This document shows, piece by piece, positions 1-64,000 of a DNA stretch of 64,000 nucleotides; position 1 is the stretch's first letter; each line of letters starts with the position of its first letter. The stretch is taken from positions 1 to 64,000 of the forward strand of contig SUUG01000022.1 in assembly GCA_015062655.1 (NCBI GenBank), read 5' to 3'. The position numbers were made by a program, and so were the translations under genes. Under the pieces are notes generated by a model. That model did not search any database. It was not told where the DNA came from and saw only the letters and a program-made list of their open reading frames with translations. This stretch comes from Coriobacteriaceae bacterium. Its GTDB lineage: Bacteria; Actinomycetota; Coriobacteriia; Coriobacteriales; Coriobacteriaceae.

Positions 1-77
1 CTTCCCGGCTTCCCGGCTTCCCGGCTTCCCGGCTTCCCGGCTTCCCGGCTTCCCGGCTTCCCGGCTTCCCGGCTTCC
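1..77. repeat. 8-bp tandem repeat array
   Basis: About 9.6 uninterrupted copies of the octamer CTTCCCGG run from the window edge, so the array may extend further left. A period of 8 is not a multiple of 3, and no reading frame uses it. It lies upstream of the aromatic operon leader. Confidence 0.9.
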
Positions 78-489
78 AACGAGGATTGTGCGTTCCTGCA
101 TGCGGCGTCGCAACAATCGCCGTGCGTGGACAAAAATAACGCAAGTCGGTATTTCTGGAAGCCGTCAAGGGCAGTCCAAGCGGATTGGTCGCCCGGCTTG
201 GCACCATTTAACACACACATATCGTATTTAGTTCATTAACGAGCATTCCCGATAGCCCACATTGGCCATGAAGCCGCCGCCTACCCCCTGCAAAACACCG
301 ACTAACGTCATTTTTGTCCACAGCCGCGCCGCGATGCATCGCATCGCGGCGTCAAGGCACGGCAATCGAGCAAAGGGGCGGCCGCGAAGCAACTGTGTTA
401 AAGGTTCTGGGCCGCGGGCCGGCCGCCCTGCCATGGTCTACACTACCGTCCAATTCGCAACGTGATTCACCGAGAGCGCAGGAGGACCC
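78..489 (+). other. Non-coding leader region of the aro operon
   Basis: No convincing gene is seen here. It holds an AT-rich patch around 198-240 with a promoter-like TTGGCA-16-TATCGT (198-225). An 11-bp perfect hairpin with a 3-nt loop lies at 327-351 (CGCCGCGATGC arm). A second possible -10, TACACT, lies at 439-444. No leader peptide rich in Phe, Tyr or Trp codons was found, so attenuation is not shown. Confidence 0.5.
198..225 (+). promoter_or_regulatory. Candidate promoter of the aro operon
   Basis: TTGGCA (198-203), a 16-bp spacer, then TATCGT (220-225) in the only AT-rich stretch upstream of the operon. This is pattern matching only. Confidence 0.3.
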
Positions 490-1509
490 ATGATCGCCAT
501 CTTGAAGAAGGACGCGCCGGAGCAGGCCATCACGCATCTGAGGTCGTGGATCGAGGGCAAGGGCCTCACGACCCACCTCTCGCGCGGCGAGAACGAGATC
601 ATCGTCGGCCTCGTGGGCGACACCACCAAGATCGACCCCTTCCTTTTGGAGTCGATGGACATCGTCGAACGGGTCCAGCGCGTCTCCGAACCGTTCAAGA
701 AGGCGAATCGCAAGTTCCACCCCGCCGACTCGGTCATCGACTGCGGCCACGGCGTGCTGATCGGCGGCGGGCACTTCCAGGTCATCGCCGGGCCGTGCTC
801 TGTCGAGGGCGACAACCTCATCCGGATCGCGCGTCGCGCCAAGGCGGCCGGGGCGACGATGCTGCGCGGAGGCGCCTACAAGCCGCGCACGAGCCCCTAT
901 GCCTACCAGGGCATGGGCGAGGCGGGCCTCGACCTGCTGCGCGAGGCGGCCGACGAGCTCGACATGCCGATCGTGACCGAGATCATGGACCCCCGCGACC
1001 TGCCCCGCTTCCTCGACCGCGGCATCGAGGTGCTGCAGATCGGCGCCCGCAATGCGCAGAACTTCCCGCTGCTGAAGGAGGTCGGCAAGACCCGCACCCC
1101 GGTGCTTTTGAAGCGCGGCATGTCCGGCACCGTCGACGAGCTCCTCATGGCCGCCGAGTACATCATGAGCGAGGGCAACCCCAATGTGATTCTGTGCGAG
1201 CGCGGGATCCGCACCTACGAGACGCGCACGCGCAACACCTTCGACCTGAACGCGATTCCGACCCTGCACTACCTCTCCCACCTGCCGGTGGTCGCCGACC
1301 CGAGCCATGCGACGGGCTACACCCGCTACGTGGGCCCGATGGCCCTCGCCGCGACCGCGGCCGGCGCCGACGGCCTGGAGATCGAGGTGCACGACGACCC
1401 GAGCCGCGCGTGGTCCGACGGCGCGCAGGCGCTCACCCCCGACATGTTCGATGAGACGATGGAGAAGATCCGCCAGATCCGCGCCGTCGTCTGCCCGGAC
1501 GAGGCGTAA
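490..1509 (+). CDS. aroF: 3-deoxy-7-phosphoheptulonate (DAHP) synthase
   Basis: Catalyses the first shikimate-pathway step: phosphoenolpyruvate plus erythrose 4-phosphate gives DAHP, in the cytosol. The 339-aa protein has an N-terminal ferredoxin-like regulatory domain of about 70 residues and then a TIM-barrel. The barrel carries IAGPCSVE, RGGAYKPRTSPY, QIGARNAQNF, LLKRGM and DPSHATG. The short N-terminal domain followed by the barrel is the type I-beta layout (Thermotoga/Bacillus type), in which that domain binds the feedback effector. The start is supported by GGAGG 5 nt upstream. It is the first gene of an eight-gene operon, and tyrA follows after 3 nt, which suggests Tyr or Phe feedback (inference). 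Confidence 0.95.
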   Translation: MIAILKKDAPEQAITHLRSWIEGKGLTTHLSRGENEIIVGLVGDTTKIDPFLLESMDIVERVQRVSEPFKKANRKFHPADSVIDCGHGVLIGGGHFQVIAGPCSVEGDNLIRIARRAKAAGATMLRGGAYKPRTSPYAYQGMGEAGLDLLREAADELDMPIVTEIMDPRDLPRFLDRGIEVLQIGARNAQNFPLLKEVGKTRTPVLLKRGMSGTVDELLMAAEYIMSEGNPNVILCERGIRTYETRTRNTFDLNAIPTLHYLSHLPVVADPSHATGYTRYVGPMALAATAAGADGLEIEVHDDPSRAWSDGAQALTPDMFDETMEKIRQIRAVVCPDEA

Positions 1510-1512
1510 GGG

Positions 1513-2403
1513 ATGGATATGGGCGCGAACACACGGACGGGGACCGTCGGCATCCTCGGGCTCGGGCTCATCGGCGGCAGCTTCGCCCGCGCCTACCGCG
1601 CGGCGGGCTGGCGCGTCCTCGGCGCCGATACCGACGCCGACGCGCTGGCCGCCGCCCGGGTCGACACCGTCACGGGACCGCTCGATGACGCCGCGATCCC
1701 CACCTGCGACCTCATCGTCCTCGCCGCCTACCCGGCCGCCTGCGTGGCGTGGCTGCGCGAGCACGCGGACGCGATCGGCCCTCGCCCCGTGGTGATCGAC
1801 ACCGCGGGCGTGAAGGGCGCCGTCTGCCGCGAGGCCGAGGCCATCGCCTGCGAGCACGCCTTCGCCTTCTGCGGTGCCCACCCCATGGCCGGGACCGAGC
1901 ACTCGGGCTTCGCCTGGGCACGGGCCGACCTCTTCTCGGGGGCGCCGATGGTGCTCGTGCCGCCCGCGCTCGCTGACGGGCCGAGACTCGAGCTCCTCGA
2001 CCGGGTCCACACCCTGCTCGCGCCCGCCGGCTTCGGCTCCTTCTCTGTGGCGACGCCCGAGGAGCACGACCGCCGGATCGCCTTCACGAGCCAGCTCGCC
2101 CACGTGGTGTCGAACGCCTACGTGAAGAGCCCCACCGCCCAGGGCCACCACGGCTTCTCGGCCGGCAGCTACCGCGACCTCACCCGCGTGGCCCATCTGA
2201 ACCCGCGCATGTGGACCGAGCTCATGCTCGCCAACCGGGGCAACCTGGCCGGCGAGCTCGACACGATCATCGCCTCGCTCGCCGCCTACCGCGACGCCCT
2301 CGTAAACGACGACGCGGCCGCGCTCGAATCGCTCCTCGCCGAGGGGGACCGCATCAAGCGGACCCTCGACGGGGACCGCGCGGGGCGCCAGGCGAGCGAG
2401 TAG
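1513..2403 (+). CDS. tyrA: Prephenate dehydrogenase (TyrA)
   Basis: Oxidatively decarboxylates prephenate to 4-hydroxyphenylpyruvate in tyrosine synthesis. The 296-aa protein opens with a Rossmann motif GLGLIGGS and carries the catalytic-histidine motif HPMAGTEHSG near residue 120. The helical C-terminal dimerisation domain is present. There is no ACT domain, so feedback is probably exerted on the DAHP synthase instead. It begins 3 nt after that gene. A second in-frame ATG at 1519 is better spaced from the AAGGG and may be the true start. Confidence 0.93.
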   Translation: MDMGANTRTGTVGILGLGLIGGSFARAYRAAGWRVLGADTDADALAAARVDTVTGPLDDAAIPTCDLIVLAAYPAACVAWLREHADAIGPRPVVIDTAGVKGAVCREAEAIACEHAFAFCGAHPMAGTEHSGFAWARADLFSGAPMVLVPPALADGPRLELLDRVHTLLAPAGFGSFSVATPEEHDRRIAFTSQLAHVVSNAYVKSPTAQGHHGFSAGSYRDLTRVAHLNPRMWTELMLANRGNLAGELDTIIASLAAYRDALVNDDAAALESLLAEGDRIKRTLDGDRAGRQASE

Positions 2404-2418
2404 GAAGGGAGGAGGCCC

Positions 2419-3492
2419 ATGCAGACCATCGCCGTCTCCACTTCGCAGGGCGCCTACGAGGTCCGGATCGGGCCGGGCCTGCTGCCCTCGATCGGGCGCG
2501 CCGCCCGCGAGGCCGCCGGAGGTGCGCGCGCCTTCGTGGTCACCGATGAGAACGTGGCGGCCCATTACCTGGCCGGCGCCGTCGCTTCCCTTGAGGCGGC
2601 CGGCTACGCCGTCTCATCTCGCGTGCTTCCCGCCGGCGAGGCCACGAAGACCATGGCGTCGCTCACTGCGCTGCTCGAGGATCTCGCCGCCGCCGGCATG
2701 GCCCGCGACGACTGCGTCGTGGCCCTCGGCGGGGGCGTCATCGGGGACCTCGCCGGCTTCGCCGCGGCCGTCTACATGCGCGGATGCCCGTACATCCAGG
2801 TCCCGACCTCGCTTCTGGCCATGGTCGACTCCTCGGTGGGCGGCAAGACCGCCGTGGACCTCGCGGCCGGGAAGAACCTCGCCGGCGCCTTCTGGCAGCC
2901 CCGCGCCGTCATCGCCGACGTCACCACCTTGGAGACCGTCTCCGACGAGCTCTTCCGCGACAGCGTGGGCGAGGTCATCAAGTACGGTGTCCTGGGCGAC
3001 GCCGGCCTCTTTGCTGAGCTCGAGCGCGCGCCCCTCGTGAAGGCGGACCTGGACATGAGGCGCGCCGAGGACGTCGTCTCCCGCTGCGTGGCGATGAAGC
3101 GCGACGTGGTGGAGGCTGACGAGCGCGAGGGGGGTATCCGCCAGACCCTGAACCTCGGGCACACCGTCGGCCATGCGATCGAGAGCGCGAGCGGGTTCGC
3201 ACTCGGGCACGGCTCGTGCGTGGCCGCCGGGCTCGCCATCATGGCGCGCGCCTGCGTCCGCCGCGGTCTGTGCCCGGCGGCGGACGCGGCGAGGATCGAG
3301 GCCGTGATCGCGGCGCACGGGCTCCCCGTGACGAGCGACGTCGGCACCGGCATCCTCTTCGACCTGGCCCGATCCGACAAGAAGCGCCACGGCGAGCGCA
3401 TGAACGTCGTGCTCGTGCGCGGGATCGGGGCCGTCGAGGTGCGCAGCGTTCCCCTCGCGGAGCTGAAGGGGCTCATCGAGGAGGGCCGCTAG
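2419..3492 (+). CDS. aroB: 3-dehydroquinate synthase
   Basis: Converts DAHP to 3-dehydroquinate using NAD and a divalent metal. The 357-aa protein has the full family signature: GGGVIGDLAGF, QVPTSLLAMVDSSVGGKT, GEVIKYG (metal Glu), LNLGHTVGHAIE (metal His) and GHGSC (metal His). The start has a strong GGGAGGAGG. This is the catalytically intact copy; a degenerate paralogue lies at 17094-18200. Confidence 0.96.
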   Translation: MQTIAVSTSQGAYEVRIGPGLLPSIGRAAREAAGGARAFVVTDENVAAHYLAGAVASLEAAGYAVSSRVLPAGEATKTMASLTALLEDLAAAGMARDDCVVALGGGVIGDLAGFAAAVYMRGCPYIQVPTSLLAMVDSSVGGKTAVDLAAGKNLAGAFWQPRAVIADVTTLETVSDELFRDSVGEVIKYGVLGDAGLFAELERAPLVKADLDMRRAEDVVSRCVAMKRDVVEADEREGGIRQTLNLGHTVGHAIESASGFALGHGSCVAAGLAIMARACVRRGLCPAADAARIEAVIAAHGLPVTSDVGTGILFDLARSDKKRHGERMNVVLVRGIGAVEVRSVPLAELKGLIEEGR

Positions 3493-3711
3493 CGCGGCCT
3501 GGGCCGGAGCCGAGATTGGGATCGGGACCGGGGTTCGCGCCCTAGCCCCCGCGTCCCCGCCGGCCGCCTGCGCCGTTGCCCGCATCGGTCGCGCCCACGG
3601 CCGGCCGTCCCCGCCGCCCGCACCGCGCCCCGCCAGCGCCGCGCCCGGTGCGTCCGGGCGGGCGAGTATACTTGTCCGAGACGTCGCAGAACCGTAGCCG
3701 AAGGAGCGCCC
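3493..3711 (+). promoter_or_regulatory. GC-rich gap with possible internal promoter before aroA
   Basis: This 219-bp gap is the only sizeable break in the operon. TATACT at 3667-3672 lies 40 bp before the aroA start and could be a -10 of a secondary promoter. No good -35 is visible. Nothing else is recognised here. Confidence 0.25.
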
Positions 3712-5025
3712 ATGATCGCCACCATCACGCCCGCACCGCTCGCGGGGAGCGTGCCCGCCATCGCGTCCAAGTCCATGGCCCACCGGCTCATCATCGCCGC
3801 CGCGCTCGCCAACGGCGAGACCCACGTGGTCTGCAACACCACCTGCGACGACATCGACGCCACCCTGCGCTGCCTCACCGCGCTCGGTGCCCGCATCGAG
3901 GCGGTCGAGGACGGCTACCGCGTGCACCCGATCCCCAAGAGCACCTCGCTCGGGATCCTGCGCGCGCTCGCCGGCGCCGAGCTCGACTGCGGCGAGTCCG
4001 GATCGACCCTGCGCTTCATGCTCCCCGTCGCCTGCGCCCTCGGGGCCGAGGCGCGCTTCACCGGCCGCGGGCGCCTCGGGGAGCGGCCGCTCGAACCGCT
4101 CGCGAGCGAGCTCATCGCCGCCGGTTGCGAACTCGAGGGCGCCGGGGGCCTCCCCCTCACGGCGCACGGCCGCCTGCGCGCCGGCCGCTTCACGCTGCCC
4201 GGTAACGTGAGCTCGCAGTACATCACCGGGCTCATGCTCGCCGCCCCTCTGCTCGACGGGCCGAGCGAGATCCTCGTCAGCGGCCGCATCGAGAGCCGCC
4301 CCTACGTGAATCTCACCATCCAGGCGCTCGCCTCCTTCGGCGTGCGCGTCGAGCAGGAGCGCGGCATGTCCGAGGGCGAGGAGGCGACCCTCTTCCGCAT
4401 CGAGGGCGCGTACCGCACCGGCGGCGAGGTGACCGTCGAGGGGGATTGGTCGAACGCCGCATTCTGGCTGTGCGCCGGGGCCCTCGGCGAGCGGCCCGTG
4501 AGCGTGGAGGGGGTCTCGCTCTCCTCCGCGCAGGGCGACCGCACCATCCTCGCCGTGCTCTCGCGCTTCGGCGCCCGCGTGGGCCGCTCCACCTCCGCTG
4601 CCAGGGTCCAACCCGACCGCCTCCACGCCTTCGACATGAGCGCCCAGGACATCCCCGATCTCGTGCCGGTCATCTCCGCGGTGGCGAGCGTGGCCGCGGG
4701 CACCACGCGCATCTCGGACTGCGGCCGGCTCCGCCTCAAGGAGTCCGATCGCCTGGAGACGGTGGCGGCCGGCCTCGCCAACCTCGGCGCGCGGGTCGAG
4801 ATCCGCCGCGACGACCTGATCATCGAGGGCGTCGATACGCTCTCGTCCGGCACGGTCGACGCCGCGGGCGACCACCGCATCGCGATGATGGCCGCCGTCG
4901 CCGCGATCCGCGCGGACGGCCCCGTGCGGATCGTCGGCGCCGAGGCCGTCGACAAGTCCTACCCCGCCTTCTTCGACCACTACCGCCTGCTCGGCGGATC
5001 CGTCGACCTCTCTGACCAGGAGTAG
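3712..5025 (+). CDS. aroA: 3-phosphoshikimate 1-carboxyvinyltransferase (EPSP synthase)
   Basis: Joins shikimate 3-phosphate and phosphoenolpyruvate to give EPSP. The 437-aa protein is full length for the family and shows SKSMAHR near the N terminus, GESGSTLRFMLPVA, the central NVSSQYITG, RLKESDRL and DHRIAMM near the C terminus, so both inside-out barrel domains are present. GAAGGAGCGCCC precedes the ATG. aroC begins 2 nt after its stop. Confidence 0.95.
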   Translation: MIATITPAPLAGSVPAIASKSMAHRLIIAAALANGETHVVCNTTCDDIDATLRCLTALGARIEAVEDGYRVHPIPKSTSLGILRALAGAELDCGESGSTLRFMLPVACALGAEARFTGRGRLGERPLEPLASELIAAGCELEGAGGLPLTAHGRLRAGRFTLPGNVSSQYITGLMLAAPLLDGPSEILVSGRIESRPYVNLTIQALASFGVRVEQERGMSEGEEATLFRIEGAYRTGGEVTVEGDWSNAAFWLCAGALGERPVSVEGVSLSSAQGDRTILAVLSRFGARVGRSTSAARVQPDRLHAFDMSAQDIPDLVPVISAVASVAAGTTRISDCGRLRLKESDRLETVAAGLANLGARVEIRRDDLIIEGVDTLSSGTVDAAGDHRIAMMAAVAAIRADGPVRIVGAEAVDKSYPAFFDHYRLLGGSVDLSDQE

Positions 5026-5027
5026 CC

Positions 5028-6212
5028 ATGTCATCGATCATCGGAGGCGCCCTCAAGCTCTCCCTCTTCGGCCAGTCCCACTCCCCCGCCATCGGCTGCG
5101 TGCTGGACGGCCTGCCCGCCGGCATCCCCGTGGACGAGGAGGCGCTCGCCGCCTTCATGGCGCGCCGCGCGCCCGGACAGCGCGACACCTCGACTCCGCG
5201 CGCCGAAGCCGACGCCGTGCGCATCGTGGGCGGCGTGGCCGAGGGCCGCACCTGCGGGGCCCCCTTCGCCGCCGTCATCGAGAACACGAACACGCGCTCG
5301 CGCGACTACACCGAGCTGCGCCGCCGCCCGCGCCCGGGCCACGCCGACTTCACAGCGCACGAGCGCTACGGCAACTGGCACGACGTCGCCGGGGGCGGGC
5401 ACTTCTCCGGGCGTCTCACGGCGCCGCTGTGCGCGGCGGGCGGGGTGGCTCTCCAGGCCCTCGCCGGCCAGGGCGTGCGCATCGCGGCCCGCATCCTGCG
5501 GCTCGGCGCAGACGGCTCAAAGGCCGTAGACGACGCGCTCTCGCCCGCAGCACCCGGACCCGTGCCCCAGCAGGCCCCGGACGGCGCCCTTGAGGCCCTC
5601 GCCGCGAACGAGGCCGAGCTCGGCATGGCCATGGTCTCGCACACGGCCGCAGAGCGCGCCCGGGAGCTCATCTTGGAGGCCGCCGACGAGCTCGATTCGA
5701 TCGGCGGCGTGATCGAGTGCGTGGCCTGGGGCATGCCTGCGGGCGTGGGCGACCCGATCTTCGACGGGATCGAAAACCGGATCGCGCGGATGGCCTTCGG
5801 GGTGCCCGCCGTCAAGGGTGTGGAGTTCGGCGCCGGCTTCGCCGCGGCCGCCATGCGCGGCAGCGAGCACAACGACCCCTTCGCCGCCGGGGGCACGGGA
5901 CCCGTCCCCCACACGAACCACGCCGGCGGCATCCTCGGCGGCATCACCACCGGCGCCCCCGTCGTGTGGCGGGCGGCCGTGAAGCCCACCGCGTCCATCG
6001 GCCTGTCGCAGCACACCGTCGATCTCGCCACGGGCGCGGAGGCGCCGCTCACCGTGCGCGGGCGGCACGACCCCTGCATCGTCCCGCGCGCCGTCCCCGT
6101 CATGGAGGCCGTCTGCGCGCTGGCCCTGCTCGACGCCCTGATAGAGGACGGGCGCTTCGAGCGCCCCGCGCCGCGCCCCGACTGCGCGCTCACCGGTTTG
6201 GAAGGAGCATAA
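5028..6212 (+). CDS. aroC: Chorismate synthase
   Basis: Converts EPSP to chorismate with reduced FMN. The 394-aa protein begins with the family pattern around GQSHSPAIG, followed by RRPRPGHADFTA, GNWHDVAGGGHFSGRLTA and, near the C terminus, RHDPCIVPRAVPVMEA. The GGHFSGRLTAP form replaces the commoner GGRSSAR pattern and resembles the clostridial-type subgroup (recollection, not a search). The ribosome site AGGAG lies at the end of aroA, indicating translational coupling. Confidence 0.93.
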   Translation: MSSIIGGALKLSLFGQSHSPAIGCVLDGLPAGIPVDEEALAAFMARRAPGQRDTSTPRAEADAVRIVGGVAEGRTCGAPFAAVIENTNTRSRDYTELRRRPRPGHADFTAHERYGNWHDVAGGGHFSGRLTAPLCAAGGVALQALAGQGVRIAARILRLGADGSKAVDDALSPAAPGPVPQQAPDGALEALAANEAELGMAMVSHTAAERARELILEAADELDSIGGVIECVAWGMPAGVGDPIFDGIENRIARMAFGVPAVKGVEFGAGFAAAAMRGSEHNDPFAAGGTGPVPHTNHAGGILGGITTGAPVVWRAAVKPTASIGLSQHTVDLATGAEAPLTVRGRHDPCIVPRAVPVMEAVCALALLDALIEDGRFERPAPRPDCALTGLEGA

Positions 6213-6216
6213 GCCC

Positions 6217-7362
6217 ATGGACCTCGCTGAGATACGCGAACGCCTCGACGGGATCGACGGCGAGCTGATCCGCCTCGTGAACGAGCGGCTGGACCTCGCC
6301 GCCGAGGTGGCGGCCGCGAAGCGGCGAGACGGCAGGGCCGTCTTCGACCCTGCCCGCGAGCGCGAGAAGATCCACCGCGCGGCCACCGCGGCGGGCGCCT
6401 CCCGCGCGCCCCAGGCCATCGCCCTCATGAGCCTGCTCATGAGCATGAACCGCGCCGAGCAGCAGCGGATCTTGGCCGCTGACGATGAGGGCGGCGCCGC
6501 GGCCTCGATGAGGGGCGCGCTGCTGCCCGCCGACGCCTGCTTCCCCGCCGCGGCCACGGTCGCCTGCCAGGGAACCGAGGGCTCGTTCAGCCAGCACGCC
6601 GCGGCCCGCCTCTTCCGGGCGCCGTCCATCACCTACCTCACGAGCTTCGAGGGGGTCTTCCGCGCCGTGGCGGACGGCCTGTGCGAGTACGGGGTCCTGC
6701 CCATCGAGAACTCCACCGCCGGCTCCGTGAACGCCGTCTACGACCTGCTGGGGTCCTACGGCTTCTCGATCGTGCGGAGCCTGCGCCTGAAGGTCGAGCA
6801 CAGCCTGCTCGCGCTGCCCGGCGCGACGGTGGCCGGTCTGCGCGAGGTCATCAGCCACGAGCAGGCGCTCGCGCAGTGCGCGGGGCGCCTCAACCAGCTC
6901 GGGGTCGAGACGCGCGCCGTGAAGAACACCGCGATCGCCGCCGAGCTCGTGGCGGCATCCGGCCGGTGCGACCTCGCGGCGCTGGCCTCGACCGACTGCG
7001 CCGCCCTCTACGGCCTCGAGCCGCTCGAGGAGGGTGTGCAGGACAGCGAGGGCAACTACACACGGTTCGTCGTCGTCTCGGCGAGCCCCCAGATATTCCC
7101 CGGCGCCACCCGCACCTCGCTCATGCTCGCGCTCAAGCACGAGCCGGGTTCGCTCTACCGCGTGCTCGAGCGGCTGTTCGCCCTCGACATCAACCTCGTG
7201 AAGCTCGAGAGCCGCCCCATCGCCGGCCGCGATTTCGAGTTCGCCTTCTACTTCGATCTGGACTGCCCGGTGGGATCGCCCGCCCTCGACACCCTCCTCG
7301 ACGCCCTCGGCGACGTCTGCGAGCGCTTCACCTATTTCGGCAGCTACCAGGAGATCGTCTGA
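6217..7362 (+). CDS. pheA: Bifunctional chorismate mutase / prephenate dehydratase
   Basis: Makes prephenate from chorismate and then phenylpyruvate. The 381-aa protein has an AroQ-type chorismate mutase helix bundle at about residues 1-90. The prephenate dehydratase domain at about 108-285 carries GTEGSFSQHAA, PIENSTAGSV and the catalytic TRF motif. A C-terminal ACT domain has KLESRP, the usual Phe-binding signature, so Phe feedback is likely. AAGGAG precedes the start. Its stop TGA overlaps the next ATG by one base. Confidence 0.95.
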   Translation: MDLAEIRERLDGIDGELIRLVNERLDLAAEVAAAKRRDGRAVFDPAREREKIHRAATAAGASRAPQAIALMSLLMSMNRAEQQRILAADDEGGAAASMRGALLPADACFPAAATVACQGTEGSFSQHAAARLFRAPSITYLTSFEGVFRAVADGLCEYGVLPIENSTAGSVNAVYDLLGSYGFSIVRSLRLKVEHSLLALPGATVAGLREVISHEQALAQCAGRLNQLGVETRAVKNTAIAAELVAASGRCDLAALASTDCAALYGLEPLEEGVQDSEGNYTRFVVVSASPQIFPGATRTSLMLALKHEPGSLYRVLERLFALDINLVKLESRPIAGRDFEFAFYFDLDCPVGSPALDTLLDALGDVCERFTYFGSYQEIV

Positions 7363-8816
7363 TGCGCGGGCAGGCCGCCTCGGGCGGGGGCGCTCAGGCT
7401 GCGGGCGGGGCCGTCCGACGTGTGGATGAGGGCGTCCGGGGCGCGTGCGGGGCGCGTGCGGAAGAAGTCACCCGGAACGCGGGCGCCCCGCCTGTGGAAG
7501 AAGCCGCCTGGGACGCGGTTGAAGCCGCCCCGCGCGCGAGCCGCCCCTACGGCGTGCTCGGTCGTGTTCTCGGCCACAGCTACACGCCCGTGATCTACCG
7601 CGAGCTCGCCGGCATGGACTACCGCCGCTTCGAGGTGGAGCCAGAGGACATCGAGAGCTTCCTCGCCGGCGACACCTGGGAGGGCCTGAACGTCACGATC
7701 CCCTACAAGCGGGCCGTCCTCCCCCATCTCTCGGAGCTCTCCGAGACGGCCCGGCGCATGGGCAACGTCAACACGATCACGCGGCTGCCCGGACGCGGCC
7801 TGCGTGGCGACAACACCGACTACGCCGGTTTCGCCGCGCTCGTTGACGAGCTCGGGGTGGAGGTCGCCGGCAAGCGCGCCCTCGTCCTCGGGCACGGCGG
7901 GGCAGGCAGCACCTGCGCGCTCGTCCTTCAGGACCTGGGTGCGCGCGTCAGCTTCTGCGGTCGCGCGCGGCGCGATGACAACCCGGAGGCCCTCGTGTAC
8001 GAGGACCTTCCGGCCCGCGGCGGCGACTTCGACCTCCTGGTCAACGCCACCCCGGTAGGGATGTTCCCCGCCTGCCCGGCCGCGCCCGTTGACCTCGCGC
8101 ACCTCCCGAACCTCGCGGGCGTGCTCGACATCGTCTACAACCCCGCGCGCACCGGCCTTGTCATGGATGCCGAGCGGCGCGGCATCCCCTGCGTGGGCGG
8201 CCTCACCATGCTCGTTGCCCAGGCCGCGGCGGCGGTGGGGGTCTACACGGGGTCGACGCCCGCGGGCGAGGAGGTGCGCGCGCTCACCCGGAGGCTCTTC
8301 GCCACCGAGCAGAACATCGCCCTCATCGGCATGCCGGGAGCCGGCAAGACGCACGTGGGACGCGAACTCGCCCGCCTGCTCGGGCGGGAGCACGTGGATA
8401 TCGACGAGGAGATCGAGCGCGAGGTCGGCATGGGCTGCGCCGCCCTTATCGAGTCTCGGGGCGAGCGGGCGTTCCGCGAGGCGGAGACCCGTGTGCTCGC
8501 ACGCGTCGCCTCCGACTCGAACCAGGTCATCTCCTGCGGCGGCGGCGTGGTGGAGCGCGAGGGGAACTACGGCCTGCTGCACCAGAACAGTCTGATCGCC
8601 CTCATCGACCGACCCCTCGAAGAGCTCAGCGCGGCGGGCCGCCCCATCACCGCCCGAGACGGCATCGAGCGCCTCGCCGCGGCGCGCGGGCCGATCTACC
8701 GGTCCTGGGCCGACATCCGGGTGTCTTCGGGCAGGACCGCCGAGGACACCGCGGCCGCGCTCGCCCGACTGCTGCCCGCCATGCTCCGACACCCCACCGT
8801 CTTGCCACCGTCTTGA
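7362..8816 (+). CDS. aroE-aroK: Shikimate dehydrogenase-shikimate kinase fusion
   Basis: One 484-aa reading frame carries two consecutive pathway steps. Residues 1-60 are a low-complexity Ala/Gly/Arg leader. Residues 62-300 are AroE: NVTIPYK 110-116, NVNTI 135-139, GDNTDYAGF 149-157, NADPH loop GHGGAG 177-182. Residues 318-480 are AroK: P-loop GMPGAGKT 323-330, DID 346-348, FR 371-372, CGGG 392-395, GRPIT. The start overlaps the pheA stop (TGATG); with no strong Shine-Dalgarno there, a later start nearer residue 60 is possible. Both active sites look intact. A stand-alone aroK also exists at 18197-18748. Confidence 0.92.
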   Translation: MRGQAASGGGAQAAGGAVRRVDEGVRGACGARAEEVTRNAGAPPVEEAAWDAVEAAPRASRPYGVLGRVLGHSYTPVIYRELAGMDYRRFEVEPEDIESFLAGDTWEGLNVTIPYKRAVLPHLSELSETARRMGNVNTITRLPGRGLRGDNTDYAGFAALVDELGVEVAGKRALVLGHGGAGSTCALVLQDLGARVSFCGRARRDDNPEALVYEDLPARGGDFDLLVNATPVGMFPACPAAPVDLAHLPNLAGVLDIVYNPARTGLVMDAERRGIPCVGGLTMLVAQAAAAVGVYTGSTPAGEEVRALTRRLFATEQNIALIGMPGAGKTHVGRELARLLGREHVDIDEEIEREVGMGCAALIESRGERAFREAETRVLARVASDSNQVISCGGGVVEREGNYGLLHQNSLIALIDRPLEELSAAGRPITARDGIERLAAARGPIYRSWADIRVSSGRTAEDTAAALARLLPAMLRHPTVLPPS

Positions 8817-8825
8817 AGGAGGACC

Positions 8826-9263
8826 ATGAAGGCGCTCATCATCAACGGCCCCAACCTCAACATGCTCGGCGTCCGCGAACCCGGCATCTACGGGCATGAG
8901 ACCTACGAGGACCTCGTGGCCCTCTGCGAGCGGGTCGGCGCGGAGGCCGGCTTCGCGGAGGTGGCCTGCTTCCAGTCGAACCATGAGGGGGCGATCGTCG
9001 ATCGGATCCAGGAGGCGCTCGGCGCCTTCGACGGCATCGTGATCAACCCGGCCGCCTACACGCACACGAGCGTGGCGATCCTCGACGCGCTGAAGGCCGT
9101 GGGTCTGCCGGCCGTGGAGGTGCATATCAGCGATGTCGACGCCCGCGAGGACTTTCGCCAGGTGTCGTTCGCCGGGCGAGCGTGCTTCGCACGGGTGTCA
9201 GGTGAGGGGCTTTCGGGGTACGGGCGCGCGCTCGCGCTGCTGGCGGAGCGGTTGCGGGGGTAG
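8826..9263 (+). CDS. aroQ: 3-dehydroquinate dehydratase, type II
   Basis: Dehydrates 3-dehydroquinate to 3-dehydroshikimate. The 145-aa length is typical of the dodecameric type II enzyme. Motifs are NGPNLNMLGVREPGIYG (with the catalytic Tyr loop), FQSNHEGAIVDRI, INPAAYTHTSVAILDAL (catalytic His) and EVHISDVDAREDFR. GAAGGAGG precedes the start. This last gene completes a full DAHP-to-chorismate pathway plus the Phe and Tyr branches. Confidence 0.96.
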   Translation: MKALIINGPNLNMLGVREPGIYGHETYEDLVALCERVGAEAGFAEVACFQSNHEGAIVDRIQEALGAFDGIVINPAAYTHTSVAILDALKAVGLPAVEVHISDVDAREDFRQVSFAGRACFARVSGEGLSGYGRALALLAERLRG

Positions 9264-9416
9264 GACCGCGCGGGCTGACGGGCGCGACGGCGCGGGCGCG
9301 TGCGACCTCGGGCGCGTGCGGGCCAAGGGCGCTTCGACTCGCGTCCCGGCCTGCTCCGGCCCGCGTCCCGGCTCGCTCCGGCCCGCGTCCCGGCCCGCAT
9401 CCCCATCGTCATTCAT

Positions 9417-9474
9417 TGACCGCTTTCTCACGGAACTACAGCGTCGCTCAGTTGAATTCATGAGAAAGCGGTCA
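9417..9474. repeat. 14-bp perfect inverted repeat between aroQ and recN
   Basis: TGACCGCTTTCTCA (9417-9430) is matched by its exact reverse complement at 9461-9474, with a 30-bp AT-richer loop. It sits between convergent aroQ and recN, where a bidirectional terminator would be expected, but there is no T-tract. It may instead belong to another dispersed palindrome family. Confidence 0.7.
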
Positions 9475-9539
9475 CTCAACAGCACTAGGCGAAGCGGGAA
9501 CGATGGCGCGCGGCAGGGACGCCCCGGCACCGGCATGCC

Positions 9540-11171
9540 TCAGAGCCGGCCCGCCTCGCGCAGCAGCTGCTCGGCATGGGCCAAGGAGACGTCCGAGTCG
9601 TCGCCGGAGAGCATACGCGCGATCTCGCGCACCCGCTCCTCACCCTCCACCTCGTGCAGCGAGGTCTCCGGCAGCTCGTCGCCGGACTTGCTGACCACGT
9701 ATTGCCGTTCGGCCATGACCGCAACCTGCGCCACATGCGTGACGACGATCACCTGGTGCGTGCGGGCGAGATCGGCGAGCACCTGCGCGAGCGAGCGGGC
9801 CACCGAACCGCCGACGCCGGCATCGACCTCGTCGAACACGAGGGTGTCCACCCCGTCTGCCTCGCCGAGCACCACCTTCGAGGCGAGCATCACGCGCGAG
9901 AGCTCACCGCCTGACGCGATCCGCCGCAGCGGGCGCGGCGTGAGGCCGGCACCGCTGCGGTAGAGGAGTTCGGAAGCCGTGGGGCCCATCTCGGTCCAGG
10001 ATGCGCGCGGGAGCACACGGGAGTCCCATACAAGCTCCGCTCGGCCCATCTCGAGGCGGGCCATCTGCCGTCCCACCTCGCGGCAGAAGCGCGGGGCCTG
10101 GGCGTTCCGGGCCCGCGTGAGGGTGCGGGCGGCGTCGGCGAGCTCCCGCTCGGCCGCGTCGACCGCCTCCTGCGCGCGGCGCACGCGCCCCTCGCCGTCG
10201 TCGACGAGCGCGAGGAGCTCCGCCGCCTCGTCCCGCCGCGCGAAGACGTCCTCCATGCCGGGGCCGAAGGAGCGGATGAGGCCGCGCAGCGCGCCCATGC
10301 GTTCCTGGGCGCGTGCGAGCTCAGCCGGGTCGAAATCGGCTTCGTCTCGGTAGCGGCGCAGGTCAGAGGCGGCGTCCTCGAGCGTGATAGCGGCCGAGGT
10401 GAGGGTGTCCGCGAACGTGGCGAGCTTCGCGTCGACCGCGCCCATGCGGGAGAGGCCGGCGATGGCGCCGTTCAGGGCGTCAAGCGCTCCGCCCTCGCCC
10501 GAGAGGGCCTCCTGCGCCTCGTTCGCCGTCTCGGCGAGCGCCTCGGCATGCTCGGCGCGCGGCAGGGACTCCTCGAGCTGCTCGTACTCCCCCTCCTGAG
10601 GATTCACCTCGCTGATGCGCTCGAGGGCGAAGCGGGCGTCGTCCACCCGCGACCCCTGCGCGCGCGCCGCCTCATCCACCCGGGCGAGCTCGCGGGCTGC
10701 GTCGCGCGCACGGGAGAGCGCGTCGCGGTAGGCCTTGAGCGCCGGGGCGATCGTGGCGGCGCCCCAGGCATCGACCATCTCAACGTGGCTCGCGGCATCG
10801 AGCAGGCGTTGGTGCTCGTGCTGGCCGCAGAGGTCGAGGAGCGGACCCATGCGCTGCGAGAGCTCGCGCACGCTCGCGATGGAGCCGTCGATGCGCACGC
10901 GGCTGCGCCCATCGGAGCCCACGCGGCGCGACACGGTGAACCCCGTGAGGTCGCGGGGGCCCTCGAAGAAGCGGCCCTCCGCGACGGCGCCCTCCTCGCC
11001 CTCGCGGACCTGGGACGCGTCAGCGCGCTCGCCCATGAGGAGCTTGAGGGCCGAGAGCAGGGCCGTCTTGCCGGCGCCGGTCTCACCGGTCAGCACCGTG
11101 AGCCCCGCGCAGGGCGCGAGCGTGGCCTCGTGGATGAGCGCGAGGTTGGAGACGTGGATCTCATCGATCAT
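9540..11171 (-). CDS. recN: DNA repair protein RecN
   Basis: An SMC-like ATPase acting at DNA double-strand breaks. The 543-aa protein begins IDEIHVSNLALI, has Walker A GETGAGKT near residue 31, a long coiled-coil middle, and near the C terminus the ABC signature region SGGELSRVMLA with Walker B LVFDEVDAGVGG. It is the last gene of the minus-strand housekeeping cluster. A LexA-box-like site sits 16 bp upstream of the start. Confidence 0.96.
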   Translation of the reverse strand: MIDEIHVSNLALIHEATLAPCAGLTVLTGETGAGKTALLSALKLLMGERADASQVREGEEGAVAEGRFFEGPRDLTGFTVSRRVGSDGRSRVRIDGSIASVRELSQRMGPLLDLCGQHEHQRLLDAASHVEMVDAWGAATIAPALKAYRDALSRARDAARELARVDEAARAQGSRVDDARFALERISEVNPQEGEYEQLEESLPRAEHAEALAETANEAQEALSGEGGALDALNGAIAGLSRMGAVDAKLATFADTLTSAAITLEDAASDLRRYRDEADFDPAELARAQERMGALRGLIRSFGPGMEDVFARRDEAAELLALVDDGEGRVRRAQEAVDAAERELADAARTLTRARNAQAPRFCREVGRQMARLEMGRAELVWDSRVLPRASWTEMGPTASELLYRSGAGLTPRPLRRIASGGELSRVMLASKVVLGEADGVDTLVFDEVDAGVGGSVARSLAQVLADLARTHQVIVVTHVAQVAVMAERQYVVSKSGDELPETSLHEVEGEERVREIARMLSGDDSDVSLAHAEQLLREAGRL

Positions 11172-11186
11172 AAAGCGGGCCGCCTA

Positions 11187-11202
11187 TCGAACATCAGTTG
11201 CC
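11187..11202. promoter_or_regulatory. Candidate LexA (SOS) box upstream of recN
   Basis: TCGAACATCAGTTGCC contains GAAC-N4-GTTG, one base off the Gram-positive/actinobacterial LexA core GAAC-N4-GTTC. recN is a classical SOS gene, and the site lies immediately upstream of its start. Inference from a single site. Confidence 0.4.
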
Positions 11203-11312
11203 TGTAGCGCTATGGTACCCCAACCCCGCGTCCGACCGAGGCACCACTCGTGCGCGCCTCCGCTGCCGCCGCACACCCTCCCGCAGATGCCGAGCCCGCT
11301 CCCGCAGATGCC

Positions 11313-11513
11313 GAGCGTTCGTAATTCGGCGTTTCCGACAGTCAAAATGCCGTATTTCGAACGCTCAGCATAGGCGTGTCGATATCGAGCGTTCGCAATA
11401 CGGCATTTTCGCACGCTGGAATGCGGTATTACGAACGCTCACGATAGCGACCGGATGCTGAGCGTTCGCAATACGATGTTTTCACGCGATGAGATGCCGT
11501 ATCTCGAACGCGC
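11313..11513. repeat. 54-bp palindrome family, triplet (copies 1-3)
   Basis: Three copies at 11313-11366, 11387-11440 and 11460-11513. Each is exactly 54 bp: left arm like GAGCGTTCGTAATWCGGC, an 18-bp centre, and right arm like GCCGTATTACGAACGCTC. Copy starts are 74 and 73 bp apart. The centres begin with a TTTTC-type tract and often end in GAAAA, so each can form a long hairpin. They lie in the recN-nadK gap. Confidence 0.93.
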
Positions 11514-11924
11514 GGCACGAAGCCGCTCAGCGCACGTGCGTCTGCAGTGAGCGGGACGGTCGGTGGCGCGCCTCATCATGCTGCGGCGCCCCTTGCAACG
11601 AGCGCATCGGATCCATGCCCTATGATGCGCTCCCAACCTTGACATAACTCCGGTCTCTGCGAGCGCACCACTGATTTGCGGAGAAAAAACGAATCTAGGA
11701 CCCTTCACAAACCGGATCACAGAAACTCTTGCAGGTCAAAGACGTCAACATTATTGAGTTTGGGAACTTCAAGCTCCCAACCTCAATAAACGTACGGTTT
11801 TGCGGTCCCAACCTCACGATTTCGACGTAGCGCCGCACTCGGCTGGGAGACGACGGATCGCGAACGCCCACGCCAGGCGGCGAGGATGCCGAATCGTATC
11901 CGGCCCGCTCAGGTGCCCGATGCC
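11514..11924. other. Spacer between palindrome clusters
   Basis: No gene is recognised. It contains an AT-richer patch with a 15-bp inverted repeat carrying one mismatch (TTATTGAGTTTGGGA at 11751-11765 against 11775-11789). The motif CCCAACCT recurs near 11632, 11776 and 11809. Function unknown. Confidence 0.5.
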
Positions 11925-12051
11925 GAGCGTTCGCAATTCGACATTTCGACGCGCCAGCGTGCCGTATTGCGACCGCTCAAGATGAGAGCCGGATGCTGAG
12001 CGTTCGTAATTCGGCTTTTCCGGCAGGAAAAAGGCCGTATTACGAACGCTC
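11925..12051. repeat. 54-bp palindrome family, doublet (copies 4-5)
   Basis: Copies at 11925-11978 and 11998-12051 share the same 18-18-18 layout with starts 73 bp apart. The second copy ends 25 bp beyond the nadK stop codon. Copy 4 has the most decayed right arm (GACCGCTC in place of GAACGCTC). Confidence 0.93.
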
Positions 12052-12076
12052 GGTATCGGGCATCGGGCATCGGACG

Positions 12077-12934
12077 CTAGCGGCGGCCCACACCGTAGAA
12101 GACGCGGGAGACGCTCGCGTAGAAGCTCTCGGAGCCGTAGCCCAGCAGCAGCACGTCGAAATCGCCGCGTCGCACGCTCACACGCACGATGTCGCCCGCC
12201 GACTCAAGGAACTGCCCGTCCACAGCCACGGCGGGAAGCGAGGGACGCTCCTTGTTGATAGCGATCTCGATCACGTCGGCCGGCGAGGTGAGGAAGGCAC
12301 GCGCCTGGATGGTATGGGGCGCGATGGGCACGCAGACCATGCCGTGGTAATCCGGGCTCACGATCGGCCCGCCCGCCGACAGCGCATACCCGGTGGAGCC
12401 CGTGGCTGTCGACACCACGGCCCCGTCGCCGCGCAGCCGATCGATGTGGTGTCCCGACACCGTGATGTCGAAGGTGACCATCTCCGAAAGCGGCCCGCGG
12501 GTGAGCGCCATGTCGTTCAGACCCGTGGCGGTCACGGTGTGCTCGCGACCCTCCTCGTCCACGGATATGACCTCGCAGAACAGCGTGGCCCGGCGGCTCA
12601 CGTTCATCTCACCGGCGAGCGCGTCGGCGACCACCTGGAAGATGTCGGTCTCCTCGGGGCTCGCCGCGGTGAGGAAACCCAGGTGCCCGTAGGAGATCCC
12701 GAGGATCGGGATCTCACGACCGGCGGCGAGGCGAACGGCGCGCAGGAGGGTTCCGTCGCCGCCGAGGCTCACGATGAGCCCGCTGCCCTCGACATCCGCC
12801 TCAATCATGAGGCCGCTGCGGTTGTCAGGTGCCCAGGCCGTCTCGATGCCCTGGCCCTCGAGCCACCCCTCGAGCACGTGCGCGCTCTCGACGGCCTCGA
12901 CCTTGTAGAAGTTGGGGACGATGAAGACCTTCAT
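12077..12934 (-). CDS. nadK: NAD kinase
   Basis: Phosphorylates NAD to NADP. The 285-aa protein has the diagnostic GGDGT at residues 58-62, and the substrate-binding glycine-rich region GDGAVVSTATGSTGYALSAGG near 170-190 with PHT further on. It overlaps the preceding tlyA gene by 4 nt (ATGA). Gene order tlyA-nadK-recN is common in Gram-positive genomes. Confidence 0.96.
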   Translation of the reverse strand: MKVFIVPNFYKVEAVESAHVLEGWLEGQGIETAWAPDNRSGLMIEADVEGSGLIVSLGGDGTLLRAVRLAAGREIPILGISYGHLGFLTAASPEETDIFQVVADALAGEMNVSRRATLFCEVISVDEEGREHTVTATGLNDMALTRGPLSEMVTFDITVSGHHIDRLRGDGAVVSTATGSTGYALSAGGPIVSPDYHGMVCVPIAPHTIQARAFLTSPADVIEIAINKERPSLPAVAVDGQFLESAGDIVRVSVRRGDFDVLLLGYGSESFYASVSRVFYGVGRR

Positions 12935-13725
12935 AACGTGCAGACCCTCTCGATCGATTCGATGACGGCATCACTGACCGCGCCCGTTCCACCTGCAGGG
13001 ACCCGCTCGCCGAGCAGGAAGAACTCATGGTTGCCCTTGGCGCCGGTGATGGGCGACACGCAGACGGACACGGGCTCAAGGCCCTCGGCGGCGAAGCTCG
13101 CGGCGACCCGGTTGAGCACCTGCGCCCACACCGCGGGGTCGCGCACGACGCCGCCCTGCCCCACCTGCTCCATCGCTGCCTCGAACTGCGGCTTCACCAG
13201 AGTCAGGAAGCGCCCTTCGGGCGCGAGCAGCGCGAGGACGGCGGAGAGCACCACGGTGACGCTCGTGAAGGAGACGTCGCAGACCGCGAGGTCGACGGGG
13301 GCGCACCCCATCGCAGGCACGTCGACGATGTTGGTGCGCTCGAGCAGGGTGACGCGGGGGTCGTTTCGCAGGGACCAGTCGAACTGCGCGCGCCCCACAT
13401 CGACGGCGAAAACCGAAGACGCCCCGCGCTTGAGCAGGCAATCGGTGAAGCCGCCCGTCGAGCAGCCCACATCGAGGCAGGCGAGGCCGGCCGGATCGAC
13501 CGCAAGCTCGTCGAGCGCGCCGGCGAGCTTGAGCCCACCGCGCCCCACATAGGGGATGTGCCCGCGCACATGGATGGCCAGGCCGGGCTTGACCCGCATG
13601 CCCGGCGAGGTCAGGCGCTCACCGCCGGCGGAGACGTCCCCCGCCATGAGCACGCGCAGGGCCTCTGCCCGATCGCGGCAGAGGCCCTGGCGCACAAGCT
13701 CGTCATCGAGGCGAACGCGCGACAT
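12931..13725 (-). CDS. tlyA: TlyA-family rRNA 2'-O-methyltransferase
   Basis: Predicted ribosomal RNA 2'-O-ribose methyltransferase (often mis-called hemolysin). The 264-aa protein has an N-terminal S4 RNA-binding domain (RLDDELVRQGLCRDRAEALRV), then an FtsJ-like SAM-binding domain with LDVGCSTGGFTDCLL near residue 87 and a catalytic-type KPQFE motif. Its start is 2 nt past the xseB stop. Confidence 0.93.
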   Translation of the reverse strand: MSRVRLDDELVRQGLCRDRAEALRVLMAGDVSAGGERLTSPGMRVKPGLAIHVRGHIPYVGRGGLKLAGALDELAVDPAGLACLDVGCSTGGFTDCLLKRGASSVFAVDVGRAQFDWSLRNDPRVTLLERTNIVDVPAMGCAPVDLAVCDVSFTSVTVVLSAVLALLAPEGRFLTLVKPQFEAAMEQVGQGGVVRDPAVWAQVLNRVAASFAAEGLEPVSVCVSPITGAKGNHEFFLLGERVPAGGTGAVSDAVIESIERVCTL

Positions 13726-13727
13726 GA

Positions 13728-14003
13728 TCAGGCGCCCGCGGCGGGAGCAGCCTCGCCGGCGGCCGGCGCGTCCTGCTCGCCTGCGGGCACATCCGACGCG
13801 GCAGGTCCGTCAAGCAGCTCCGCCTCACGCGGGGAGAGCTCGAAACGGTCCACCATGTCGACTGCCTCGGAACCGAGCTTGATGGCCTCGTCGAACAGGT
13901 CGAGCGAGCGCTCGAGCGACGTGTCCTTGGAGCGCACCTGGGAGACGATCTCATCCAGACGCTCGGTGATGTCGTCGAAGGTCTTGCCTCCGCAGGGGCC
14001 CAT
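13728..14003 (-). CDS. xseB: Exodeoxyribonuclease VII small subunit
   Basis: Small subunit that binds XseA to form exonuclease VII; no xseA is visible in this window. The protein is 91 aa starting at MGPCGGKTFDDITERL. The conserved helix pair covers about residues 8-62, and an Ala/Pro-rich tail follows. An ATG at 14003 is preferred because it lies 1 nt from the nusB stop; a longer upstream frame would run into nusB. Confidence 0.88.
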   Translation of the reverse strand: MGPCGGKTFDDITERLDEIVSQVRSKDTSLERSLDLFDEAIKLGSEAVDMVDRFELSPREAELLDGPAASDVPAGEQDAPAAGEAAPAAGA

Positions 14004-14004
14004 G

Positions 14005-14514
14005 CTACTCACCGGCCCTGGCGGGGACGTCGGCGCCCTCGGGGGCATCCTCGGCGGAGCCCTCCTCGGCCGTCGGCTCACCCGGCAGCACCGGCTCACG
14101 CACGATGCGCCCGAGCACGCCGTTCACGAAGCGCGCCGACTCATCGGTGCCGTAGGCCTTGGCGACCTCGACCGCCTCGTCGATCACGATGGCCTCGTCG
14201 AGGCGGATGGCCTCGGGGGCGAAACGGAGCTCGTAGACGGCGAGGCGCAGCAGGTTGCGGTCGGGCCCGGGCATGCGCTCGAGGGACCAACGCTCGGAGA
14301 CGGCACGCAGCGCCGCGTCGATGCGGGCGCGGTGCGCCCAGCAGCCGCGTGCGATGGCCGCCGCGTAATCGTCGAGCGGGCCCTTCGAGAGCAGGTAGTC
14401 GCCGGATAAGACGCGGTCCACGCTCTCGTTCAAGGCCTCGGCCTGGAAGAGGATCTGCAGGGCCTGGCTGCGGGCGAGGGTGCGCCCGCGATTCACCTTG
14501 GGAGACTTCGACAC
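14005..14514 (-). CDS. nusB: Transcription antitermination factor NusB
   Basis: RNA-binding helical protein of the rRNA antitermination complex. The 169-aa protein begins with RGRTLARSQALQILFQAEA, and has NLLRLAVYEL and AIVIDEAVEVAKAYGTDESARFVNGVLGRIV, the hallmark C-terminal helices. A short acidic tail follows. It is transcribed with asp23 (3-nt gap) and xseB. Confidence 0.95.
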   Translation of the reverse strand: MSKSPKVNRGRTLARSQALQILFQAEALNESVDRVLSGDYLLSKGPLDDYAAAIARGCWAHRARIDAALRAVSERWSLERMPGPDRNLLRLAVYELRFAPEAIRLDEAIVIDEAVEVAKAYGTDESARFVNGVLGRIVREPVLPGEPTAEEGSAEDAPEGADVPARAGE

Positions 14515-14517
14515 GCC

Positions 14518-14877
14518 CTACTCCTTGGGGAAGACGAGGCCGTCGATGCAGACGTCGACCCGAGCGACCCCGACACCGACCTGGGCGTCGACCGCCTTCG
14601 CGACCGCTTCGCGCACGGCCTCGGCGAGCTGCTTGAACGGATAGCCGAAGAAAACGACGACGTGCACCCTGATGGCGAGTTCATCGTCGACGACGGAGGC
14701 CTCGACTGCCGGGCCGCTCTGGGCGCCCTTGGACGAGAACATGGACACGAGGTTGGCGGCCAGATCGCGCACACCCACCGACGCGATGCCCTCCACACCC
14801 TCGACGGCGCGGGTGACGAGGGTGGCGAGCACCTCGGGTGCGATGCCGAACCCGGCGATCTTGATCTCTTCAGTCAT
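14518..14877 (-). CDS. Asp23/Gls24 family envelope stress protein
   Basis: The 119-aa protein matches the Asp23/Gls24 fold: KIAGFGIAPEVLATLVTRAVEGVEGIA at the N terminus and the C-terminal VDVCIDGLVFPKE. In firmicutes this family acts at the membrane in alkaline or envelope stress; the exact role here is not shown. It lies between efp and nusB, a conserved position for this family. Confidence 0.9.
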   Translation of the reverse strand: MTEEIKIAGFGIAPEVLATLVTRAVEGVEGIASVGVRDLAANLVSMFSSKGAQSGPAVEASVVDDELAIRVHVVVFFGYPFKQLAEAVREAVAKAVDAQVGVGVARVDVCIDGLVFPKE

Positions 14878-14895
14878 GTGAGCTCCCTTGCTGCC

Positions 14896-14949
14896 GACAG
14901 GTCACTTTTCTTCAGGATAGCATGCACATGCGAAGAAAAATGACCTGTC
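14896..14949. terminator. 18-bp inverted repeat downstream of efp
   Basis: GACAGGTCACTTTTCTTC (14896-14913) pairs with 14932-14949 with one mismatch; the loop is 18 bp and contains GCATGC. It lies after the efp stop and before the asp23 start. The stem itself carries pyrimidine and A tracts, so it may attenuate read-through from efp into asp23-nusB. Confidence 0.5.
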
Positions 14950-14995
14950 AGGATACGTACATGGTGTGGGGCGGCTCGCGCCCGGGATGCGACGC

Positions 14996-15559
14996 CTACG
15001 CGCGGGATACGAACTCGCCGGTGCGGGTGTCGACCTTGATCTGCTCGCCCTCGTTCAGGTACATGGGGACCTGGACCTCGGCGCCCGTGTCGATCGTGGC
15101 GGGCTTGTAGGCGCCCTGGACGGTGTCGCCCTTGGCGCCGGGGACCGTCTCGGTGACGGTGGCGATGATGAACATCGGCGGGTTCACGCCCATGAGGTCC
15201 TCGTCGGCGTAAAGGAGCTGGCAGGTATCGTTCTCACGGAGCCACTTGGAGTTGCCCCCCACCATGTCCTCGGGCACCGGGACCTGCTCGTAGGTCTCGT
15301 TGTCCATGAAGATGTAGTCGGCCCCGTCGTTGTAGAGGTACTGCATCTCCTTGGTGATGAGCTGCACGCTCTCGAACTTGGTGCCGGCGTTGCAGGTGTT
15401 CTCGACCACGCGCCCCGTCTTGATATCGCGGGTCTTGTAGCGGACGAACGCACCGCCCTTGCCGGGCTTGACGTGCTGGAACTCGACGATGGTGTAGATC
15501 TTGTCCTTGATCTTGAGGCCCATGCCGTTCTTGAAGTCAGCGGTGGAGATCGATGCCAT
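14996..15559 (-). CDS. efp: Translation elongation factor P
   Basis: Relieves ribosome stalling at polyproline. The 187-aa protein has three beta-barrel domains: an N-terminal KOW-like domain with HVKPGKGGAFVRYK (the tip Lys is the usual modification site), the middle domain LYNDGADYIFMDNETYEQV, and the C-terminal S1-like domain ending VDTRTGEFVSRA. AAAGGT precedes the start. A possible promoter TATACT on the minus strand is at 15611-15616. Confidence 0.96.
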   Translation of the reverse strand: MASISTADFKNGMGLKIKDKIYTIVEFQHVKPGKGGAFVRYKTRDIKTGRVVENTCNAGTKFESVQLITKEMQYLYNDGADYIFMDNETYEQVPVPEDMVGGNSKWLRENDTCQLLYADEDLMGVNPPMFIIATVTETVPGAKGDTVQGAYKPATIDTGAEVQVPMYLNEGEQIKVDTRTGEFVSRA

Positions 15560-15679
15560 GAGATACCTTTCTACCTACGGGGCGAGCCCGTAACAGTCAT
15601 TAACCATAAAAGTATACAACGGCGTCAGGCCGTGCACGGGCACTGCACGAACATGACAGGCGGCCGCGTCGCCTGAGGC

Positions 15680-16825
15680 CTAGCAGTCGATCACGACGAG
15701 GTCGTGCGTGCTCGTCGTGAAGGGCTCGTAGCCGTCCTTCGTCACCACGCCGTAGTCCTCGAGGCGCACGCCGCCCACGCCGGGCAGGTAGATACCGGGT
15801 TCCACGGTGATGACCGCACCCACTTCCAGGATGTTGCTCACGCGGCCGAAGACCGGCAGCTCGTGGATGTCGATGCCCACGCCGTGTCCGAGACCGTGGC
15901 CGTAGTAGTCGCCGTAGCCGGCGTCACCGATGATCTTCTTCGAGAGCAGGTGGATGTCGCGCCCGTCAACGCCCGCGTGGATCGCGCGGACGCACTCCTC
16001 GTGCGTGCGGCGGACGAGGTCGTAGATCTCGCGCTGCTTCTCGCTCGGCTCGCCGAGGACCACCGTGCGCGTCATGTCGGAGCGATAGTCGCGATAGCCC
16101 GCGCCGTAGTCCATGAGCACGAAGTCGCCGCGCTCGACGACGCGGTCGCTCGAGATGGCGTGCGGATTGGCCGTGTTGGGGCCCGAGGCGACGATGGAGT
16201 CGAAGGCGAGCGAGTCGGCGCCGTTCTCGAACATGAAGCGCTCGAGCTCCGTGCGGATCTGCTTCTCGGTGAGGCCCGGGCGGATGAAGCCGCACATGTG
16301 CGTGAACGCCGCGTCCGTGATGGACTGGGCGTGGCGCATGAGGGCGATCTCCTCATCGTCCTTGACGGCGCGCATGCGGCGGATGTCGCCGTGGAGCTCG
16401 GGCAGGGCCGCCGTGATGGAGCGGTCCTCGAGGCCGCGAACGAGGGCGCGGTAGAAGCTGAGCTGCATGTCGTCCTCGATGGCAATGACGCGGCTCTTGG
16501 TTTCGAGCGCGCGCTCGGCCACCCAGGCCGGGATGGCGATCTCATCCATGTCGAGGGTCCAGGGATAACCCGCCGGCAGGTTCTCCTCGAAGCTGTTGAG
16601 GTAGCGCGAGTCGGTGTGGAGCCAGCAGCCGAACTCGGTGATGAAGGCCGCGTGCGGGTACTCGCCGGTGTAGTCGAAGACGCCCATGGCGCCGGTGAGC
16701 CAGCGCAGGCTCGCCTCGTCGCGGACGACGACGGCGTCGTAGCCGCGGTCATCCATGAGGGAGCGGAGCTCGGCGATGCGACGCGCGGGGCCGGCGAGCG
16801 ACGGGGTGACAGGGGTCTCGGACAT
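15680..16825 (-). CDS. pepP: Xaa-Pro aminopeptidase (M24 family)
   Basis: Removes N-terminal residues preceding proline. The 381-aa protein has a creatinase-like N-terminal domain and a C-terminal pita-bread domain. All five metal ligands are visible: Asp in MDYGAGY, Asp in SDMTRTV, His in GHGLGHGVG, Glu in VEPGIYLPG and Glu in RLEDYGVV. Position next to efp is conserved in actinobacteria, where it is often called pepQ. Confidence 0.93.
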   Translation of the reverse strand: MSETPVTPSLAGPARRIAELRSLMDDRGYDAVVVRDEASLRWLTGAMGVFDYTGEYPHAAFITEFGCWLHTDSRYLNSFEENLPAGYPWTLDMDEIAIPAWVAERALETKSRVIAIEDDMQLSFYRALVRGLEDRSITAALPELHGDIRRMRAVKDDEEIALMRHAQSITDAAFTHMCGFIRPGLTEKQIRTELERFMFENGADSLAFDSIVASGPNTANPHAISSDRVVERGDFVLMDYGAGYRDYRSDMTRTVVLGEPSEKQREIYDLVRRTHEECVRAIHAGVDGRDIHLLSKKIIGDAGYGDYYGHGLGHGVGIDIHELPVFGRVSNILEVGAVITVEPGIYLPGVGGVRLEDYGVVTKDGYEPFTTSTHDLVVIDC

Positions 16826-16941
16826 GGTGGATTCCTTTCTAGAGGGGTTCGCGATGGGTTCCCCGGCATTCTACCGCAACGCCCGCGCCGGAACGGGCCG
16901 CTCCGGGAGCCTGCCGGGACGACAGATGCCGAGGTGATGCC

Positions 16942-17068
16942 GACCGTTCGTAATACGGCATTTCGAGCGCGGAATATGGCGGATTACGAACGCTCGCGAT
17001 TTGACGATGATGCCGAGCGTTCGTGATACGGCGTTTTCGCGGCCGAAAATGGCGGATTACGAACGCTC
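16942..17068. repeat. 54-bp palindrome family, doublet (copies 6-7)
   Basis: Copies at 16942-16995 and 17015-17068, starts 73 bp apart. The right arms are the GGCGGATTACGAACGCTC variant in both. They lie between the aroB-like stop (17094) and the pepP start (16825). Confidence 0.93.
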
Positions 17069-17093
17069 GGCATCGGGCGGCGGGCAGCGGGCG

Positions 17094-18200
17094 TCAGGCG
17101 TCGGCGTCCATGATCTCGGCGCGGCTGGCGAGGTAGGCCTCGGCGTGGCGGGCGAGCAGCTCGTCGTCGACCACGCTGAGGCGCACCGAGCCCACCATCT
17201 GCGGCAGGGGCAGCAGGAAGCGGTTCGACCGCTTGAAGCAGGCCTCGCGGATCGCGGCGATGAAGAGCGCCGGCTCGAGCTCGAAGGGAAGCTCGTCGAT
17301 ACCGAAGGCCTCGAGGCGGTCGTCGAGCTCGAACATGTCCTCGGCGTCGAACCGCCCGGCCTCGACGCCCAGGCGGGACTCGAACCGCATGCCTTCGGCG
17401 AGAAGCGCCCACCACGGGACCTTCGGCCCCAGGCAGGAGCGCAGCGCGCGGGCCGTCACGGTGCCGAAGAGGCGCCCGGCGCGGGCCGAGGGGCTCACGG
17501 ACTTCTCGGCCATGAGACGACCCGTCTGGGCCTGTGCGAGCACGTCGACGAGCGCCGCCTCGTCGACCGAGCGAATCAGCTCGATCCGCTCGCCCAGGCG
17601 GTCCCACGAACGCCGGCAATCGATGAGCGCCGAGGTCAGAAGCGCGAGATAACCCAATCGGCGCTCCTTTTCGGGCGCCACCGAGACGAGGTCGAGGTCT
17701 GCCACGACCATCGCCGGCCGGCTCGCCCCCCAGACCATCGACGCGTCGTCGCCGACCGAGAGCCCCTCCATGGACGTCGCGACCGTGACCATGCCGTCCA
17801 GCGCGGTGGGCACGAGGACGGTCGCCGTGCCGCCGCACCACGCGCGGCCGCAGAACTGCGTGAGGCCACACAGTCCCGCGCCGCCCACAGCGACGATCAG
17901 GTCGTCGGCCGTGGCGCCGGTCGCGGCGAGCACCTCGAACAGACGCGCCGCGTAGGCGATCGAGGCGGCGTCCTCCCCCGCCGGGATGGACAGGTCGCTC
18001 ACCTGGAACCCGGCATCGATGAGGGCGCGCGAGACCGCGAGCGCGGGGCCGTCCGCCGACTCCTCGGCGCAGACGATCACGGCGCGCTTCGGCGTGCCCA
18101 CCACCGACTTCGCCATGGGGCCGAACTCGTCCAGGGCGCCCGCGCCCACCCGGTAATCGCAGCTGACGTCGGAGAAGTTGATGAGCTTGCGACGGATCAT
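17094..18200 (-). CDS. Degenerate 3-dehydroquinate synthase-like protein
   Basis: A 368-aa AroB-fold paralogue without the active-site signature. Aligning by eye to the intact AroB at 2419-3492, GGGVIGD becomes GGAGLCGL, the VDSSVGGKT loop becomes VATSMEGLSV, the metal Glu of GEVIKYG is replaced (GYLALLTSA), and both His ligands are lost (RLFGTVTARAL; VPWWALLAEG). The frame is long and undamaged and overlaps the upstream aroK by 4 nt, so it looks expressed rather than decaying. Position aroK-aroB-pepP-efp is the ancestral actinobacterial aroB site. A non-enzymatic or changed role is inferred. Confidence 0.75.
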   Translation of the reverse strand: MIRRKLINFSDVSCDYRVGAGALDEFGPMAKSVVGTPKRAVIVCAEESADGPALAVSRALIDAGFQVSDLSIPAGEDAASIAYAARLFEVLAATGATADDLIVAVGGAGLCGLTQFCGRAWCGGTATVLVPTALDGMVTVATSMEGLSVGDDASMVWGASRPAMVVADLDLVSVAPEKERRLGYLALLTSALIDCRRSWDRLGERIELIRSVDEAALVDVLAQAQTGRLMAEKSVSPSARAGRLFGTVTARALRSCLGPKVPWWALLAEGMRFESRLGVEAGRFDAEDMFELDDRLEAFGIDELPFELEPALFIAAIREACFKRSNRFLLPLPQMVGSVRLSVVDDELLARHAEAYLASRAEIMDADA

Positions 18201-18748
18201 AGAAGACCACGCTCCAGAAGCAACTCGGCCACCATGTAGGAGACCTCGGTGAATGATTTGCGGCGGATGTCCACCGTGAAGTCGGCCGCGGCGCGGTAGA
18301 GGGGCCGGCGGTGCTCGAGCAGGCGGGCGGCGTGCTTGGGCGAGCGGAAATCGGGCCGCGTGTCGCGGCGCTTGATCTGCCGAAGCGAGTCGCGCAAGTC
18401 GCCGTCGAGGTAGACGCAGTAGCCCATCTCGTGGATGAGCTCGATGTTGCGCGGCGTCTCGATGATGCCGCCGCCGCAGGACACGAGCAGGCTCCGCTCG
18501 TGCTCAAGCGACTCCAGCGCCTGCGTCTCGAGGACGCGGAACCGCTCCTCCCCCTCGAGGTTGAAGATCTTGGTCACGGTGAGCCCGCGCCGGCGCTCGA
18601 CCATCTTGTCGGTGTCGACGTAGCGCCGGTTGAACATGCGGCCGAGGTTGCGTGCGAGCGTCGACTTCCCCGCGCCGAGGAAGCCGACGAAGAAGATGTG
18701 GTCGCATCCGCGCCTCGGGATGGTCATCTGCTCACTCAGTGCGTCCAT
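18197..18748 (-). CDS. aroK: Shikimate kinase, stand-alone copy
   Basis: A 183-aa P-loop kinase: GFLGAGKS, DTD (shikimate-binding Asp), FRVLE, SCGGGI and RRPLYRAAAD, so the main catalytic features are kept. The lid reads RRDTRPDFRS. Phosphorylates shikimate if active. It is redundant with the kinase half of the fusion at 7362-8816 and is coupled by a 4-nt overlap to the degenerate AroB-like gene. A shifted substrate is possible but not shown. Confidence 0.85.
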   Translation of the reverse strand: MDALSEQMTIPRRGCDHIFFVGFLGAGKSTLARNLGRMFNRRYVDTDKMVERRRGLTVTKIFNLEGEERFRVLETQALESLEHERSLLVSCGGGIIETPRNIELIHEMGYCVYLDGDLRDSLRQIKRRDTRPDFRSPKHAARLLEHRRPLYRAAADFTVDIRRKSFTEVSYMVAELLLERGLL

Positions 18749-18754
18749 GCGGGC

Positions 18755-19252
18755 CTACTCCTCGCAGGGGACGCCCTTGAGCGCACGGCGCTCGAAGATG
18801 CGGAAGATCTGCGTGTACCAGAGGTCCTGGGAGGACTGGGGCTTCACCAGGATGGTCTTGATGCCAGCGAGCTTGCCTGCCCAGACGTCGGTGTAGATCT
18901 GGTCCCCGATCATGACGGCCTCGCCGCGCGCGATCCCCAGGCGCTTGAGCGCCCGCTTGAGGGCGAACGGCGCCGGCTTCATCGCGTGGCTGATGAAGCC
19001 CATGTCGAGCTCGGAGGCGGAGCGGGCCACCTGGTCGCGATGGAAGTTGTTGGAGACGATGTGCAGGGAGAACCCGAGCTCACGCGCGCGGTCGAGCCAG
19101 GCCGCGACGGCGGCCGGGGCCGTCTTGCGGTCGCGGGGCACGATGGTGTTGTCGCGGTCGAGCAGCAGCGCGCGCACGCCCGCGCGCCGCAGGCCCTCGA
19201 GGTCGATGCGCTCGACGGCGGCGACGTAGCGATCGGGTGAGAGGGCGCCCAT
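18755..19252 (-). CDS. YqeG-family HAD phosphatase
   Basis: The 165-aa protein has the HAD motif I LLLDRDNTIVP, motif II-like IVSNN and motif III-IV KPAPFALKRAL with IGDQIYTDVWAGKLAG. This is the YqeG (HAD IIIA) family, related to phosphatidylglycerophosphate phosphatases; the substrate is uncertain. Its start overlaps the mltG stop (ATGA). Confidence 0.9.
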   Translation of the reverse strand: MGALSPDRYVAAVERIDLEGLRRAGVRALLLDRDNTIVPRDRKTAPAAVAAWLDRARELGFSLHIVSNNFHRDQVARSASELDMGFISHAMKPAPFALKRALKRLGIARGEAVMIGDQIYTDVWAGKLAGIKTILVKPQSSQDLWYTQIFRIFERRALKGVPCEE

Positions 19253-20442
19253 CAGCGGTTCTCCTCGATGGCCTTGAGGTGGTCGTCGTAGGTGGCCGAG
19301 AAGTAGGCCGTGTCGGTGGTGATGAAGAAGTAGAGGTAGTCGGTCGAGGCGGGCTCGAGGGCCGCCTTGAGCGAGGCGAGTGAGGGCGTGCAGACGGGCG
19401 TGGGCGTGAGACCGCGGTTCAGGTAGGTGTTGTAGGGGCTCTCGACCTTGAGGTCGGCCGCGGTCACGGCACCGCCCGTCACGTACATCATCGTCGCGTC
19501 GCTCTGCAGCGGCATGTCGACCTTCAGGCGGTTGTAGAACGTGGAGGACACGTTCAGGCGCTGCTCGTCGGTGAGCGCCTCGCGCTCGATGATCGAGGCC
19601 ATGATCAGCAGGTCGTAATCGGACATCTCGACCCCGTAGGAGGCCTTGAGAGCGGACCGGGCGCCCTCGAAGTCAAGGGAACGGAACTCAGCCTCGAATT
19701 GGTTGAGGAGCTTGCGGATCACGGCGTCGGCGGTGGGCTCGCCGGTGAAGGTGTAGGTCTTGGGGCAGAGGAAGCCCTCGAGCGAGTCGTCGGCGACGCC
19801 CTCGAGGAAGGGATAGTCGGCGACGTAGGCGGAGGCCTTGGCCTGGGCGAGGAAGTCGTCGGCGGGAATCCCCAGCGTCTCCTCGACCCGCGCCGCGGTC
19901 TGCTTGACCGTGAGCCCCTCAGGCAGCGTGAGCTTCAGCCCCGCCACGTTCGGGCCGTCCATGAGCTGGCGCACGACCTCCTCGGGGTTCTGCCCCACGG
20001 TGAAGGAGTAGGTGCCGGGCTGCAGGGACTGGTCGGCCGACAGGGCGCTCACGGCGGCGTAGTAGTCGCGCGGCTCCTCGATCACATGGGCCTTCGCGAG
20101 GATGGAGGCGATGGCGTCGCCGCCCGAGCCCTCGGGGATCTCGACGGTCACCGCGGTGCCCGCCGCCGGGGCGTCGGAGCCCGCCGCCGGGGCGCCGGAG
20201 CCCCCGAGCAGGCGCGGCACGAGGAAGGCGCCGCCCGCCACGAGCCCGATCAGCACCAAGACGATGATGACCACCGCCGCCGGATGGGGCCCGTGCCGCG
20301 CCTGGCGGTACGGGCTCGATGCGGAGAGCCGCCCTGGGGAGCGCTTGAACCGCGCGCCGGCGGAGGCGGGCCGGGCGGAGCCGCGTCCCGTGAAGCGGGC
20401 GCCCGGGCGCGAGGGCGGGCGCATCCCGTTCGAATTAGCCAT
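19252..20442 (-). CDS. mltG: Endolytic murein transglycosylase MltG
   Basis: Membrane-anchored lytic transglycosylase that cuts nascent glycan strands. The 396-aa protein has an Arg/Pro-rich cytosolic stretch (1-60), one transmembrane helix (about 63-85, AVVIIVLVLIGLVAGGAFLV) and a YceG domain with EGFLCPKTYTF, the catalytic-Glu motif ASIIEREA and PYNTYLNRGLTPTPVC. The ATG at 20442 is chosen for its GAGAGG site; it overlaps ruvX by 8 nt. Confidence 0.94.
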   Translation of the reverse strand: MANSNGMRPPSRPGARFTGRGSARPASAGARFKRSPGRLSASSPYRQARHGPHPAAVVIIVLVLIGLVAGGAFLVPRLLGGSGAPAAGSDAPAAGTAVTVEIPEGSGGDAIASILAKAHVIEEPRDYYAAVSALSADQSLQPGTYSFTVGQNPEEVVRQLMDGPNVAGLKLTLPEGLTVKQTAARVEETLGIPADDFLAQAKASAYVADYPFLEGVADDSLEGFLCPKTYTFTGEPTADAVIRKLLNQFEAEFRSLDFEGARSALKASYGVEMSDYDLLIMASIIEREALTDEQRLNVSSTFYNRLKVDMPLQSDATMMYVTGGAVTAADLKVESPYNTYLNRGLTPTPVCTPSLASLKAALEPASTDYLYFFITTDTAYFSATYDDHLKAIEENR

Positions 20443-20863
20443 GTTGTTCCTCTCGGTCGTGGCCATCGAGCCAGGCCTGCAGGAAAAGCGAGGCGGCGAC
20501 CATGTCGATCTTGCCGCGCATCTGACGTTCGTTGAGTCCCTGGGCGCGCAGGATCCGCTTCGCCTCGGCGGAGGAGAGCCGCTCGTCCGCATAGGCGAGC
20601 TCGAGGCCGAGCTCCGCGGCGAGCTTCTCGGCCACGCCCCTGATGCGGGTCGCCTGGGGACCCTCGTCGCCGGTGAGCGTGCGCGGGAGCCCGCACACGA
20701 GGACGTCCGGCTCATGGTCTGAGACGATGAGGCGGAAGCTGCGTGCGAGCCCCGTGACCTCGGCGGCGGGGAGCACCTTCACCGGCACGGCGATGCGGCC
20801 CGCGGCATCGCTCGCCGCGATGCCGACGCGCCGCTCCCCTATGTCGAGCGCGAGGGCGACCAT
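20435..20863 (-). CDS. ruvX: Putative pre-16S rRNA nuclease / Holliday junction resolvase-like
   Basis: The 142-aa RNase H-fold protein of the YqgF/RuvX family shows LALDIGERRVGIAASD (first acidic residue), YADERLSS (second) and DMVAASLFLQAWLD (third). It probably processes 16S rRNA 5' ends. The order alaS-ruvX-mltG is conserved in many Gram-positive bacteria. Confidence 0.93.
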   Translation of the reverse strand: MVALALDIGERRVGIAASDAAGRIAVPVKVLPAAEVTGLARSFRLIVSDHEPDVLVCGLPRTLTGDEGPQATRIRGVAEKLAAELGLELAYADERLSSAEAKRILRAQGLNERQMRGKIDMVAASLFLQAWLDGHDREEQHG

Positions 20864-20871
20864 GGTGCTCC

Positions 20872-23532
20872 CTACGCGCCCAGCAGCTCGCGGGCGGCCG
20901 CGAGGGCGGCGTCGATGCCCGCAGCGTCCTTGCCGCCGGCCTGGGCCATCTGCGGCTTGCCGCCGCCGCGGCCCCCGACGTTCTCAGCGATCTTGCGGAT
21001 CAGGTCGCCCGAGCCGAAGCCGGCCGCGACCGCCCCGTCCGTGGCGGCGGCGAGCAGCGCCACCTTGCCCTCGGGCGTGGCCGTGGCGAGCACGCAGGCG
21101 ACCTCGCCGCCGTTCGCGCGCTGGCGGATGGTGTCCCAGGCGTCGCGCAGCTCGCGGGCCTCAAGGCCGTCGAGGCGGGCGATGACGGCGCGGTAGGCGC
21201 CGCAGTCGATCGAGGCGGCGATCGCCGTCTGGATGCGGTCGGAGGACCCGCCCACGAGCGCGGCGCGGAGCTTCTGCTCGGCGGCGCGCGCCTGGCCCTT
21301 GAGGTCGGCGATGCGGGCGGGCACCTCGTCCTCGCGGCATTTGAGCTCGGCGGCGGCGTGAGCGAGCAGCTCCTCCTTGCCCTCGAGGTAGGCGATCGCG
21401 CCGAGGCTCGTCACGGCTTCGATGCGGCGGACGTTGGAGCCCGTGGAGCTCTCCGAGACGATCTTGAACATGCCGATCTCGGAGGAGTTGGCCACATGCG
21501 TGCCGCCGCAGAGCTCGCGGCTGAAGGGCGCGTCCTCGGAGCCGACCGAGACCACGCGCACCATCTCGCCGTACTTCTCGCCGAACAGCGCGACGGCGCC
21601 CGCTGCCTTCGCCTCGTCGATGCCCATGATCTTCGTCACGACCGGCTTGGCCGCGAAGATCTCCTCGTTCACGAGGTCCTCGATCTCGCGCAGCTGCGCG
21701 GGCGTCACGGCCTCGAAATGCGTGAAGTCGAAGCGCAGGCGCTCGTCGTCAAGAAGCGAACCGGCCTGGTTCACGTGGTCGCCCAGGACCTTCTTGAGCG
21801 CGGCGTCGAGCAGGTGGGTGGCCGTGTGGTTGCGGCGGATAAGCGCGCGGCGGCGCGTCGAGACCCGGGTCTCGACGGAAGCGTCGCGTGCGAGCTCGCC
21901 GGAGCGAACGACGGCATGGTGCACGTAGAGGCCGCCCTTGACCTTGGTGTCGAAGACCTCGACGCGGACACCCTCGGCGACGAGCTCGCCGGAGTCGCCC
22001 ACCTGACCGCCCATCTCAGCGTAGAAGGGCGTGCGGTCGAGCACGACCTCGACCTGCTCGCCGGCGGACGCCGCATCGACCCGCTCGCCGTCGACGACGA
22101 GCGCAAGGACGCGCGCGCCCTCGAGGTCGAGCGCCTCGTAACCGGCGAAGTCCATGGCCGGGAGCTCGTCGGAAAGCGCGGTCCAGACGTCGTTGAAGCT
22201 GCCCCAGGCGTCGCCCTCGGCGGCGGCGCGGGCGCGGGCGCGCTGCTCGGCCATGGCGGCGTCGAAGCCCTCCATGTCGACGGCGTGGCCGGCGGCGCCG
22301 GCGATCTCCACCGTGAGGTCGATCGGGAAGCCGAAGGTGTCATGCAGCATGAAGGCCGTCTCGCCGGCGAGGGCCTCGCCCGCACCGAGGGCGCCGAGCG
22401 CCTCGTCGAGGTAGGAGCGGCCGCTCTCGAGCGTGGTGGAGAAGCGCTCCTCCTCGGCCGCGACGATGCCGGCCACGAGCGCGTGGTTCTCGATGAGCTC
22501 GGGGTAGGCCTCGCCCATGAGGCGGTTCACCTCGTCGATGAACTGGCCGAGGAAGGCGCCTTCGATGCCGAGCAGGCGGCCATGGAAGACCGCGCGGCGC
22601 AGCAGGCGGCGCAGCACGTAGCCGCGGCCCTCGTTGCCGGGCAGCACACCGTCGGCGATGAGGAAGTCCACGGCGCGGGCCGCGTCGGCGATGATGCGAA
22701 GCGAACGGCTCGCCCCCTCGTAGCTGGCCTCCTCATAGGGCTTGCCCGAGATGCGCGACCCGAGCTCGATCAGCGAGCGCATGAGGTCGCCGCCGTAGTT
22801 GGAGCCCTTGTGCTGCATGATCGCGGCCATGCGCTCGAGGCCCATGCCCGTATCGAGGTTGCGATGGGGCAGCTCGGGCATCGAGCCGTCCTCCTGGCGG
22901 TCGAACTGCGTGAAGACGAGGTTCCAGAACTCCAGGAAGCGGTCGCAGTCGCAGCCCGGCGCGCAGGCGTCCTCGCCGCAGCCGAACTCCTCGCCCTGAT
23001 CGTAGTAGATCTCCGAGCAGGGGCCGCACGGACCGGTGGGGCCGGCCGCCCAGAAGTTGTCGTCCTCGCCGAGGCGGGAGATGTGGTCCTCCGCGACGCC
23101 GAGCGAGCGCCAGATGTCATGCGCCTCGTCATCCTCGGTGAAGACCGTGAAGTAGAGGCGGTCGGCGGGGAGCTTGAAGACCTCGGTGATGAGCTCGTAG
23201 GCCCAGGCGCAGGCCTGCTGCTTGCTCACGCCGCCGAAGGAGAAGTTGCCGAGCATCTCGAAGAAGGACAGATGGCGGCCGTCGGAACCGATGACGTCGA
23301 TGTCGTTCGTGCGCACGCACTTCTGGCAGGAGCAGGCGCCCACCTCCTTCATGGTGCGCTTGCCCTGGTAGTACTCCTTGAACTGGTTCATGCCCGCGTT
23401 GGCGAGCAGAAGCGAGGGGTCGTCGGGCACGAGCGAGGAGCTCGGGTAGCGCTTGCAGCCGCGCTCCTCGAAGAAGCTGAGGTATGCGGAGCGGATCTCC
23501 GCGGTGGTCATGGACGGGAAATCGGCGGTCAT
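20872..23532 (-). CDS. alaS: Alanyl-tRNA synthetase
   Basis: Charges tRNA-Ala. The 886-aa protein has the class II core (FFEERGCKRYPSSSLVP, FEMLGNFSFG), the editing domain with NHTATHLL and CGGTH zinc motifs, and a C-Ala domain ending GGRGGGKPQMAQAGGK. Length is normal. The start at 23532 has GAGGAG 8 nt upstream; an ATG at 23511 is an alternative. A minus-strand TATAAT at 23617-23622 is a likely -10. Confidence 0.96.
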   Translation of the reverse strand: MTADFPSMTTAEIRSAYLSFFEERGCKRYPSSSLVPDDPSLLLANAGMNQFKEYYQGKRTMKEVGACSCQKCVRTNDIDVIGSDGRHLSFFEMLGNFSFGGVSKQQACAWAYELITEVFKLPADRLYFTVFTEDDEAHDIWRSLGVAEDHISRLGEDDNFWAAGPTGPCGPCSEIYYDQGEEFGCGEDACAPGCDCDRFLEFWNLVFTQFDRQEDGSMPELPHRNLDTGMGLERMAAIMQHKGSNYGGDLMRSLIELGSRISGKPYEEASYEGASRSLRIIADAARAVDFLIADGVLPGNEGRGYVLRRLLRRAVFHGRLLGIEGAFLGQFIDEVNRLMGEAYPELIENHALVAGIVAAEEERFSTTLESGRSYLDEALGALGAGEALAGETAFMLHDTFGFPIDLTVEIAGAAGHAVDMEGFDAAMAEQRARARAAAEGDAWGSFNDVWTALSDELPAMDFAGYEALDLEGARVLALVVDGERVDAASAGEQVEVVLDRTPFYAEMGGQVGDSGELVAEGVRVEVFDTKVKGGLYVHHAVVRSGELARDASVETRVSTRRRALIRRNHTATHLLDAALKKVLGDHVNQAGSLLDDERLRFDFTHFEAVTPAQLREIEDLVNEEIFAAKPVVTKIMGIDEAKAAGAVALFGEKYGEMVRVVSVGSEDAPFSRELCGGTHVANSSEIGMFKIVSESSTGSNVRRIEAVTSLGAIAYLEGKEELLAHAAAELKCREDEVPARIADLKGQARAAEQKLRAALVGGSSDRIQTAIAASIDCGAYRAVIARLDGLEARELRDAWDTIRQRANGGEVACVLATATPEGKVALLAAATDGAVAAGFGSGDLIRKIAENVGGRGGGKPQMAQAGGKDAAGIDAALAAARELLGA

Positions 23533-23616
23533 CAATGGTCTCCTCGCTGCGGGGCCGGCCGCGGCGCCCACGGGACGGGCGCGGCGGGGCCGTGTTGCAT
23601 CGGCATAATCCCACCG

Positions 23617-23622
23617 ATTATA
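23617..23622 (-). promoter_or_regulatory. Candidate -10 of the alaS promoter
   Basis: Perfect TATAAT on the minus strand in an otherwise GC-rich gap, 85 bp before the alaS start. No clear -35 is visible. Confidence 0.4.
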
Positions 23623-23687
23623 CGAGATGCGCGGCACCCGGCGGCGCCGCGCATCCGAAGACCACGTATTCAACGGGAGACCGCGGG

Positions 23688-25199
23688 TCAGGGTCGGGCG
23701 TCCCCCGCCTCGGCGAGCGCGGCGTCGCCCGCACCGGTGCCCGCGGCGTCACCCGCCTCGATGGCGGCGCCGCCCTGCGCCTCAGCATTCGCAGCATCAT
23801 CCGCCTCAGCGCCCGCGGCGCCCTCCCGCTCGCTGCGGGCGGCCGTCTCGTCGGGCTCGCGCGAGCCCCTCGGCCCCTCCCCCGCCAACATGCGCTTCAT
23901 GACCCGCTCCCAGGGGTTTGCCGAGAGGTCATCGGCCGAGGAGGCCGGCTTGGGGGCGGCCTTGGCGCTCGGCACGTCGACCGCGCGAATGAGCTCGGAG
24001 TCGATGATGAAGCGGTCGTTGCCGAGCGCGTCGTAGGCGGGCACGGGGTCGCCCGCCTCGTCCTGGTAGGGCGTGCCCTTGAAGATCGCACCGTCGTAAG
24101 AGACGATCTGGCGACCCGTGCGGCCCTCGTAGTAGAAAATGAACAGGCTCTTCGCCACGGCGGCGAGCGGGATCGCGATCATCATGCCGAGCGCACCGGC
24201 CAGCGAGGAGCCGATCATGAGCGCGGTGAGCGAGAGCACCGGGTGGATCGACATCGTGCTCTCGTTGATCTTGGGCGCGATCACGTTGTCGGTGACGTTT
24301 TGGGCCACCATGGCCGCGACGAGGGTCCACAGCGCCACCGACGGGCTCGAGAACAGGCCCGTCACCGTGGCGATGAAGGCCGAGAAGGCCGGGCCGACCA
24401 CCGGGACGAACGAGAGGACGCCCGAAAACATGGCCATCACGCCCGCATAGGGGTGGCCCGCGAGCCAGAAGCCCGCGAAGGCCAGGGTGCTGCGCACGAT
24501 CGCGGAGATGATCATCGAGCGCAGGTACCCGCCCACCGACTGGCCGACGACGGCCATCATGAGGCGGTAGTCCGTCGCCTTGTCGTCACCGAGGGCGCGG
24601 CAGATCTCGTCGTTGAGCTTCGGGTAGTCGCAGGCGAGCCAGTAGGCCAGCACGAAGCCGAAGAAGACGGTGAAGAGCGTGGAAGCGACGTTGTTCACGA
24701 GCGGCACGATGCCGTTGCGGACCGCCAGGAGGAGCTCGTTGACCACCTGGTTGAAGGTGCCCTGGAGCGAGGATATGAGGGACGCGAGGTCGACGTGCTC
24801 GCTCAGGTTGCGCACCAGCGCGAAGCGGTGCTCGAAGTCGGCGAACCAGACGCTGAGCCGGGAGATGTAGACCGGGCTGTCGCGCAAAAGGTCGACCACC
24901 TGCCCGATGGCCACCGGGAGGATCAAGGAGAACACGAGCACGACGCCGACCGCCACGGCGATGAGCGCGGCCATGGCCGCGAGCGGGCGCGGCACCCGGC
25001 GGCGCTGGAGCCAGTTCACGATCGGCGAGGCGATGAACGCGAAGATGCAGCCGACCGCGAGGAAGAGCACAGCGCTCGAGAGCGCCCCGAGGACCTGCAG
25101 GACCCCGATCGCGATGATCGCCAGCCCTATGACGGCCCAGATGCGCATCAGGGCCGTGCGCAGGGGCGCCGAAGTGTCGTGCGACGGGGTGCGTGCCAT
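23688..25199 (-). CDS. AI-2E family transporter
   Basis: A 503-aa polytopic membrane protein of the AI-2E/PerM family, with about eight hydrophobic helices. Family-type stretches include ASPIVNWLQRRRVPRPLAA, GVLSFVPVVGP and LALMIGSSLAGALGMMIAIPLAA. Substrate is unknown; some members export autoinducer-2, others act in Na+/H+ antiport. A cytosolic tail of about 120 residues is Ala/Glu-rich. It lies downstream of the sigma factor gene and may share its transcript. Confidence 0.85.
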   Translation of the reverse strand: MARTPSHDTSAPLRTALMRIWAVIGLAIIAIGVLQVLGALSSAVLFLAVGCIFAFIASPIVNWLQRRRVPRPLAAMAALIAVAVGVVLVFSLILPVAIGQVVDLLRDSPVYISRLSVWFADFEHRFALVRNLSEHVDLASLISSLQGTFNQVVNELLLAVRNGIVPLVNNVASTLFTVFFGFVLAYWLACDYPKLNDEICRALGDDKATDYRLMMAVVGQSVGGYLRSMIISAIVRSTLAFAGFWLAGHPYAGVMAMFSGVLSFVPVVGPAFSAFIATVTGLFSSPSVALWTLVAAMVAQNVTDNVIAPKINESTMSIHPVLSLTALMIGSSLAGALGMMIAIPLAAVAKSLFIFYYEGRTGRQIVSYDGAIFKGTPYQDEAGDPVPAYDALGNDRFIIDSELIRAVDVPSAKAAPKPASSADDLSANPWERVMKRMLAGEGPRGSREPDETAARSEREGAAGAEADDAANAEAQGGAAIEAGDAAGTGAGDAALAEAGDARP

Positions 25200-25223
25200 A
25201 GTGCTCCTTGCGAACTCGGGCCG

Positions 25224-26030
25224 TCAGGCCCTGGGGGCCATGAGCCCCTCGGGATCGATCTTGTCCTGCACCTTCTTCAGGGTGCGGCGGAGCAGGCGCG
25301 AGACCTGCACCTGGGATATGCCGAGGAGCTCGGCGATCTCGATCTGGGTCATGCCCTTCACGAAGCGCAACTCGATGACCTCGCGCTCGCGGGGCGAGAA
25401 CCCGGCCAGCGCCTCCTCGATGACCAGGCGGTCATCGGTGAAGTTGAGGGCGGCGTCCTCGGTGGCGTAGCGGTCGATGACCGAGGGGGCGTCGTCAGAA
25501 TCGGAGTTGCCCGAGCCCTCGAGCGGCACCGAGCTGTAGGCCGACGACGACTCCATGGCCTCGAGGACCTCGTCGACGCTCGCGTCGAGGTACTCGGCGA
25601 TCTCCTCGACGCGCGGCGAGCGCTGCAGCTCGGTCGTGAGGGTGTCCGTGGCCTGGTTCACCTTCGCGGACAGCTCCTGCAGGCGGCGCGGCACGCGCAC
25701 GCTCCACCCCTTGTCGCGGAAATGGCGCTTGATCTCGCCCATGATGGTGGGCGTGGCGAACGTGGTGAACTCGAGTCCGCGGGAGGGGTCGAAGCGGTCG
25801 ATGGCCTTCAGCAGGCCGAGGTAGCCCACCTGGACGAGGTCGTCGAGCGGCTCGCCGCGGTTCTTGAACTTGTTCGCCAGGAAGCGCACGAGGTTCAGAT
25901 GGGACATCACGAGCTTCTCGCGGGCGTCCATGTCGCCCTCCTCCTTGAAGCGGCGGAAGAGCTCGCGAGTCTTCTCCTTGTCCCAGGCGGTCTTCGTGGA
26001 CCGCCGGCGCACCTTCTCAGCCTCCGCCAT
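25224..26030 (-). CDS. RNA polymerase sigma factor, SigB/SigF/SigG type
   Basis: A 268-aa group 3 sigma factor. Region 2 is visible as DDLVQVGYLGLLKAIDRFDP and FTTFATPTIMGEIKRHFRDKGW, region 3 as VPRRLQELSAKVNQATDTL, and region 4.2 as REREVIELRFVKGMTQIEIAELLGISQVQVSRL. These match the general-stress/sporulation subgroup. Its start overlaps the upstream anti-sigma-like gene by one base (TGATG), the classical rsbW-sigB arrangement. Confidence 0.92.
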   Translation of the reverse strand: MAEAEKVRRRSTKTAWDKEKTRELFRRFKEEGDMDAREKLVMSHLNLVRFLANKFKNRGEPLDDLVQVGYLGLLKAIDRFDPSRGLEFTTFATPTIMGEIKRHFRDKGWSVRVPRRLQELSAKVNQATDTLTTELQRSPRVEEIAEYLDASVDEVLEAMESSSAYSSVPLEGSGNSDSDDAPSVIDRYATEDAALNFTDDRLVIEEALAGFSPREREVIELRFVKGMTQIEIAELLGISQVQVSRLLRRTLKKVQDKIDPEGLMAPRA

Positions 26031-26407
26031 CAGACATCCGCCTTGAGCGTGAGCACGAGGGTGGCCGGGGCCTCGCGCTTCTCGTACTCGTCGCAGACCG
26101 AGGCGAGGATGAGGTCGGCGTAGGCCGCGGTGGGATCTTGCGGGTCGGGCTCGGGGAATGAGTCGCCGCGCAGCGCGAAGGACATGGTCAGGTGCTCCCC
26201 ATCGACCTCGAAGGAGATGGAGACCGGCTCTGCGGGCTGGACCGCGCAGGCGTAGATGAACGCCTCCTCGGCGGCCATGCGGATGTCCTCGACCCGCTCG
26301 ACCGACATGGACGAGAGCAGGCCGACGTTTGATGCGGCCATGCGCACGAGGCGCGCGAGGCGCGGGTCGGCGCTCACAGAGAGCGTGATGGGGGCGGCGC
26401 TACTCAT
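26030..26407 (-). CDS. RsbW-like anti-sigma factor, degenerate ATPase
   Basis: A 125-aa protein immediately upstream of and coupled to a SigB-type sigma factor. The segment DIRMAAEEAFIYACAV occupies the N-box position of HATPase/RsbW proteins (usually EAVxNA), but the Mg-ATP-binding Asn appears to be Tyr, and no GxGL G-box is visible. It may bind the sigma factor without kinase activity. The start at 26407 is chosen for GGAGG with 6-nt spacing and overlaps the upstream stop. Assignment rests mostly on context. Confidence 0.65.
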   Translation of the reverse strand: MSSAAPITLSVSADPRLARLVRMAASNVGLLSSMSVERVEDIRMAAEEAFIYACAVQPAEPVSISFEVDGEHLTMSFALRGDSFPEPDPQDPTAAYADLILASVCDEYEKREAPATLVLTLKADV

Positions 26408-26987
26408 TGACATCCTCCTTGGGGGCGGCGTCGGCTGCGCCGTAGGTGTAGTACTTCTGCGCGGGCTCCTGGGCCGTCTCGGTCTTGGCGTCGGCCGTGG
26501 CCGGGGCGGGGGCGTCCGCGGATGCGCCCGCGGGCTTCTCCGCGGGCTCCTCGCCACCGGCGAGGGCGGGCGCTGCCGGGGCGGCCTTTTTGCCCTTCTT
26601 GCCGAAGAGGCTCTGGACCTTGCTCGCGGCGGCGCCGGTGATGTCGGAGACGGCGTTCGAGGCGCCGGAGACGGTGCCCGTGACATCGGAGACGTCACGC
26701 AGCACCCCGTTGACCTCCACGAGATCGGCCGTGAGGGCCTCGACGGCGGAGTTCACCTGCTTCAAGATGGGCTCGACCTGGGCGAGCGCGGGCTGGAGCT
26801 CGTCGAGGGCGCCGTCGATCTTGGCGACCATGGGCCGGGCCTCGTTGACGGTCTCATTGAGCTCGCCCACCGTCTTGGTGAGGTTCTCCACGGTGCCGCG
26901 GGCGCTCTTGAGCACGAGCGCGAGCTCCACGACGGCCCAGACGCCGGCGAGGGCGAGGACGATGAGCACGATATGCAGGGGATCCAT
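26400..26987 (-). CDS. DUF948-like membrane protein
   Basis: A 195-aa protein: one N-terminal transmembrane helix (PLHIVLIVLALAGVWAVVELALVL), then an amphipathic coiled-coil region (about 30-120) as in DUF948 general-stress-type proteins, then an Ala/Pro/Lys tail ending in KYYTYG. GGAGGCGTT precedes the ATG. It is the first gene of the anti-sigma/sigma operon and might be an envelope-linked component of that stress module (inference). Confidence 0.7.
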   Translation of the reverse strand: MDPLHIVLIVLALAGVWAVVELALVLKSARGTVENLTKTVGELNETVNEARPMVAKIDGALDELQPALAQVEPILKQVNSAVEALTADLVEVNGVLRDVSDVTGTVSGASNAVSDITGAAASKVQSLFGKKGKKAAPAAPALAGGEEPAEKPAGASADAPAPATADAKTETAQEPAQKYYTYGAADAAPKEDVNE

Positions 26988-27058
26988 AACGCCTCCGAAT
27001 GCTTGCGGTGAATGATCTCGACTATCGTACCCGAACAGCCGCACGGGTAACGCCCCGA

Positions 27059-28450
27059 TCAGGATGGGGGGTCCCCGCCGGCCGGGGCCTCGGGCGCGCG
27101 ACCCGCCACGGCCCGAGGGTCGGACCCCACCTGAGGGGCGCGGCCGCTGCGGTCGCGGGCGGTGAGCTCGCGGCGCCATTCCTCCCAACCGCGGCCCGCC
27201 GGCTTCCAGAACGCCCCGCGCTCGAGCCCCTCGGGCAGATAGCGCTGGTCGACCCAGCCCTCAGGATAGTCGTGCGGGTAGAGATAGGGGCCGTAGGCGT
27301 CCGAGCCGGGCCGGTGGCGGTCGCGCAGATGCGAGGGGACCTCGCGCCGCCCGCTGCGTTGGATGTCGGCCAGCGCGGCGTCGACGGCCGCCTCGGCGGC
27401 GTTGCTCTTGGGCGCCAGCGCGTTGTAGATGGCGGCCTGGGCGAGGATGATGCGGCACTCGGGGTACCCGATGACCTCAGCGGCCCTGAAGGCGGCCTCG
27501 GCGACGAGCAGGGCCTGCGGGTCGGCGTTGCCGATGTCCTCCGCCGCCTGGATCATGATGCGCCTCGCGATGAACTTGGGGTCCTCGCCGGCGTCGATCA
27601 TGCGGGCGAGCCAGTAGACGGCGGCATCCGGGTCGCTGCCGCGCATGGACTTGATGAAGGCGGAGATGATGTCGTAGTGCATGTCCCCGGATTTGTCATA
27701 CGTGAAGCCGCGCCGGGGGTTCGCCACCTGGACGTCCTCGACGGTGATCTCGGCCCCCTGCCCCGCCGCGCGGCCGAGCGCGATCTCGCTCGCGAGCTCG
27801 AGCGTGGTGAGGGCGGCGCGGGCGTCGCCGGCCGCGAGCATGCAGATGGCCCTGACCGCCTCGTCTTCGGCCCCCACCGCGCCGTCGAGCCCCTCAGGGG
27901 CCGTGAGCGCGCGGCGCACGAGGCGGGCGATGTCGTCGTCGGCCAGGTGCACGAGCTCCACCACGCGAGAGCGCGAGATCAGGGCGGAGTTCACCTCGAA
28001 GTAGGGGTTCTCGGTGGTGGCCCCGATCATGACCACGGTGCGGTTCTCAACAGCGTGCAGGAGCGCGTCTTGCTGCGAGCGCGAGAAGCGGTGGATCTCG
28101 TCGATGAACAGGATCGTGCGGCGGTCGAACTGCATGAGGCGGTGCTTGGCCGCGTCGATCTCGCGGCGGAGGTCCTTGACGGTGCCCGTGACGGCCGAGA
28201 CCTCCACGAACTCGCTTCGCGTGCGCCGGGCGATGATGTGGGCGAGGGTCGTCTTCCCGGTACCGGCAGGTCCGTAGAGGATCACGCTCGACAAGACGTC
28301 GTGCTCGATCGCCGAGCGCAGCCAGGACCCCTCGCCCACGGCCTTCTCCTGCCCGACGTAGTCGTCCAGGGTGGCCGGACGCATGCGCACCGCCAGCGGG
28401 GCGTTGCGGATGGTCTTGACGCGCTCGTTTTGTGTGAAGAGGTCTTCCAT
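27059..28450 (-). CDS. rarA: Replication-associated recombination protein A
   Basis: AAA+ ATPase (RarA/MgsA) acting at stalled replication forks. The 463-aa protein has RPATLDDYVGQEK, Walker A GPAGTGKTTLAH, Walker B FIDEIHRFSRSQQDALLHAVE, sensor 1 IGATTENPYFEVN and the C-terminal tetramerisation domain with AAVYWLARMIDAGEDP. An ATG 9 nt further upstream (28459) is also possible. Confidence 0.95.
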   Translation of the reverse strand: MEDLFTQNERVKTIRNAPLAVRMRPATLDDYVGQEKAVGEGSWLRSAIEHDVLSSVILYGPAGTGKTTLAHIIARRTRSEFVEVSAVTGTVKDLRREIDAAKHRLMQFDRRTILFIDEIHRFSRSQQDALLHAVENRTVVMIGATTENPYFEVNSALISRSRVVELVHLADDDIARLVRRALTAPEGLDGAVGAEDEAVRAICMLAAGDARAALTTLELASEIALGRAAGQGAEITVEDVQVANPRRGFTYDKSGDMHYDIISAFIKSMRGSDPDAAVYWLARMIDAGEDPKFIARRIMIQAAEDIGNADPQALLVAEAAFRAAEVIGYPECRIILAQAAIYNALAPKSNAAEAAVDAALADIQRSGRREVPSHLRDRHRPGSDAYGPYLYPHDYPEGWVDQRYLPEGLERGAFWKPAGRGWEEWRRELTARDRSGRAPQVGSDPRAVAGRAPEAPAGGDPPS

Positions 28451-28504
28451 GTGCACCATTCTAACGCAGGCGAACGGGCCCCGCGCACCCTGTGGGGAGG
28501 CGCC

Positions 28505-29734
28505 TCAGCGCTCGTTGATGTAGGTGCGGCGCGGGAAGTGAAGCTCGGGGAAGAGCTTCGTGGCGAGCTCGGTGAAGTAGCCGTCGGACATGCTCGCGAT
28601 GTAGTCCACGACCGTCTGGTCAATGTCGGCGCGCCAGGCGTAGGCGCGGCCGTAGCGCGCGAGCTGCTGCTCCAGCCGGTCGATATGATGGCGGAAGATG
28701 TAGCTCGAGCGGTCCTCGGCCTTGAGGTCTCCGAGGAAGTGCTCGTACATGAGGTTGAAGGCGCGGGCCAGCACGTCGGCCCGCTCCCCCTCCACGCCGC
28801 CTGAGCGGTAGATCTTCTCGTAGTTCTCGGCCTTGGCGCGGCGTATCTCGGCGAAGAGTCCCTCGCTCATCTCGATGCGGTTCTTACCGTAGCTGTGCTC
28901 GATGATGTCCACCGAGGCCCGCGAGAGGATCCAGGAGTTGTAGCCGCCGCCGAGGCCGTCCTCGAAGGCGTCCTCCTGGAGGAGCCCCGCCTCGATGGCG
29001 TCTTGGCGGTCGCGCCCCACGTAGGCGATGATGTCGGAGATGCGCACGACGCAGCCCTCGAGCGTGGCGGGGCGCAGGTGGCCGATCGCGAGATCCCCCT
29101 CGGTGTAGCAGGACTCGACGACCCGGTCGAACTCCTCGAAGCCCGTGAGGCCCGACAGCTCGAAGACGCGCTGCTCGTACTCGCCGTTGTGGGTGAGCGC
29201 GCCGTCAAGGGTCTGCAGCGAGATGTTGCGGCCGTAGAGCTGGTCCATCACGCGGACGGAATGCACGTTGTGGAAGAAATGGCGGCCGGTGCGGGCGTGG
29301 AGGATGTCGTTCAGGCAGCGCTCGCCGGCGTGGCCGAAGGGCGTGTGGCCGAGGTCGTGGCCGAGGCCGATGGCCTCGATGAGATCGCAGTTGAGGCCGA
29401 GCGCGTAACCGATGTCGCGGGCGATGCGGGCCACGAGCTGCACGTGGAGGCCGCGGCGCGAGAGGTCGTCGTTGCTGCGGAAGCTGAAGACCTGGGTCTT
29501 GCCGTTGTAGCGGTTGTAGGCCGGGAGGTGGAGGATCTTCTCGGTGTCGCGCACGAAGGGCGGCCGCCAGATGCTGCTGCGGTCTTTCGGGCGGTCGAAG
29601 CGGCGCTTGACCTGGGCGTCATCGGTGCGATGAGGGTTCTTCCAGCCCGCGGAGCGGTCGCGCTCCATGCGGGCGACGAGCTCGTCGCTCAGGGAGTCGG
29701 TCATGGACATCAGGGAATCTTGCAGGCTTGACAT
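28505..29734 (-). CDS. dgt: Deoxyguanosinetriphosphate triphosphohydrolase-like protein
   Basis: HD-domain hydrolase of the Dgt family, splitting dNTPs to nucleoside and tripolyphosphate. The 409-aa protein shows the HD motif in IGLGHDLGHTPFGHAGE near residue 125, upstream TQVFSFRSNDDLSRRGLHVQLVARIA, and HNGEYE with later Asp. Length fits the short non-tetrameric subgroup. GAGAGGACG precedes the start. The 54-bp palindrome doublet lies upstream. Confidence 0.9.
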   Translation of the reverse strand: MSSLQDSLMSMTDSLSDELVARMERDRSAGWKNPHRTDDAQVKRRFDRPKDRSSIWRPPFVRDTEKILHLPAYNRYNGKTQVFSFRSNDDLSRRGLHVQLVARIARDIGYALGLNCDLIEAIGLGHDLGHTPFGHAGERCLNDILHARTGRHFFHNVHSVRVMDQLYGRNISLQTLDGALTHNGEYEQRVFELSGLTGFEEFDRVVESCYTEGDLAIGHLRPATLEGCVVRISDIIAYVGRDRQDAIEAGLLQEDAFEDGLGGGYNSWILSRASVDIIEHSYGKNRIEMSEGLFAEIRRAKAENYEKIYRSGGVEGERADVLARAFNLMYEHFLGDLKAEDRSSYIFRHHIDRLEQQLARYGRAYAWRADIDQTVVDYIASMSDGYFTELATKLFPELHFPRRTYINER

Positions 29735-29804
29735 GTGTCGTCCTCTCTATCGTGTCTGATGACAGTCTCCCACACCGCCCGGACACACGCCTCCCTCGGA
29801 TGCC

Positions 29805-29934
29805 GAGCGTTCGTAATCGCCGCTTTTTCGCAACGAAAACGCCGTATTGCGAACGCTCGCGATCCCCCCTGGCAGATGCCGAGCGTTCGTAATTCGGCAA
29901 AATCGCGCGCAAAAAGGGCGGATTACGAACGCTC
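29805..29934. repeat. 54-bp palindrome family, doublet (copies 8-9)
   Basis: Copies at 29805-29858 and 29881-29934, starts 76 bp apart; both keep the 18-18-18 layout. Copy 8 has a centre CTTTTTCG...CGAAAAC that extends the stem almost to the dyad. They lie between the dgt start and the prepilin peptidase stop. Confidence 0.93.
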
Positions 29935-29982
29935 GGCATCTTCAGGGCGGCGCGGTGCGGGACGGGGGCGGTGCGGGGCGGC

Positions 29983-30567
29983 TCAGATGAGAAGGGTCGG
30001 CAGCCAGGTGGCGGCGATGAAGGGGATCAGGGGAAGGCTCGGCTTGCGCAGGGCGAGGCAGGCGAGCGCAAGGAGCACGAGGGCGGCGGCGAAGGCGGAA
30101 AGGCCCCGCATCGGGTCGGCGATCATGAGCGCGAGCAGCAGCTTGACATCGCCCATCCCGAGCCCCGCGCTCCCCCGCCGGGCGCGCCACCGCGCCTCCA
30201 GGGCCGTGAGCGCCACCGCCGTCGCCACCGCGGGCACCGCATGGGACGCCAGCCGGCCCGCGGCCGCCCGGGCGAGGTCGACCGCGCCCGGGGACGGCAG
30301 GCCCGGAGCGGACCCTGCCTCGACGAAGGCGGTGAGCGCCGGCCAGGCCGCCACGAGGCAGCCGGCCACGATCGCGACCGCTGCCAGCGCGTTCGGGAAG
30401 CGCCGGGAGCGCGCGTCGATAACAGCCCCGGCGACGATGACCGCGGCGAGCGCGGCCTCGGGCAGGGCAACCCCGATCGCAGACGCGGCCTCGGGCAGGC
30501 CGGCCCCGATCGCGAGCGCGCCGGACGCCCGCGCCGCCATCGCCGCGATGTGCGCAAACATCGTCAT
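29983..30567 (-). CDS. A24-family prepilin peptidase
   Basis: A 194-aa integral membrane aspartic protease, like CpaA/TadV. Both catalytic motifs are present: GAVIDARSRRFPNALA (first Asp) and GLGMGDVKLLLALM (second, GxGD type). Several hydrophobic helices fill the rest. The N-terminal methylase domain of full-length PilD is absent, as expected in this subgroup. No pilin or secretion ATPase gene is visible in the window. The start at 30567 is chosen for GGAGGAGG. Confidence 0.88.
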   Translation of the reverse strand: MTMFAHIAAMAARASGALAIGAGLPEAASAIGVALPEAALAAVIVAGAVIDARSRRFPNALAAVAIVAGCLVAAWPALTAFVEAGSAPGLPSPGAVDLARAAAGRLASHAVPAVATAVALTALEARWRARRGSAGLGMGDVKLLLALMIADPMRGLSAFAAALVLLALACLALRKPSLPLIPFIAATWLPTLLI

Positions 30568-30653
30568 CCGCGCCTCCTCCCGCGCTCCCCCGCCATTCAA
30601 ACCGCCAACGCCTTGCATGGTGGGGAATCCCTGTGATGCGCCAGATTTACCCG

Positions 30654-30659
30654 TATACT
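30654..30659 (+). promoter_or_regulatory. Candidate -10 for the acidic membrane protein gene
   Basis: TATACT lies 33 bp before the next start codon in the divergent gap to the prepilin peptidase. The -35 is not clear. Confidence 0.3.
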
Positions 30660-30691
30660 GAAGCAAATGACACTCGAAACCAGGAGTTGAC

Positions 30692-31045
30692 ATGTCATAC
30701 GAGAACAACGCATCCCAAAACCCGGCCGAGGACCCGATCGAGAGCGCGAGCGCCGGAACGGCCTGCCAAACCACCACGTCCAAGTTCGCCTACATCCTCA
30801 CCGCCGCCGTGCTCGGCGGCGTCATGATCTTGGGAGGGGCCCTCTCCACCCTCGTCTTCGGCGCCCTGCGGGGCTACGTCGCGGCGGGGAACTACGAGAT
30901 CCACCGCTACGACGACTTCGATGACGACGACCTCTACCACGACGATTACGACTACGACGATTACCGCGACCTAACGCCCGAGCAGGAGCGCGAGCTCGAC
31001 GAGCTCCTCGACCGCCTCTTCGACGAGGACGACCCCCTCTCCTAA
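30692..31045 (+). CDS. Small membrane protein with acidic Asp/Tyr tail
   Basis: Not recognised. The 117-aa protein has a polar N terminus (1-30), one or two transmembrane helices (about 32-68, FAYILTAAVLGGVMILGGAL), and then a strongly acidic Asp/Tyr segment (72-95) and a helix rich in Glu/Leu (LTPEQERELDELLDRLF). AGGAG with 6-nt spacing supports the start. It is transcribed alone and is followed by a strong hairpin. The acidic tail could bind metal or a basic partner (inference only). Confidence 0.75.
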   Translation: MSYENNASQNPAEDPIESASAGTACQTTTSKFAYILTAAVLGGVMILGGALSTLVFGALRGYVAAGNYEIHRYDDFDDDDLYHDDYDYDDYRDLTPEQERELDELLDRLFDEDDPLS

Positions 31046-31073
31046 AGACGCCCCTCATACGCGAGCGCATACG

Positions 31074-31110
31074 AGAGCGCGCCGACGCCATCGCAGCGTC
31101 GGCGCGCTCT
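31074..31110. terminator. 15-bp perfect stem terminator
   Basis: AGAGCGCGCCGACGC (31074-31088), 7-nt loop, perfect complement 31096-31110, followed by TCTC. It lies between convergent genes (30692-31045 plus, glycosyltransferase minus) and probably serves both. The T-tract is poor. Confidence 0.7.
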
Positions 31111-31128
31111 TCTCATAAGGCGCGGATC

Positions 31129-32403
31129 CTACCGCACGCCCTCGACGACCTGGTCGAGCGTCACCGAGACATCGTGCGGGGTGGGGATCCAGTCGACCTT
31201 GAGGAAGAGCGCCGTCACCGTGAGCGGGATATAGGTGAACATGAACAGCGGGAAGGTGAAGAGGTTCGCCACGACCCGCCAGCGCGAGGGGCAGTGGATG
31301 TGATCCCGTTCGAACACGGTGGTGGTGAGCGCCACGAGGAAGAACGTGAGGTAGGAGCCGGCGAGCGACAAGACGATGCTGCCGACGCACCGCGCGAGCT
31401 CGGCGTCCGTCGCCAAGAACCCGTGAGAGAGCGAGCCCACCACGAGGAAGGTCCCGTTGGCGAGCAGCGACACGAGCGTGAGCAGGGTCGCCGGGGCGAT
31501 GACCATGAGCAGGTCGTAGGCCGCGAAGGAGCGCGTCTTCGCGATAGAGCGCACGAGCTGTCCCCCGTAGGTGAAGAAGACCTGGTAGAACCCCTTCGAC
31601 CAACGGCGGCGCTGCTTGATGGAGGCGTCGAGCGTGACCGGCTGCTCGTCGTAGAACTCCGCCGGCGCGTACCCGATCCGGATGCCGTGAACCGCGCAGA
31701 AGGTCGAGAACTGGATGTCCTCGGTGAGGGTGTGGAAATGCCAGCCGTGCATGGCCTCGATGATCTTGGCGGAAACGAGGTAGCCCGAGCCCGAGACCGC
31801 GCACGAGGTCCCGCAGTGCATGCGCGCGTTGTTGAGGAAGCGCGCCTCGCGCAGAAACCAGATGGAGTAGGCCGCCGAGATCCACGAGCTGCCGAAGTTC
31901 TTGGAGTTGCGGTAGCTCGTGAGCGCGAGGTAGCCCTGGTCGAAGGCGTCGTTCATGACACTCACATAGTTCTTGGAGAGCAGGTTGTCGGCATCGAAGA
32001 TGATGAAGGCCTCGTGCACCCCCGGGTACTCGGCGAGGATCCGGTTGAAGCCGTAGTCCATCACCCAGCTCTTCCCCTTGCGCGCGAGGTCGTGGCGCTC
32101 GTAGACGATGGCGCCGGCCTCGCGGGCGCGCTCGGCCGTGGCGTCCGTGCAGGCATCGGCGACCACGAAGATGTCGATGAGCTCCGCGGGGTAGTCCTGC
32201 TCCTTGATGGACTGCACGAGGTTGGCGATGACGGCCTCCTCGTTGTGCGCGGCGATGAAGAAGGCGTACCGGTGCTGACGGCGCGCCGGTGGGAAGGCCA
32301 CCTCGTTCTTGATGAGGCCGACGAGGAAGAAGACCCCCTGGTAGAAGAAGCAGATGGTGAACAGGACCGCGATAGCGGTGTTGAAGATCTCAATCGGTGC
32401 CAC
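31129..32403 (-). CDS. Processive family 2 glycosyltransferase
   Basis: A membrane-embedded GT2 enzyme of the cellulose/hyaluronan/poly-GlcNAc synthase type. The 424-aa protein has an N-terminal helix, then the nucleotide-sugar region AFFIAAHNEEAVIANLV, DADN, acceptor motif TEDIQFS and the processivity motif QRRRWSKG, followed by about four C-terminal helices. The product polymer is unknown. A GTG start at 32403 with GGAG upstream is chosen over an in-frame ATG at 32457 that lacks a ribosome site. It stands alone, without polymer-export genes. Confidence 0.85.
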   Translation of the reverse strand: MAPIEIFNTAIAVLFTICFFYQGVFFLVGLIKNEVAFPPARRQHRYAFFIAAHNEEAVIANLVQSIKEQDYPAELIDIFVVADACTDATAERAREAGAIVYERHDLARKGKSWVMDYGFNRILAEYPGVHEAFIIFDADNLLSKNYVSVMNDAFDQGYLALTSYRNSKNFGSSWISAAYSIWFLREARFLNNARMHCGTSCAVSGSGYLVSAKIIEAMHGWHFHTLTEDIQFSTFCAVHGIRIGYAPAEFYDEQPVTLDASIKQRRRWSKGFYQVFFTYGGQLVRSIAKTRSFAAYDLLMVIAPATLLTLVSLLANGTFLVVGSLSHGFLATDAELARCVGSIVLSLAGSYLTFFLVALTTTVFERDHIHCPSRWRVVANLFTFPLFMFTYIPLTVTALFLKVDWIPTPHDVSVTLDQVVEGVR

Positions 32404-32431
32404 GGGCGCTCCAGCGGATGGGGGGCAGATC

Positions 32432-32448
32432 GTTCGAGTGTATCGAAC
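32432..32448. promoter_or_regulatory. GTTCGA-N5-TCGAAC dyad upstream of the glycosyltransferase
   Basis: A perfect 6-bp dyad with a 5-bp spacer lies 29 bp upstream of the GTG start, in operator position. If the alternative ATG (32457) were used, it would fall inside the coding region. No regulator is identified. Confidence 0.35.
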
Positions 32449-32743
32449 ATGCGGCATCCCATGGTGGAGCGCCTATGGAGCGGGGTGCGCCGGGGATGAC
32501 GGGGATGCGGCGGCGTTGGAGGCAGGGGCTGCCGGGACCGCGATGGCGCCCCAACCCGGGCCACGCCGTGCCCCAGCGGGGTCGGTGCGGAACATAACGG
32601 CGCAGACCTCGGCCACAGGTGCCGGCTACCGAAGAGCCATCCGGGCCGCCACCCGCTTCACCCGCCAGCGGCCCGGGCCGCCGCCCGCTTCACCCGCCAC
32701 CTGCCCAGGCCGCGAGCGCGCCGCCAGCGGCCCCCCGCCTCGC
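32449..32743. other. Gene-free spacer with 32-bp tandem duplication
   Basis: No gene is recognised between the glycosyltransferase and rluD. Two adjacent 32-bp direct repeats (32641-32672 and 32673-32704) begin CCGGGCCGCC and share CCCGCTTCACCCGCCA, with a few mismatches. Confidence 0.6.
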
Positions 32744-33766
32744 CTACTCGTACGGCTCGAGGAGCCCGAGCTGCGGGATGATCTCCTCCCCCGCCTCCGT
32801 GCGCCCCTCCGAGCGGTCGGCGATCTCGTCTAGGGCGGCCGCGAGATCCCAGGGCAGCTCGTCGGCGCAGACGATCTGCCGGCCCGTGACCGGATGCGCG
32901 AACGAGACGTGCCAGGAGTGCAGGAACTGCCGCGTGAGATCGAGGTTCATGCGCGCCGGGCCCTTGCCGTAGAGCGGGTCGCCCGCGAGCGGGTGGCCGA
33001 TATGGCGCAGGTGCACGCGGATCTGGTGCGTGCGGCCGGTGAACAGGTGGCATTCGACGAGCGTGTAGCCCTCGTCGCCGCGGCGCGCCTCGAAGCGCTC
33101 GAGCACCCGGAAGGTCGTGATGGCCTGGCGCGCGGCCGGATCGTCGGTGACGGCCATCTTCTGGCGGTCGCGCGGCGAGCGGGCGATGCCCGTGGAGATG
33201 GTGCCCGCGTCCATCGCGATCCCCCCGTGCACGAGGGCGATGTAGCGCCTATCGAGCGTGCGGGTGCGGATGAGGTTCTGGAGCGCGCGCTGCGTGTCGT
33301 CGTCCTTGGCGGCGAGCATGAGGCCCGAGGTGTCGCGGTCGAGCCGGTGCACGATCCCGGGCCGGTCCTCCCCCTGCACGGTGCCCAGATGGTCGATGCC
33401 GCAGTGGTGCACGAGGGCGTTCGCGAGGGTGCCCGAGTCGTGCCCGTGCGCGGGGTGGCAAACGAGCCCGCGCTGCTTGGAGAGGACGATGAGGAACTCG
33501 TCCTCGAAGCGGATGTCCAAGGGGATGGGCTCGCCGAGCACGGGGCCTGCGCCGGCGGGCTCGGGCAGGTCGACGCGAACGAGGTCCCCGGCGCGGACCG
33601 CATAGCGCTTTGACTCGGCCGCGGCGCCGTTCACCAGCACCGCGCCCTCCTCGATGAGGCGCGCCGCCGCCGAGCGCGAGGGCACGCCGGGAAGCGAGCC
33701 CACCCAGGCGTCGAGCCGCGACCCGGCCTCGGCGGACGCGACGGTGCGCTCCGTGCGATCAGCCAC
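32744..33766 (-). CDS. rluD: RluD-family 23S rRNA pseudouridine synthase
   Basis: Isomerises uridines in ribosomal RNA. The 340-aa protein has an N-terminal S4 domain (about 10-75), then the catalytic domain with GIVHRLDRDTSGLMLAAK (catalytic Asp in HRLDRDTSG), LVECHLFTGRTHQIRVHLRHIGHPLAGDPLYG and HSWHVSFAHPVTG. The order ileS-lspA-rluD is widespread in Gram-positive genomes. It overlaps lspA by 8 nt. Confidence 0.95.
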   Translation of the reverse strand: MADRTERTVASAEAGSRLDAWVGSLPGVPSRSAAARLIEEGAVLVNGAAAESKRYAVRAGDLVRVDLPEPAGAGPVLGEPIPLDIRFEDEFLIVLSKQRGLVCHPAHGHDSGTLANALVHHCGIDHLGTVQGEDRPGIVHRLDRDTSGLMLAAKDDDTQRALQNLIRTRTLDRRYIALVHGGIAMDAGTISTGIARSPRDRQKMAVTDDPAARQAITTFRVLERFEARRGDEGYTLVECHLFTGRTHQIRVHLRHIGHPLAGDPLYGKGPARMNLDLTRQFLHSWHVSFAHPVTGRQIVCADELPWDLAAALDEIADRSEGRTEAGEEIIPQLGLLEPYE

Positions 33767-34364
33767 GCCGCCTCCGCTCCGCCCGGCGGGCGGCCGCGTC
33801 CGCGTCGCGGCGGTTCAGCTCCGCCGTGGCGTCGACCTTGTTCGCCGGCGAGAGGAGGGCGAAGCCGATGAAGGCCACGACGACGCCGACGGTGATGCCG
33901 ATGTCGGCCACGTTGAAGACCGCGAAGTCCATGAACTCCGTGGCGAAAAAGTCCGTCACGTAGCCGAAGGCGGCGCGGTCGATCGCGTTGCCGACGGCGC
34001 CCCCGGCGACCATGGCGAGCCCCGCCACCTCGACCCGCGACACGAGGCGCGTGCGGGCGAGGTAGGCCGTCATGGCGACGATGACAGCGACGGCAAGCGC
34101 GATGAACGCCCCCGAGAACCCCTCGCCCAAGCTGAAGGCCGCTCCCGTGTTCCGCACGAAGCGCAGGCCGATCACGCCGGGGATGAGATCGGCGCCCCAA
34201 GCGCCGCCGCCCGCGGCCGCCGCGGCGCGGACCGCGGCCTTGGTGGCCTGGTCGACCGCGACGACGACGCCCGCGACGCCGAGCGCCACGGCGGCGCGCC
34301 AGCGCAGGCTCGGCGCGAACGCCGGGGCCTGCGCCCGCTCGGGAGATGATCCGGATGCCGTCAC
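33759..34364 (-). CDS. lspA: Lipoprotein signal peptidase (signal peptidase II)
   Basis: Cleaves prolipoprotein signal peptides in the membrane. The 201-aa protein has four hydrophobic helices, the conserved NTGAAFSLGEGF, and both catalytic aspartates in GNAIDRAAFGYVTDFF and FNVADIGITVG. It is slightly longer than usual through a 20-30 residue N-terminal extension. It would process lipoproteins such as the ModA protein encoded at 53423-54292. Confidence 0.95.
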   Translation of the reverse strand: MTASGSSPERAQAPAFAPSLRWRAAVALGVAGVVVAVDQATKAAVRAAAAAGGGAWGADLIPGVIGLRFVRNTGAAFSLGEGFSGAFIALAVAVIVAMTAYLARTRLVSRVEVAGLAMVAGGAVGNAIDRAAFGYVTDFFATEFMDFAVFNVADIGITVGVVVAFIGFALLSPANKVDATAELNRRDADAAARRAERRRRG

Positions 34365-34373
34365 GCCGCCCCC

Positions 34374-37184
34374 TTACGCGCCAGCGCCGAGCACGGCGGC
34401 GCAGCGGTCGCAGATGTGCTCGTGCCCGCCGTGGACGCCGGTCGAGGTACGGTAGTTCCAGCAGCGCTCGCAGCTCTCCCCCTCGGCGGGCTCCACCGTG
34501 GCGGAGAGCTCCTCGCCCCGCTCGAGCTCGACCGCGGACACGATGTAGAACTCCGCGAGGTCGCAGGCGGCCTCACCCGTGAGCAGGTCGTAGAGCTCAC
34601 CGGGCACCGTTGCGTTGACGCGCACCTGCTGGCTCTTGGTGAAGGTCCCCTGAGCGCGGGCCTCCTCGATGGCCTTGGTCACCGTGCCGCGCAGCTCGAG
34701 GGCCGCCGCGAGAGCGGGCAGGTAGGCCGCGGCCTCGTCCATCGTGATGGGTGCGCGGTACCAGTCCAGCAGCGCCGCGCGCTCCTGGTGGTCGCGGCAG
34801 CCGGCGGGCGCGAACTCCATGACCTCGTCCGTCGTGAAGACCAGGATCGGCTGCAGGTCGCGCAGGAGCATCGAGAGCAGCTCGGCCGCGACGGTCTGGG
34901 CGCTGCGGCGGCTCGGCGCGGTGGGCGCGTCGCAGTAAAGGCGGTCTTTCAGGGCATCGAGGTAGACGTTGGAGAGCTCCGTCACCACGAAGTCGTACAG
35001 GACGCGGAAGGCTCGGTTGAACTCGTAGGCGGCATAGGCCTCGTCCACCTCGGACTGCACCTCGGTGAGGCGGGCCACCATGAGCTTGTCGAGGGGCGCG
35101 AGGTCGGCGAAGGCCACCCCGTCGCGCTCAGGCTCGAAGTCCTCCTCGATCACCGAGAGCAAAAAGCGCAAGGTGTTGCGGAAGCGGCGGTAGGCGTCCG
35201 AGGTGCGCGCGAGGATCTCGTGGTCGATGGCGACGTCGGAGGAGGTGTCGACGCTCGCCACCCAGAGGCGGATGATGTCGGCGCCCATCTCGTCGCAGAC
35301 GGCGTTGGGGTCGATGACGTTGCCCAGGCTCTTCGACATCTTGCGGCCCTCGCCGTCGAGCGTGAAGCCCTGCGAGACGACGGCCTTGTAGGGCGCGTGC
35401 CCGTTCGCGCCGACGCTCGTGAGCAGCGAGCTTTGGAACCAGCCGCGGTGCTGGTCGGAGCCCTCGAGGTAGACGTCGGCCGGGTAGGTGAGCTCGGGAC
35501 GGCCCTCGCAGACGGCGCGCCAGGAGACGCCGGAGTCCCACCAGACGTCGAGGATGTCGCGATCGGCCTTGAGCTCGCGCCCGCCGCAGGACGGGCAGGC
35601 GCAGGCATCGCCGAGGTAGCTCGCCGGATCCTCGGTGAACCAGGTGTCCGAGCCCTTCTCGTGGAAGAGCGCGATGACGGCGTCGAGCGTGGCGTCGTTC
35701 ATGACCTTGGTGCCGCAGTCGGCGCAGGTGAAGCTCGGGATCGGCACGCCCCAGTTGCGCTGGCGCGAGATGCACCAGTCGGGGCGTTGCTCGACCATCG
35801 CACCGATGCGGTTCGCAGCGTGCTCCGGGAACCACCGCACGTGGTTGCGGATCTGGTCGACGGCCGCCTCGCGCAGGCCCGTCTTGTCCATGGAGACGAA
35901 CCACTGGTCGGTGGCGCGGAAGAGCACGGGGTTCTTGCAGCGCCAGCAGTGCGGGTAGCTGTGGGTGATCTTCTTCTCGGCCACGAGCGTGCCGCGCTCG
36001 CGCAGGAACTCGATGATGTGCGGGTTCGCCTCGTCGGTGTCCATGCCGGAGAAGGGGCCGCCCGTGCCCATGGTGTCGCCCACGTAGAAGCGGCCGTCGT
36101 CGTCGACGGGCATGACGATGTCCATGCCCTCCTTCAGGCAGACGTAGTAGTCGTCCACGCCGTGGCCGGGCGAGTTGTGCACGATGCCGGTGCCGTCCTC
36201 GGTGCCCACGTAATCAGCGAGCAGCGCGACGCCCTCCTCGCCCTCGAAGACGGGCTGGCGGTAGCGCAGGTGGTCGAAGGTCTCGGCGGGCACCACGTAG
36301 GGCCTCCCGTCGACCATGACGGGCGTGTACTCCCAGCCTACGATCTCGCAGACCTTCGGCGCGAGGGCCTCGAGCATGATCTCGGCGCGGCCCTCGTGCT
36401 CGACGGCCACGTAGGCGGCCTCGGGCTTCAGGGAGACGGCTTGGTCGGAGGGGATCGTCCAGGGGGTGGTGGTCCAGATGATGAAGTCGACGGGGCCGTC
36501 GAAGGACTCGAGGCCGGCGGGCTTGCTCGTCAGCTCGAAGCGCACGTAGATGGACGGGCTCGTCTCGTCGGAGTACTCGATCTCGGCCTCGGCGAGCGCC
36601 GTGTGGCAGTGCTTGCACCAATGCACGGGTTTGTGGCCGCGGTAGATCATGCCCTGGTCGAACATGGCCTTGAAGACCTCGATGTCGGCGGCGTCGTGCT
36701 CGTGGTGGAGCGTGAGGTAGGGGTGGTCCCAGTCGCCGAGGACGCCCAGGCGGCGGAAGCCCGCCTTCTGGAGCTCGATGTTCTCAACCGCGAACTCGTT
36801 GCACATCTCGCGGATCTCAGGGGTGGACATCTCGTTGAACTTGTCGGTGCCGACCGTCTCCTCGACCTTGTGCTCGATGGGCTGGCCGTGGCAGTCCCAG
36901 CCCGGCACGTACGGGGTCTCGAAACCCTGCATGGCCTGGTAGCGGTTGATGATGTCCTTGGAGATCTTGTTCATGGCGTGGCCGATGTGGATCGGGCCGT
37001 TCGCATACGGGGGGCCATCGTGGAGGACGAACTTCTTGTGGCCCTCGTTCTTCTTGAGCATCTGCTGGTAGACGTTGCCCTGCTGCCAGGAGCGCAGGCG
37101 CTCGGGCTCCCGCTGCGCGAGCGCGGCGCGCATGGGGAACTTGGTCTTCGGCAGGTTCATGGTCTGCTTGTAAGCGTTGGCCAT
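34374..37184 (-). CDS. ileS: Isoleucyl-tRNA synthetase
   Basis: Charges tRNA-Ile. The 936-aa class I enzyme has PPYANGPIHIGHAMNK (HIGH), the CP1 editing domain with TTPWTIPSDQAV, the KMSKS motif, an anticodon-binding region and a C-terminal zinc finger (CERCWNYR and CDRCAAVL). ATG at 37184 is chosen for the GGAAGGGG site. It is preceded by a T-box leader. Confidence 0.96.
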   Translation of the reverse strand: MANAYKQTMNLPKTKFPMRAALAQREPERLRSWQQGNVYQQMLKKNEGHKKFVLHDGPPYANGPIHIGHAMNKISKDIINRYQAMQGFETPYVPGWDCHGQPIEHKVEETVGTDKFNEMSTPEIREMCNEFAVENIELQKAGFRRLGVLGDWDHPYLTLHHEHDAADIEVFKAMFDQGMIYRGHKPVHWCKHCHTALAEAEIEYSDETSPSIYVRFELTSKPAGLESFDGPVDFIIWTTTPWTIPSDQAVSLKPEAAYVAVEHEGRAEIMLEALAPKVCEIVGWEYTPVMVDGRPYVVPAETFDHLRYRQPVFEGEEGVALLADYVGTEDGTGIVHNSPGHGVDDYYVCLKEGMDIVMPVDDDGRFYVGDTMGTGGPFSGMDTDEANPHIIEFLRERGTLVAEKKITHSYPHCWRCKNPVLFRATDQWFVSMDKTGLREAAVDQIRNHVRWFPEHAANRIGAMVEQRPDWCISRQRNWGVPIPSFTCADCGTKVMNDATLDAVIALFHEKGSDTWFTEDPASYLGDACACPSCGGRELKADRDILDVWWDSGVSWRAVCEGRPELTYPADVYLEGSDQHRGWFQSSLLTSVGANGHAPYKAVVSQGFTLDGEGRKMSKSLGNVIDPNAVCDEMGADIIRLWVASVDTSSDVAIDHEILARTSDAYRRFRNTLRFLLSVIEEDFEPERDGVAFADLAPLDKLMVARLTEVQSEVDEAYAAYEFNRAFRVLYDFVVTELSNVYLDALKDRLYCDAPTAPSRRSAQTVAAELLSMLLRDLQPILVFTTDEVMEFAPAGCRDHQERAALLDWYRAPITMDEAAAYLPALAAALELRGTVTKAIEEARAQGTFTKSQQVRVNATVPGELYDLLTGEAACDLAEFYIVSAVELERGEELSATVEPAEGESCERCWNYRTSTGVHGGHEHICDRCAAVLGAGA

Positions 37185-37205
37185 GGCGTGCCCCTTCCTC
37201 TCGTG

Positions 37206-37530
37206 GGCGCCATGAAAAAAGCGCCCGTCCCTCAAAGCTGGGACGAAGCGCCTGTTTGGGGCGGCGGCGGGTGCCGGCGCGCGAGCTCTTCGCTATACCA
37301 CCCAGCTTGGGCCTCGATGGCATGCCATCTCGCCCATTACTCGGCTGGCCGATGACGGCGGCCATTCCGGCGGCGCCTACTGGGATGCGGGGGATCCGCC
37401 TCCGTTGGGACCGCGGCTCCGGGGTGATCTTCGCCGGGGCGCGCACGCGGGGCTCTCAGCTCTGCTCCGCTCTCTTCGGTGCGCGAGGACCCGGGTACTC
37501 GTCCCCATCACTGCCTGTGGTGGGGATTGT
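37206..37530 (-). ncRNA. T-box leader of ileS
   Basis: On the minus strand the 325-nt leader starts just after an extended -10 (TGCTACAAT) and contains, in order: a GAAGAGAG element typical of stem I, a candidate Ile specifier GAAGATCA (ATC at 37426-37428), and the T-box sequence GGGTGGTATAGCG (37291-37303, a variant of GGGTGGNACCGCG). It ends in a strong terminator. It should raise ileS transcription when uncharged tRNA-Ile binds. The folding itself is inferred. Confidence 0.8.
37215..37253 (-). terminator. Rho-independent terminator of the ileS T-box
   Basis: On the minus strand a G/C stem pairs GGCGCTTCGTCCC with GGGACGGGCGC and is followed by six T residues, 30 nt before the ileS start. 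It is the regulated terminator of the T-box, indicating transcriptional control rather than the translational control described for some actinobacterial ileS T-boxes. Confidence 0.8.
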
Positions 37531-37538
37531 AGCACGGT
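37529..37538 (-). promoter_or_regulatory. Extended -10 of the ileS promoter
   Basis: TGCTACAAT on the minus strand. The same TGCTACAAT occurs upstream of the RNase P RNA gene (60856-60864), suggesting a shared housekeeping promoter type. Confidence 0.5.
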
Positions 37539-37707
37539 CAGCGCGGGCGCGTCGGCGGGTGCGGGGCCGTAACGGAACCGCCACAGCGCGGGGTGCGCAC
37601 GATGGTGGCTGCGAGGCGGCGGGCGGGCCCGCACCGCCGCACGGGAGCACTGGCGCATAAGTAAAACTGGTTTTCTCCAGGATCCGCGGCATCCGCAGAA
37701 ACAAAAT

Positions 37708-37845
37708 GTCGATTGTAGGGGGATTTTTTGGCTAGGGCGAAGTAGACCCCGCAAAACAGGTGATTTTCAGCATCATCGCACCAGTTGAATGCTCTACTAA
37801 AGTAAAGTGTACTCGGAAGTTTCGAAAAATCCCCTTACAATCGAC
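37708..37845. repeat. Divergent member of the nested palindrome family (element D)
   Basis: Arms of 21 bp (37708-37728 and 37825-37845, one mismatch; GTCGATTGTA side) enclose AGTAGA at 37741-37746 and TCTACT at 37793-37798. Total length of 138 bp and the AGTAGA/TCTACT pair match elements A-C (141-143 bp), but the arm sequence differs and the core is 58 instead of 63 bp. The region is markedly AT-richer than its surroundings. Confidence 0.6.
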
Positions 37846-37852
37846 TTTTTCG

Positions 37853-38040
37853 CGGGGGCGGCTGGGATTCTTGCGGCAGGTCGAGGGCTCTTCGTGAAGG
37901 CTTCAGGATTTCCCGCGACAGATCGGGGGCTCCTCGCAGGAACGGCGGGTTTCCTCGCAGCAGATTGAGGGTTCTTCGCGGGCGCGGTAGAGTTCTCGCC
38001 GCGCATCAGGGGTTTCGCGGCGCTCTGGGGGTTCGCGGCA
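37853..38040. repeat. Degenerate tandem repeats, period about 20-24 bp
   Basis: Eight or so imperfect units built around GGGTTCTTCGCGG-like text follow one another up to the DUF523 stop codon. They keep a minus-strand frame open (37797-38006, Lys/Pro/Ala-rich) but with no ribosome site or recognisable protein, so no gene is called. Confidence 0.6.
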
Positions 38041-38041
38041 A

Positions 38042-38479
38042 TCAGAGCCCAGCGGTGTCGAGATCCTCGATATCGACCACGCGCACGCCGCGGCGCGCGA
38101 GCTCGGCGGCGAACAAGCCCCGGCCGGGGATGAGCCGCCCGCTGAAGCTGCCGTCGTAGATCGCGTTGACGCCGCAGCTGGGACTTCGGGACTGCAGGAT
38201 CGCAAGGTCAAGCCCCGCACCGTCGAGGTCGAGCGCGGCCACGCAGGCGGACACCCCCGCCCGGAAGGCGGCGTCCACATCCGCACCGTCCCTCGTGCGC
38301 ACGCGCCCGTCCACGAGCTCGGCCGGGGGCCGCGGAACGGAAAGCCCGCCTGCCACCTCCGGACAGACGGGCACCACGTCGTGACCGCGCAGGCGCGCCG
38401 CCAGGTCGGGGACGAGGTTGTCGCCCCCGTTGTACTTCACCCGCTCACCAAGCAGGCAGGCCGAGACGCAGATGCGCAC
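38042..38479 (-). CDS. DUF523 family protein
   Basis: The 145-aa protein has the family hallmarks: VSACLLGERVKYNGGDN at the N terminus, VCPEVAGGL, and SRSPSCG near residue 100, with conserved cysteines that could bind metal or an Fe-S cluster. Function is not established for the family. Full length. Confidence 0.88.
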   Translation of the reverse strand: MRICVSACLLGERVKYNGGDNLVPDLAARLRGHDVVPVCPEVAGGLSVPRPPAELVDGRVRTRDGADVDAAFRAGVSACVAALDLDGAGLDLAILQSRSPSCGVNAIYDGSFSGRLIPGRGLFAAELARRGVRVVDIEDLDTAGL

Positions 38480-38506
38480 CGCTCCCCTCCCCGGTCCCTG
38501 CCGCGG

Positions 38507-39595
38507 CTAGGCGAGCGTGCGTCCGAAGGCGTCCGCCGCGCGGATGGCCTCGATGAAGCGCGCGGAGTCGAAGGGCTGCGGATTCGCCTGGCGCCACTCG
38601 TTCGTGTTCTGTGCGAGCTCGGCGATGCGCGAGAGGTGGCTCTCATCGAGGTCGAGCTCCGCGAGGGTCACGGGCAGCCCGAGGGCGCGATTGAACCGGG
38701 CGTAGCGCTCGAGCTCGGCGGTGTCGCCCGCATACGCGAAGAGCACGAGCACGCCGAAGCTCACGACCTCGCCATGCAGGTGGGTGCGGCCCTCGCGCTC
38801 CACGCCGGTGGTCGCGTTGTAGAACGCGTGCGCGAGCGAGGAGTTGTAGTAGAAGTCGGGCTGGTTCGTGAGGTTGCTCACGTAGCCGGTGTTCACGAGG
38901 ATGTCGAGCGCGATGCGGCGAACGGCCTCGCTCGAGGTGTCCGCGCGCACGTCGGCGAGGCCCTGCTCGCCATAGGTCATGAGCGGTTCGGTGCAGGTGT
39001 GCGCGAGCGAGAGCCCGAGCTCGGCGGTGTGCGTGAGGTTTCCATCGCTCGTGGCGTACTCCACCTCGGGCTGCTTGGAGAGGGCGTCGCCGATGCCGGC
39101 CCAGAAGTACATGGCGGGCGCCTCGGCGATGACCTTGGGGTTGATGAAGATGTGCGCGGGCGCGTTGGGGTAGGCGTAGCGGTCGAGCGAGCCGTCGTCG
39201 TTGTAGATCACGGCGATCGCCGTGGCGGCCGAGCAGTTCGAGCAGATCGTGGGCACCGAGAAGACGGTCTTCTCGAGCGAGAGGGCCGCGGTCTTCACCG
39301 TGTCGATCGCCTTGCCGCCCCCGATGGCGAAGGCCACGTCGGCATCGCGGAAGTTCGGGTCGCCGGCAAGCTTGTCCACGTTGGTCTGAGTGGAGTCCTT
39401 GCCGTAGACGATGGTGTCGAGCACGAGGATGTCGGCGGCGTTGAGCACCTCGATGATCTCGGGTGACGCGGCGGCCAGCGCGTTCTCACCGCCGACGAGC
39501 ACCACCTTCTTCGCCCCGTACTGCGCGAGGATTCTCGGGATCGCCTCGAAGCAGTCTTCACCCACGGTGTAGTCGCTCATCTGAATGGTGCGCAT
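38507..39595 (-). CDS. Iron-containing alcohol dehydrogenase (GldA-like)
   Basis: A 362-aa group III metal-dependent dehydrogenase resembling glycerol dehydrogenase. The NAD-binding loop is AIGGGKAIDTVK, and metal ligands are consistent with Asp in GIGDALSK, His in SSLAHAFYN and His in HLHGEVVSFG. The substrate is not settled by sequence. Alternative starts exist at 39637 and 39580. Confidence 0.85.
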   Translation of the reverse strand: MRTIQMSDYTVGEDCFEAIPRILAQYGAKKVVLVGGENALAAASPEIIEVLNAADILVLDTIVYGKDSTQTNVDKLAGDPNFRDADVAFAIGGGKAIDTVKTAALSLEKTVFSVPTICSNCSAATAIAVIYNDDGSLDRYAYPNAPAHIFINPKVIAEAPAMYFWAGIGDALSKQPEVEYATSDGNLTHTAELGLSLAHTCTEPLMTYGEQGLADVRADTSSEAVRRIALDILVNTGYVSNLTNQPDFYYNSSLAHAFYNATTGVEREGRTHLHGEVVSFGVLVLFAYAGDTAELERYARFNRALGLPVTLAELDLDESHLSRIAELAQNTNEWRQANPQPFDSARFIEAIRAADAFGRTLA

Positions 39596-39865
39596 GCGCT
39601 CTCGCTTCCGCTCGGGTTCACCTTCCGTGCGAGCCATTATAGCCGCTGGGGATGCGCCACCGGCAAGACGTGGCGGTGGCGTGCGGGCGCGGTGGCGGGC
39701 GGAAAGCGACTTTCACGAGGTCAGACGCGTGATATGCGCGGAGATGCCAGGTCGCGTCGTCCTCAGCCGAAACGACTTGGAAAAGATCGGCGCGGCGACA
39801 AAGGGGCGGCGGGGAAATCCGAGGGCAGCCCTTGCGATGCGATGTCGGCGCGGCCGCCCGGTCGG

Positions 39866-40744
39866 CTAGTCCTCGTCGCGCTCACGGAGGTAGATCTGCT
39901 GGAGGCCGTACTCGCCCTCCGGATCGTAGAACTCGTAGACGCCCAGCGAGCTCAGGAAGGGGCGCAGGCGCTTGTAGCCGTAGTTGCGGACGTCGAAGTC
40001 GGAGAGGCGGCGCGAGAGCTGGTCGCCGAGCTGGCCCAGGGTGACCCAGCCGTCCTCGTCGCCGTAGGCGTCGATGATCGCCGAGATCGCGGAGCGGATC
40101 GCCTTCAGGTGGCGGCGGCGGTCGGCGCGGGTCATCTCGCCGAAGGCCGCGGTGTCCTTGGTGGGATCGTCGTCGTCCGCGTCGTCGGCGGCGGTGTCGG
40201 CGGCATCGACGGCCGACGCGTTGCCCGCCGCCTGGCGCCGGCGCCTCCCCTGCTTCTCCTTCTCGGCGGCCTCCTCGGCGGCCTTGGTCTTCTCTCCCTC
40301 CGAATACAGCAGGTCAAGGTACTTGAACTGGTTGCAGGCCGAGATGAAGGGCTTGGGGGTCTTCTGCTCGCCCATGCCAATGACCTGCATGCCGCTCTCG
40401 CGCAGGCGCGCGACGAGGCGGGTGAAGTCGGAGTCGGAGGAGATGATCGCGAAGCCGTCGACGTTGCCGGAGTAGAGGATGTCCATCGCGTCGATGATCA
40501 TCGCGGAGTCCGTGGCGTTCTTGCCGTAGGTGTAGCTGTACTGCTGGATCGGGGTGATCGAGTTGTCGAGCAGGCAGCTCTTCCAGCTGGTCATGCGCGT
40601 GCTGGTCCAGTCGCCGTAGATGCGCTTGTACGTGGCGACGCCGACGTTGGCCACCTCGTCGAGGACGATGCTGACGTACTTCTCGGAGATGTTGTCCGCA
40701 TCGATGAGGATGGCGAACCGGGGTTCCGCATCGGAAGCGTACAT
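39866..40744 (-). CDS. NYN (PIN-like) domain protein with C-terminal LOTUS-like domain
   Basis: The 292-aa protein has an N-terminal NYN/LabA-like nuclease fold: ILIDADNISEK (catalytic-type Asp), DSAMIIDAMDILY and SSDSDFTRLVARLRESG. A Glu/Lys and Asp linker (about 160-205) follows, then a C-terminal OST-HTH/LOTUS-type segment with DGWVTLGQLGDQLSRRL and RNYGYKRLRPFLSSLGVYEF. Predicted RNA-binding or RNA-cleaving role. The start is set at MYASDAEPR. The open frame upstream fuses it to a Cna_B remnant with no stop between, which is considered accidental. Confidence 0.88.
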   Translation of the reverse strand: MYASDAEPRFAILIDADNISEKYVSIVLDEVANVGVATYKRIYGDWTSTRMTSWKSCLLDNSITPIQQYSYTYGKNATDSAMIIDAMDILYSGNVDGFAIISSDSDFTRLVARLRESGMQVIGMGEQKTPKPFISACNQFKYLDLLYSEGEKTKAAEEAAEKEKQGRRRRQAAGNASAVDAADTAADDADDDDPTKDTAAFGEMTRADRRRHLKAIRSAISAIIDAYGDEDGWVTLGQLGDQLSRRLSDFDVRNYGYKRLRPFLSSLGVYEFYDPEGEYGLQQIYLRERDED

Positions 40745-40900
40745 GGGCGGCCTTTCTGTCGTGAGCGGTTGGGCATATTGTAACGCCTCGCCGCGGTGGG
40801 ACGCGGGCGGGCGGCGGAGGGGCGTGGGCGGGCTGCGAAGGGGTGGCGTCGAGCAGGGGGGGGGTGACGGACGGCGGGCGAAAACGGAAGCGAGGGACAG

Positions 40901-41239
40901 CGGGCGCAGGTCCTTGGCGTTGCCGTCGTCGACCCAGGCCTTCGTGACCGGGACGCTGATCTCGGCGGAGACATGCGTGTCGAGGATCGTGAGCGCGGAG
41001 CCCATGGACCCGCCGTAGCTCAGGGTGTAGCCCTCGGCGCCGTCTTGGGTCACCGTGTAGGCGATCTCCTTGCCGCCGGCGTTCTTATCGAGCCCCTTGA
41101 AATCGACGGTCCAGTTGTTCGCGCTGTTCAGAACCACGGTCTTGCCGGTGTCCTTCCCGTTGGCGAGCAGGTGGACCGTCACGGACTCGGGGCGGATGCC
41201 GTCCTGGTTGTCGGCATCGGAGATGTATACTAGCAGCAT
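40901..41239 (-). pseudogene. Remnant of a Cna B-type adhesin
   Basis: About 113 residues read as one Cna_B repeat and the start of the next: SDADNQDGIRPESVTVHLL, WTVDFKGLDKNAGGKEIAY, YTVTQDGAEGYTLSY, then VPVTKAWVDDGNAKDLRP. The fragment has no start, signal peptide, LPxTG anchor or further repeats, and runs into GC-rich junk before the NYN gene. It marks the boundary where base composition changes at the left end of the AT-rich islet. Confidence 0.8.
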
Positions 41240-41340
41240 CGAGCTGAAAGATGATCCCTGCCGATGCGACGACGACGCTTCAGATAAAGCTCATGTACAC
41301 CCCTATGAGTGGACAACATGCCGACAGCGAGGAGGAATCG

Positions 41341-41478
41341 ATGTCGAAACTAACCAAAAATCCAGAGCCGATTCATCAAGAAAACGAGGAGCGTTCTATA
41401 TGGGATAGCAATATATGGCTCGTGCTAGGCCTTGGAGTAGGGGCATTCCTTGGACTTATCACCTACACACAACATTGA
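41341..41478 (+). CDS. Small single-pass membrane protein
   Basis: Not recognised. The 45-aa protein has a charged N terminus and one transmembrane helix (NIWLVLGLGVGAFLGLITY). GGAGG with 5-nt spacing precedes the ATG, which decides this start over an upstream in-frame ATG at 41251. It is the first gene of the AT-rich islet, 29 nt before the next small gene. Confidence 0.6.
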   Translation: MSKLTKNPEPIHQENEERSIWDSNIWLVLGLGVGAFLGLITYTQH

Positions 41479-41507
41479 TTGTAAACCTGACCATTGGGGG
41501 ATTACTC

Positions 41508-41717
41508 ATGAACCGCGAACGGTTTGGGCTTCTTTCACAGAAAAATTATAGTGCCAAGGTGACCTGGGTCCTCATTGCCCAGCCCGCCGCAATCTTTGCC
41601 ATCGTTACATTTGTCGATGAGAGGTTTAAGTCGGGCGCCCTCTACCTCGCACTCATAGCCACTCTAGCTGCCTTGGCTCTTATTGGCTTTCAAAATCGCC
41701 GGGATCGATCGTTATAG
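41508..41717 (+). CDS. Small two-helix membrane protein
   Basis: Not recognised. The 69-aa protein has two predicted transmembrane helices (VTWVLIAQPAAIFAIVTFV and ALYLALIATLAALALIGF) and a basic C terminus. GGGG precedes the ATG. It probably shares a transcript with the preceding 45-aa gene. Confidence 0.6.
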   Translation: MNRERFGLLSQKNYSAKVTWVLIAQPAAIFAIVTFVDERFKSGALYLALIATLAALALIGFQNRRDRSL

Positions 41718-41801
41718 CAGGGGCGGCAATCGAGTTTCGAGGATTTTCAAATTCTTTTTGGCTAGGTACTCAATATGCCCCAATTGAATTGGAGATAGTT
41801 C

Positions 41802-42338
41802 GTGGAAACAGTGTACTTTGGCGTCGTATTGCTCGCCGTTGACATCCTCTTTGTCGTTCTGCTCTTCCGTTACCAACAACGTGTTCTAGACAGGCGAAAT
41901 AGACATAATCCTGTGAAATGGCAAAAGTATCCGCTCGGCTCTTGGCTCGTTCTAGCACTCATCTGCTTGCCTGTTTTTCTGCTTACACTTTGGGTTTCCT
42001 TCCAGCCAGGTCAGCCGATTTCCAATGTCGTGAGCACCACCGCTCTAGCGATCGCTGCCCTAGCTGGTTTGGCCTATAGTGCCCAAATCGCTTCTTATCG
42101 GATGCGAGTCTACGAGGGCATATTGCAAATCCGATCGCTTTTCAGAAACGTTGACTTTACTTCAGACGATATCGACTACACCCTGTATCGGATGTTCTCT
42201 GGAGCCACAACATACAAGGTTAGGCTGAAGGATGGAAAGACATTGAATATGGAGATGTCTAAATTGAACTTCGGTGAGCTCCGAAGGATCTTTGCGGCAA
42301 AGGAGCGCAGCAAGCAGCGTCAACGGAAGAAACGTTAG
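41802..42338 (+). CDS. Membrane protein with PH-like C-terminal domain
   Basis: Not recognised by name. The 178-aa protein starts with GTG (GGAG 7 nt upstream). It has three hydrophobic helices (about 3-22, 45-66, 75-95), then a soluble tail resembling a bacterial PH-like strand set (MRVYEGILQIRSLFRNVDF, YKVRLKDGKTLNMEMSK) and a basic end. Architecture is similar to the 165-aa protein at 43630-44127, though identity is low by eye. Confidence 0.7.
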   Translation: METVYFGVVLLAVDILFVVLLFRYQQRVLDRRNRHNPVKWQKYPLGSWLVLALICLPVFLLTLWVSFQPGQPISNVVSTTALAIAALAGLAYSAQIASYRMRVYEGILQIRSLFRNVDFTSDDIDYTLYRMFSGATTYKVRLKDGKTLNMEMSKLNFGELRRIFAAKERSKQRQRKKR

Positions 42339-42358
42339 TCGGTGTGAGTTGGAAAGTC

Positions 42359-43621
42359 TCAGGGTTGAGACCAGCCGAAGATTCCCGACCAACGCCACAA
42401 TGCATTCATGCACAGTTGTTCCGCAGTGAACATATCAACTCCGGGGACGTTGACCAGAACTTCAAGTGGCGATTGTGTTCGTACGTACTGGATAGTCCCT
42501 GTCTCATCGCGATACTCGATGGCAAAGCTGACGCCAGCCTTGAGGTAGTGGTCGAGGCTTCTCAGCACGAAACTGTTCCGAGGTGGAAAACCGTTGAGTA
42601 CCCGAATCCTGCAACTGCTCGTCAATGGTTCGTTTGGATCGAGTCGGGAAACATCACGTGGCTTGATAATGCGATTCCCGCGGGATGAGTACCAGGGGCA
42701 CTTTCCGCCGAGGCTCCAACTCCGGTCGACTTGAGAGATCAGGGCACTCGCTTCCCAAATGTTTAGGCCGTCTTGAGTGAGGACGACGTCGGGCTCTCGC
42801 GTGGTGATAATCGTGCCAGAAGGCGTTCCTGATGTTGCGACCTCATAGGTGGGTTGAGTCTTTTCGCGAGTAAGCAAACGAGCTACCATACGCAAGCATT
42901 TTGATTGAGGAGATGAAATCTTCCGAATGAGGATCTTCGGAGCATTCGGATTTGACCTCGGGAGAGCCCAGCGCCTTGTTGATGGATACCACCCGTAGTC
43001 ACCGGCGCTCCATTTCCACAGTGCAGCCCGGACCATATCGCTCACGTCCCGCATCGGATCCACGCCGAGGGAGGTCAGGTATTCGCCGGGTTCGGTAGTC
43101 CGCACTATCTGGCCGTCTTCTCTTCGAATTTCGAACAGAGAATGAGCTTCGGGAGGTTGCCCGATGATAGCCGCACGCAAAGACCTATCTACTTTTCGGC
43201 ATGGGGCTCCACAGACGTACCTGATGCGATGGTGTCCGTTCAAGCTTTCGTTGGACGTTTCTCGGGTCTGGTCAGCGTTGATTCTATCGACTTGCGCGGC
43301 AATCACCCATCCAGAATCGTGATGTGCCCATAGCCAATCGGCGCGGTGGATGAGCAGACTAGCCTGCCACAAGGAATAGCCGGCTTTTTGTAGGGCGACG
43401 TCGGGAGAGTCTGTTCGTTGGACCTCGTGCGCTGCAAAGGAGGATTGGGACGTATTCGCTATCTCATATATCGCCAGTCTAGACAATTCCTTGGGCAGGC
43501 TCCGCGCATCTTTCGTCCAAAGATCCGTATGAGATTCGTTGTGAACCTCGGTCCTGGCAGAAACGCGACGAATCCTAATTTGAAGATCAGGCTGCTCATT
43601 TCGGGACATTGACTGTTTCAC
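42359..43621 (-). CDS. Unknown 420-aa protein with two internal repeats
   Basis: No known domain recognised. Residues about 44-213 and 246-418 are diverged copies of one unit: DVALQKAGYSLWQASLLIHRAD matches DVVLTQDGLNIWEASALISQVD, and VRAALWKWSAGDYGW matches CMNALWRWSGIFGW. No signal peptide or transmembrane helix, and Trp-rich. The start is GTG at 43621, or ATG at 43609. It lies convergent to the 178-aa membrane protein gene, in AT-richer DNA than the host background. Confidence 0.7.
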   Translation of the reverse strand: MKQSMSRNEQPDLQIRIRRVSARTEVHNESHTDLWTKDARSLPKELSRLAIYEIANTSQSSFAAHEVQRTDSPDVALQKAGYSLWQASLLIHRADWLWAHHDSGWVIAAQVDRINADQTRETSNESLNGHHRIRYVCGAPCRKVDRSLRAAIIGQPPEAHSLFEIRREDGQIVRTTEPGEYLTSLGVDPMRDVSDMVRAALWKWSAGDYGWYPSTRRWALPRSNPNAPKILIRKISSPQSKCLRMVARLLTREKTQPTYEVATSGTPSGTIITTREPDVVLTQDGLNIWEASALISQVDRSWSLGGKCPWYSSRGNRIIKPRDVSRLDPNEPLTSSCRIRVLNGFPPRNSFVLRSLDHYLKAGVSFAIEYRDETGTIQYVRTQSPLEVLVNVPGVDMFTAEQLCMNALWRWSGIFGWSQP

Positions 43622-43629
43622 CTATACCT

Positions 43630-44127
43630 TTATTGGCTACCGTGCTTAATGAAGCTCGTCAGGTCGAACTTCGCATGAGCCAGAGTTAGCGTCCGGCGTC
43701 TGCCGTTATCGTTGAATACAAACTTTGTTTGCGCGGCACCTTTAAACGCTGTCTCGGTGATTGAAACGAGATTATCGCGGGTGATGGTTGCAGTGCCCTT
43801 GAACGGGTCATTGACCGTGATCGAATCCGGGGTGACGACGACGCTACATCGTAGGTAATAGAAGAAAACGACAAGCGATGCAATTCCAATCAGGAATGTC
43901 CCGATGATGCCGAACCAGTCCTTCAAGTCTTTCACGGGTGTGGTAGCAAAAACTGCGATTGCCGCAGTCAACGCGAGAATGCCTACAACCAGTATGATCG
44001 CTTGAGTAACACGCGAATAAGTTTGAACTTCACCAGCCTGCCGGGGCCTTCGGAAGCGCACAGCGAGACCTGAGGAAACAGCGACGATAAAGCCAGCCGC
44101 GATCCCGCCAATAGTTGATGGGCTCAT
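43630..44127 (-). CDS. Membrane protein with PH-like C-terminal domain
   Basis: Not recognised by name. The 165-aa protein has an N-terminal helix, two central helices (IILVVGILALTAAIAVFA and WFGIIGTFLIGIASLVVFFYY) and a C-terminal PH-like region (SVVVTPDSITVNDPFKGTA, NLVSITE, RRRTLTLAHAKFD). GGGGAG precedes the ATG. It sits 8 nt upstream of the 420-aa gene and is probably cotranscribed with it. Confidence 0.72.
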   Translation of the reverse strand: MSPSTIGGIAAGFIVAVSSGLAVRFRRPRQAGEVQTYSRVTQAIILVVGILALTAAIAVFATTPVKDLKDWFGIIGTFLIGIASLVVFFYYLRCSVVVTPDSITVNDPFKGTATITRDNLVSITETAFKGAAQTKFVFNDNGRRRTLTLAHAKFDLTSFIKHGSQ

Positions 44128-44294
44128 ATCATCTCCCCAAACGTAACAGAATCAAGTTCACGATATCCCGAAGTATATTCTATTCATTCATAGATTCCCG
44201 AATCTAATTCTTATTGAATGAGTTTGCGCTAAATTGTGGCAAATGCGAGGGTTTTCCGACTGGCATTTCACATGAGTAATTGTTTGGAGCCACA

Positions 44295-44399
44295 ATGGTG
44301 AATCTGGGGCTGAATGCGAAAGCCCTGGCTCAACGCGTGGCCCTGGACATTCGTCTAGAATCGGTGCCAACGATCCGAGTGGTCAAGTCTATGTCTTGA
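44295..44399 (+). CDS. Possible 34-aa upstream ORF
   Basis: A short frame with an excellent ribosome site (GGAGCCACA then ATG). It ends in TGA directly against an ATG of the next gene. The peptide begins MVNLGLNAKALAQRVAL. It could couple translation of the paralogue pair or be a leader peptide. Small size makes it uncertain. Confidence 0.35.
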   Translation: MVNLGLNAKALAQRVALDIRLESVPTIRVVKSMS

Positions 44400-44417
44400 A
44401 TGAATCAGGTGGTAAGT

Positions 44418-45176
44418 ATGAACTCCCCATTGAGCTCCAGTGAGCTAACACTTTATGGTAATCGGTTTTACCCAGTCACCTCCGGCATGAGCTTTGTTGC
44501 AGGCAAAGCCGAGGATGTTGCATCCGCATTCGACTTGTGGAAGCTTGATTCAAATAAGATCGAGTCTCGATTTGGGAGATGCGATGGCACCTTTGAGTCT
44601 GCTCTCTGTGCACTTGAGCCACTTGATGGAACAAAGACGCTCTTGGCTCAAACTTCCAATCCAGCGTGGACAGCTGTGCTATCGAATCATTGGCAGGGTG
44701 GGCAACAGTTTCACCTAGCATCAATCATCTCGGAGCGACTGCGGGTAGATCGAGTCGATATTGGCGTTAGCTTTCCCTCAACAAACGAAGAAACTGGTCG
44801 AGGAAGAAAGCCGTCATGCCACTTTGCATATTCCATTCCGGTCCTCGAAACCGGTGGAGATGCGGCACACGTGCAAGTAAGTGATCAAGGAAATCATACC
44901 CCGAAGTGGCAATATGACCATTCACCGAACTACATGCCATTTGAAGATGTTGATGCTTATCAACGCCGGCGGATTGCTGATCGATTTACCCCCGAAATGT
45001 TGGTCGATTATTGCAGGAATGTCGGTTTAGAGATCTTCAACGAAGAGTTCTACGACGGACCGATCTTCATGGTCGAACAGAGACAGCGCAATGGGTCGCC
45101 CAGTGGGATACCGGGAGCTCCGAGGTCGTACCACGAGGTCCAATCTTGGTTTGGTCTAGAGCGGGTAAAGGAATAG
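44418..45176 (+). CDS. Unknown protein, first of a tandem paralogue pair
   Basis: Function not recognised. The 252-aa soluble protein shares blocks with its downstream neighbour: YPVTSGMSF, LEPLDGTKTLLAQTSN, WTAVLSNHW, LVDYCRNVGLEIFNEEFYDGP and a C-terminal EVQSWFGLE. Start at 44418 is preferred for AGGTGG; an ATG at 44400 is in frame. Tandem diverged copies of a small soluble gene in an AT-rich islet resemble arrays of polymorphic-toxin immunity genes, but no toxin is visible (inference). Confidence 0.7.
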   Translation: MNSPLSSSELTLYGNRFYPVTSGMSFVAGKAEDVASAFDLWKLDSNKIESRFGRCDGTFESALCALEPLDGTKTLLAQTSNPAWTAVLSNHWQGGQQFHLASIISERLRVDRVDIGVSFPSTNEETGRGRKPSCHFAYSIPVLETGGDAAHVQVSDQGNHTPKWQYDHSPNYMPFEDVDAYQRRRIADRFTPEMLVDYCRNVGLEIFNEEFYDGPIFMVEQRQRNGSPSGIPGAPRSYHEVQSWFGLERVKE

Positions 45177-45178
45177 TC

Positions 45179-45961
45179 ATGGAGCGTTTCTTAAGGTATT
45201 ACTCCGAATCGACAACCTTATTCGGCGGCAAATACATGCCAGTCACTGATTCAATCAGCTTCCTCAATGCACCCCTCGATGACATTGTGGAATCCTTCGA
45301 TACTTGGCGCTATCCCGAGGTCGTGCATGAGATGTCAGTAATCGAATTGCAGGGTTCGTTCGAGGATTTCTTGAAGGGTCTGGAGCCGTTAGGTGCTCAT
45401 CCTGAATACTTATTAGTTGCCACTTCGAACCAAGAGTGGACGGCTGTGCTTTCGAATTACTGCTTTGGAGGCGCTCAAGATCGTATTGCGCATCGCATCG
45501 GTTACATGCTGGGGATAACTTCTATAGATGTCTTCCTTTCATGGCCTCCTCCAAAGATGAGAAAGAAACCTCTCGATAGGTTTGGTGTATCAGTCCAGGA
45601 AAACATTCCTGATGGTACTTTCCCGATTCCTCATCGGTACGTAGCTACTCTCGAGAATTGGTATCCGAAGGCAGGTGAGTTCGACGTTTACCGTCATTAC
45701 CGTTCAGTTGAGACGATACGAAGCCTCCGGCAAACCGATGCGAGTAACGAGCCACTCGATCGATTCAATCCAAGCGACCTCCTAACATACTGCCGAAATC
45801 TCGGCATTGAACCATTCCGTGAAGATTTCTACCTCGATCGGTGTTACCGAATACTAGATGAGCATCTCATGGATCCATTCAAGCAAGAGACTAAGTACTC
45901 CACCTATACAGCAGTCCAAAATTTTCTCGGACTTCGCAGCCTGCACGGCGAAACCGATTGA
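45179..45961 (+). CDS. Unknown protein, second of the tandem paralogue pair
   Basis: Function not recognised. The 260-aa soluble protein is a diverged copy of the preceding gene: MPVTDSISF, LEPLGAHPEYLLVATSN, WTAVLSNYCFGG, LLTYCRNLGIEPFREDFY and AVQNFLGLRS. It starts 2 nt after the previous stop, with AAGGA upstream, so the two are translated together. Confidence 0.7.
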   Translation: MERFLRYYSESTTLFGGKYMPVTDSISFLNAPLDDIVESFDTWRYPEVVHEMSVIELQGSFEDFLKGLEPLGAHPEYLLVATSNQEWTAVLSNYCFGGAQDRIAHRIGYMLGITSIDVFLSWPPPKMRKKPLDRFGVSVQENIPDGTFPIPHRYVATLENWYPKAGEFDVYRHYRSVETIRSLRQTDASNEPLDRFNPSDLLTYCRNLGIEPFREDFYLDRCYRILDEHLMDPFKQETKYSTYTAVQNFLGLRSLHGETD

Positions 45962-45974
45962 GAGTGGCGATAAT

Positions 45975-46209
45975 GTGAGCATCAACGAGCTCAAGGACAT
46001 TATAGATGCGATAGCAAAGCGTTGCGATGCCATACTCCGTGGACGACGGTCTCAAGGACGACGCACTTATCATCGAGCGAGTTGACGATCGGTTCGTTGT
46101 TTATTATTTCGAGCGGAGCTCAAGGTTTGCAGAGAAGTGGTTTGAGAATGAGGCGGACGCAGTCGCTCACTTTCATTCCAAGTTTGAGGACAGTGAGCGT
46201 TGGAGCTGA
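45975..46209 (+). pseudogene. Frameshifted small gene
   Basis: A GTG-started frame (VSINELKDIIDAIAKRCDA) ends its sensible reading near 46025 and continues in the +1 frame as YSVDDGLKDDALIIERVDDRFVVYYFERSS...KWFENEADAVAHFHSKFED. Joined, they give a coherent protein of about 78 aa, resembling small immunity-type proteins in style. The second part alone (46027-46209, 60 aa) could also be a gene of its own, but has no ribosome site. Confidence 0.5.
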
Positions 46210-46227
46210 CATGTGTGGTTTCACGAC

Positions 46228-46307
46228 ATCGTTCCGCCCTGACTATTCATACTGGTAGCGCCGATGTCGCACATGATCGTTCCGAGGTGTCTCATGAGAT
46301 CGTTCCG
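46228..46307 (+). repeat. Three direct copies of ATCGTTCCG
   Basis: ATCGTTCCG occurs at 46228-46236, 46276-46284 and 46299-46307 within 80 bp of gene-free sequence. Clustered short repeats of this kind are found at transposon ends such as IS21, so this may be the decayed tip of an insertion sequence. No transposase remnant is visible. Confidence 0.45.
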
Positions 46308-46388
46308 CTTTAGTTGGCATCATGCGATTATGAACAACACACAAAAGAACCGAGTCATCGTCATAATCGAATCCTTTCATCAAGATCC

Positions 46389-46817
46389 TCATACACAAAC
46401 CATTTGACGCCCTCCCTTCGCGTTCGACAGCCCAGACTTAATAGCGAGAGTAAGCATCTCATTACGAGGGGTTAGCGTAACGCTGAGCGTGTCTGCCAGC
46501 TTTCCGACTGCACGCCAGGTCTCCTCTTCATCGCACGCCAGAGTGATCCCTTGCGGAAGGGTAATCGTCCAGACCATTACATCGTCTTCACTATGGCGAT
46601 TAATGCTGCACTCGACATCGTTCTCTAGTCTCCCGTTTTTTGCATCGAGTGCGAAGTCAACTTCAAGGATCCTGCCCTCAATATCAACATCTATCGTGAG
46701 GAAAGGACACTTCTCGAAATAGCCAGTCTGCGGAAATAAAGCTCCCCCGGAGCCTTCCACCCGAACCCACTGCCATCTGCCCAACAGTAGACTGTCAGCG
46801 TTCCAGAGTCCTGCCAA
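46389..46817 (-). CDS. Hypothetical protein
   Basis: Not recognised. The 142-aa soluble protein is probably TTG-started (46817), as a stop lies shortly upstream in frame and there is no other start. It has beta-rich text (FLTIDVDIEGRILEVDFAL, VMVWTITLPQGITLACDEEE, LSVTLTPRNEMLTLAIKSG). No membrane segment. It is the last gene of the islet before tRNA-Gly. Confidence 0.55.
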   Translation of the reverse strand: MAGLWNADSLLLGRWQWVRVEGSGGALFPQTGYFEKCPFLTIDVDIEGRILEVDFALDAKNGRLENDVECSINRHSEDDVMVWTITLPQGITLACDEEETWRAVGKLADTLSVTLTPRNEMLTLAIKSGLSNAKGGRQMVCV

Positions 46818-47081
46818 ATCATCACCAAATCACCACAGTCATAATAAGTGTGCGTCCAACTTTAGATCTGAGATGAAGATTCTAGCCCGTTCGTGTTTGA
46901 GTGCGCGGGCGGGCTTTTCTTATGCCCAGAAAGCGGAACGGCGGGGAGGCCTTAGTGCTCGGGAGTGTTTCCGCAGGTCAGGGCTAACGCGCTATACACT
47001 CGCTAACGCAAGCAGTTTTCTTGACCCCCTTGGGGCATACTCGCTAACGCAAACGCCTACTTATCCTTTTCGACGTCATAG
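46818..47081. other. Gene-free junction next to tRNA-Gly
   Basis: No gene is called. It contains a weak hairpin with a T-tract (AGCCCG at 46884 with CGGGCT before TTTTCTT) and a repeated CGCTAACGCAA at about 46989, 47001 and 47042. This is where an integration site would lie, but no copy of the tRNA 3' end was found at the other side of the islet. Confidence 0.5.
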
Positions 47082-47155
47082 TGGAGCGGGCGACGGGAGT
47101 CGAACCCGCCTCATCAGCTTGGAAGGCTGAGGTTCTACCGATGAACTACGCCCGC
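47082..47155 (-). tRNA. tRNA-Gly (anticodon UCC)
   Basis: 74 nt on the minus strand with a 7-bp acceptor stem GCGGGCG/CGCCCGC, D-arm AGTTCATCGGTAGAACCT, anticodon loop CTTCCAA, T-arm GGTTCGACTCC and encoded CCA. Its 3' end faces the AT-rich islet. Confidence 0.96.
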
Positions 47156-47285
47156 ATTCCGAGGGACGATTATACCCTACCCGCGCCGGATGCGCAGCCC
47201 CGGCGCGGGCGGGTTTTTGGATGCCGGGGCTGCCGCGCCGCCTCCACCTCGCGGTCGGTGCCCTCCACCGGCGTCAGGCGCAACT

Positions 47286-48419
47286 CTACAGCACGCCGCG
47301 GACGCCGCCGCGCAGGTACTGCTCAGGCAGCGGGGTCGCCTCGTCGTGGAGCTCCGTCGCCCAGAGGCGCGGCAGCGTGGGGTCTTTGAGCAGCGGTCGG
47401 CCGAGCTCGATGGCGTCGGCGTCGCCGGCCTTGAGGATCTGCTCCGCCTGGGCGCCGGAAAGGATCAGGCCCACGGCCGACACCGGGGTGTCGAGGCCGG
47501 CACCGCGCAGGGCCTCACGGACCGCCGACGCGGCGGGCACCTGGTACCCGGGGCCCGCGGGAATCTTGGCGAGCACGTTTCCGCCGGTGGAGACGTTGAT
47601 CATGTCGACCCCGTCGGCGACGAGCTCGGGCGCGAGACGGCAGGTGTCGGCGAGGGTCCACGAGCGCTCGCCGGGCAGGGCGTCGGGCTCGACCCAGTCG
47701 GTGGCCGAGAGGCGGATCATCAGCGGAACCTCCCCGATCGCCGCCCGGGTGCGGCGAACGACTTCGCGCACGAAGCGCGTGCGGCCCTCGAAGCCCCCGC
47801 CCCAGCGGTCGTCGCGGGTGTTGGACGCCGGGGAGAGGAACTGGTGGATCAGGTAGCCGTGCGCGCCGTGGATCTGGACCCCGTCGAAACCGGCTTCGAT
47901 CGCGCGGCGGGCGGCTGCGGCGTAGGCATCGGCCAGCCTGTCGACCTCGTCGTCTGCGAGGGCGCGCGGGGTGAGCGCGTTCTCCGAGACGGGGATCGCT
48001 GACGGAGCGACGGGCTGCCAGCCGCCCATGTCCGGGGTCGCCGGCCCCTCGGACTCAAGCCACATCGGGCGGCTCGAACCCTTGCGCCCCGCATGGTTCA
48101 GCTGGATGAAGGCGCGGGCGCCGGCAGCATGGATCACATCGGCAAGCTGCTTGAACGCAGGGATCTGAGCGTCGTCGTGAAGCGAGAGGCAGGCGATGGA
48201 GATGCGCCCCTCGGGCACGACGCCCGTGGCCTCGACGACCATGGTGCCCACGCCCGACTGCGCCCGCGAGCCGTAGTGCACGAGGTGCCAGGTGTTGGGG
48301 CGGCCGAACTCGGGGCCGCCCGAGGCCGCCGAGTACTGGCACATCGGGGGCATCATCAGGCGGTTCGGCAGCTCGAGGCCGCGGACGGACATCGGTTGGA
48401 ACAGGAGGGAGCGTCCCAT
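47286..48419 (-). CDS. NADH:flavin oxidoreductase (old yellow enzyme, YqjM-like)
   Basis: A 377-aa FMN-dependent ene-reductase of the OYE family. It shows RLMMPPMCQYSA (active-site Cys of the YqjM class), IQLNHAGRKG, IHGAHGYLIHQFLSPASNTRDDRWGG and the phosphate-binding C-terminal ELGRPLLKDP. It reduces activated C=C bonds; the physiological substrate is unknown. Confidence 0.92.
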   Translation of the reverse strand: MGRSLLFQPMSVRGLELPNRLMMPPMCQYSAASGGPEFGRPNTWHLVHYGSRAQSGVGTMVVEATGVVPEGRISIACLSLHDDAQIPAFKQLADVIHAAGARAFIQLNHAGRKGSSRPMWLESEGPATPDMGGWQPVAPSAIPVSENALTPRALADDEVDRLADAYAAAARRAIEAGFDGVQIHGAHGYLIHQFLSPASNTRDDRWGGGFEGRTRFVREVVRRTRAAIGEVPLMIRLSATDWVEPDALPGERSWTLADTCRLAPELVADGVDMINVSTGGNVLAKIPAGPGYQVPAASAVREALRGAGLDTPVSAVGLILSGAQAEQILKAGDADAIELGRPLLKDPTLPRLWATELHDEATPLPEQYLRGGVRGVL

Positions 48420-48765
48420 GGGGTCACCTTCGCTTTCATGTGATGTCAGACGGTGAGCTTATACCCCACTTTCGCGAGAGGGGGCGGGCGACGGACGGGT
48501 GCGGCGGACGCGGCTGGTCGGCCGCGGCTGGTCGGCTGCGGCTGGCCGACAATGACAGGAGGCTGCGACGGGCGGCGACCCCATGCAACAGGACCTCCGA
48601 GCGCCGGCGGATAGAGGCGGGCGAACATGGCAGCTGATGGGCGGCGAATCAGCTTAAATCCAGGCGCCGGGCACGGACCGCAGGCATGAGCGCAGCCATG
48701 AGCCTGGAGCTGAGACGCCCGCACGTCGACATGCGTCCCAAAGACACCGTACCATGCAAAAACTG
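48420..48765. other. Gene-free spacer with short tandem repeat
   Basis: No gene is recognised upstream of the oxidoreductase. A 14-bp unit GCGGCTGGTCGGCY is repeated about three times at 48510-48549. Confidence 0.5.
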
Positions 48766-48940
48766 GCGCGACTTGTACCAGTTCGAGCCCGCACTCATCA
48801 AACCCACGCGACTTGTACCAGTTTTGGGCGCCTCTTAAAGTAGAGAGCGCGACGACGCTTGTAAAATACCAGCTCAGAGCCATGCGCGTGCAAGCTCTAC
48901 TTGGGACTTCGCTGAAAACTGGTACAAGTCGCGTGGGTTT
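48766..48940. repeat. Nested palindrome element A
   Basis: Perfect 26-bp arms at 48800-48825 and 48915-48940 (core ACTTGTACCAGTTTT). AGTAGA at 48839-48844 and TCTACT at 48896-48901 each lie exactly 13 bp inside the arms. An extra half-site GCGCGACTTGTACCAGTT lies outside the left arm, from 48766. Total between arms is 141 bp. No right outer half-site is evident. Confidence 0.93.
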
Positions 48941-49061
48941 GATTCCAGCAATTCTTACCTCATCAAAAAGATCGAATATTTCTGTATAATATACAGAACA
49001 TGGAATACTCCAAGATCTGAGACAGAAAAGCCCAGGCAAAGAACCCGGGCCGAGAGATCCA

Positions 49062-49138
49062 TGGTCGGGACGACAGGATTTGAACCTGCGACATCCTGCT
49101 CCCAAAGCAGGCGCGCTACCAAGCTGCGCCACGTCCCG
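49062..49138 (-). tRNA. tRNA-Pro (anticodon UGG)
   Basis: 77 nt on the minus strand with acceptor stem CGGGACG/CGTCCCG, anticodon stem-loop CCTGC-TTTGGGA-GCAGG, T-arm GGTTCAAATCC and encoded CCA. It lies between nested palindromes A and B. Confidence 0.96.
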
Positions 49139-49286
49139 ATACAGTGCTCCAAAGTATAGGGCTTGTAGAGAACGCAGGCAACGGCGCACCCGAAACACGC
49201 TTGACCGTGATATCCGCGCTCCTCCCCTCGCAGCCCGCGATCAGCACAAACATGAACATCCCACGTTATTCATAATTACAACGAAT

Positions 49287-49497
49287 GCCCCTCTTGTGCC
49301 GCTTTCTCGGATGGCGCAATAAACCTCACGCGACTTGTACCAGTTTTGGGCCCCTCTCGAAGTAGAGGGCGTAGCGACGCCAGAAAAACACTAGGTCACA
49401 GGGGTGCGGATTTCGACTCTACTTGGGTATGCGTTGAAAACTGGTACAAGTCGCGTGAGGTTTGAAAAGCGAATCGTCAAACTGGTACAGGAGGCGC
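49287..49497. repeat. Nested palindrome element B
   Basis: Perfect 27-bp arms at 49321-49347 and 49437-49463. AGTAGA at 49361-49366 and TCTACT at 49418-49423 are each 13 bp inside the arms. Weaker outer half-sites at 49287-49305 and 49479-49497 are each separated from the arm by exactly 15 bp. Total arm-to-arm length 143 bp. It directly follows a dead DHFR-like gene. Confidence 0.93.
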
Positions 49498-49542
49498 GAA
49501 GTTTTGCCAACGATGGCTCGGTTCCGCCAAACGCAGGTCGAA

Positions 49543-50103
49543 TCAGGCTCGTGACCCATCCCGACACCGCAGCGAGAGCCCCCAGGCCTTCCGCACCCGG
49601 TAGCGCGTGCAGACGAAATCACGGTTGCGCTCGACCCCGAGCAGATCGAGCTGCAGCGCGCTCGTGAACAGCGGGCCCCGCACCGAGGGTGACCGGCGCG
49701 AGCTGCACCCAGACCTCATCGAGCAGCCCCGCCTCCGCGAACTGCGAGGCCAGGCCTCCCCCGCCCACGATCCAGAGGTCCTTGCCGTCAGCCGAGGCGC
49801 GGATACGGTCAAAGGAGTCCGCCGGGGAGCCGCTCACGAAACGAACGTCAGCAGCCTCGGGCACCGCCAGCTCCTGATGCGTGAACGCCCAGGTGGGCTG
49901 CGTATACGGCCACGGACCGCCCTGGTCGAGCAGCCACCGGTACGTGGACGTGCCCGTCGCGGCGCCCCGACGCCCTCGATGAACGCCGGGTACGCCATCG
50001 GTCCCTCGGTATCGAACTCCTGGGCGAAGAGCCGCACGAGCGAGTGATCCTCGGTGGCGAGGAAGCCGTCGAGCGAGGCTGAGGTGCAGAAGTGGACGGT
50101 CAC
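49543..50103 (-). pseudogene. Dihydrofolate-reductase-like (RibD C-terminal family) pseudogene
   Basis: Reading in from 50103, MTVHFCTSASLDGFLATEDHS...FIEGVGA is family-like. The frame breaks near 49965, where residues like AMVM before GTSTYRWLL are missing, and continues as WAFTHQEL, DGKDLWIVGGGGLASQFAEAGLLDEVWVQLAPVTLGAG. It breaks again near 49673 and ends as LFTSALQLDLLGVERN...YRVR. Two small deletions therefore split the gene. It would have been an NADPH-dependent reductase of about 190 aa. Confidence 0.85.
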
Positions 50104-50112
50104 GGCACCCCC

Positions 50113-50532
50113 TCACCCGAGCGCTCGCTTCACGAGCTCGCGCACCCGGTCGGCAACCTCGTCAGACGCGCTCATGATGGCGTAGCTCGCGGGCCAGAGG
50201 TCGCCGTCATCGAGCGCGGCGTTGTCTTGGAAGCCGAGCGTGCCGTAACGCGCGTCGAACTTGAATGCCGGCTGGAAGAACACGAGCACCTTCCCGTCCC
50301 TCTCATAGGCCGGAAACCCGTACCAGGTGCTGGGTGCGAGCTCGGGCGCCACCTCGCTCACCACCTGATGCACCATGACGGCGATCTCGCGGTCACCCCC
50401 GGGCATGGCCTCGATGGTCTCCAGGAGCGACTCGAGCCACTCCGCCTTCTTCTTGCCGCCGCGCTCGGCGCGCAGCTCCTCAGCGTGCTGCCCCATGGCC
50501 TCCTGCTCGGCTTTGTTGAATCCGCCGGACAC
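50113..50532 (-). CDS. DUF1801-like protein
   Basis: A 139-aa soluble protein. A Lys/Glu-rich N-terminal helix precedes a DUF1801/YdhG-like fold with VHQVVSEVAPELAPSTWYGFPAYERDGKVLVFFQPAFKFDARYGTLGF and a C-terminal helix VADRVRELVKRAL. Related proteins have been linked to iron homeostasis, but the function here is unknown. It lies 9 nt upstream of the DHFR-like pseudogene, so the two were probably an operon. Confidence 0.75.
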   Translation of the reverse strand: MSGGFNKAEQEAMGQHAEELRAERGGKKKAEWLESLLETIEAMPGGDREIAVMVHQVVSEVAPELAPSTWYGFPAYERDGKVLVFFQPAFKFDARYGTLGFQDNAALDDGDLWPASYAIMSASDEVADRVRELVKRALG

Positions 50533-50699
50533 GGTCTTCTCCTTGATCGACAGGGCCGATCACTGCGCCGGACTCGTTATCCCACTTATCCCATCGGTGG
50601 CGACGTATGAGACCGAAAAGGTCCGTAGCGACAGAAAGCCCGCAGTCAGCGGCGCGGGGCCCCGCCGCAGCCGCCCCGGCCCACGGGCACAGCCGCCGC

Positions 50700-51785
50700 C
50701 TACCGGCTCACCAGGTGGATCCGGCTCGCATCGAAGTGCAGGCGAAGGACGTCCCCCTCGTGCGGCAGGCTGCCCTCGGGGGCGTCCACCGTGCCCACCT
50801 TCCAGGTGAGCCGGCTCGGGGCGTCCGCGCGCGGCGGATCGAGCAGGACCACGCGCTCGAAGCGGGCGTCGCTCACGCGGGCAACAGCCAGCTCGAAGCT
50901 GTTCTGGCGCGCGGGCGCCCCTGCGGCCCCCGTCGAGTCGTCGCGGTGGATGTGGGTCGCGCGGATCCCCAGGTGGGCCACGTCGTCGGGGACGGGTCGG
51001 CCCATCTCGAAGGTCATGCCCCAGTCGAGCGCGCGCACCCGGGTGGGGCCCGCCTTCTCCGCAGCGCTCGTGTTCTTGCAGCCGGTGAGCCGAAGTCCCG
51101 CGAGGCTTCGCGGCGCGCCCACGACCGCAGCGACGCTCCCCTCCTCCTCGACGCGCCCGTCGTGCATCACGATGATGCGCTCGCACAGCCGGCACGCCTC
51201 GTCGATGTCGTGGCTCACGTAGAGCACGGTGCGGTCGGCGGCGGAGAACAGGTCGAGCAGGTTCTGCTCGAGCGCGTTCTTCAGGTACGAGTCGAGCGCG
51301 CTCAAGGGCTCGTCGAACATGAGGATCCCCGGCCGGGCGGCGATCATGCGCGAAAGCGCCACGCGCTGCTGCTGGCCGCCGGAGAGCGCGAGCGGGTAGC
51401 GCTCGTCAAGCTCGGAAACGCCGAAGACCGCCAAGCACCGGCGGGCCGCCTCGGCGCGCTCGTCGGCAGAGGCAGCCCGGGCCATCCCCGCCTCGACGTT
51501 CTCCCGCACCGTCAAGTGGGGGAATAGCTGGTAGTTCTGGAACATCAGGGCGCAGCGGCGCTGCTGCGGGGTGAGGTTGATCCCTCGCTTCGAGTCGAAG
51601 AAGGTCGTCCCATTCACCACGATGCGGCCCTCGTCGGGCGTCTCCACCCCGGCGATGCAGCGCAGGGTGCAGCTCTTCCCGCAGCCCGAGGCGCCGAGCA
51701 GCGCGACGCGCTCGCTGCCCGCCTCGATCTGGACATCCAAGGTGAAGCCCGGGTAGGACTTCTTGATATCAGCGAGAATCGACAT
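50700..51785 (-). CDS. modC: Molybdate ABC transporter ATP-binding protein
   Basis: The ATPase of the molybdate (or tungstate) importer. The 361-aa protein has Walker A GASGCGKS near residue 32, signature LSGGQQQRVALSR, Walker B ILMFDEPLSALD and H-loop SHDIDEA, followed by a C-terminal domain of about 130 residues of mop/TOBE type. The start overlaps the modB stop (TGATG). Confidence 0.92.
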   Translation of the reverse strand: MSILADIKKSYPGFTLDVQIEAGSERVALLGASGCGKSCTLRCIAGVETPDEGRIVVNGTTFFDSKRGINLTPQQRRCALMFQNYQLFPHLTVRENVEAGMARAASADERAEAARRCLAVFGVSELDERYPLALSGGQQQRVALSRMIAARPGILMFDEPLSALDSYLKNALEQNLLDLFSAADRTVLYVSHDIDEACRLCERIIVMHDGRVEEEGSVAAVVGAPRSLAGLRLTGCKNTSAAEKAGPTRVRALDWGMTFEMGRPVPDDVAHLGIRATHIHRDDSTGAAGAPARQNSFELAVARVSDARFERVVLLDPPRADAPSRLTWKVGTVDAPEGSLPHEGDVLRLHFDASRIHLVSR

Positions 51786-53332
51786 CAGGCGCCCCCTTCC
51801 CGACCGGCGCCGGCCTCGGGCGCGGGACCCAGCAGCTCCCGGAGCGCCGCGCGATCGATGCGCAGGGCGTCGCCGCCCGACACCTCGCCGGTACAAGCGC
51901 CGTCGGGGCACGCGCGCCCCTCGCCCAGCCGGCCGCGCCGACCCGCGGCCTGCCCGCGCCGATAGGCCCCCGCGCGCGCCGAGTGCAGGTTGATGGCGAG
52001 GACCACCGCGAAGCTGAACGCGATGACCACGACCACCCAGAAAAGCGCCACCGAGGTGTTGCCGCCCATCCACTCGAAGTAGATCGCGATGGGGATCGTC
52101 TGGGTGACGCCGGCGTAATTCCCCGCGAAGAACAGCGTGCAGCCGAACTCCCCCATCGCCCGGGCGAAGGCCAGCACGGCGCCGGCGGCGATACTCGGCC
52201 ATCCGAGCGGCAGCATGATCCGCCAGAAGATGCGGCGCTCGCTCCACCCGAGCGTCCGCGCGGCATCGAGCATCCGGGGGTCGAGCCCCTCGAAGGCGCC
52301 GAGCGCAGTGCGGTAGACGAGCGGGAACGAGACGACCACGGCGGCGATCACCGCGGCGGGCCAGGAGAATACGACACTCACGCCGTGCTCGACAAGCCAC
52401 CGTCCCAGGGCGCTGGACCGTCCGAACAGCATGAGCAGCAAAAAGCCGCACACCGTGGGCGGCAACACCATCGGGATCGTGAACACGGAATCGAGCAGCC
52501 CCTTGAGCCGGCCCGAGGTGCCGCAGGTGCGCCAGGCCGCGAGGAGCCCGAGGGAGAAGGAGATGAAAAGCGCCGCCGCGCCCGTCTTGACCGAGACCCA
52601 AAGCGGACGGTAGTCGATCGAGGAGAGGAAGGAGGCCGCGCGGTCAAGGGCGCCCGGGGCTTCGGCGGGCGGCGTGTCGGAAGCGGGCACGAGGCGGGCG
52701 CTGTCGCTCCAGAGCGCGCCGTCGGACGGGTCGACCGGCGCGGCCGCAGCGGACAGGACGGTGAGGTACCTCGTGCCGTCTTCACCCGCCACCGCGAACC
52801 GGTACTCATAGGGCCCGCGGACGAGCTCGGGCTCCGTTGTGAACTCCCAGGGCACATCCGCATCGGCGAGCTTGGCACCGCCGAGCGAGGCGTCGGCATC
52901 GAGTTGCGCGATCTGGGCCTTGAGCGCATCGGCGGCGTCTGGGTCCGTCGGATCGAAGCCGGCGGCGGTGGCGGCCTCGGCGTCGACCCACACCAGGACG
53001 GAGGTGGGGGTGCGCACGAGCGCGAGGGTCGCGTCGTCGGCGAGGGGGAAGCGGTACCCCGCGGGCTGGCCGGACACCGCGCGGGCGGTTCCCTTGGCGC
53101 TGCGGTCGAACCCGCTGAGGGCAAACGGCGCGGCGGGCGCGGGCGCGGCCTGGGGTGCTCGAGCGGCGAGGATCGCCCCCCGCTGCCCGGCGCGTGCCGT
53201 CTCCCCAGCCCACGCGGCCGGAGCGGTGCCGAGGGCGCCGGCCAACAACGGGACGAGCACCGCAAGCACGGCGAACAGGACGGGCAGCCCCGTCCACGCA
53301 GCCATGCGCCACCGGCGCCGCCCAGCCCCCAT
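51785..53332 (-). CDS. modB: Molybdate ABC transporter permease with large extracytoplasmic domain
   Basis: Permease subunit of the importer. The C-terminal half (about residues 240-470) is a standard ModB: five or six helices, PMVLPPTVCGFLLLMLF, and the EAA loop around GLDPRMLDAARTLGWSERRIFWRIMLPLG. Unusually, an N-terminal helix (about 12-40) is followed by a soluble Ala/Asp-rich domain of some 190 residues (WVDAEAATAAGFDPTDPDAAD, PWEFTTEPELVRGPYEYRFAV) predicted outside the membrane. The C terminus also has about 70 extra residues. Length 515 aa, against roughly 220-270 for the family. Confidence 0.88.
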   Translation of the reverse strand: MGAGRRRWRMAAWTGLPVLFAVLAVLVPLLAGALGTAPAAWAGETARAGQRGAILAARAPQAAPAPAAPFALSGFDRSAKGTARAVSGQPAGYRFPLADDATLALVRTPTSVLVWVDAEAATAAGFDPTDPDAADALKAQIAQLDADASLGGAKLADADVPWEFTTEPELVRGPYEYRFAVAGEDGTRYLTVLSAAAAPVDPSDGALWSDSARLVPASDTPPAEAPGALDRAASFLSSIDYRPLWVSVKTGAAALFISFSLGLLAAWRTCGTSGRLKGLLDSVFTIPMVLPPTVCGFLLLMLFGRSSALGRWLVEHGVSVVFSWPAAVIAAVVVSFPLVYRTALGAFEGLDPRMLDAARTLGWSERRIFWRIMLPLGWPSIAAGAVLAFARAMGEFGCTLFFAGNYAGVTQTIPIAIYFEWMGGNTSVALFWVVVVIAFSFAVVLAINLHSARAGAYRRGQAAGRRGRLGEGRACPDGACTGEVSGGDALRIDRAALRELLGPAPEAGAGREGGA

Positions 53333-53422
53333 CGGTCCTCCCCTTTCCGCTCACAAACAATCCGTCCATGATACGGCAACGCGGGCACATCCCGCCTCTA
53401 CCCGCCGCCCGCCGGACCCGCC

Positions 53423-54292
53423 CTATGCCGTGATCTCGAACCCGTATCGCGACCAAACCTTCTGGGCCTTCGGATCCGTGAGACAGAAGTCGAGGAACCG
53501 CGCGGCCTCCTCGGCATGCGCGGAACCGGCCGTCACGGCGCCGGGGTAGATGATCGGCTTATGGGAGTCCTCAGGGCACACGAGGGCCTCTTCGATGCCG
53601 TCGTAGCGGTAGATGTCGGAGCTGTAGACGAAACCCACGGCGCAGTCGCCGGTGGAGACGTACTTCGCCGCGGTGCCCACCTTGTCGGCCAAGGCGACCT
53701 TGCCGGCGATGCTCGCGGCGTACTCGCCGTCGTCGCCCGCGGACCCGGTGTAGAGCCCCACCGAGGCGAGCGCCTGGTTGGCGTACTTCCCCGCCGGCAC
53801 CGTGCGGGCGTCGCCGATCGCGATCCGGCCGTCGACGTCCGCCACGTCCTCGATGCCCGCGAGCTCGAGTCCCGATCCCTGGGCGCGCACGATCACGAGG
53901 TCGTTGGCGAACATGTCCGTCCGGCTCCCGCCGTCCACGAGCGCCGCGTCAACCGCCGTGTCCATCGTGCCCGCGGAGGCGGTGATGAGCAGGTCGGCCG
54001 CCGCGCCGGCGCGGAGCTGCTCCACCAGGTCGCCGGAGGCCTTGAACTGGGTGTCCGCGAAGGTCGTGTCAAATTGCGCGGTGTAGAGCCGCTGGACCTC
54101 GGGCAGGGCGCGCTCGAGCGAGTTGGCGGCGAAGATCTGCAGCTCGACGGCCGGCGCCCCCGCCGCGGGCGCGGAACCGGATCCCGACGCAGCGGGCCGC
54201 CCAGAGCCCCCGCCTTCGCCGCACCCCATGAGGGCGGCCGCGGCGAGGGCGCTGCCTGCGGACAAGATCAGCGAGCGACGGGAGATGTTCAT
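53423..54292 (-). CDS. modA: Molybdate ABC transporter substrate-binding lipoprotein
   Basis: Captures molybdate outside the membrane. The 289-aa protein has an N-terminal basic start (MNISRRSL), a hydrophobic stretch and lipobox LMGC (Cys 23), a Ser/Gly/Ala linker, then a ModA fold: LQIFAANSLERALPEVQRLY, FKASGDLVEQLRAGAAADLLITAS and AVTAGSAHAEEAARFLDFC. GGCGTCC-rich spacing and an AAAGGA precede the start. Its promoter carries a palindrome at the likely transcription start. Confidence 0.92.
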   Translation of the reverse strand: MNISRRSLILSAGSALAAAALMGCGEGGGSGRPAASGSGSAPAAGAPAVELQIFAANSLERALPEVQRLYTAQFDTTFADTQFKASGDLVEQLRAGAAADLLITASAGTMDTAVDAALVDGGSRTDMFANDLVIVRAQGSGLELAGIEDVADVDGRIAIGDARTVPAGKYANQALASVGLYTGSAGDDGEYAASIAGKVALADKVGTAAKYVSTGDCAVGFVYSSDIYRYDGIEEALVCPEDSHKPIIYPGAVTAGSAHAEEAARFLDFCLTDPKAQKVWSRYGFEITA

Positions 54293-54338
54293 GGTTGGCG
54301 TCCTTTCATCCGACGGCGGTGCGGGCCTGCTCCCCCAC

Positions 54339-54360
54339 CCGACCGGTCGGCAATATTATA
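54339..54360 (-). promoter_or_regulatory. modA promoter with 12-bp palindrome
   Basis: Minus-strand TATAAT (54355-54360) is followed after 4 bp by the perfect palindrome CCGACCGGTCGG (54339-54350), placed over the expected transcription start. This is an operator-like position, possibly for a molybdate-sensing repressor; no ModE gene is visible. Confidence 0.5.
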
Positions 54361-54431
54361 CTCCACCGAGAATAATCAGACGGTGCAATCTGCTCATCTG
54401 CAAGCAAATTGCCGGCACGCGCGCCGCAGGA

Positions 54432-54905
54432 TCAGTGGCCGCCGCCCGCAGTCATCTTCATGGCGTGCTCGAGCTGGTCGGCGCAGCCCTCCCAGCTCTC
54501 GCGGGCCGCCTTGGTGGAGCCGGGGAAGTTGATGACGAGGCAGCCGCCCCGCTGCATGCAGACGGCGCGCGAGAGCATGGCGCGGCGCGTCTTCGTCATG
54601 GAGTGGGCACGCAGGGCCTCGGCGATGCCCGGCACGTCGCGGTCGCACACGGCGCGTGTGGCCTCAGGCGTCACGTCGCGCGGCGAGAGCCCCGTGCCGC
54701 CGCAGGTGATGACGATGTCCGCCCCCTCGTCGTCGCAGGCGCGGACGATGGCGGCGGAGATGGCGAACTCGTCATCTTTCACCACCGCATGCCAGGCCAC
54801 CTCCCAGCCCGCGGCCTCGATGAGGCGCGCGAGCTCCGCCCCGGCCTCGTCTCGCGCGAGCGAGCGCGTGTCGCTCGCCGTTATGATCGCGAACCTGATG
54901 TCCAT
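54432..54905 (-). CDS. mogA: Molybdopterin adenylyltransferase MogA/MoaB
   Basis: Adenylates molybdopterin ahead of metal insertion. The 157-aa protein has FAIITASDTRS at the N terminus and the MPT-binding TCGGTGLSPRDVTPEATRAV and NFPGSTKAARES. It lies between modA and moeA, linking molybdate uptake to cofactor assembly. Confidence 0.93.
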   Translation of the reverse strand: MDIRFAIITASDTRSLARDEAGAELARLIEAAGWEVAWHAVVKDDEFAISAAIVRACDDEGADIVITCGGTGLSPRDVTPEATRAVCDRDVPGIAEALRAHSMTKTRRAMLSRAVCMQRGGCLVINFPGSTKAARESWEGCADQLEHAMKMTAGGGH

Positions 54906-54937
54906 GGGTCCTCCCCTTTCCGGTGCCCGCGCGGGTC

Positions 54938-56200
54938 CTAGAGCTCCGTGCCCTCTTCGATGTCGATGCGGACGACGTCCACCATCTCGCCGGCCACAGG
55001 GCCCGCTGCGTCCTCAGCGATCTCGAGCAGGCAGTTCGCCCGCTGCATGGTCGACAGCAGCGCTGAGTTCTGGCTGCGCATCTCGGTGACCTCGAGCACG
55101 CCGCTTCGGGGATCGCGCTCCACGCGGGCGCGGTTGAAGAGGCGGCGCGAACCGCGCTTGCGGACGTCATGGGTGAGGCGGGCGACCTGCCGCGGGCGCG
55201 CGTCGGCGCGATGGCCGCGCATCTTCCTGATGGCCGGGCGGGCCAAAAGCTCGAACCCCACGACCGCGGCGGCCGGGTTGCCGGAGAGGCCGAGAAAGGG
55301 GGTGCCGTCGAAGATGCCGAAGGTGATGGCCTTTCCGGGCTTCATGGCGATGCGGTCGAACAGGACCTCCCCCTCGCGCGCCACGAGCGCGGTCACGTAA
55401 TCGTAGTCGCCGGCCGACGCGCCGCCGCTCGTGACCACCATGTCGCAACTGCTCGCCGCGCGGCGGATCACGGCCTCGATCGCATCGCGGTCGTCGGGGG
55501 CGATGCCGTAGAACTCCGGCTCGGCGCCGGCCGCGGCCGCGGCGGCCATGAGCGCGCTGGAGTTGGAGTCGCGGATCTGTCCGCGCCCCGGACGCTCGCC
55601 GGGGGCCACGAGCTCGGTGCCGAGCGAGATGATGCCGATGCGCGGGGCCCTGTGCACGGGGACGGCCGTGGCACCGGCCGAGGCAGCGAGCCCGCATCCG
55701 GCCGGGGTGAGGACCTCGCCCTCCTCGATGACCACACCTCCGGCGCGCGCCTCGAGCCCCGCCTCCCGGATGTTCTCACCGGGCTTCGCCGGGGCCGTGA
55801 AGGACGCCTGGGACCCCTCGTTGCCGTCGCCGCCCGTCACGGTCACCACCTCGTATTTCACCACGGCGTCGGCGCCCTCGGGCACCGGTGCGCCCGTCAT
55901 GATGCGCACGGCCTCGCCGGCGCCCACCTGGCCCTCGAACACGTGGCCCGCGGCCTCGTGGCCCACCACGTCGAGCGCGACCGGGGCCTCGGGCGAGGCC
56001 GCGGCGAGGTCGGCCGTGCGCACGGCGTACCCGTCCATAGCGCTGTTGGCGAAGGGCGACAGGTCGATGTCGGTGGTGACGGGGCGGGCGGCGGGAAGGC
56101 CCACGGCCTGCCACAGGGGCACCTCGACAACGGGCAGGGGGTCGATCCGATCGAGCAGGATCTCCTGCGCCTCCTTGATGGGCAGCATCTTCTCGGCCAT
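54938..56200 (-). CDS. moeA: Molybdopterin molybdenumtransferase MoeA
   Basis: Inserts molybdenum into adenylated molybdopterin. The 420-aa protein has all family blocks: SPFANSAMDGYAVR, the middle domain MTGAPVPEGADAVVKYE, RIGIISLGTELV, MVVTSGGASAGDYDYV, FLGLSGNPAAAVVGFELL and a C-terminal beta-barrel domain IV. GGAGGGATTGCC precedes the start. Confidence 0.95.
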   Translation of the reverse strand: MAEKMLPIKEAQEILLDRIDPLPVVEVPLWQAVGLPAARPVTTDIDLSPFANSAMDGYAVRTADLAAASPEAPVALDVVGHEAAGHVFEGQVGAGEAVRIMTGAPVPEGADAVVKYEVVTVTGGDGNEGSQASFTAPAKPGENIREAGLEARAGGVVIEEGEVLTPAGCGLAASAGATAVPVHRAPRIGIISLGTELVAPGERPGRGQIRDSNSSALMAAAAAAGAEPEFYGIAPDDRDAIEAVIRRAASSCDMVVTSGGASAGDYDYVTALVAREGEVLFDRIAMKPGKAITFGIFDGTPFLGLSGNPAAAVVGFELLARPAIRKMRGHRADARPRQVARLTHDVRKRGSRRLFNRARVERDPRSGVLEVTEMRSQNSALLSTMQRANCLLEIAEDAAGPVAGEMVDVVRIDIEEGTEL

Positions 56201-56416
56201 GGCAATCCCTCCGTTCGCTGTTTTATCCTCAGCCTAGTATAGTGCCGAAAGGCGGAAGCGGGGACGGAAGCGCGGAGCGGGGCCGCGGCGGCGCAAGGCG
56301 TGCGGTCGCGGCCGACGGTCCGGCGTCGAGGCGACTCCGCCGGGATGCAGCGCCCTGGCACGGTGGCCAAGGGCGTGCGGTCGCGGCCGACGAATGGAGC
56401 GCGTACGACGGGCGCC

Positions 56417-57946
56417 TTACGCCGGGTCGCCCGTCGAGGCGGCGGCGCCCGCGCGGCGGGGGGCGGTATCGACGGCCGTCTCGCGAGCGGCAGTGTCGGC
56501 GCCCGCGTCAACGGCAGCCGAGCCAGCAGCCGCATCCTCGGTAACGCTGCTAGCCTCGTCAACGGCAGCCGAGCCAGCAGCCGCATCCTCGGCCGCCCCA
56601 TCGGGCCGAACCGGACGCACGTCGTCGGCGACCCGCGCGGGTTTCGCCCGCGCGGTGATGACCTCCTCCACCGTGTGCTCGACATCGGGCGCGAGCGAGC
56701 GGCGCTTGGGCGTGATGATCCGCTGCGCCGGGTAGACGCCGCGATGGCCCGCCACCAGGTAGGACACGAAGCTCACGATCACGAAATACGGCGCGCCGGC
56801 GCCGCCGAACATGTCGATGCCGAGCATGATGGTCGTGATGGGCACGTTGAGCGCCGCGCCGAACACGCCGAGCATGCCAAGGGCCGCCGGGAGGCCGGGG
56901 GCGAAACCGGCGACTGAGCCCATCCATCCGCCGAACGAGGCGCCGATGTCGAACAGCGGCGTGACCTCGCCACCCTGGAACCCGGACCCGACCGTGAGCG
57001 CGGTGAGGACGAGCTTCGCCGCCGCGTCGATGGGGCTCGCCTCGCCGCTGAAGCCGGCGTCGACCATCCACTCGGAGAGGCCGCCGAGGCGCTGGGTGCC
57101 CGTGAGGAGGAAGACCGCGAGCAAGACCGCCGAGCCCACGAGCGCCCGCACGAGGTAGGAGCCGGGGATCCGATCGTAGGTGCGCTTGACGAAGCGGATC
57201 GAGGCGGAGAAGGCGCGCGCGATGATCCCAAAGGCGATCCCCCCTGCCACGGCGAGCGCGAAGGTGCGGCCGTCGAGCGCGGGGAAAGAGCCGACCGCGT
57301 GGATGCCGTGTGTGACGCCGAGGAAGCGCGCGACGGCGTTCCCCGTGAACGAGCCCACGAGGCAGTACAGGGCGGCACGGTACTCGAGCTTGCCGACGAA
57401 GCACATCTCCATGCCGAAGAACGCGCCGGCCAGCGGGGTGCCGAAGACCGCCCCGAACGCCGAGGAGATCCCGGCGAGCATGAGGTCGTGGTGGTCGTAG
57501 CCCTCGAGGTGCAGAAGGCCGCTCACGTTGCTCGCGATCGTGCCGCCGATTTGCACGGCCGTCCCCTCCCGGCCCGCGGAGCCTCCGGCCAGGTGCGTCG
57601 CGATGGAGCAGAAGAACGTGAGGAACGCCATGCGCGCATGGATCAGCCGGCCGGTGAGGGCGCTCTCGATGACGAGGTTGTTCCCGCGCGAGGCGGCGAG
57701 GCCGTGGCGGTGATAGAGCCATGACGTCATGACGCTCACGGGGATCAGCAGGAAGAAGAGGGCCGGCTGCTGCTCACGCAGGCCGGTCACGAGCTTGAGG
57801 CCGAAGAGGAAGGCCCATCCGGCGGCGCCCATCGCCACGGAGACGATCCCGACGAGCAGCAGCAGCCAGGCGCTTTCACGAAGGTTGCGCAGGTCGCGGG
57901 TCGTGTCGAGGCGCAGGCGCGCGCCCTCCGCCCGAAGCGGCAGCAC
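56417..57946 (-). CDS. ClC-type chloride/proton channel or transporter
   Basis: A 509-aa ClC-family protein with about ten or more helices. Pore motifs are GSAGREGTAVQ (GREGP variant carrying the gating Glu), GTPLAGAFFGMEM and GSGFQGGEVTPLFDIGASFGG (GGxFxP variant). The cytosolic C terminus (about 410-509) is a low-complexity Ala/Asp/Arg tail, including a 17-residue repeat (51-bp DNA period, 56506-56592). The start is uncertain: a GTG at 57946 has no clear ribosome site, and the frame is open further into xpt. Confidence 0.85.
   Translation of the reverse strand: MLPLRAEGARLRLDTTRDLRNLRESAWLLLLVGIVSVAMGAAGWAFLFGLKLVTGLREQQPALFFLLIPVSVMTSWLYHRHGLAASRGNNLVIESALTGRLIHARMAFLTFFCSIATHLAGGSAGREGTAVQIGGTIASNVSGLLHLEGYDHHDLMLAGISSAFGAVFGTPLAGAFFGMEMCFVGKLEYRAALYCLVGSFTGNAVARFLGVTHGIHAVGSFPALDGRTFALAVAGGIAFGIIARAFSASIRFVKRTYDRIPGSYLVRALVGSAVLLAVFLLTGTQRLGGLSEWMVDAGFSGEASPIDAAAKLVLTALTVGSGFQGGEVTPLFDIGASFGGWMGSVAGFAPGLPAALGMLGVFGAALNVPITTIMLGIDMFGGAGAPYFVIVSFVSYLVAGHRGVYPAQRIITPKRRSLAPDVEHTVEEVITARAKPARVADDVRPVRPDGAAEDAAAGSAAVDEASSVTEDAAAGSAAVDAGADTAARETAVDTAPRRAGAAASTGDPA
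56506..56592. repeat. 51-bp tandem duplication in the ClC gene tail
   Basis: A 36-bp block beginning CGTCAACGGCAGCCGAGCC at 56506 is repeated identically at 56557. In the protein this gives two AAAGSAAVD-containing units of 17 residues, in frame, so the tail length can vary without breaking the gene. Confidence 0.9.
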
Positions 57947-58016
57947 AACCGACGGGATGCGGAGCGGGCGGCGCGGCCCGCCGCCGCTCGATGAAGATGC
58001 TGATCGGGGCTCCTGA

Positions 58017-58595
58017 TCAGGCGAAGACGATGGCACCGGTATCACCGTCCATGCTCTGGATCCTAGCAAGGCTCTCCACGCGGTAGCCCTTCGCGCGCAG
58101 GCGGTCTCCCCCACCCTGGAAGAGCTTCTCGACCGCGATGCCGACCCCCTCCACGTGGGCGCCGGCGAAGTCGCACAGGCCGATGAGCCCCTCGAGGGCG
58201 TACCCGTTGGCAAGGAAGTCATCGAGGATCAGCACGTGGTCTTCGGGCGACAGGAAGCGGCGGCCAACGATGACCGGGAACTCCTTCTGCTTGGTGTAGG
58301 AGTAGATCGTGGTGGCGTACTGGTCCCCGTCCAGGTTGATCGACTGCGCCTTCTTGGCGAAGACCACAGGGGCGTTGCCGAAGTGGTGCGCGGCCACGCA
58401 GGCGATGCCGATGCCTGAGGCCTCGATCGTCAGGATCTTGTTGATGGGGGCGTCGGCGAACAGGCGCGCCCAGACGGCGCCCATGTGGTCGAAGAGCTCC
58501 GTGTCGCATTGATGGTTCAAGAATGAATCGACCTTGAGCACCCCGCCGGGTTTGACGACCCCGTCGGCGACGATCCGCTCCTCCAGCTCCCTCAT
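58017..58595 (-). CDS. xpt: Xanthine phosphoribosyltransferase
   Basis: Salvages xanthine to XMP with PRPP. The 192-aa protein has [11 protein letters not shown], the purine-loop region [32 protein letters not shown] and the PRPP motif [17 protein letters not shown]. Length and text match Bacillus Xpt. No purine riboswitch is recognisable in its leader. Confidence 0.94.
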
Positions 58596-58811
58596 GAATC
58601 CGCCCTTTCCTCGGTCCCGATACCATGCCTTGTTTCAGATTAGCAGGATACCACGGGCTCGGACCGCACGCCGAGGCGCCGGCGGGGCGGCGGGGGCCGG
58701 GGCCGCGCAGGGGAATTCGCGCTTGTCCTTGGCGGCGCCCTCCGCGTACTATAAAAGGGCCGTCTATGCTCGACGATGTCCGTTCCACAACACCTCATGA
58801 AAGGACTGAAC

Positions 58812-59285
58812 ATGGCATCCAAGAAGACCATCGTCCAGGAGTTCACTGAGTTCATCAGCCGCGGCAACGTGATCGACCTCGCCGTCGGCGTGATCATCGG
58901 CGGCGCGTTCACCGCCGTGGTCAACTCGCTCGTCGAGAAGGTCGTGCAGCCGTTCATCTCGTTCATCACCGGCGGCACCGGCGGCGTCCCCGGCCTCTCG
59001 ATCGACCTGAACGGCAACGTCATGGACTTCAGCGCGTTCATCTCCGCCATCATCAACTTCCTGCTCACCGCGCTGGCCGTCTTCGCCATCGTCAAGGCCA
59101 TCAACTCATTCCGCGAGCTCAAGGACAAGGCCGCCGAGAAGGCCGGGCTCGCCAAGAAGGCCGCCGAGGAGGCTGCGCCAGTGATCCGCACCTGCCCGTA
59201 CTGCAAGAGCGACATCGCGGACGACGCCACGCGCTGCCCGCACTGCACTGCGAAGCTCGAGGGCTACGAGAACCCCGCCGAGTAG
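58812..59285 (+). CDS. mscL: Large-conductance mechanosensitive channel with zinc-ribbon tail
   Basis: Osmotic emergency valve. The 157-aa protein has the N-terminal EFTEFISRGNVIDLAVGVIIGGAFTAVVNSLV (gate helix TM1), a periplasmic loop GGTGGVPGLSIDLNGN and TM2 FISAIINFLLTALAVFAIV. The C-terminal helix is followed by an extra zinc-ribbon-like CPYC-N10-CPHC segment (about residues 127-143). AAAGGA precedes the ATG at 58812. It stands alone with a strong terminator. The zinc ribbon is an addition to the classical MscL. Confidence 0.93.
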   Translation: MASKKTIVQEFTEFISRGNVIDLAVGVIIGGAFTAVVNSLVEKVVQPFISFITGGTGGVPGLSIDLNGNVMDFSAFISAIINFLLTALAVFAIVKAINSFRELKDKAAEKAGLAKKAAEEAAPVIRTCPYCKSDIADDATRCPHCTAKLEGYENPAE

Positions 59286-59311
59286 ACTGGCCATGCATCC
59301 TGCGCTTGCCA

Positions 59312-59347
59312 ACGGGCCCGGAAGCGAGCTTCCGGGCCCGTTTTTTG
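59312..59347 (+). terminator. Rho-independent terminator of mscL
   Basis: ACGGGCCCGGAAGC pairs perfectly with GCTTCCGGGCCCGT and is followed by six T residues, 27 nt after the mscL stop. Confidence 0.92.
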
Positions 59348-59374
59348 CGACGCAAGCGAGAAATGGGCAAAATA

Positions 59375-59584
59375 GCGCCACTTGTACCAGTTTCAGCAAG
59401 TCAGCTTCAAACCTAACGCGACTTGTACCAGTTTTGGCGTGATCGGCAAGTAGACCGGGCGCTATGGACAAAGAAACCCCTGATTAAACGCTTGCCAAAA
59501 TTGCGTCTACTCAGCCGATGCCGAAAAACTGGTACAAGTCGCGTGAGGTTTATTGAACTCCCCCGAAAACTGATACAAGAGGCG
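59375..59584. repeat. Nested palindrome element C
   Basis: 27-bp arms at 59409-59435 and 59525-59551 (one mismatch). AGTAGA at 59449-59454 and TCTACT at 59506-59511 are each 13 bp inside the arms. Outer half-sites 59375-59393 and 59567-59584 are each separated by exactly 15 bp. Arm-to-arm length 143 bp. It lies just beyond the mscL terminator and before the convergent yigZ stop. Confidence 0.93.
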
Positions 59585-59814
59585 ATAGATTTGCCCGCCG
59601 CACGCATTCGAAGGGCGTCGAAGTCCCGGAATGTGTCGCGCGGGCGCTCGAAACGCACCCGCCGTGCTGCCGGGATACGCCGCAGAAGCCACAGGCGTGC
59701 CCGCCGCGCTACTGGCACGCGCTCGAGGTGCGCTCACCGTGCGCTTCGAGCACGTTCACCGCACGGCCAGCACGTGCTCAGCACCCTGGCCGGAACGCGG
59801 ATCGAGCCTGCGAA
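59585..59814. other. Spacer between element C and yigZ
   Basis: No gene is recognised. CGYGCTCGAAACGCAC/GCGCTCGAGGTGCGC-type text recurs at about 59641 and 59720, but no clear structure is seen. Confidence 0.4.
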
Positions 59815-60450
59815 CTAAAACTCCGCGAAGCGCACGTCGCCCACCTGCACGTTCTCACGGCCGGACATCGTCTCGCGAAGCACCGCGAGAAACGGGGCCT
59901 CCTCCCCTGCCCGAAACACCAGATGAAGCAGGACCTCCGCGGTGTATTCCGTACCCGCCACCTTGCCTCCGCAGCGCGCCGCGAGGTCAAGCACGCGGTC
60001 GTGATCGGCATAGGCGAGCCGCACGTCAACCGGTACCACGCCGGTCATCTCCATCAGCTGGCCGGCTGCGCGCGCAGCCTCCACTGCGGCTTGGGCGGCC
60101 GCCGTGTACGCCCGCACCAACCCACCCGGGCCGAGCAGCGTCCCGCCGAAATACCGTGTGGTCACGCATGACACGTCCTTGAGGCCGGCGCCGCGCAGCA
60201 CCTCGAGCGTCGGAAGGCCGCTCGTTCGCTGAGGCTCGCCGTCGTCGCTGGCGCGCTCGCGGCCGTCCGCGAGAATCCAGGCAGGCACGTTGTGCCGCGC
60301 ATCGTAGTGGTGCGCGCGGATCTCGGCCTGGTGCGACGCCGCGGCATCCTCGGATTCGATATGCACGAGATGGGCGATGAACCGACTCCGACGGTCCTCG
60401 AACTCGCCGACAGCCTCGAAGCCGGAGCGCATGGTGGTGTAGCTCTCCAT
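59815..60450 (-). CDS. YigZ/IMPACT family protein
   Basis: A 211-aa protein with the N-terminal UPF0029 domain: RRSRFIAHLVHIESEDAA, HNVPAWIL, SDDGEPQRTSGLPTLEVL, VTTRYFGGTLLGPGGLVRAY. A C-terminal ferredoxin-like domain follows. Its role in bacteria is unclear (translation-related in eukaryotic IMPACT). The start at 60450 has GGGAGG upstream; the open frame extends into the rnpB region but without support. Confidence 0.9.
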   Translation of the reverse strand: MESYTTMRSGFEAVGEFEDRRSRFIAHLVHIESEDAAASHQAEIRAHHYDARHNVPAWILADGRERASDDGEPQRTSGLPTLEVLRGAGLKDVSCVTTRYFGGTLLGPGGLVRAYTAAAQAAVEAARAAGQLMEMTGVVPVDVRLAYADHDRVLDLAARCGGKVAGTEYTAEVLLHLVFRAGEEAPFLAVLRETMSGRENVQVGDVRFAEF

Positions 60451-60480
60451 CCGCCCTCCCCGGGTTGAAGAACGAAGCAG

Positions 60481-60850
60481 ATGCGAAGCGGGCCGATAAG
60501 CCGGGTTCTGTCGAGGACGGTCATTTATCTTGCCCGCACGTCGCCGCGCGGTTCCTCGCACGCTACCCGAGCGCGGACCGGGCCGGCCCGATGCGCTCCT
60601 ATTTGCGCTTGCTCCGGATGGGGCTTGCCAAGCCGCCGTGTTGCCACGACGCTGGTGGTCTCTTACACCACCGTTTCAGCTTTTCCCTTAACGGTCACCC
60701 GCCAGTGGGAGTCTTCTTTTCTGCGGCGCTTTCCGTCGGATCACTCCGCCCGGCCGTTAGCCGGCATCCTGCCCTATGGAGCCCGGACTTTCCTCACGCC
60801 CGAGAGAACGATGCCCTCCGGGTCGCGCGACCGTCTGGCCCGCTTCGCGA
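60481..60850 (-). ncRNA. rnpB: RNase P RNA (type A)
   Basis: Catalytic RNA of tRNA 5' maturation, on the minus strand. Conserved landmarks: 5' P1 strand GCGAAGCGGGCC pairing with the 3' GGCCCGCTTCGC, CRI GAGGAAAGTCCGGGCTCC, the AGGGCAGGATGCCGGCTAACGG-like P5-P7 region, GTAAGAGACCACCAGC, the P15 loop region around GGCAAGCCCC, and the near-3' AGATAAATGACCGTC and ACAGAACCCGGCTTA. A minus-strand TACAAT at 60856-60861 is its likely -10. Confidence 0.96.
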
Positions 60851-60855
60851 AGGGC

Positions 60856-60864
60856 ATTGTAGCA
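60856..60864 (-). promoter_or_regulatory. Extended -10 of rnpB
   Basis: TGCTACAAT on the minus strand, ending about 6 nt before the RNA 5' end. Same extended -10 as ahead of the ileS T-box. Confidence 0.6.
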
Positions 60865-60920
60865 CGTTCCACGGAACGCCGCGGCTGCGGCGGCGCGTCG
60901 GCAGGGCGGGGCAGGAGCCC

Positions 60921-61547
60921 TTAGCTGTTCGCCATCACCACGTTCTCGATGGTCTCGGCCACGCCCTCCATGCTGTCGGCGGTGATCTCGAGGAAGGTGT
61001 AGACGTCGCGCCAGGCGATGACCGTCAGCGGGTCGAGGGTCGTGTCGGCATGGAGCTCGCGCATCGACTCGATGTAGAGGCGGTCGCACTGCTCCTCGAT
61101 GGCGTTGATGCTCACGACCTGCTCGCGCAGGGTCTTGGAGCGCTTGAACCGGGGCAGCTCGCGCACGAGGGTGGCGAGGCTCTGCGCACCCTCGACGAGC
61201 TTGCGCGCCATCTTGAGCGCGGAGGGGCGGATCTCCTGCACGTTCGTGAAGTAGATGCGGTGGAGCACGCCCTCGAGGTGGTCGGTCACCGAGTCGAGGC
61301 GCTCGGCCAAGGTGGCGATGTCCTCGCGCTCGATGGGCGTGATGAACGCCGTCACCAGGGCGTCGGAGATCTCGTGCTTGCGCGTGTCGCCCTCGTTCTC
61401 GATGGCGTGCATCTTCTCGAGCGCCCCGTCGATCGCGGCGGGATCGAAGTGCTCCATGATGTCGAGCAAAAGCTCGGCGGCGCGCTGGGAGATGTCGGCG
61501 CAGGCGATGAAGCTGTCGAAGTAGAACTCGTCGGATTTCTTTGCCAT
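60921..61547 (-). CDS. PhoU-like (DUF47) regulator of phosphate transport
   Basis: A 208-aa all-helical DUF47/PhoU-like protein: MHAIENEGDTRKHEISDALVTAFITPIEREDIATLAERLDSVTDHLEGV matches the family metal-binding helical repeats, and NAIEEQCDRLY marks the second bundle. Such proteins accompany Pit transporters and modulate them. It lies 75 nt downstream of pit, probably cotranscribed. Confidence 0.9.
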   Translation of the reverse strand: MAKKSDEFYFDSFIACADISQRAAELLLDIMEHFDPAAIDGALEKMHAIENEGDTRKHEISDALVTAFITPIEREDIATLAERLDSVTDHLEGVLHRIYFTNVQEIRPSALKMARKLVEGAQSLATLVRELPRFKRSKTLREQVVSINAIEEQCDRLYIESMRELHADTTLDPLTVIAWRDVYTFLEITADSMEGVAETIENVVMANS

Positions 61548-61622
61548 GGTATGTCCTCTCGGGTCAGGTGGCAGGTCGGACGGCGGCGCACCGCGCGGGC
61601 CGCGGGCGGGATGCGGACCGCG

Positions 61623-62693
61623 TTAGAAGAAGAACATGAAGAGCCGCGCCATCAAAAAGCTGATGAGGCCGCATCCCGGGAAGGTGAAGACCCAGGTGAG
61701 CATCATGTCCTTGACGACGGAGAAGTTGATGGCCGAGAGGCGCTTGACCGCGCCGACGCCCATGATGGAGCTCGTCTTCACGTGCGTGGTGGAGACGGGG
61801 ATGCCGGTGAGGGTCATGACGAGCAGCGACAGCGAGCTCGCCAGGTCGGCGGAGAAACCCTGGTACTTCTCGAGCTTCACCATGTCCATGCCCACGGACT
61901 TGATGATCCCCTCGCCGCCCACGGACGTGCCGACGCCCATCATCGTGGAGCACAGCAGCATCAGCCAGACGGGGATGACCACGCCCTCGACGCCCGGCTG
62001 CCCGTTGGCGAAGGCCATGCCGAGGAAGAGCACGCCGATGAACTTCTGGCCGTCCTGCGCGCCGTGCATGAAGCTCATGGCGGCGGCGCCGAAGATCTGC
62101 GCGTACTTGAAGAAGACGTTGGCGCGCCGGCGGTCGAGCCCAGCGCAGAGCACCGTGACCGCCTTGCAGACGATGAAGCCGAAGAGGAAGCCGCCGACGA
62201 GCGAGAGCACCAGACCGTAGAGCACCTTCGCCCACTCGTTCATGTTGACGCCGCCGGCTCCGCCGAGCGCGATGGCCGCGCCGGTGAGGCCCGCGATCAG
62301 GCTGTGGCTCTCGGAGGTGGGGATGCCGAACTTCGCGGCGCCCACGCTGTAGACCACGATCGAGAAGAGGGCGGCGCACAGGGCGACGATGGCGGCATGG
62401 GTGTCGGCGCCGAAATCGACCATGTTCGAGATCGTCGAGGCGACGCTGGCGTTGATGTGGGTCATGATGAGCACGCCGAGGAAGTTGAAGATCGCGCTCA
62501 TGATGATCGCCGAGCGCACGCGCATGCAGCGCGTGGTCACGCAGGTGGCGATGGCGTTGGGAGCGTCGGTCCAACCGTTGACGAAGATGACCCCGAGGGT
62601 GAGTGCGACGGTGACGGCCAGCACGGGCGAGGAGAGCACCTGCTGGACAAAGTTCGCGAGCGAGACGTCCAAAATCGATCGCTTTCTTCTCAT
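61623..62693 (-). CDS. pit: Low-affinity inorganic phosphate transporter (Pit family)
   Basis: A 356-aa membrane protein with about ten helices and the two inverted family signatures: FVNGWTDAPNAIATCVTTR near residue 40 and, in the second half, MTLTGIPVSTTHVKTSSIMGVG; SFMHGAQDGQKFIGV lies between them. It imports metal-phosphate with protons. It is paired with the DUF47 gene. Confidence 0.93.
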   Translation of the reverse strand: MRRKRSILDVSLANFVQQVLSSPVLAVTVALTLGVIFVNGWTDAPNAIATCVTTRCMRVRSAIIMSAIFNFLGVLIMTHINASVASTISNMVDFGADTHAAIVALCAALFSIVVYSVGAAKFGIPTSESHSLIAGLTGAAIALGGAGGVNMNEWAKVLYGLVLSLVGGFLFGFIVCKAVTVLCAGLDRRRANVFFKYAQIFGAAAMSFMHGAQDGQKFIGVLFLGMAFANGQPGVEGVVIPVWLMLLCSTMMGVGTSVGGEGIIKSVGMDMVKLEKYQGFSADLASSLSLLVMTLTGIPVSTTHVKTSSIMGVGAVKRLSAINFSVVKDMMLTWVFTFPGCGLISFLMARLFMFFF

Positions 62694-62782
62694 GACCGAC
62701 CGTCATGCGGCGGCCAAACATCAGCGGACGTCCCTCAGGATAGCATTAACGCTGAGCTGACATTCCCCATACCTGGCAATTA

Positions 62783-62804
62783 CTGTGTAAGGGCTCTGTA
62801 AGCC
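62783..62804. promoter_or_regulatory. Possible Pho-box direct repeats upstream of pit
   Basis: CTGTGTAAGGG and CTCTGTAAGCC are adjacent 11-bp direct repeats about 90 bp upstream of pit. The 11-bp period is that of PhoB/PhoP boxes, fitting a phosphate-regulated operon. Unproven. Confidence 0.35.
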
Positions 62805-62851
62805 GAAGCTGGTCGCAGGCGGGGACGGGGCGGCGAGGCGGGGCGCGCACG

Positions 62852-62876
62852 AAAAAGCCCCGCGTGAAGCGGGGCT
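62852..62876 (-). terminator. Rho-independent terminator after divIVA
   Basis: On the minus strand AGCCCCGC, 5-nt loop, GCGGGGCT and then five T residues, 24 nt after the divIVA stop. Confidence 0.9.
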
Positions 62877-62899
62877 CTTGCGTTCGATGGGACGGGCCG

Positions 62900-63559
62900 C
62901 TAGTCGAGGTCGTCCACCGAGAAGTTGGCCTGCGGGGCGAACGGGTCGACCACCGGCACGGGGGCCGCCGCGGCGGCGGGCACAACCGGCGCGGGCGTGC
63001 TCGGGGCGGAGCCGGTGGGCACGCTCGACATGAGGTCGGCCGGGAAGGAGTTCTGGGCGTCGTCCATGAAGTGCTGGATGAGCTTGAGGTACTCGTTCTT
63101 GAACTCCTCGCGGGAGGCCTTGAGGCGGTCGATCTCCTCGATCTCGGACTGCTTCTCGGCGAGCGCCTGGCGAATGACCTCGCGCGCCTTGGCGTCGGCC
63201 TCGTTGCGGATGCGGTCGGCGTTCTCGTTGGCCTCGCCGACGATCGCGTCGGCCGTCTGCTGAGCGGCGATGAGGGCCGCGGAGATCTGGCGCTCGGTGG
63301 CGGTGGGGCCGGCGGGCTCGGCGGGCGCGGGGGCAGGCGCCGGGGCGGGAGCCAGCGCGCGCTCGTTCAGCTGGGTCTGGGCGTCGGCGAGCTGCTGCTC
63401 GGTGGCGGTGAGGCGGCCTTTCAGGTCGACGATCTTGTTGAGCATCGCGTCGACCTCTGAGGCGAGGAGCTCGAGGAAGGCATCGACCTGCGTGGGGTCG
63501 TAGCCGCGCTTGGCCTCATCAAAGGTCTGGGCCTGGATGTCTGCGGGGGTGATAGCCAT
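62900..63559 (-). CDS. divIVA: DivIVA domain protein
   Basis: A coiled-coil polarity or division-site protein. The 219-aa protein starts AITPADIQAQTFDEAKRGYDPTQVDAFLELL, the N-terminal membrane-curvature-binding DivIVA domain, followed by coiled coil interrupted by an Ala/Pro linker (about 70-90), a long second coil and an Ala/Pro/Val tail. ATG at 63559 is used (GAAAGGA upstream) rather than one 18 nt earlier. It lies downstream of yggT and sepF, as in the dcw-distal cluster of Gram-positive bacteria. Confidence 0.93.
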   Translation of the reverse strand: MAITPADIQAQTFDEAKRGYDPTQVDAFLELLASEVDAMLNKIVDLKGRLTATEQQLADAQTQLNERALAPAPAPAPAPAEPAGPTATERQISAALIAAQQTADAIVGEANENADRIRNEADAKAREVIRQALAEKQSEIEEIDRLKASREEFKNEYLKLIQHFMDDAQNSFPADLMSSVPTGSAPSTPAPVVPAAAAAPVPVVDPFAPQANFSVDDLD

Positions 63560-63608
63560 TGGTTGCAGTCCTTTCATCGCATGGCGCGCGGGCGCGAACC
63601 CGAGCTGC

Positions 63609-63881
63609 TTATCCGATAAGTATATTGATAATCAGGCGCTCGATCAGATTCAACGCAAGAATCGCAACCACCGGCGAGAAGTCGATGCCGCCCATGGGCG
63701 GGATGAACCGGCGGAATAGGTTCAGGTACGGTCCGACGAGGGTATCGAGCGCGCGGGCGAGGTCGTCGAGAAACGGGCGGTTGCCGCGGGGGAACCACGA
63801 CAGCAGGCAGTACACCAGCACGAGGAAGCTGTAGAAGTTGAACAGCAGCTCGATGAAGCGCAGAACGGAGATGGTCGTCAC
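63609..63881 (-). CDS. YggT family membrane protein
   Basis: A 90-aa protein with two helices flanking the family motif: LVYCLLSWFPRGNRPFLDDL and GPYLNLFRRFIPPMGGIDFSPVVAILAL. GTG at 63881 is chosen for the upstream AGGTG; it lies 8 nt after the sepF stop. The longer ATG frame would overlap sepF. Confidence 0.9.
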   Translation of the reverse strand: MTTISVLRFIELLFNFYSFLVLVYCLLSWFPRGNRPFLDDLARALDTLVGPYLNLFRRFIPPMGGIDFSPVVAILALNLIERLIINILIG

Positions 63882-63889
63882 AGGCGCAC

Positions 63890-64000
63890 CTATTTCTTCA
63901 GGTAGCCGTCTTGGCGCAGCTTCGCGAGGTCGGACTCCTTGACCTCGCATCCCGCGGGCAGCACGATGAAGACGCGATCCCCCACCTCGCGCACCGTGGC
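63890..64000 (-). CDS. sepF: Cell division protein SepF, C-terminal part (cut by window end)
   Basis: The last 36 codons of a minus-strand gene entering from the right edge: ATVREVGDRVFIVLPAGCEV resembles the end of the SepF domain, then a charged tail ending LKK and TAG at 63890-63892. The call rests on this short match and on the sepF-yggT-divIVA order. Confidence 0.7.
   Translation of the reverse strand, partial: ATVREVGDRVFIVLPAGCEVKESDLAKLRQDGYLKK

Follow-up and report, generated by a model that had tools for sequence, protein, structure and literature searches.

A DHQS-like protein in a conserved gene block

The window, i.e. the whole stretch of 64,000 nucleotides analysed here from a Coriobacteriaceae bacterium, carries on its minus strand a gene (17094..18200) for a 368-amino-acid protein predicted to have the fold of 3-dehydroquinate synthase (AroB, or DHQS) and devoid of the NAD motif, the metal ligands and nine of the eleven substrate-pocket residues of that enzyme; we refer to it as dead AroB. 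Its start codon (ATG) overlaps, in an ATGA, the stop codon of a gene for an AroK-type shikimate kinase of 183 amino acids (18197..18748, minus strand), which keeps its catalytic residues and has a LID reading RPD, not RPL. The same strand carries upstream a YqeG-like HAD phosphatase gene (18755..19252), named from sequence resemblance, and an MltG-like gene (19252..20313; approximate start), and downstream the genes of the PepP aminopeptidase (15680..16825) and of the Efp elongation factor P (14996..15559), where the conserved block ends. The order MltG-HAD-AroK-[dead AroB]-PepP-Efp is nearly invariable in Coriobacteriaceae-like and Atopobiaceae-like genomes, and the ATGA overlap, which was found at 62 loci, is the Coriobacteriaceae arrangement. 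An Rfam scan detected no RNA element near the dead AroB locus. A palindromic repeat of about 62 bp (ATGCCGAGCGTTCGTAATNCGGC and its inverted partner) occurs at positions 11308-12056, 16937-17073 and 29841-29939 of the window (14 half-site matches vs 0 expected), and two of its copies lie between dead aroB and pepP. At a locus of another genome (L119; G063:C20:54400-58450), dead AroB and PepP share one open frame of 734 amino acids, which is either a natural fusion or a stop-codon sequencing error.

Dead AroB and the canonical AroB encoded elsewhere in the window are the only proteins of the genome to match the Pfam DHQ_synthase family (PF01761) above its cut-off (32.4 bits vs 24.2 for dead AroB). 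The NCBIfam aroB model TIGR01357 aligns with residues 28-346 (E=2.5e-16) and scores 59.8 bits, far under its cut-off of 305. The Pfam scan gave no match to PF24621, and dead AroB scored below the thresholds of TIGR04425 (AroB-related sugar phosphate phospholyase; 14 bits vs 400), of PF00465 (iron-containing alcohol dehydrogenase family; 15.1 vs a gathering score of 31.3) and of PF13685 (22.0 vs 28).

The following lines of evidence indicate that the active site has gone. First, the position of the nucleotide-binding motif GGGVIGD reads GGAGLCG, and GGGxxGD is missing from all 74 Coriobacteriaceae and Atopobiaceae members examined, while it is present in 48 of 49 canonical AroBs, which rules out chance or a peculiarity of one genome. 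Second, the metal-binding Glu, His and His are aligned with Ala, Thr and Trp and, since dead AroB contains a single histidine (H352), no alignment of any kind could restore the triad. Third, among the eleven residues listed for the DAHP pocket of DHQS (PMC6262012), nine are replaced, one shows a conservative Lys to Arg change (R228) and one Arg is kept (R240). It is worth noting that single alanine substitutions at K144, N154, N246, H249 or K323 nearly abolish the activity of the Mycobacterium tuberculosis DHQS (PMC6262012); the equivalents of these five residues are all replaced in dead AroB. The key-residue table thus bears out the first-pass annotation, which had reported the losses of GGGVIGD, of the VGGKT loop and of the three metal ligands in a full-length, undamaged gene: the frame is exact and open, with no internal stop, and the presence of metal ligands elsewhere in the sequence, which would have overturned this view, is excluded by the lone histidine.

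The fold appears to have been spared. The AlphaFold model, calculated with 67 aligned sequences, reached a pLDDT of 95.9 and a pTM of 0.93 over the whole chain, and its closest solved structures were DHQS enzymes (Foldseek E 1.7e-23), with 352 residues of 5eks superimposed at Z 41.4 and rmsd 2.5 (VIA-align). The fold is also common to the sugar-phosphate cyclases 2-deoxy-scyllo-inosose synthase (2gru, Z 36.4) and ValA (4p53, Z 33.5), which were both solved with NAD and metal bound, whereas dead AroB has neither site. The scaffold is predicted to be intact, unlike the chemistry. Dead AroB therefore resembles DHQS (TIGR01357, PF01761 plus PF24621) in its complete fold, its ancestral operon position and its descent, and it differs from DHQS in lacking the NAD motif, the metal triad, most of the pocket and PF24621. 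Judging from its sequence, dead AroB is a DHQS-family pseudoenzyme, which lost the active site and kept the fold under purifying selection.

Displacement of the native AroB and maintenance of its dead form

The window also harbours a complete aro operon (490..9263, plus strand) encoding DAHP synthase, TyrA, AroB, AroA, AroC, PheA, an AroE-AroK fusion and AroQ, the genes outside the family scans being named from sequence resemblance. Its canonical AroB (2419..3492, plus strand) has all catalytic residues, in agreement with the intact aroB that had been noted there. AroE-AroK is encoded as one protein (7359-8816, plus strand), and the window genome has two shikimate-kinase domains, in this fusion and in the AroK that adjoins dead AroB; the predicted fusion kinase can serve the pathway in this genome.

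The ancestry of the locus was traced in related families. Eggerthellaceae-like and several other families possess AroC-AroK-AroB-AroQ-PepP-Efp at this place, often with AroE just upstream, and their AroB retains every catalytic residue, so the aroK-aroB-pepP-efp position is indeed ancestral and conserved. A tree was rooted with E. coli and further Actinobacteria; in it, the Collinsella and Olsenella operon AroBs grouped with the outgroups, apart from the ancestral-locus and dead AroBs (SH-aLRT 100). This topology rules out a recent in-genome duplication of aroB. The first-pass annotation had taken dead AroB for a second paralogue of the operon aroB; the rooted tree shows that it is instead the displaced native orthologue, the active operon aroB being a xenologue of different origin. 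The ancestral aro operon is thus MltG-HAD-AroE-AroC-AroK-AroB-AroQ-PepP-Efp, with dead AroB as its native AroB, and in Coriobacteriaceae and Atopobiaceae the old locus has lost its native aroC and aroQ and kept aroK and aroB. Both families possess in addition a second, complete aro operon of different origin, with an intact AroB. We propose that transfer brought in this second operon, whose arrival would have freed the native AroB from the DHQS task.

Such a relief appears to have recurred. Part-degenerate AroBs occur at or near the ancestral position in three lineages outside the Coriobacteriaceae/Atopobiaceae clade of dead AroBs (L055 in G100, L068 in G069 and L071 in G102), and in another genome (G116, locus L080) AroB is cleanly absent between AroK and PepP. 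The placement of L073, a member on a long branch, is uncertain.

Dead AroB was found in 64 of 65 Coriobacteriaceae-like genomes, the exception being a 72%-complete assembly, and in 103 of 104 Atopobiaceae-like genomes (each at least 90% complete), the lone exception of which (G145) lacks the native AroK as well. The homologues, mostly 40-55% identical, occur in Collinsella, Enorma, Olsenella and Thermophilibacter, among other named carriers; Collinsella, Olsenella and their relatives are bacteria of the gut and mouth. The frames are open across about 167 genomes. Nei-Gojobori estimates of dN/dS on 21 close Collinsella genomes were 0.096 (dead AroB), 0.032 (AroK) and 0.025 (PepP), and eight other close pairs gave 0.05-0.13 for dead AroB. 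Dead AroB is thus under purifying selection, about three times looser than that on AroK, and its evolution has been faster than that of the adjacent genes (tree length 22.8 vs 10-14.5). Relaxed selection or frequent disruption in relatives, the signs that would have pointed to a decaying gene, were not found, and the dN/dS of about 0.1, the intact frames and the retained fold disfavour a pseudogene. Two apparent disruptions were set aside. In Collinsella vaginalis (G039, locus L108), MltG/HAD is duplicated and dead AroB is split, with its pieces in reversed order and one of them joined to alaS; single Ns and duplicated shuffled fragments led us to treat this locus as assembly damage, like that of G144, which is shuffled in much the same way.

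Dead AroB also survives in genomes that appear to have lost chorismate synthesis. The first (G044; presumably Coriobacterium glomerans PW2) is a single contig of 2,115,681 bp, 99% complete, in which neither chorismate synthase (AroC) nor canonical AroB was found. It has one EPSP-synthase-type match only, expected to be MurA, its sole shikimate-kinase match is the AroK of the dead AroB locus, and it retains the full MltG-HAD-AroK-dead AroB-PepP-Efp block. The second (G071, 94% complete) has one EPSP-type match and retains AroK with a very divergent dead AroB. In the third (G132, 1.0 Mb, 94% complete), a very divergent dead AroB adjoins HAD and PepP, and neither AroC nor any match to the locus AroK was found; at this locus (L231; G132:C2:33500-42000) the place of AroK is taken by a gene resembling prepilin peptidases in sequence. 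A Collinsella genome (G028) was rejected as a further pathway-free case, as it has AroE-AroK and AroQ; its 24,363-codon open frame presumably consists of Ns and reflects a gap, not a loss. From these gene contents, dead AroB would outlive chorismate synthesis in three genomes, and AroK in two of them. Being conserved despite its lost catalysis, even in species devoid of the pathway, dead AroB almost certainly does a job other than DHQS.

The AroK-type kinase and the possible functions of dead AroB

The first-pass annotation had described the neighbouring kinase as a seemingly active shikimate kinase coupled to dead AroB. The first part holds for the catalytic residues, as the locus AroK keeps Walker A, D34, R58, E61, GGG, the LID R117 and, two positions ahead of the conserved RxPLY proline, the Arg. 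Leu119 of the M. tuberculosis enzyme lines the shikimate pocket (PMC7144000), and this position is Asp in 75 of 75 Coriobacteriaceae and Atopobiaceae loci, whereas all 19 loci with an intact AroB have Leu or Met there. The L119D change, which was inherited from a single event and does not count 75 times, suggests altered substrate or lid contacts and, together with the survival of AroK where AroA and AroC are gone, it leads us to think that the locus AroK may be no ordinary shikimate kinase. In the shikimate-poor lineage of G071 (locus L073), the AroK next to the very divergent dead AroB has GGG changed to GDG and keeps an RPLL lid.

As for the coupling, it is borne out by the ATGA overlap and by evolutionary rates. 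Branch-wise rate covariation, calculated on a fixed tree for MltG, HAD, AroK, dead AroB and PepP, was highest for AroK and dead AroB (partial rho 0.56 over all branches and 0.54-0.60 in subsets, vs 0.31-0.41 for the next best pair), which headed the sets of 10 and of 15 pairs tested. The genes of HAD-AroK and of dead AroB-PepP lie just as close together, yet they covary less. When the operon AroB and AroA were added, AroK-dead AroB again came first (rho 0.58); the operon AroB gave -0.15 with dead AroB and 0.46 with AroK, the latter value hinting that in most species AroK may not have left the pathway. As a sign of a non-catalytic function, the covariation with AroK is only suggestive; co-operonic neighbours can covary without contact.

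From these data we propose, with about even confidence in being right or wrong, that dead AroB, itself non-catalytic, serves the AroK-type kinase as a partner or regulator, perhaps in a role apart from the shikimate pathway. Dead AroB would act as a non-catalytic subunit that stabilises, or allosterically regulates, the co-translated kinase. The kinase itself, having kept its ATP and phosphoryl-transfer residues and changed its substrate lid, could persist without the shikimate pathway, and a shikimate-like carboxylated polyol would be the likeliest guess for its substrate. Three findings weigh against the partner model: the dead AroB of G132, which occurs without AroK and shows that the kinase is not indispensable for the retention of dead AroB there; the covariation of AroK with the operon AroB; and the looser selection on dead AroB than on AroK. 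A bolder version, which we regard as unlikely, is that AroK and dead AroB form a two-subunit kinase outside aromatic biosynthesis, in which the Asp119 kinase phosphorylates another carboxylated metabolite and dead AroB gates or senses that metabolite by means of R228 and R240, left over from its old substrate site. If true, two adjacent shikimate genes would have given the Coriobacteriia of gut and mouth a kinase-pseudoenzyme system that has not been described so far.

The rival that survives best, although we hold it to be rather improbable, is that dead AroB works independently of AroK, sensing a metabolite or serving as a scaffold that binds a ligand, with R228 and R240 as possible binding residues for a carboxylate. 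These residues, kept in 64 of 67 and 66 of 67 members, respectively, align with K228 and R242 of the M. tuberculosis enzyme, which belong to the DAHP pocket (PMC6262012), and the G132 protein, which has no AroK to serve, fits this proposal. It is weakened by the disappearance of those parts of the pocket that bind phosphate, NAD and metal and by the loss of both arginines in the most divergent members (L073), and it leaves the strong AroK covariation unexplained.

Clearly less probable is a slowly decaying remnant, held only because aroK translation or the operon structure needs its position. Although the fast evolution of dead AroB and the independently degenerate or deleted AroBs at the equivalent position elsewhere would suit a remnant, its dN/dS, its open frames and its strict fold retention do not. 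Furthermore, G116 shows that a clean deletion is possible, yet in the two families it is seen only jointly with that of AroK (G145).

That the AroB fold now supports a new reaction needing neither NAD nor metal is very unlikely. The protein is full-length, well folded and conserved, with its own set of invariant residues (D100, G106, W121, G270, R272, F273, R276, D293, P333 and G337), but most of the invariant residues are common in the canonical ancestral-locus AroBs (R272, F273, R276 and P333, and also H352 and A355), so they look like an inherited scaffold, and no standout cluster of conserved acid, base or nucleophile occurs at the old cleft. Finally, we give practically no credence to an active DHQS with catalytic residues misplaced by the alignment, which has the PF01761 match in its favour and is ruled out by the single histidine, the loss of GGGxxGD in all 74 relatives, the key-residue table and the TIGR01357 score.

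Related cases and significance

We found no description of an AroB pseudoenzyme or of a Coriobacteriia aroB paralogue in the open-access literature. The closest parallels come from other steps of the pathway. The plant shikimate kinase-like proteins SKL1 and SKL2 lost their ancestral activity, took other roles and were retained under selection (PMC2593004). Like them, dead AroB is a shikimate-pathway homologue that appears to have lost its ancestral activity and is kept under selection; unlike these plant kinases, here it is the synthase that is inactive, the neighbouring kinase looking catalytically competent. Similarly, the DHQase domain of Candida albicans Aro1 is inactive and keeps its fold, as dead AroB does; another enzyme can perform its step, and its deletion gave no detectable growth effect (PMC9074039). 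This domain lies within a multi-enzyme, whereas dead AroB is free-standing and persists without the pathway.

The Coriobacteriia locus seems to offer a clear-cut natural example of a native enzyme that was displaced by a foreign one and then became a pseudoenzyme under conservation; related lineages, in which AroB is intact, dead or deleted, are available for comparison. As a 'shikimate kinase plus DHQ synthase' pair is able to survive the loss of its pathway, automated annotation may credit genomes such as G044 with shikimate steps that they lack. In E. coli, a second activity of AroK, related to mecillinam, has suggested a role apart from chorismate synthesis (discussed in PMC2593004). This kinase of an aroK-aroB operon might thus have an extra role, as suspected here; E. 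coli differs in having an active AroB and no dead AroB, and the link with the Coriobacteriia case is by analogy only. The Coriobacteriia locus makes it possible to test whether AroK-type kinases also work outside chorismate synthesis, as the mecillinam phenotype of E. coli AroK had led others to ask (discussed in PMC2593004).
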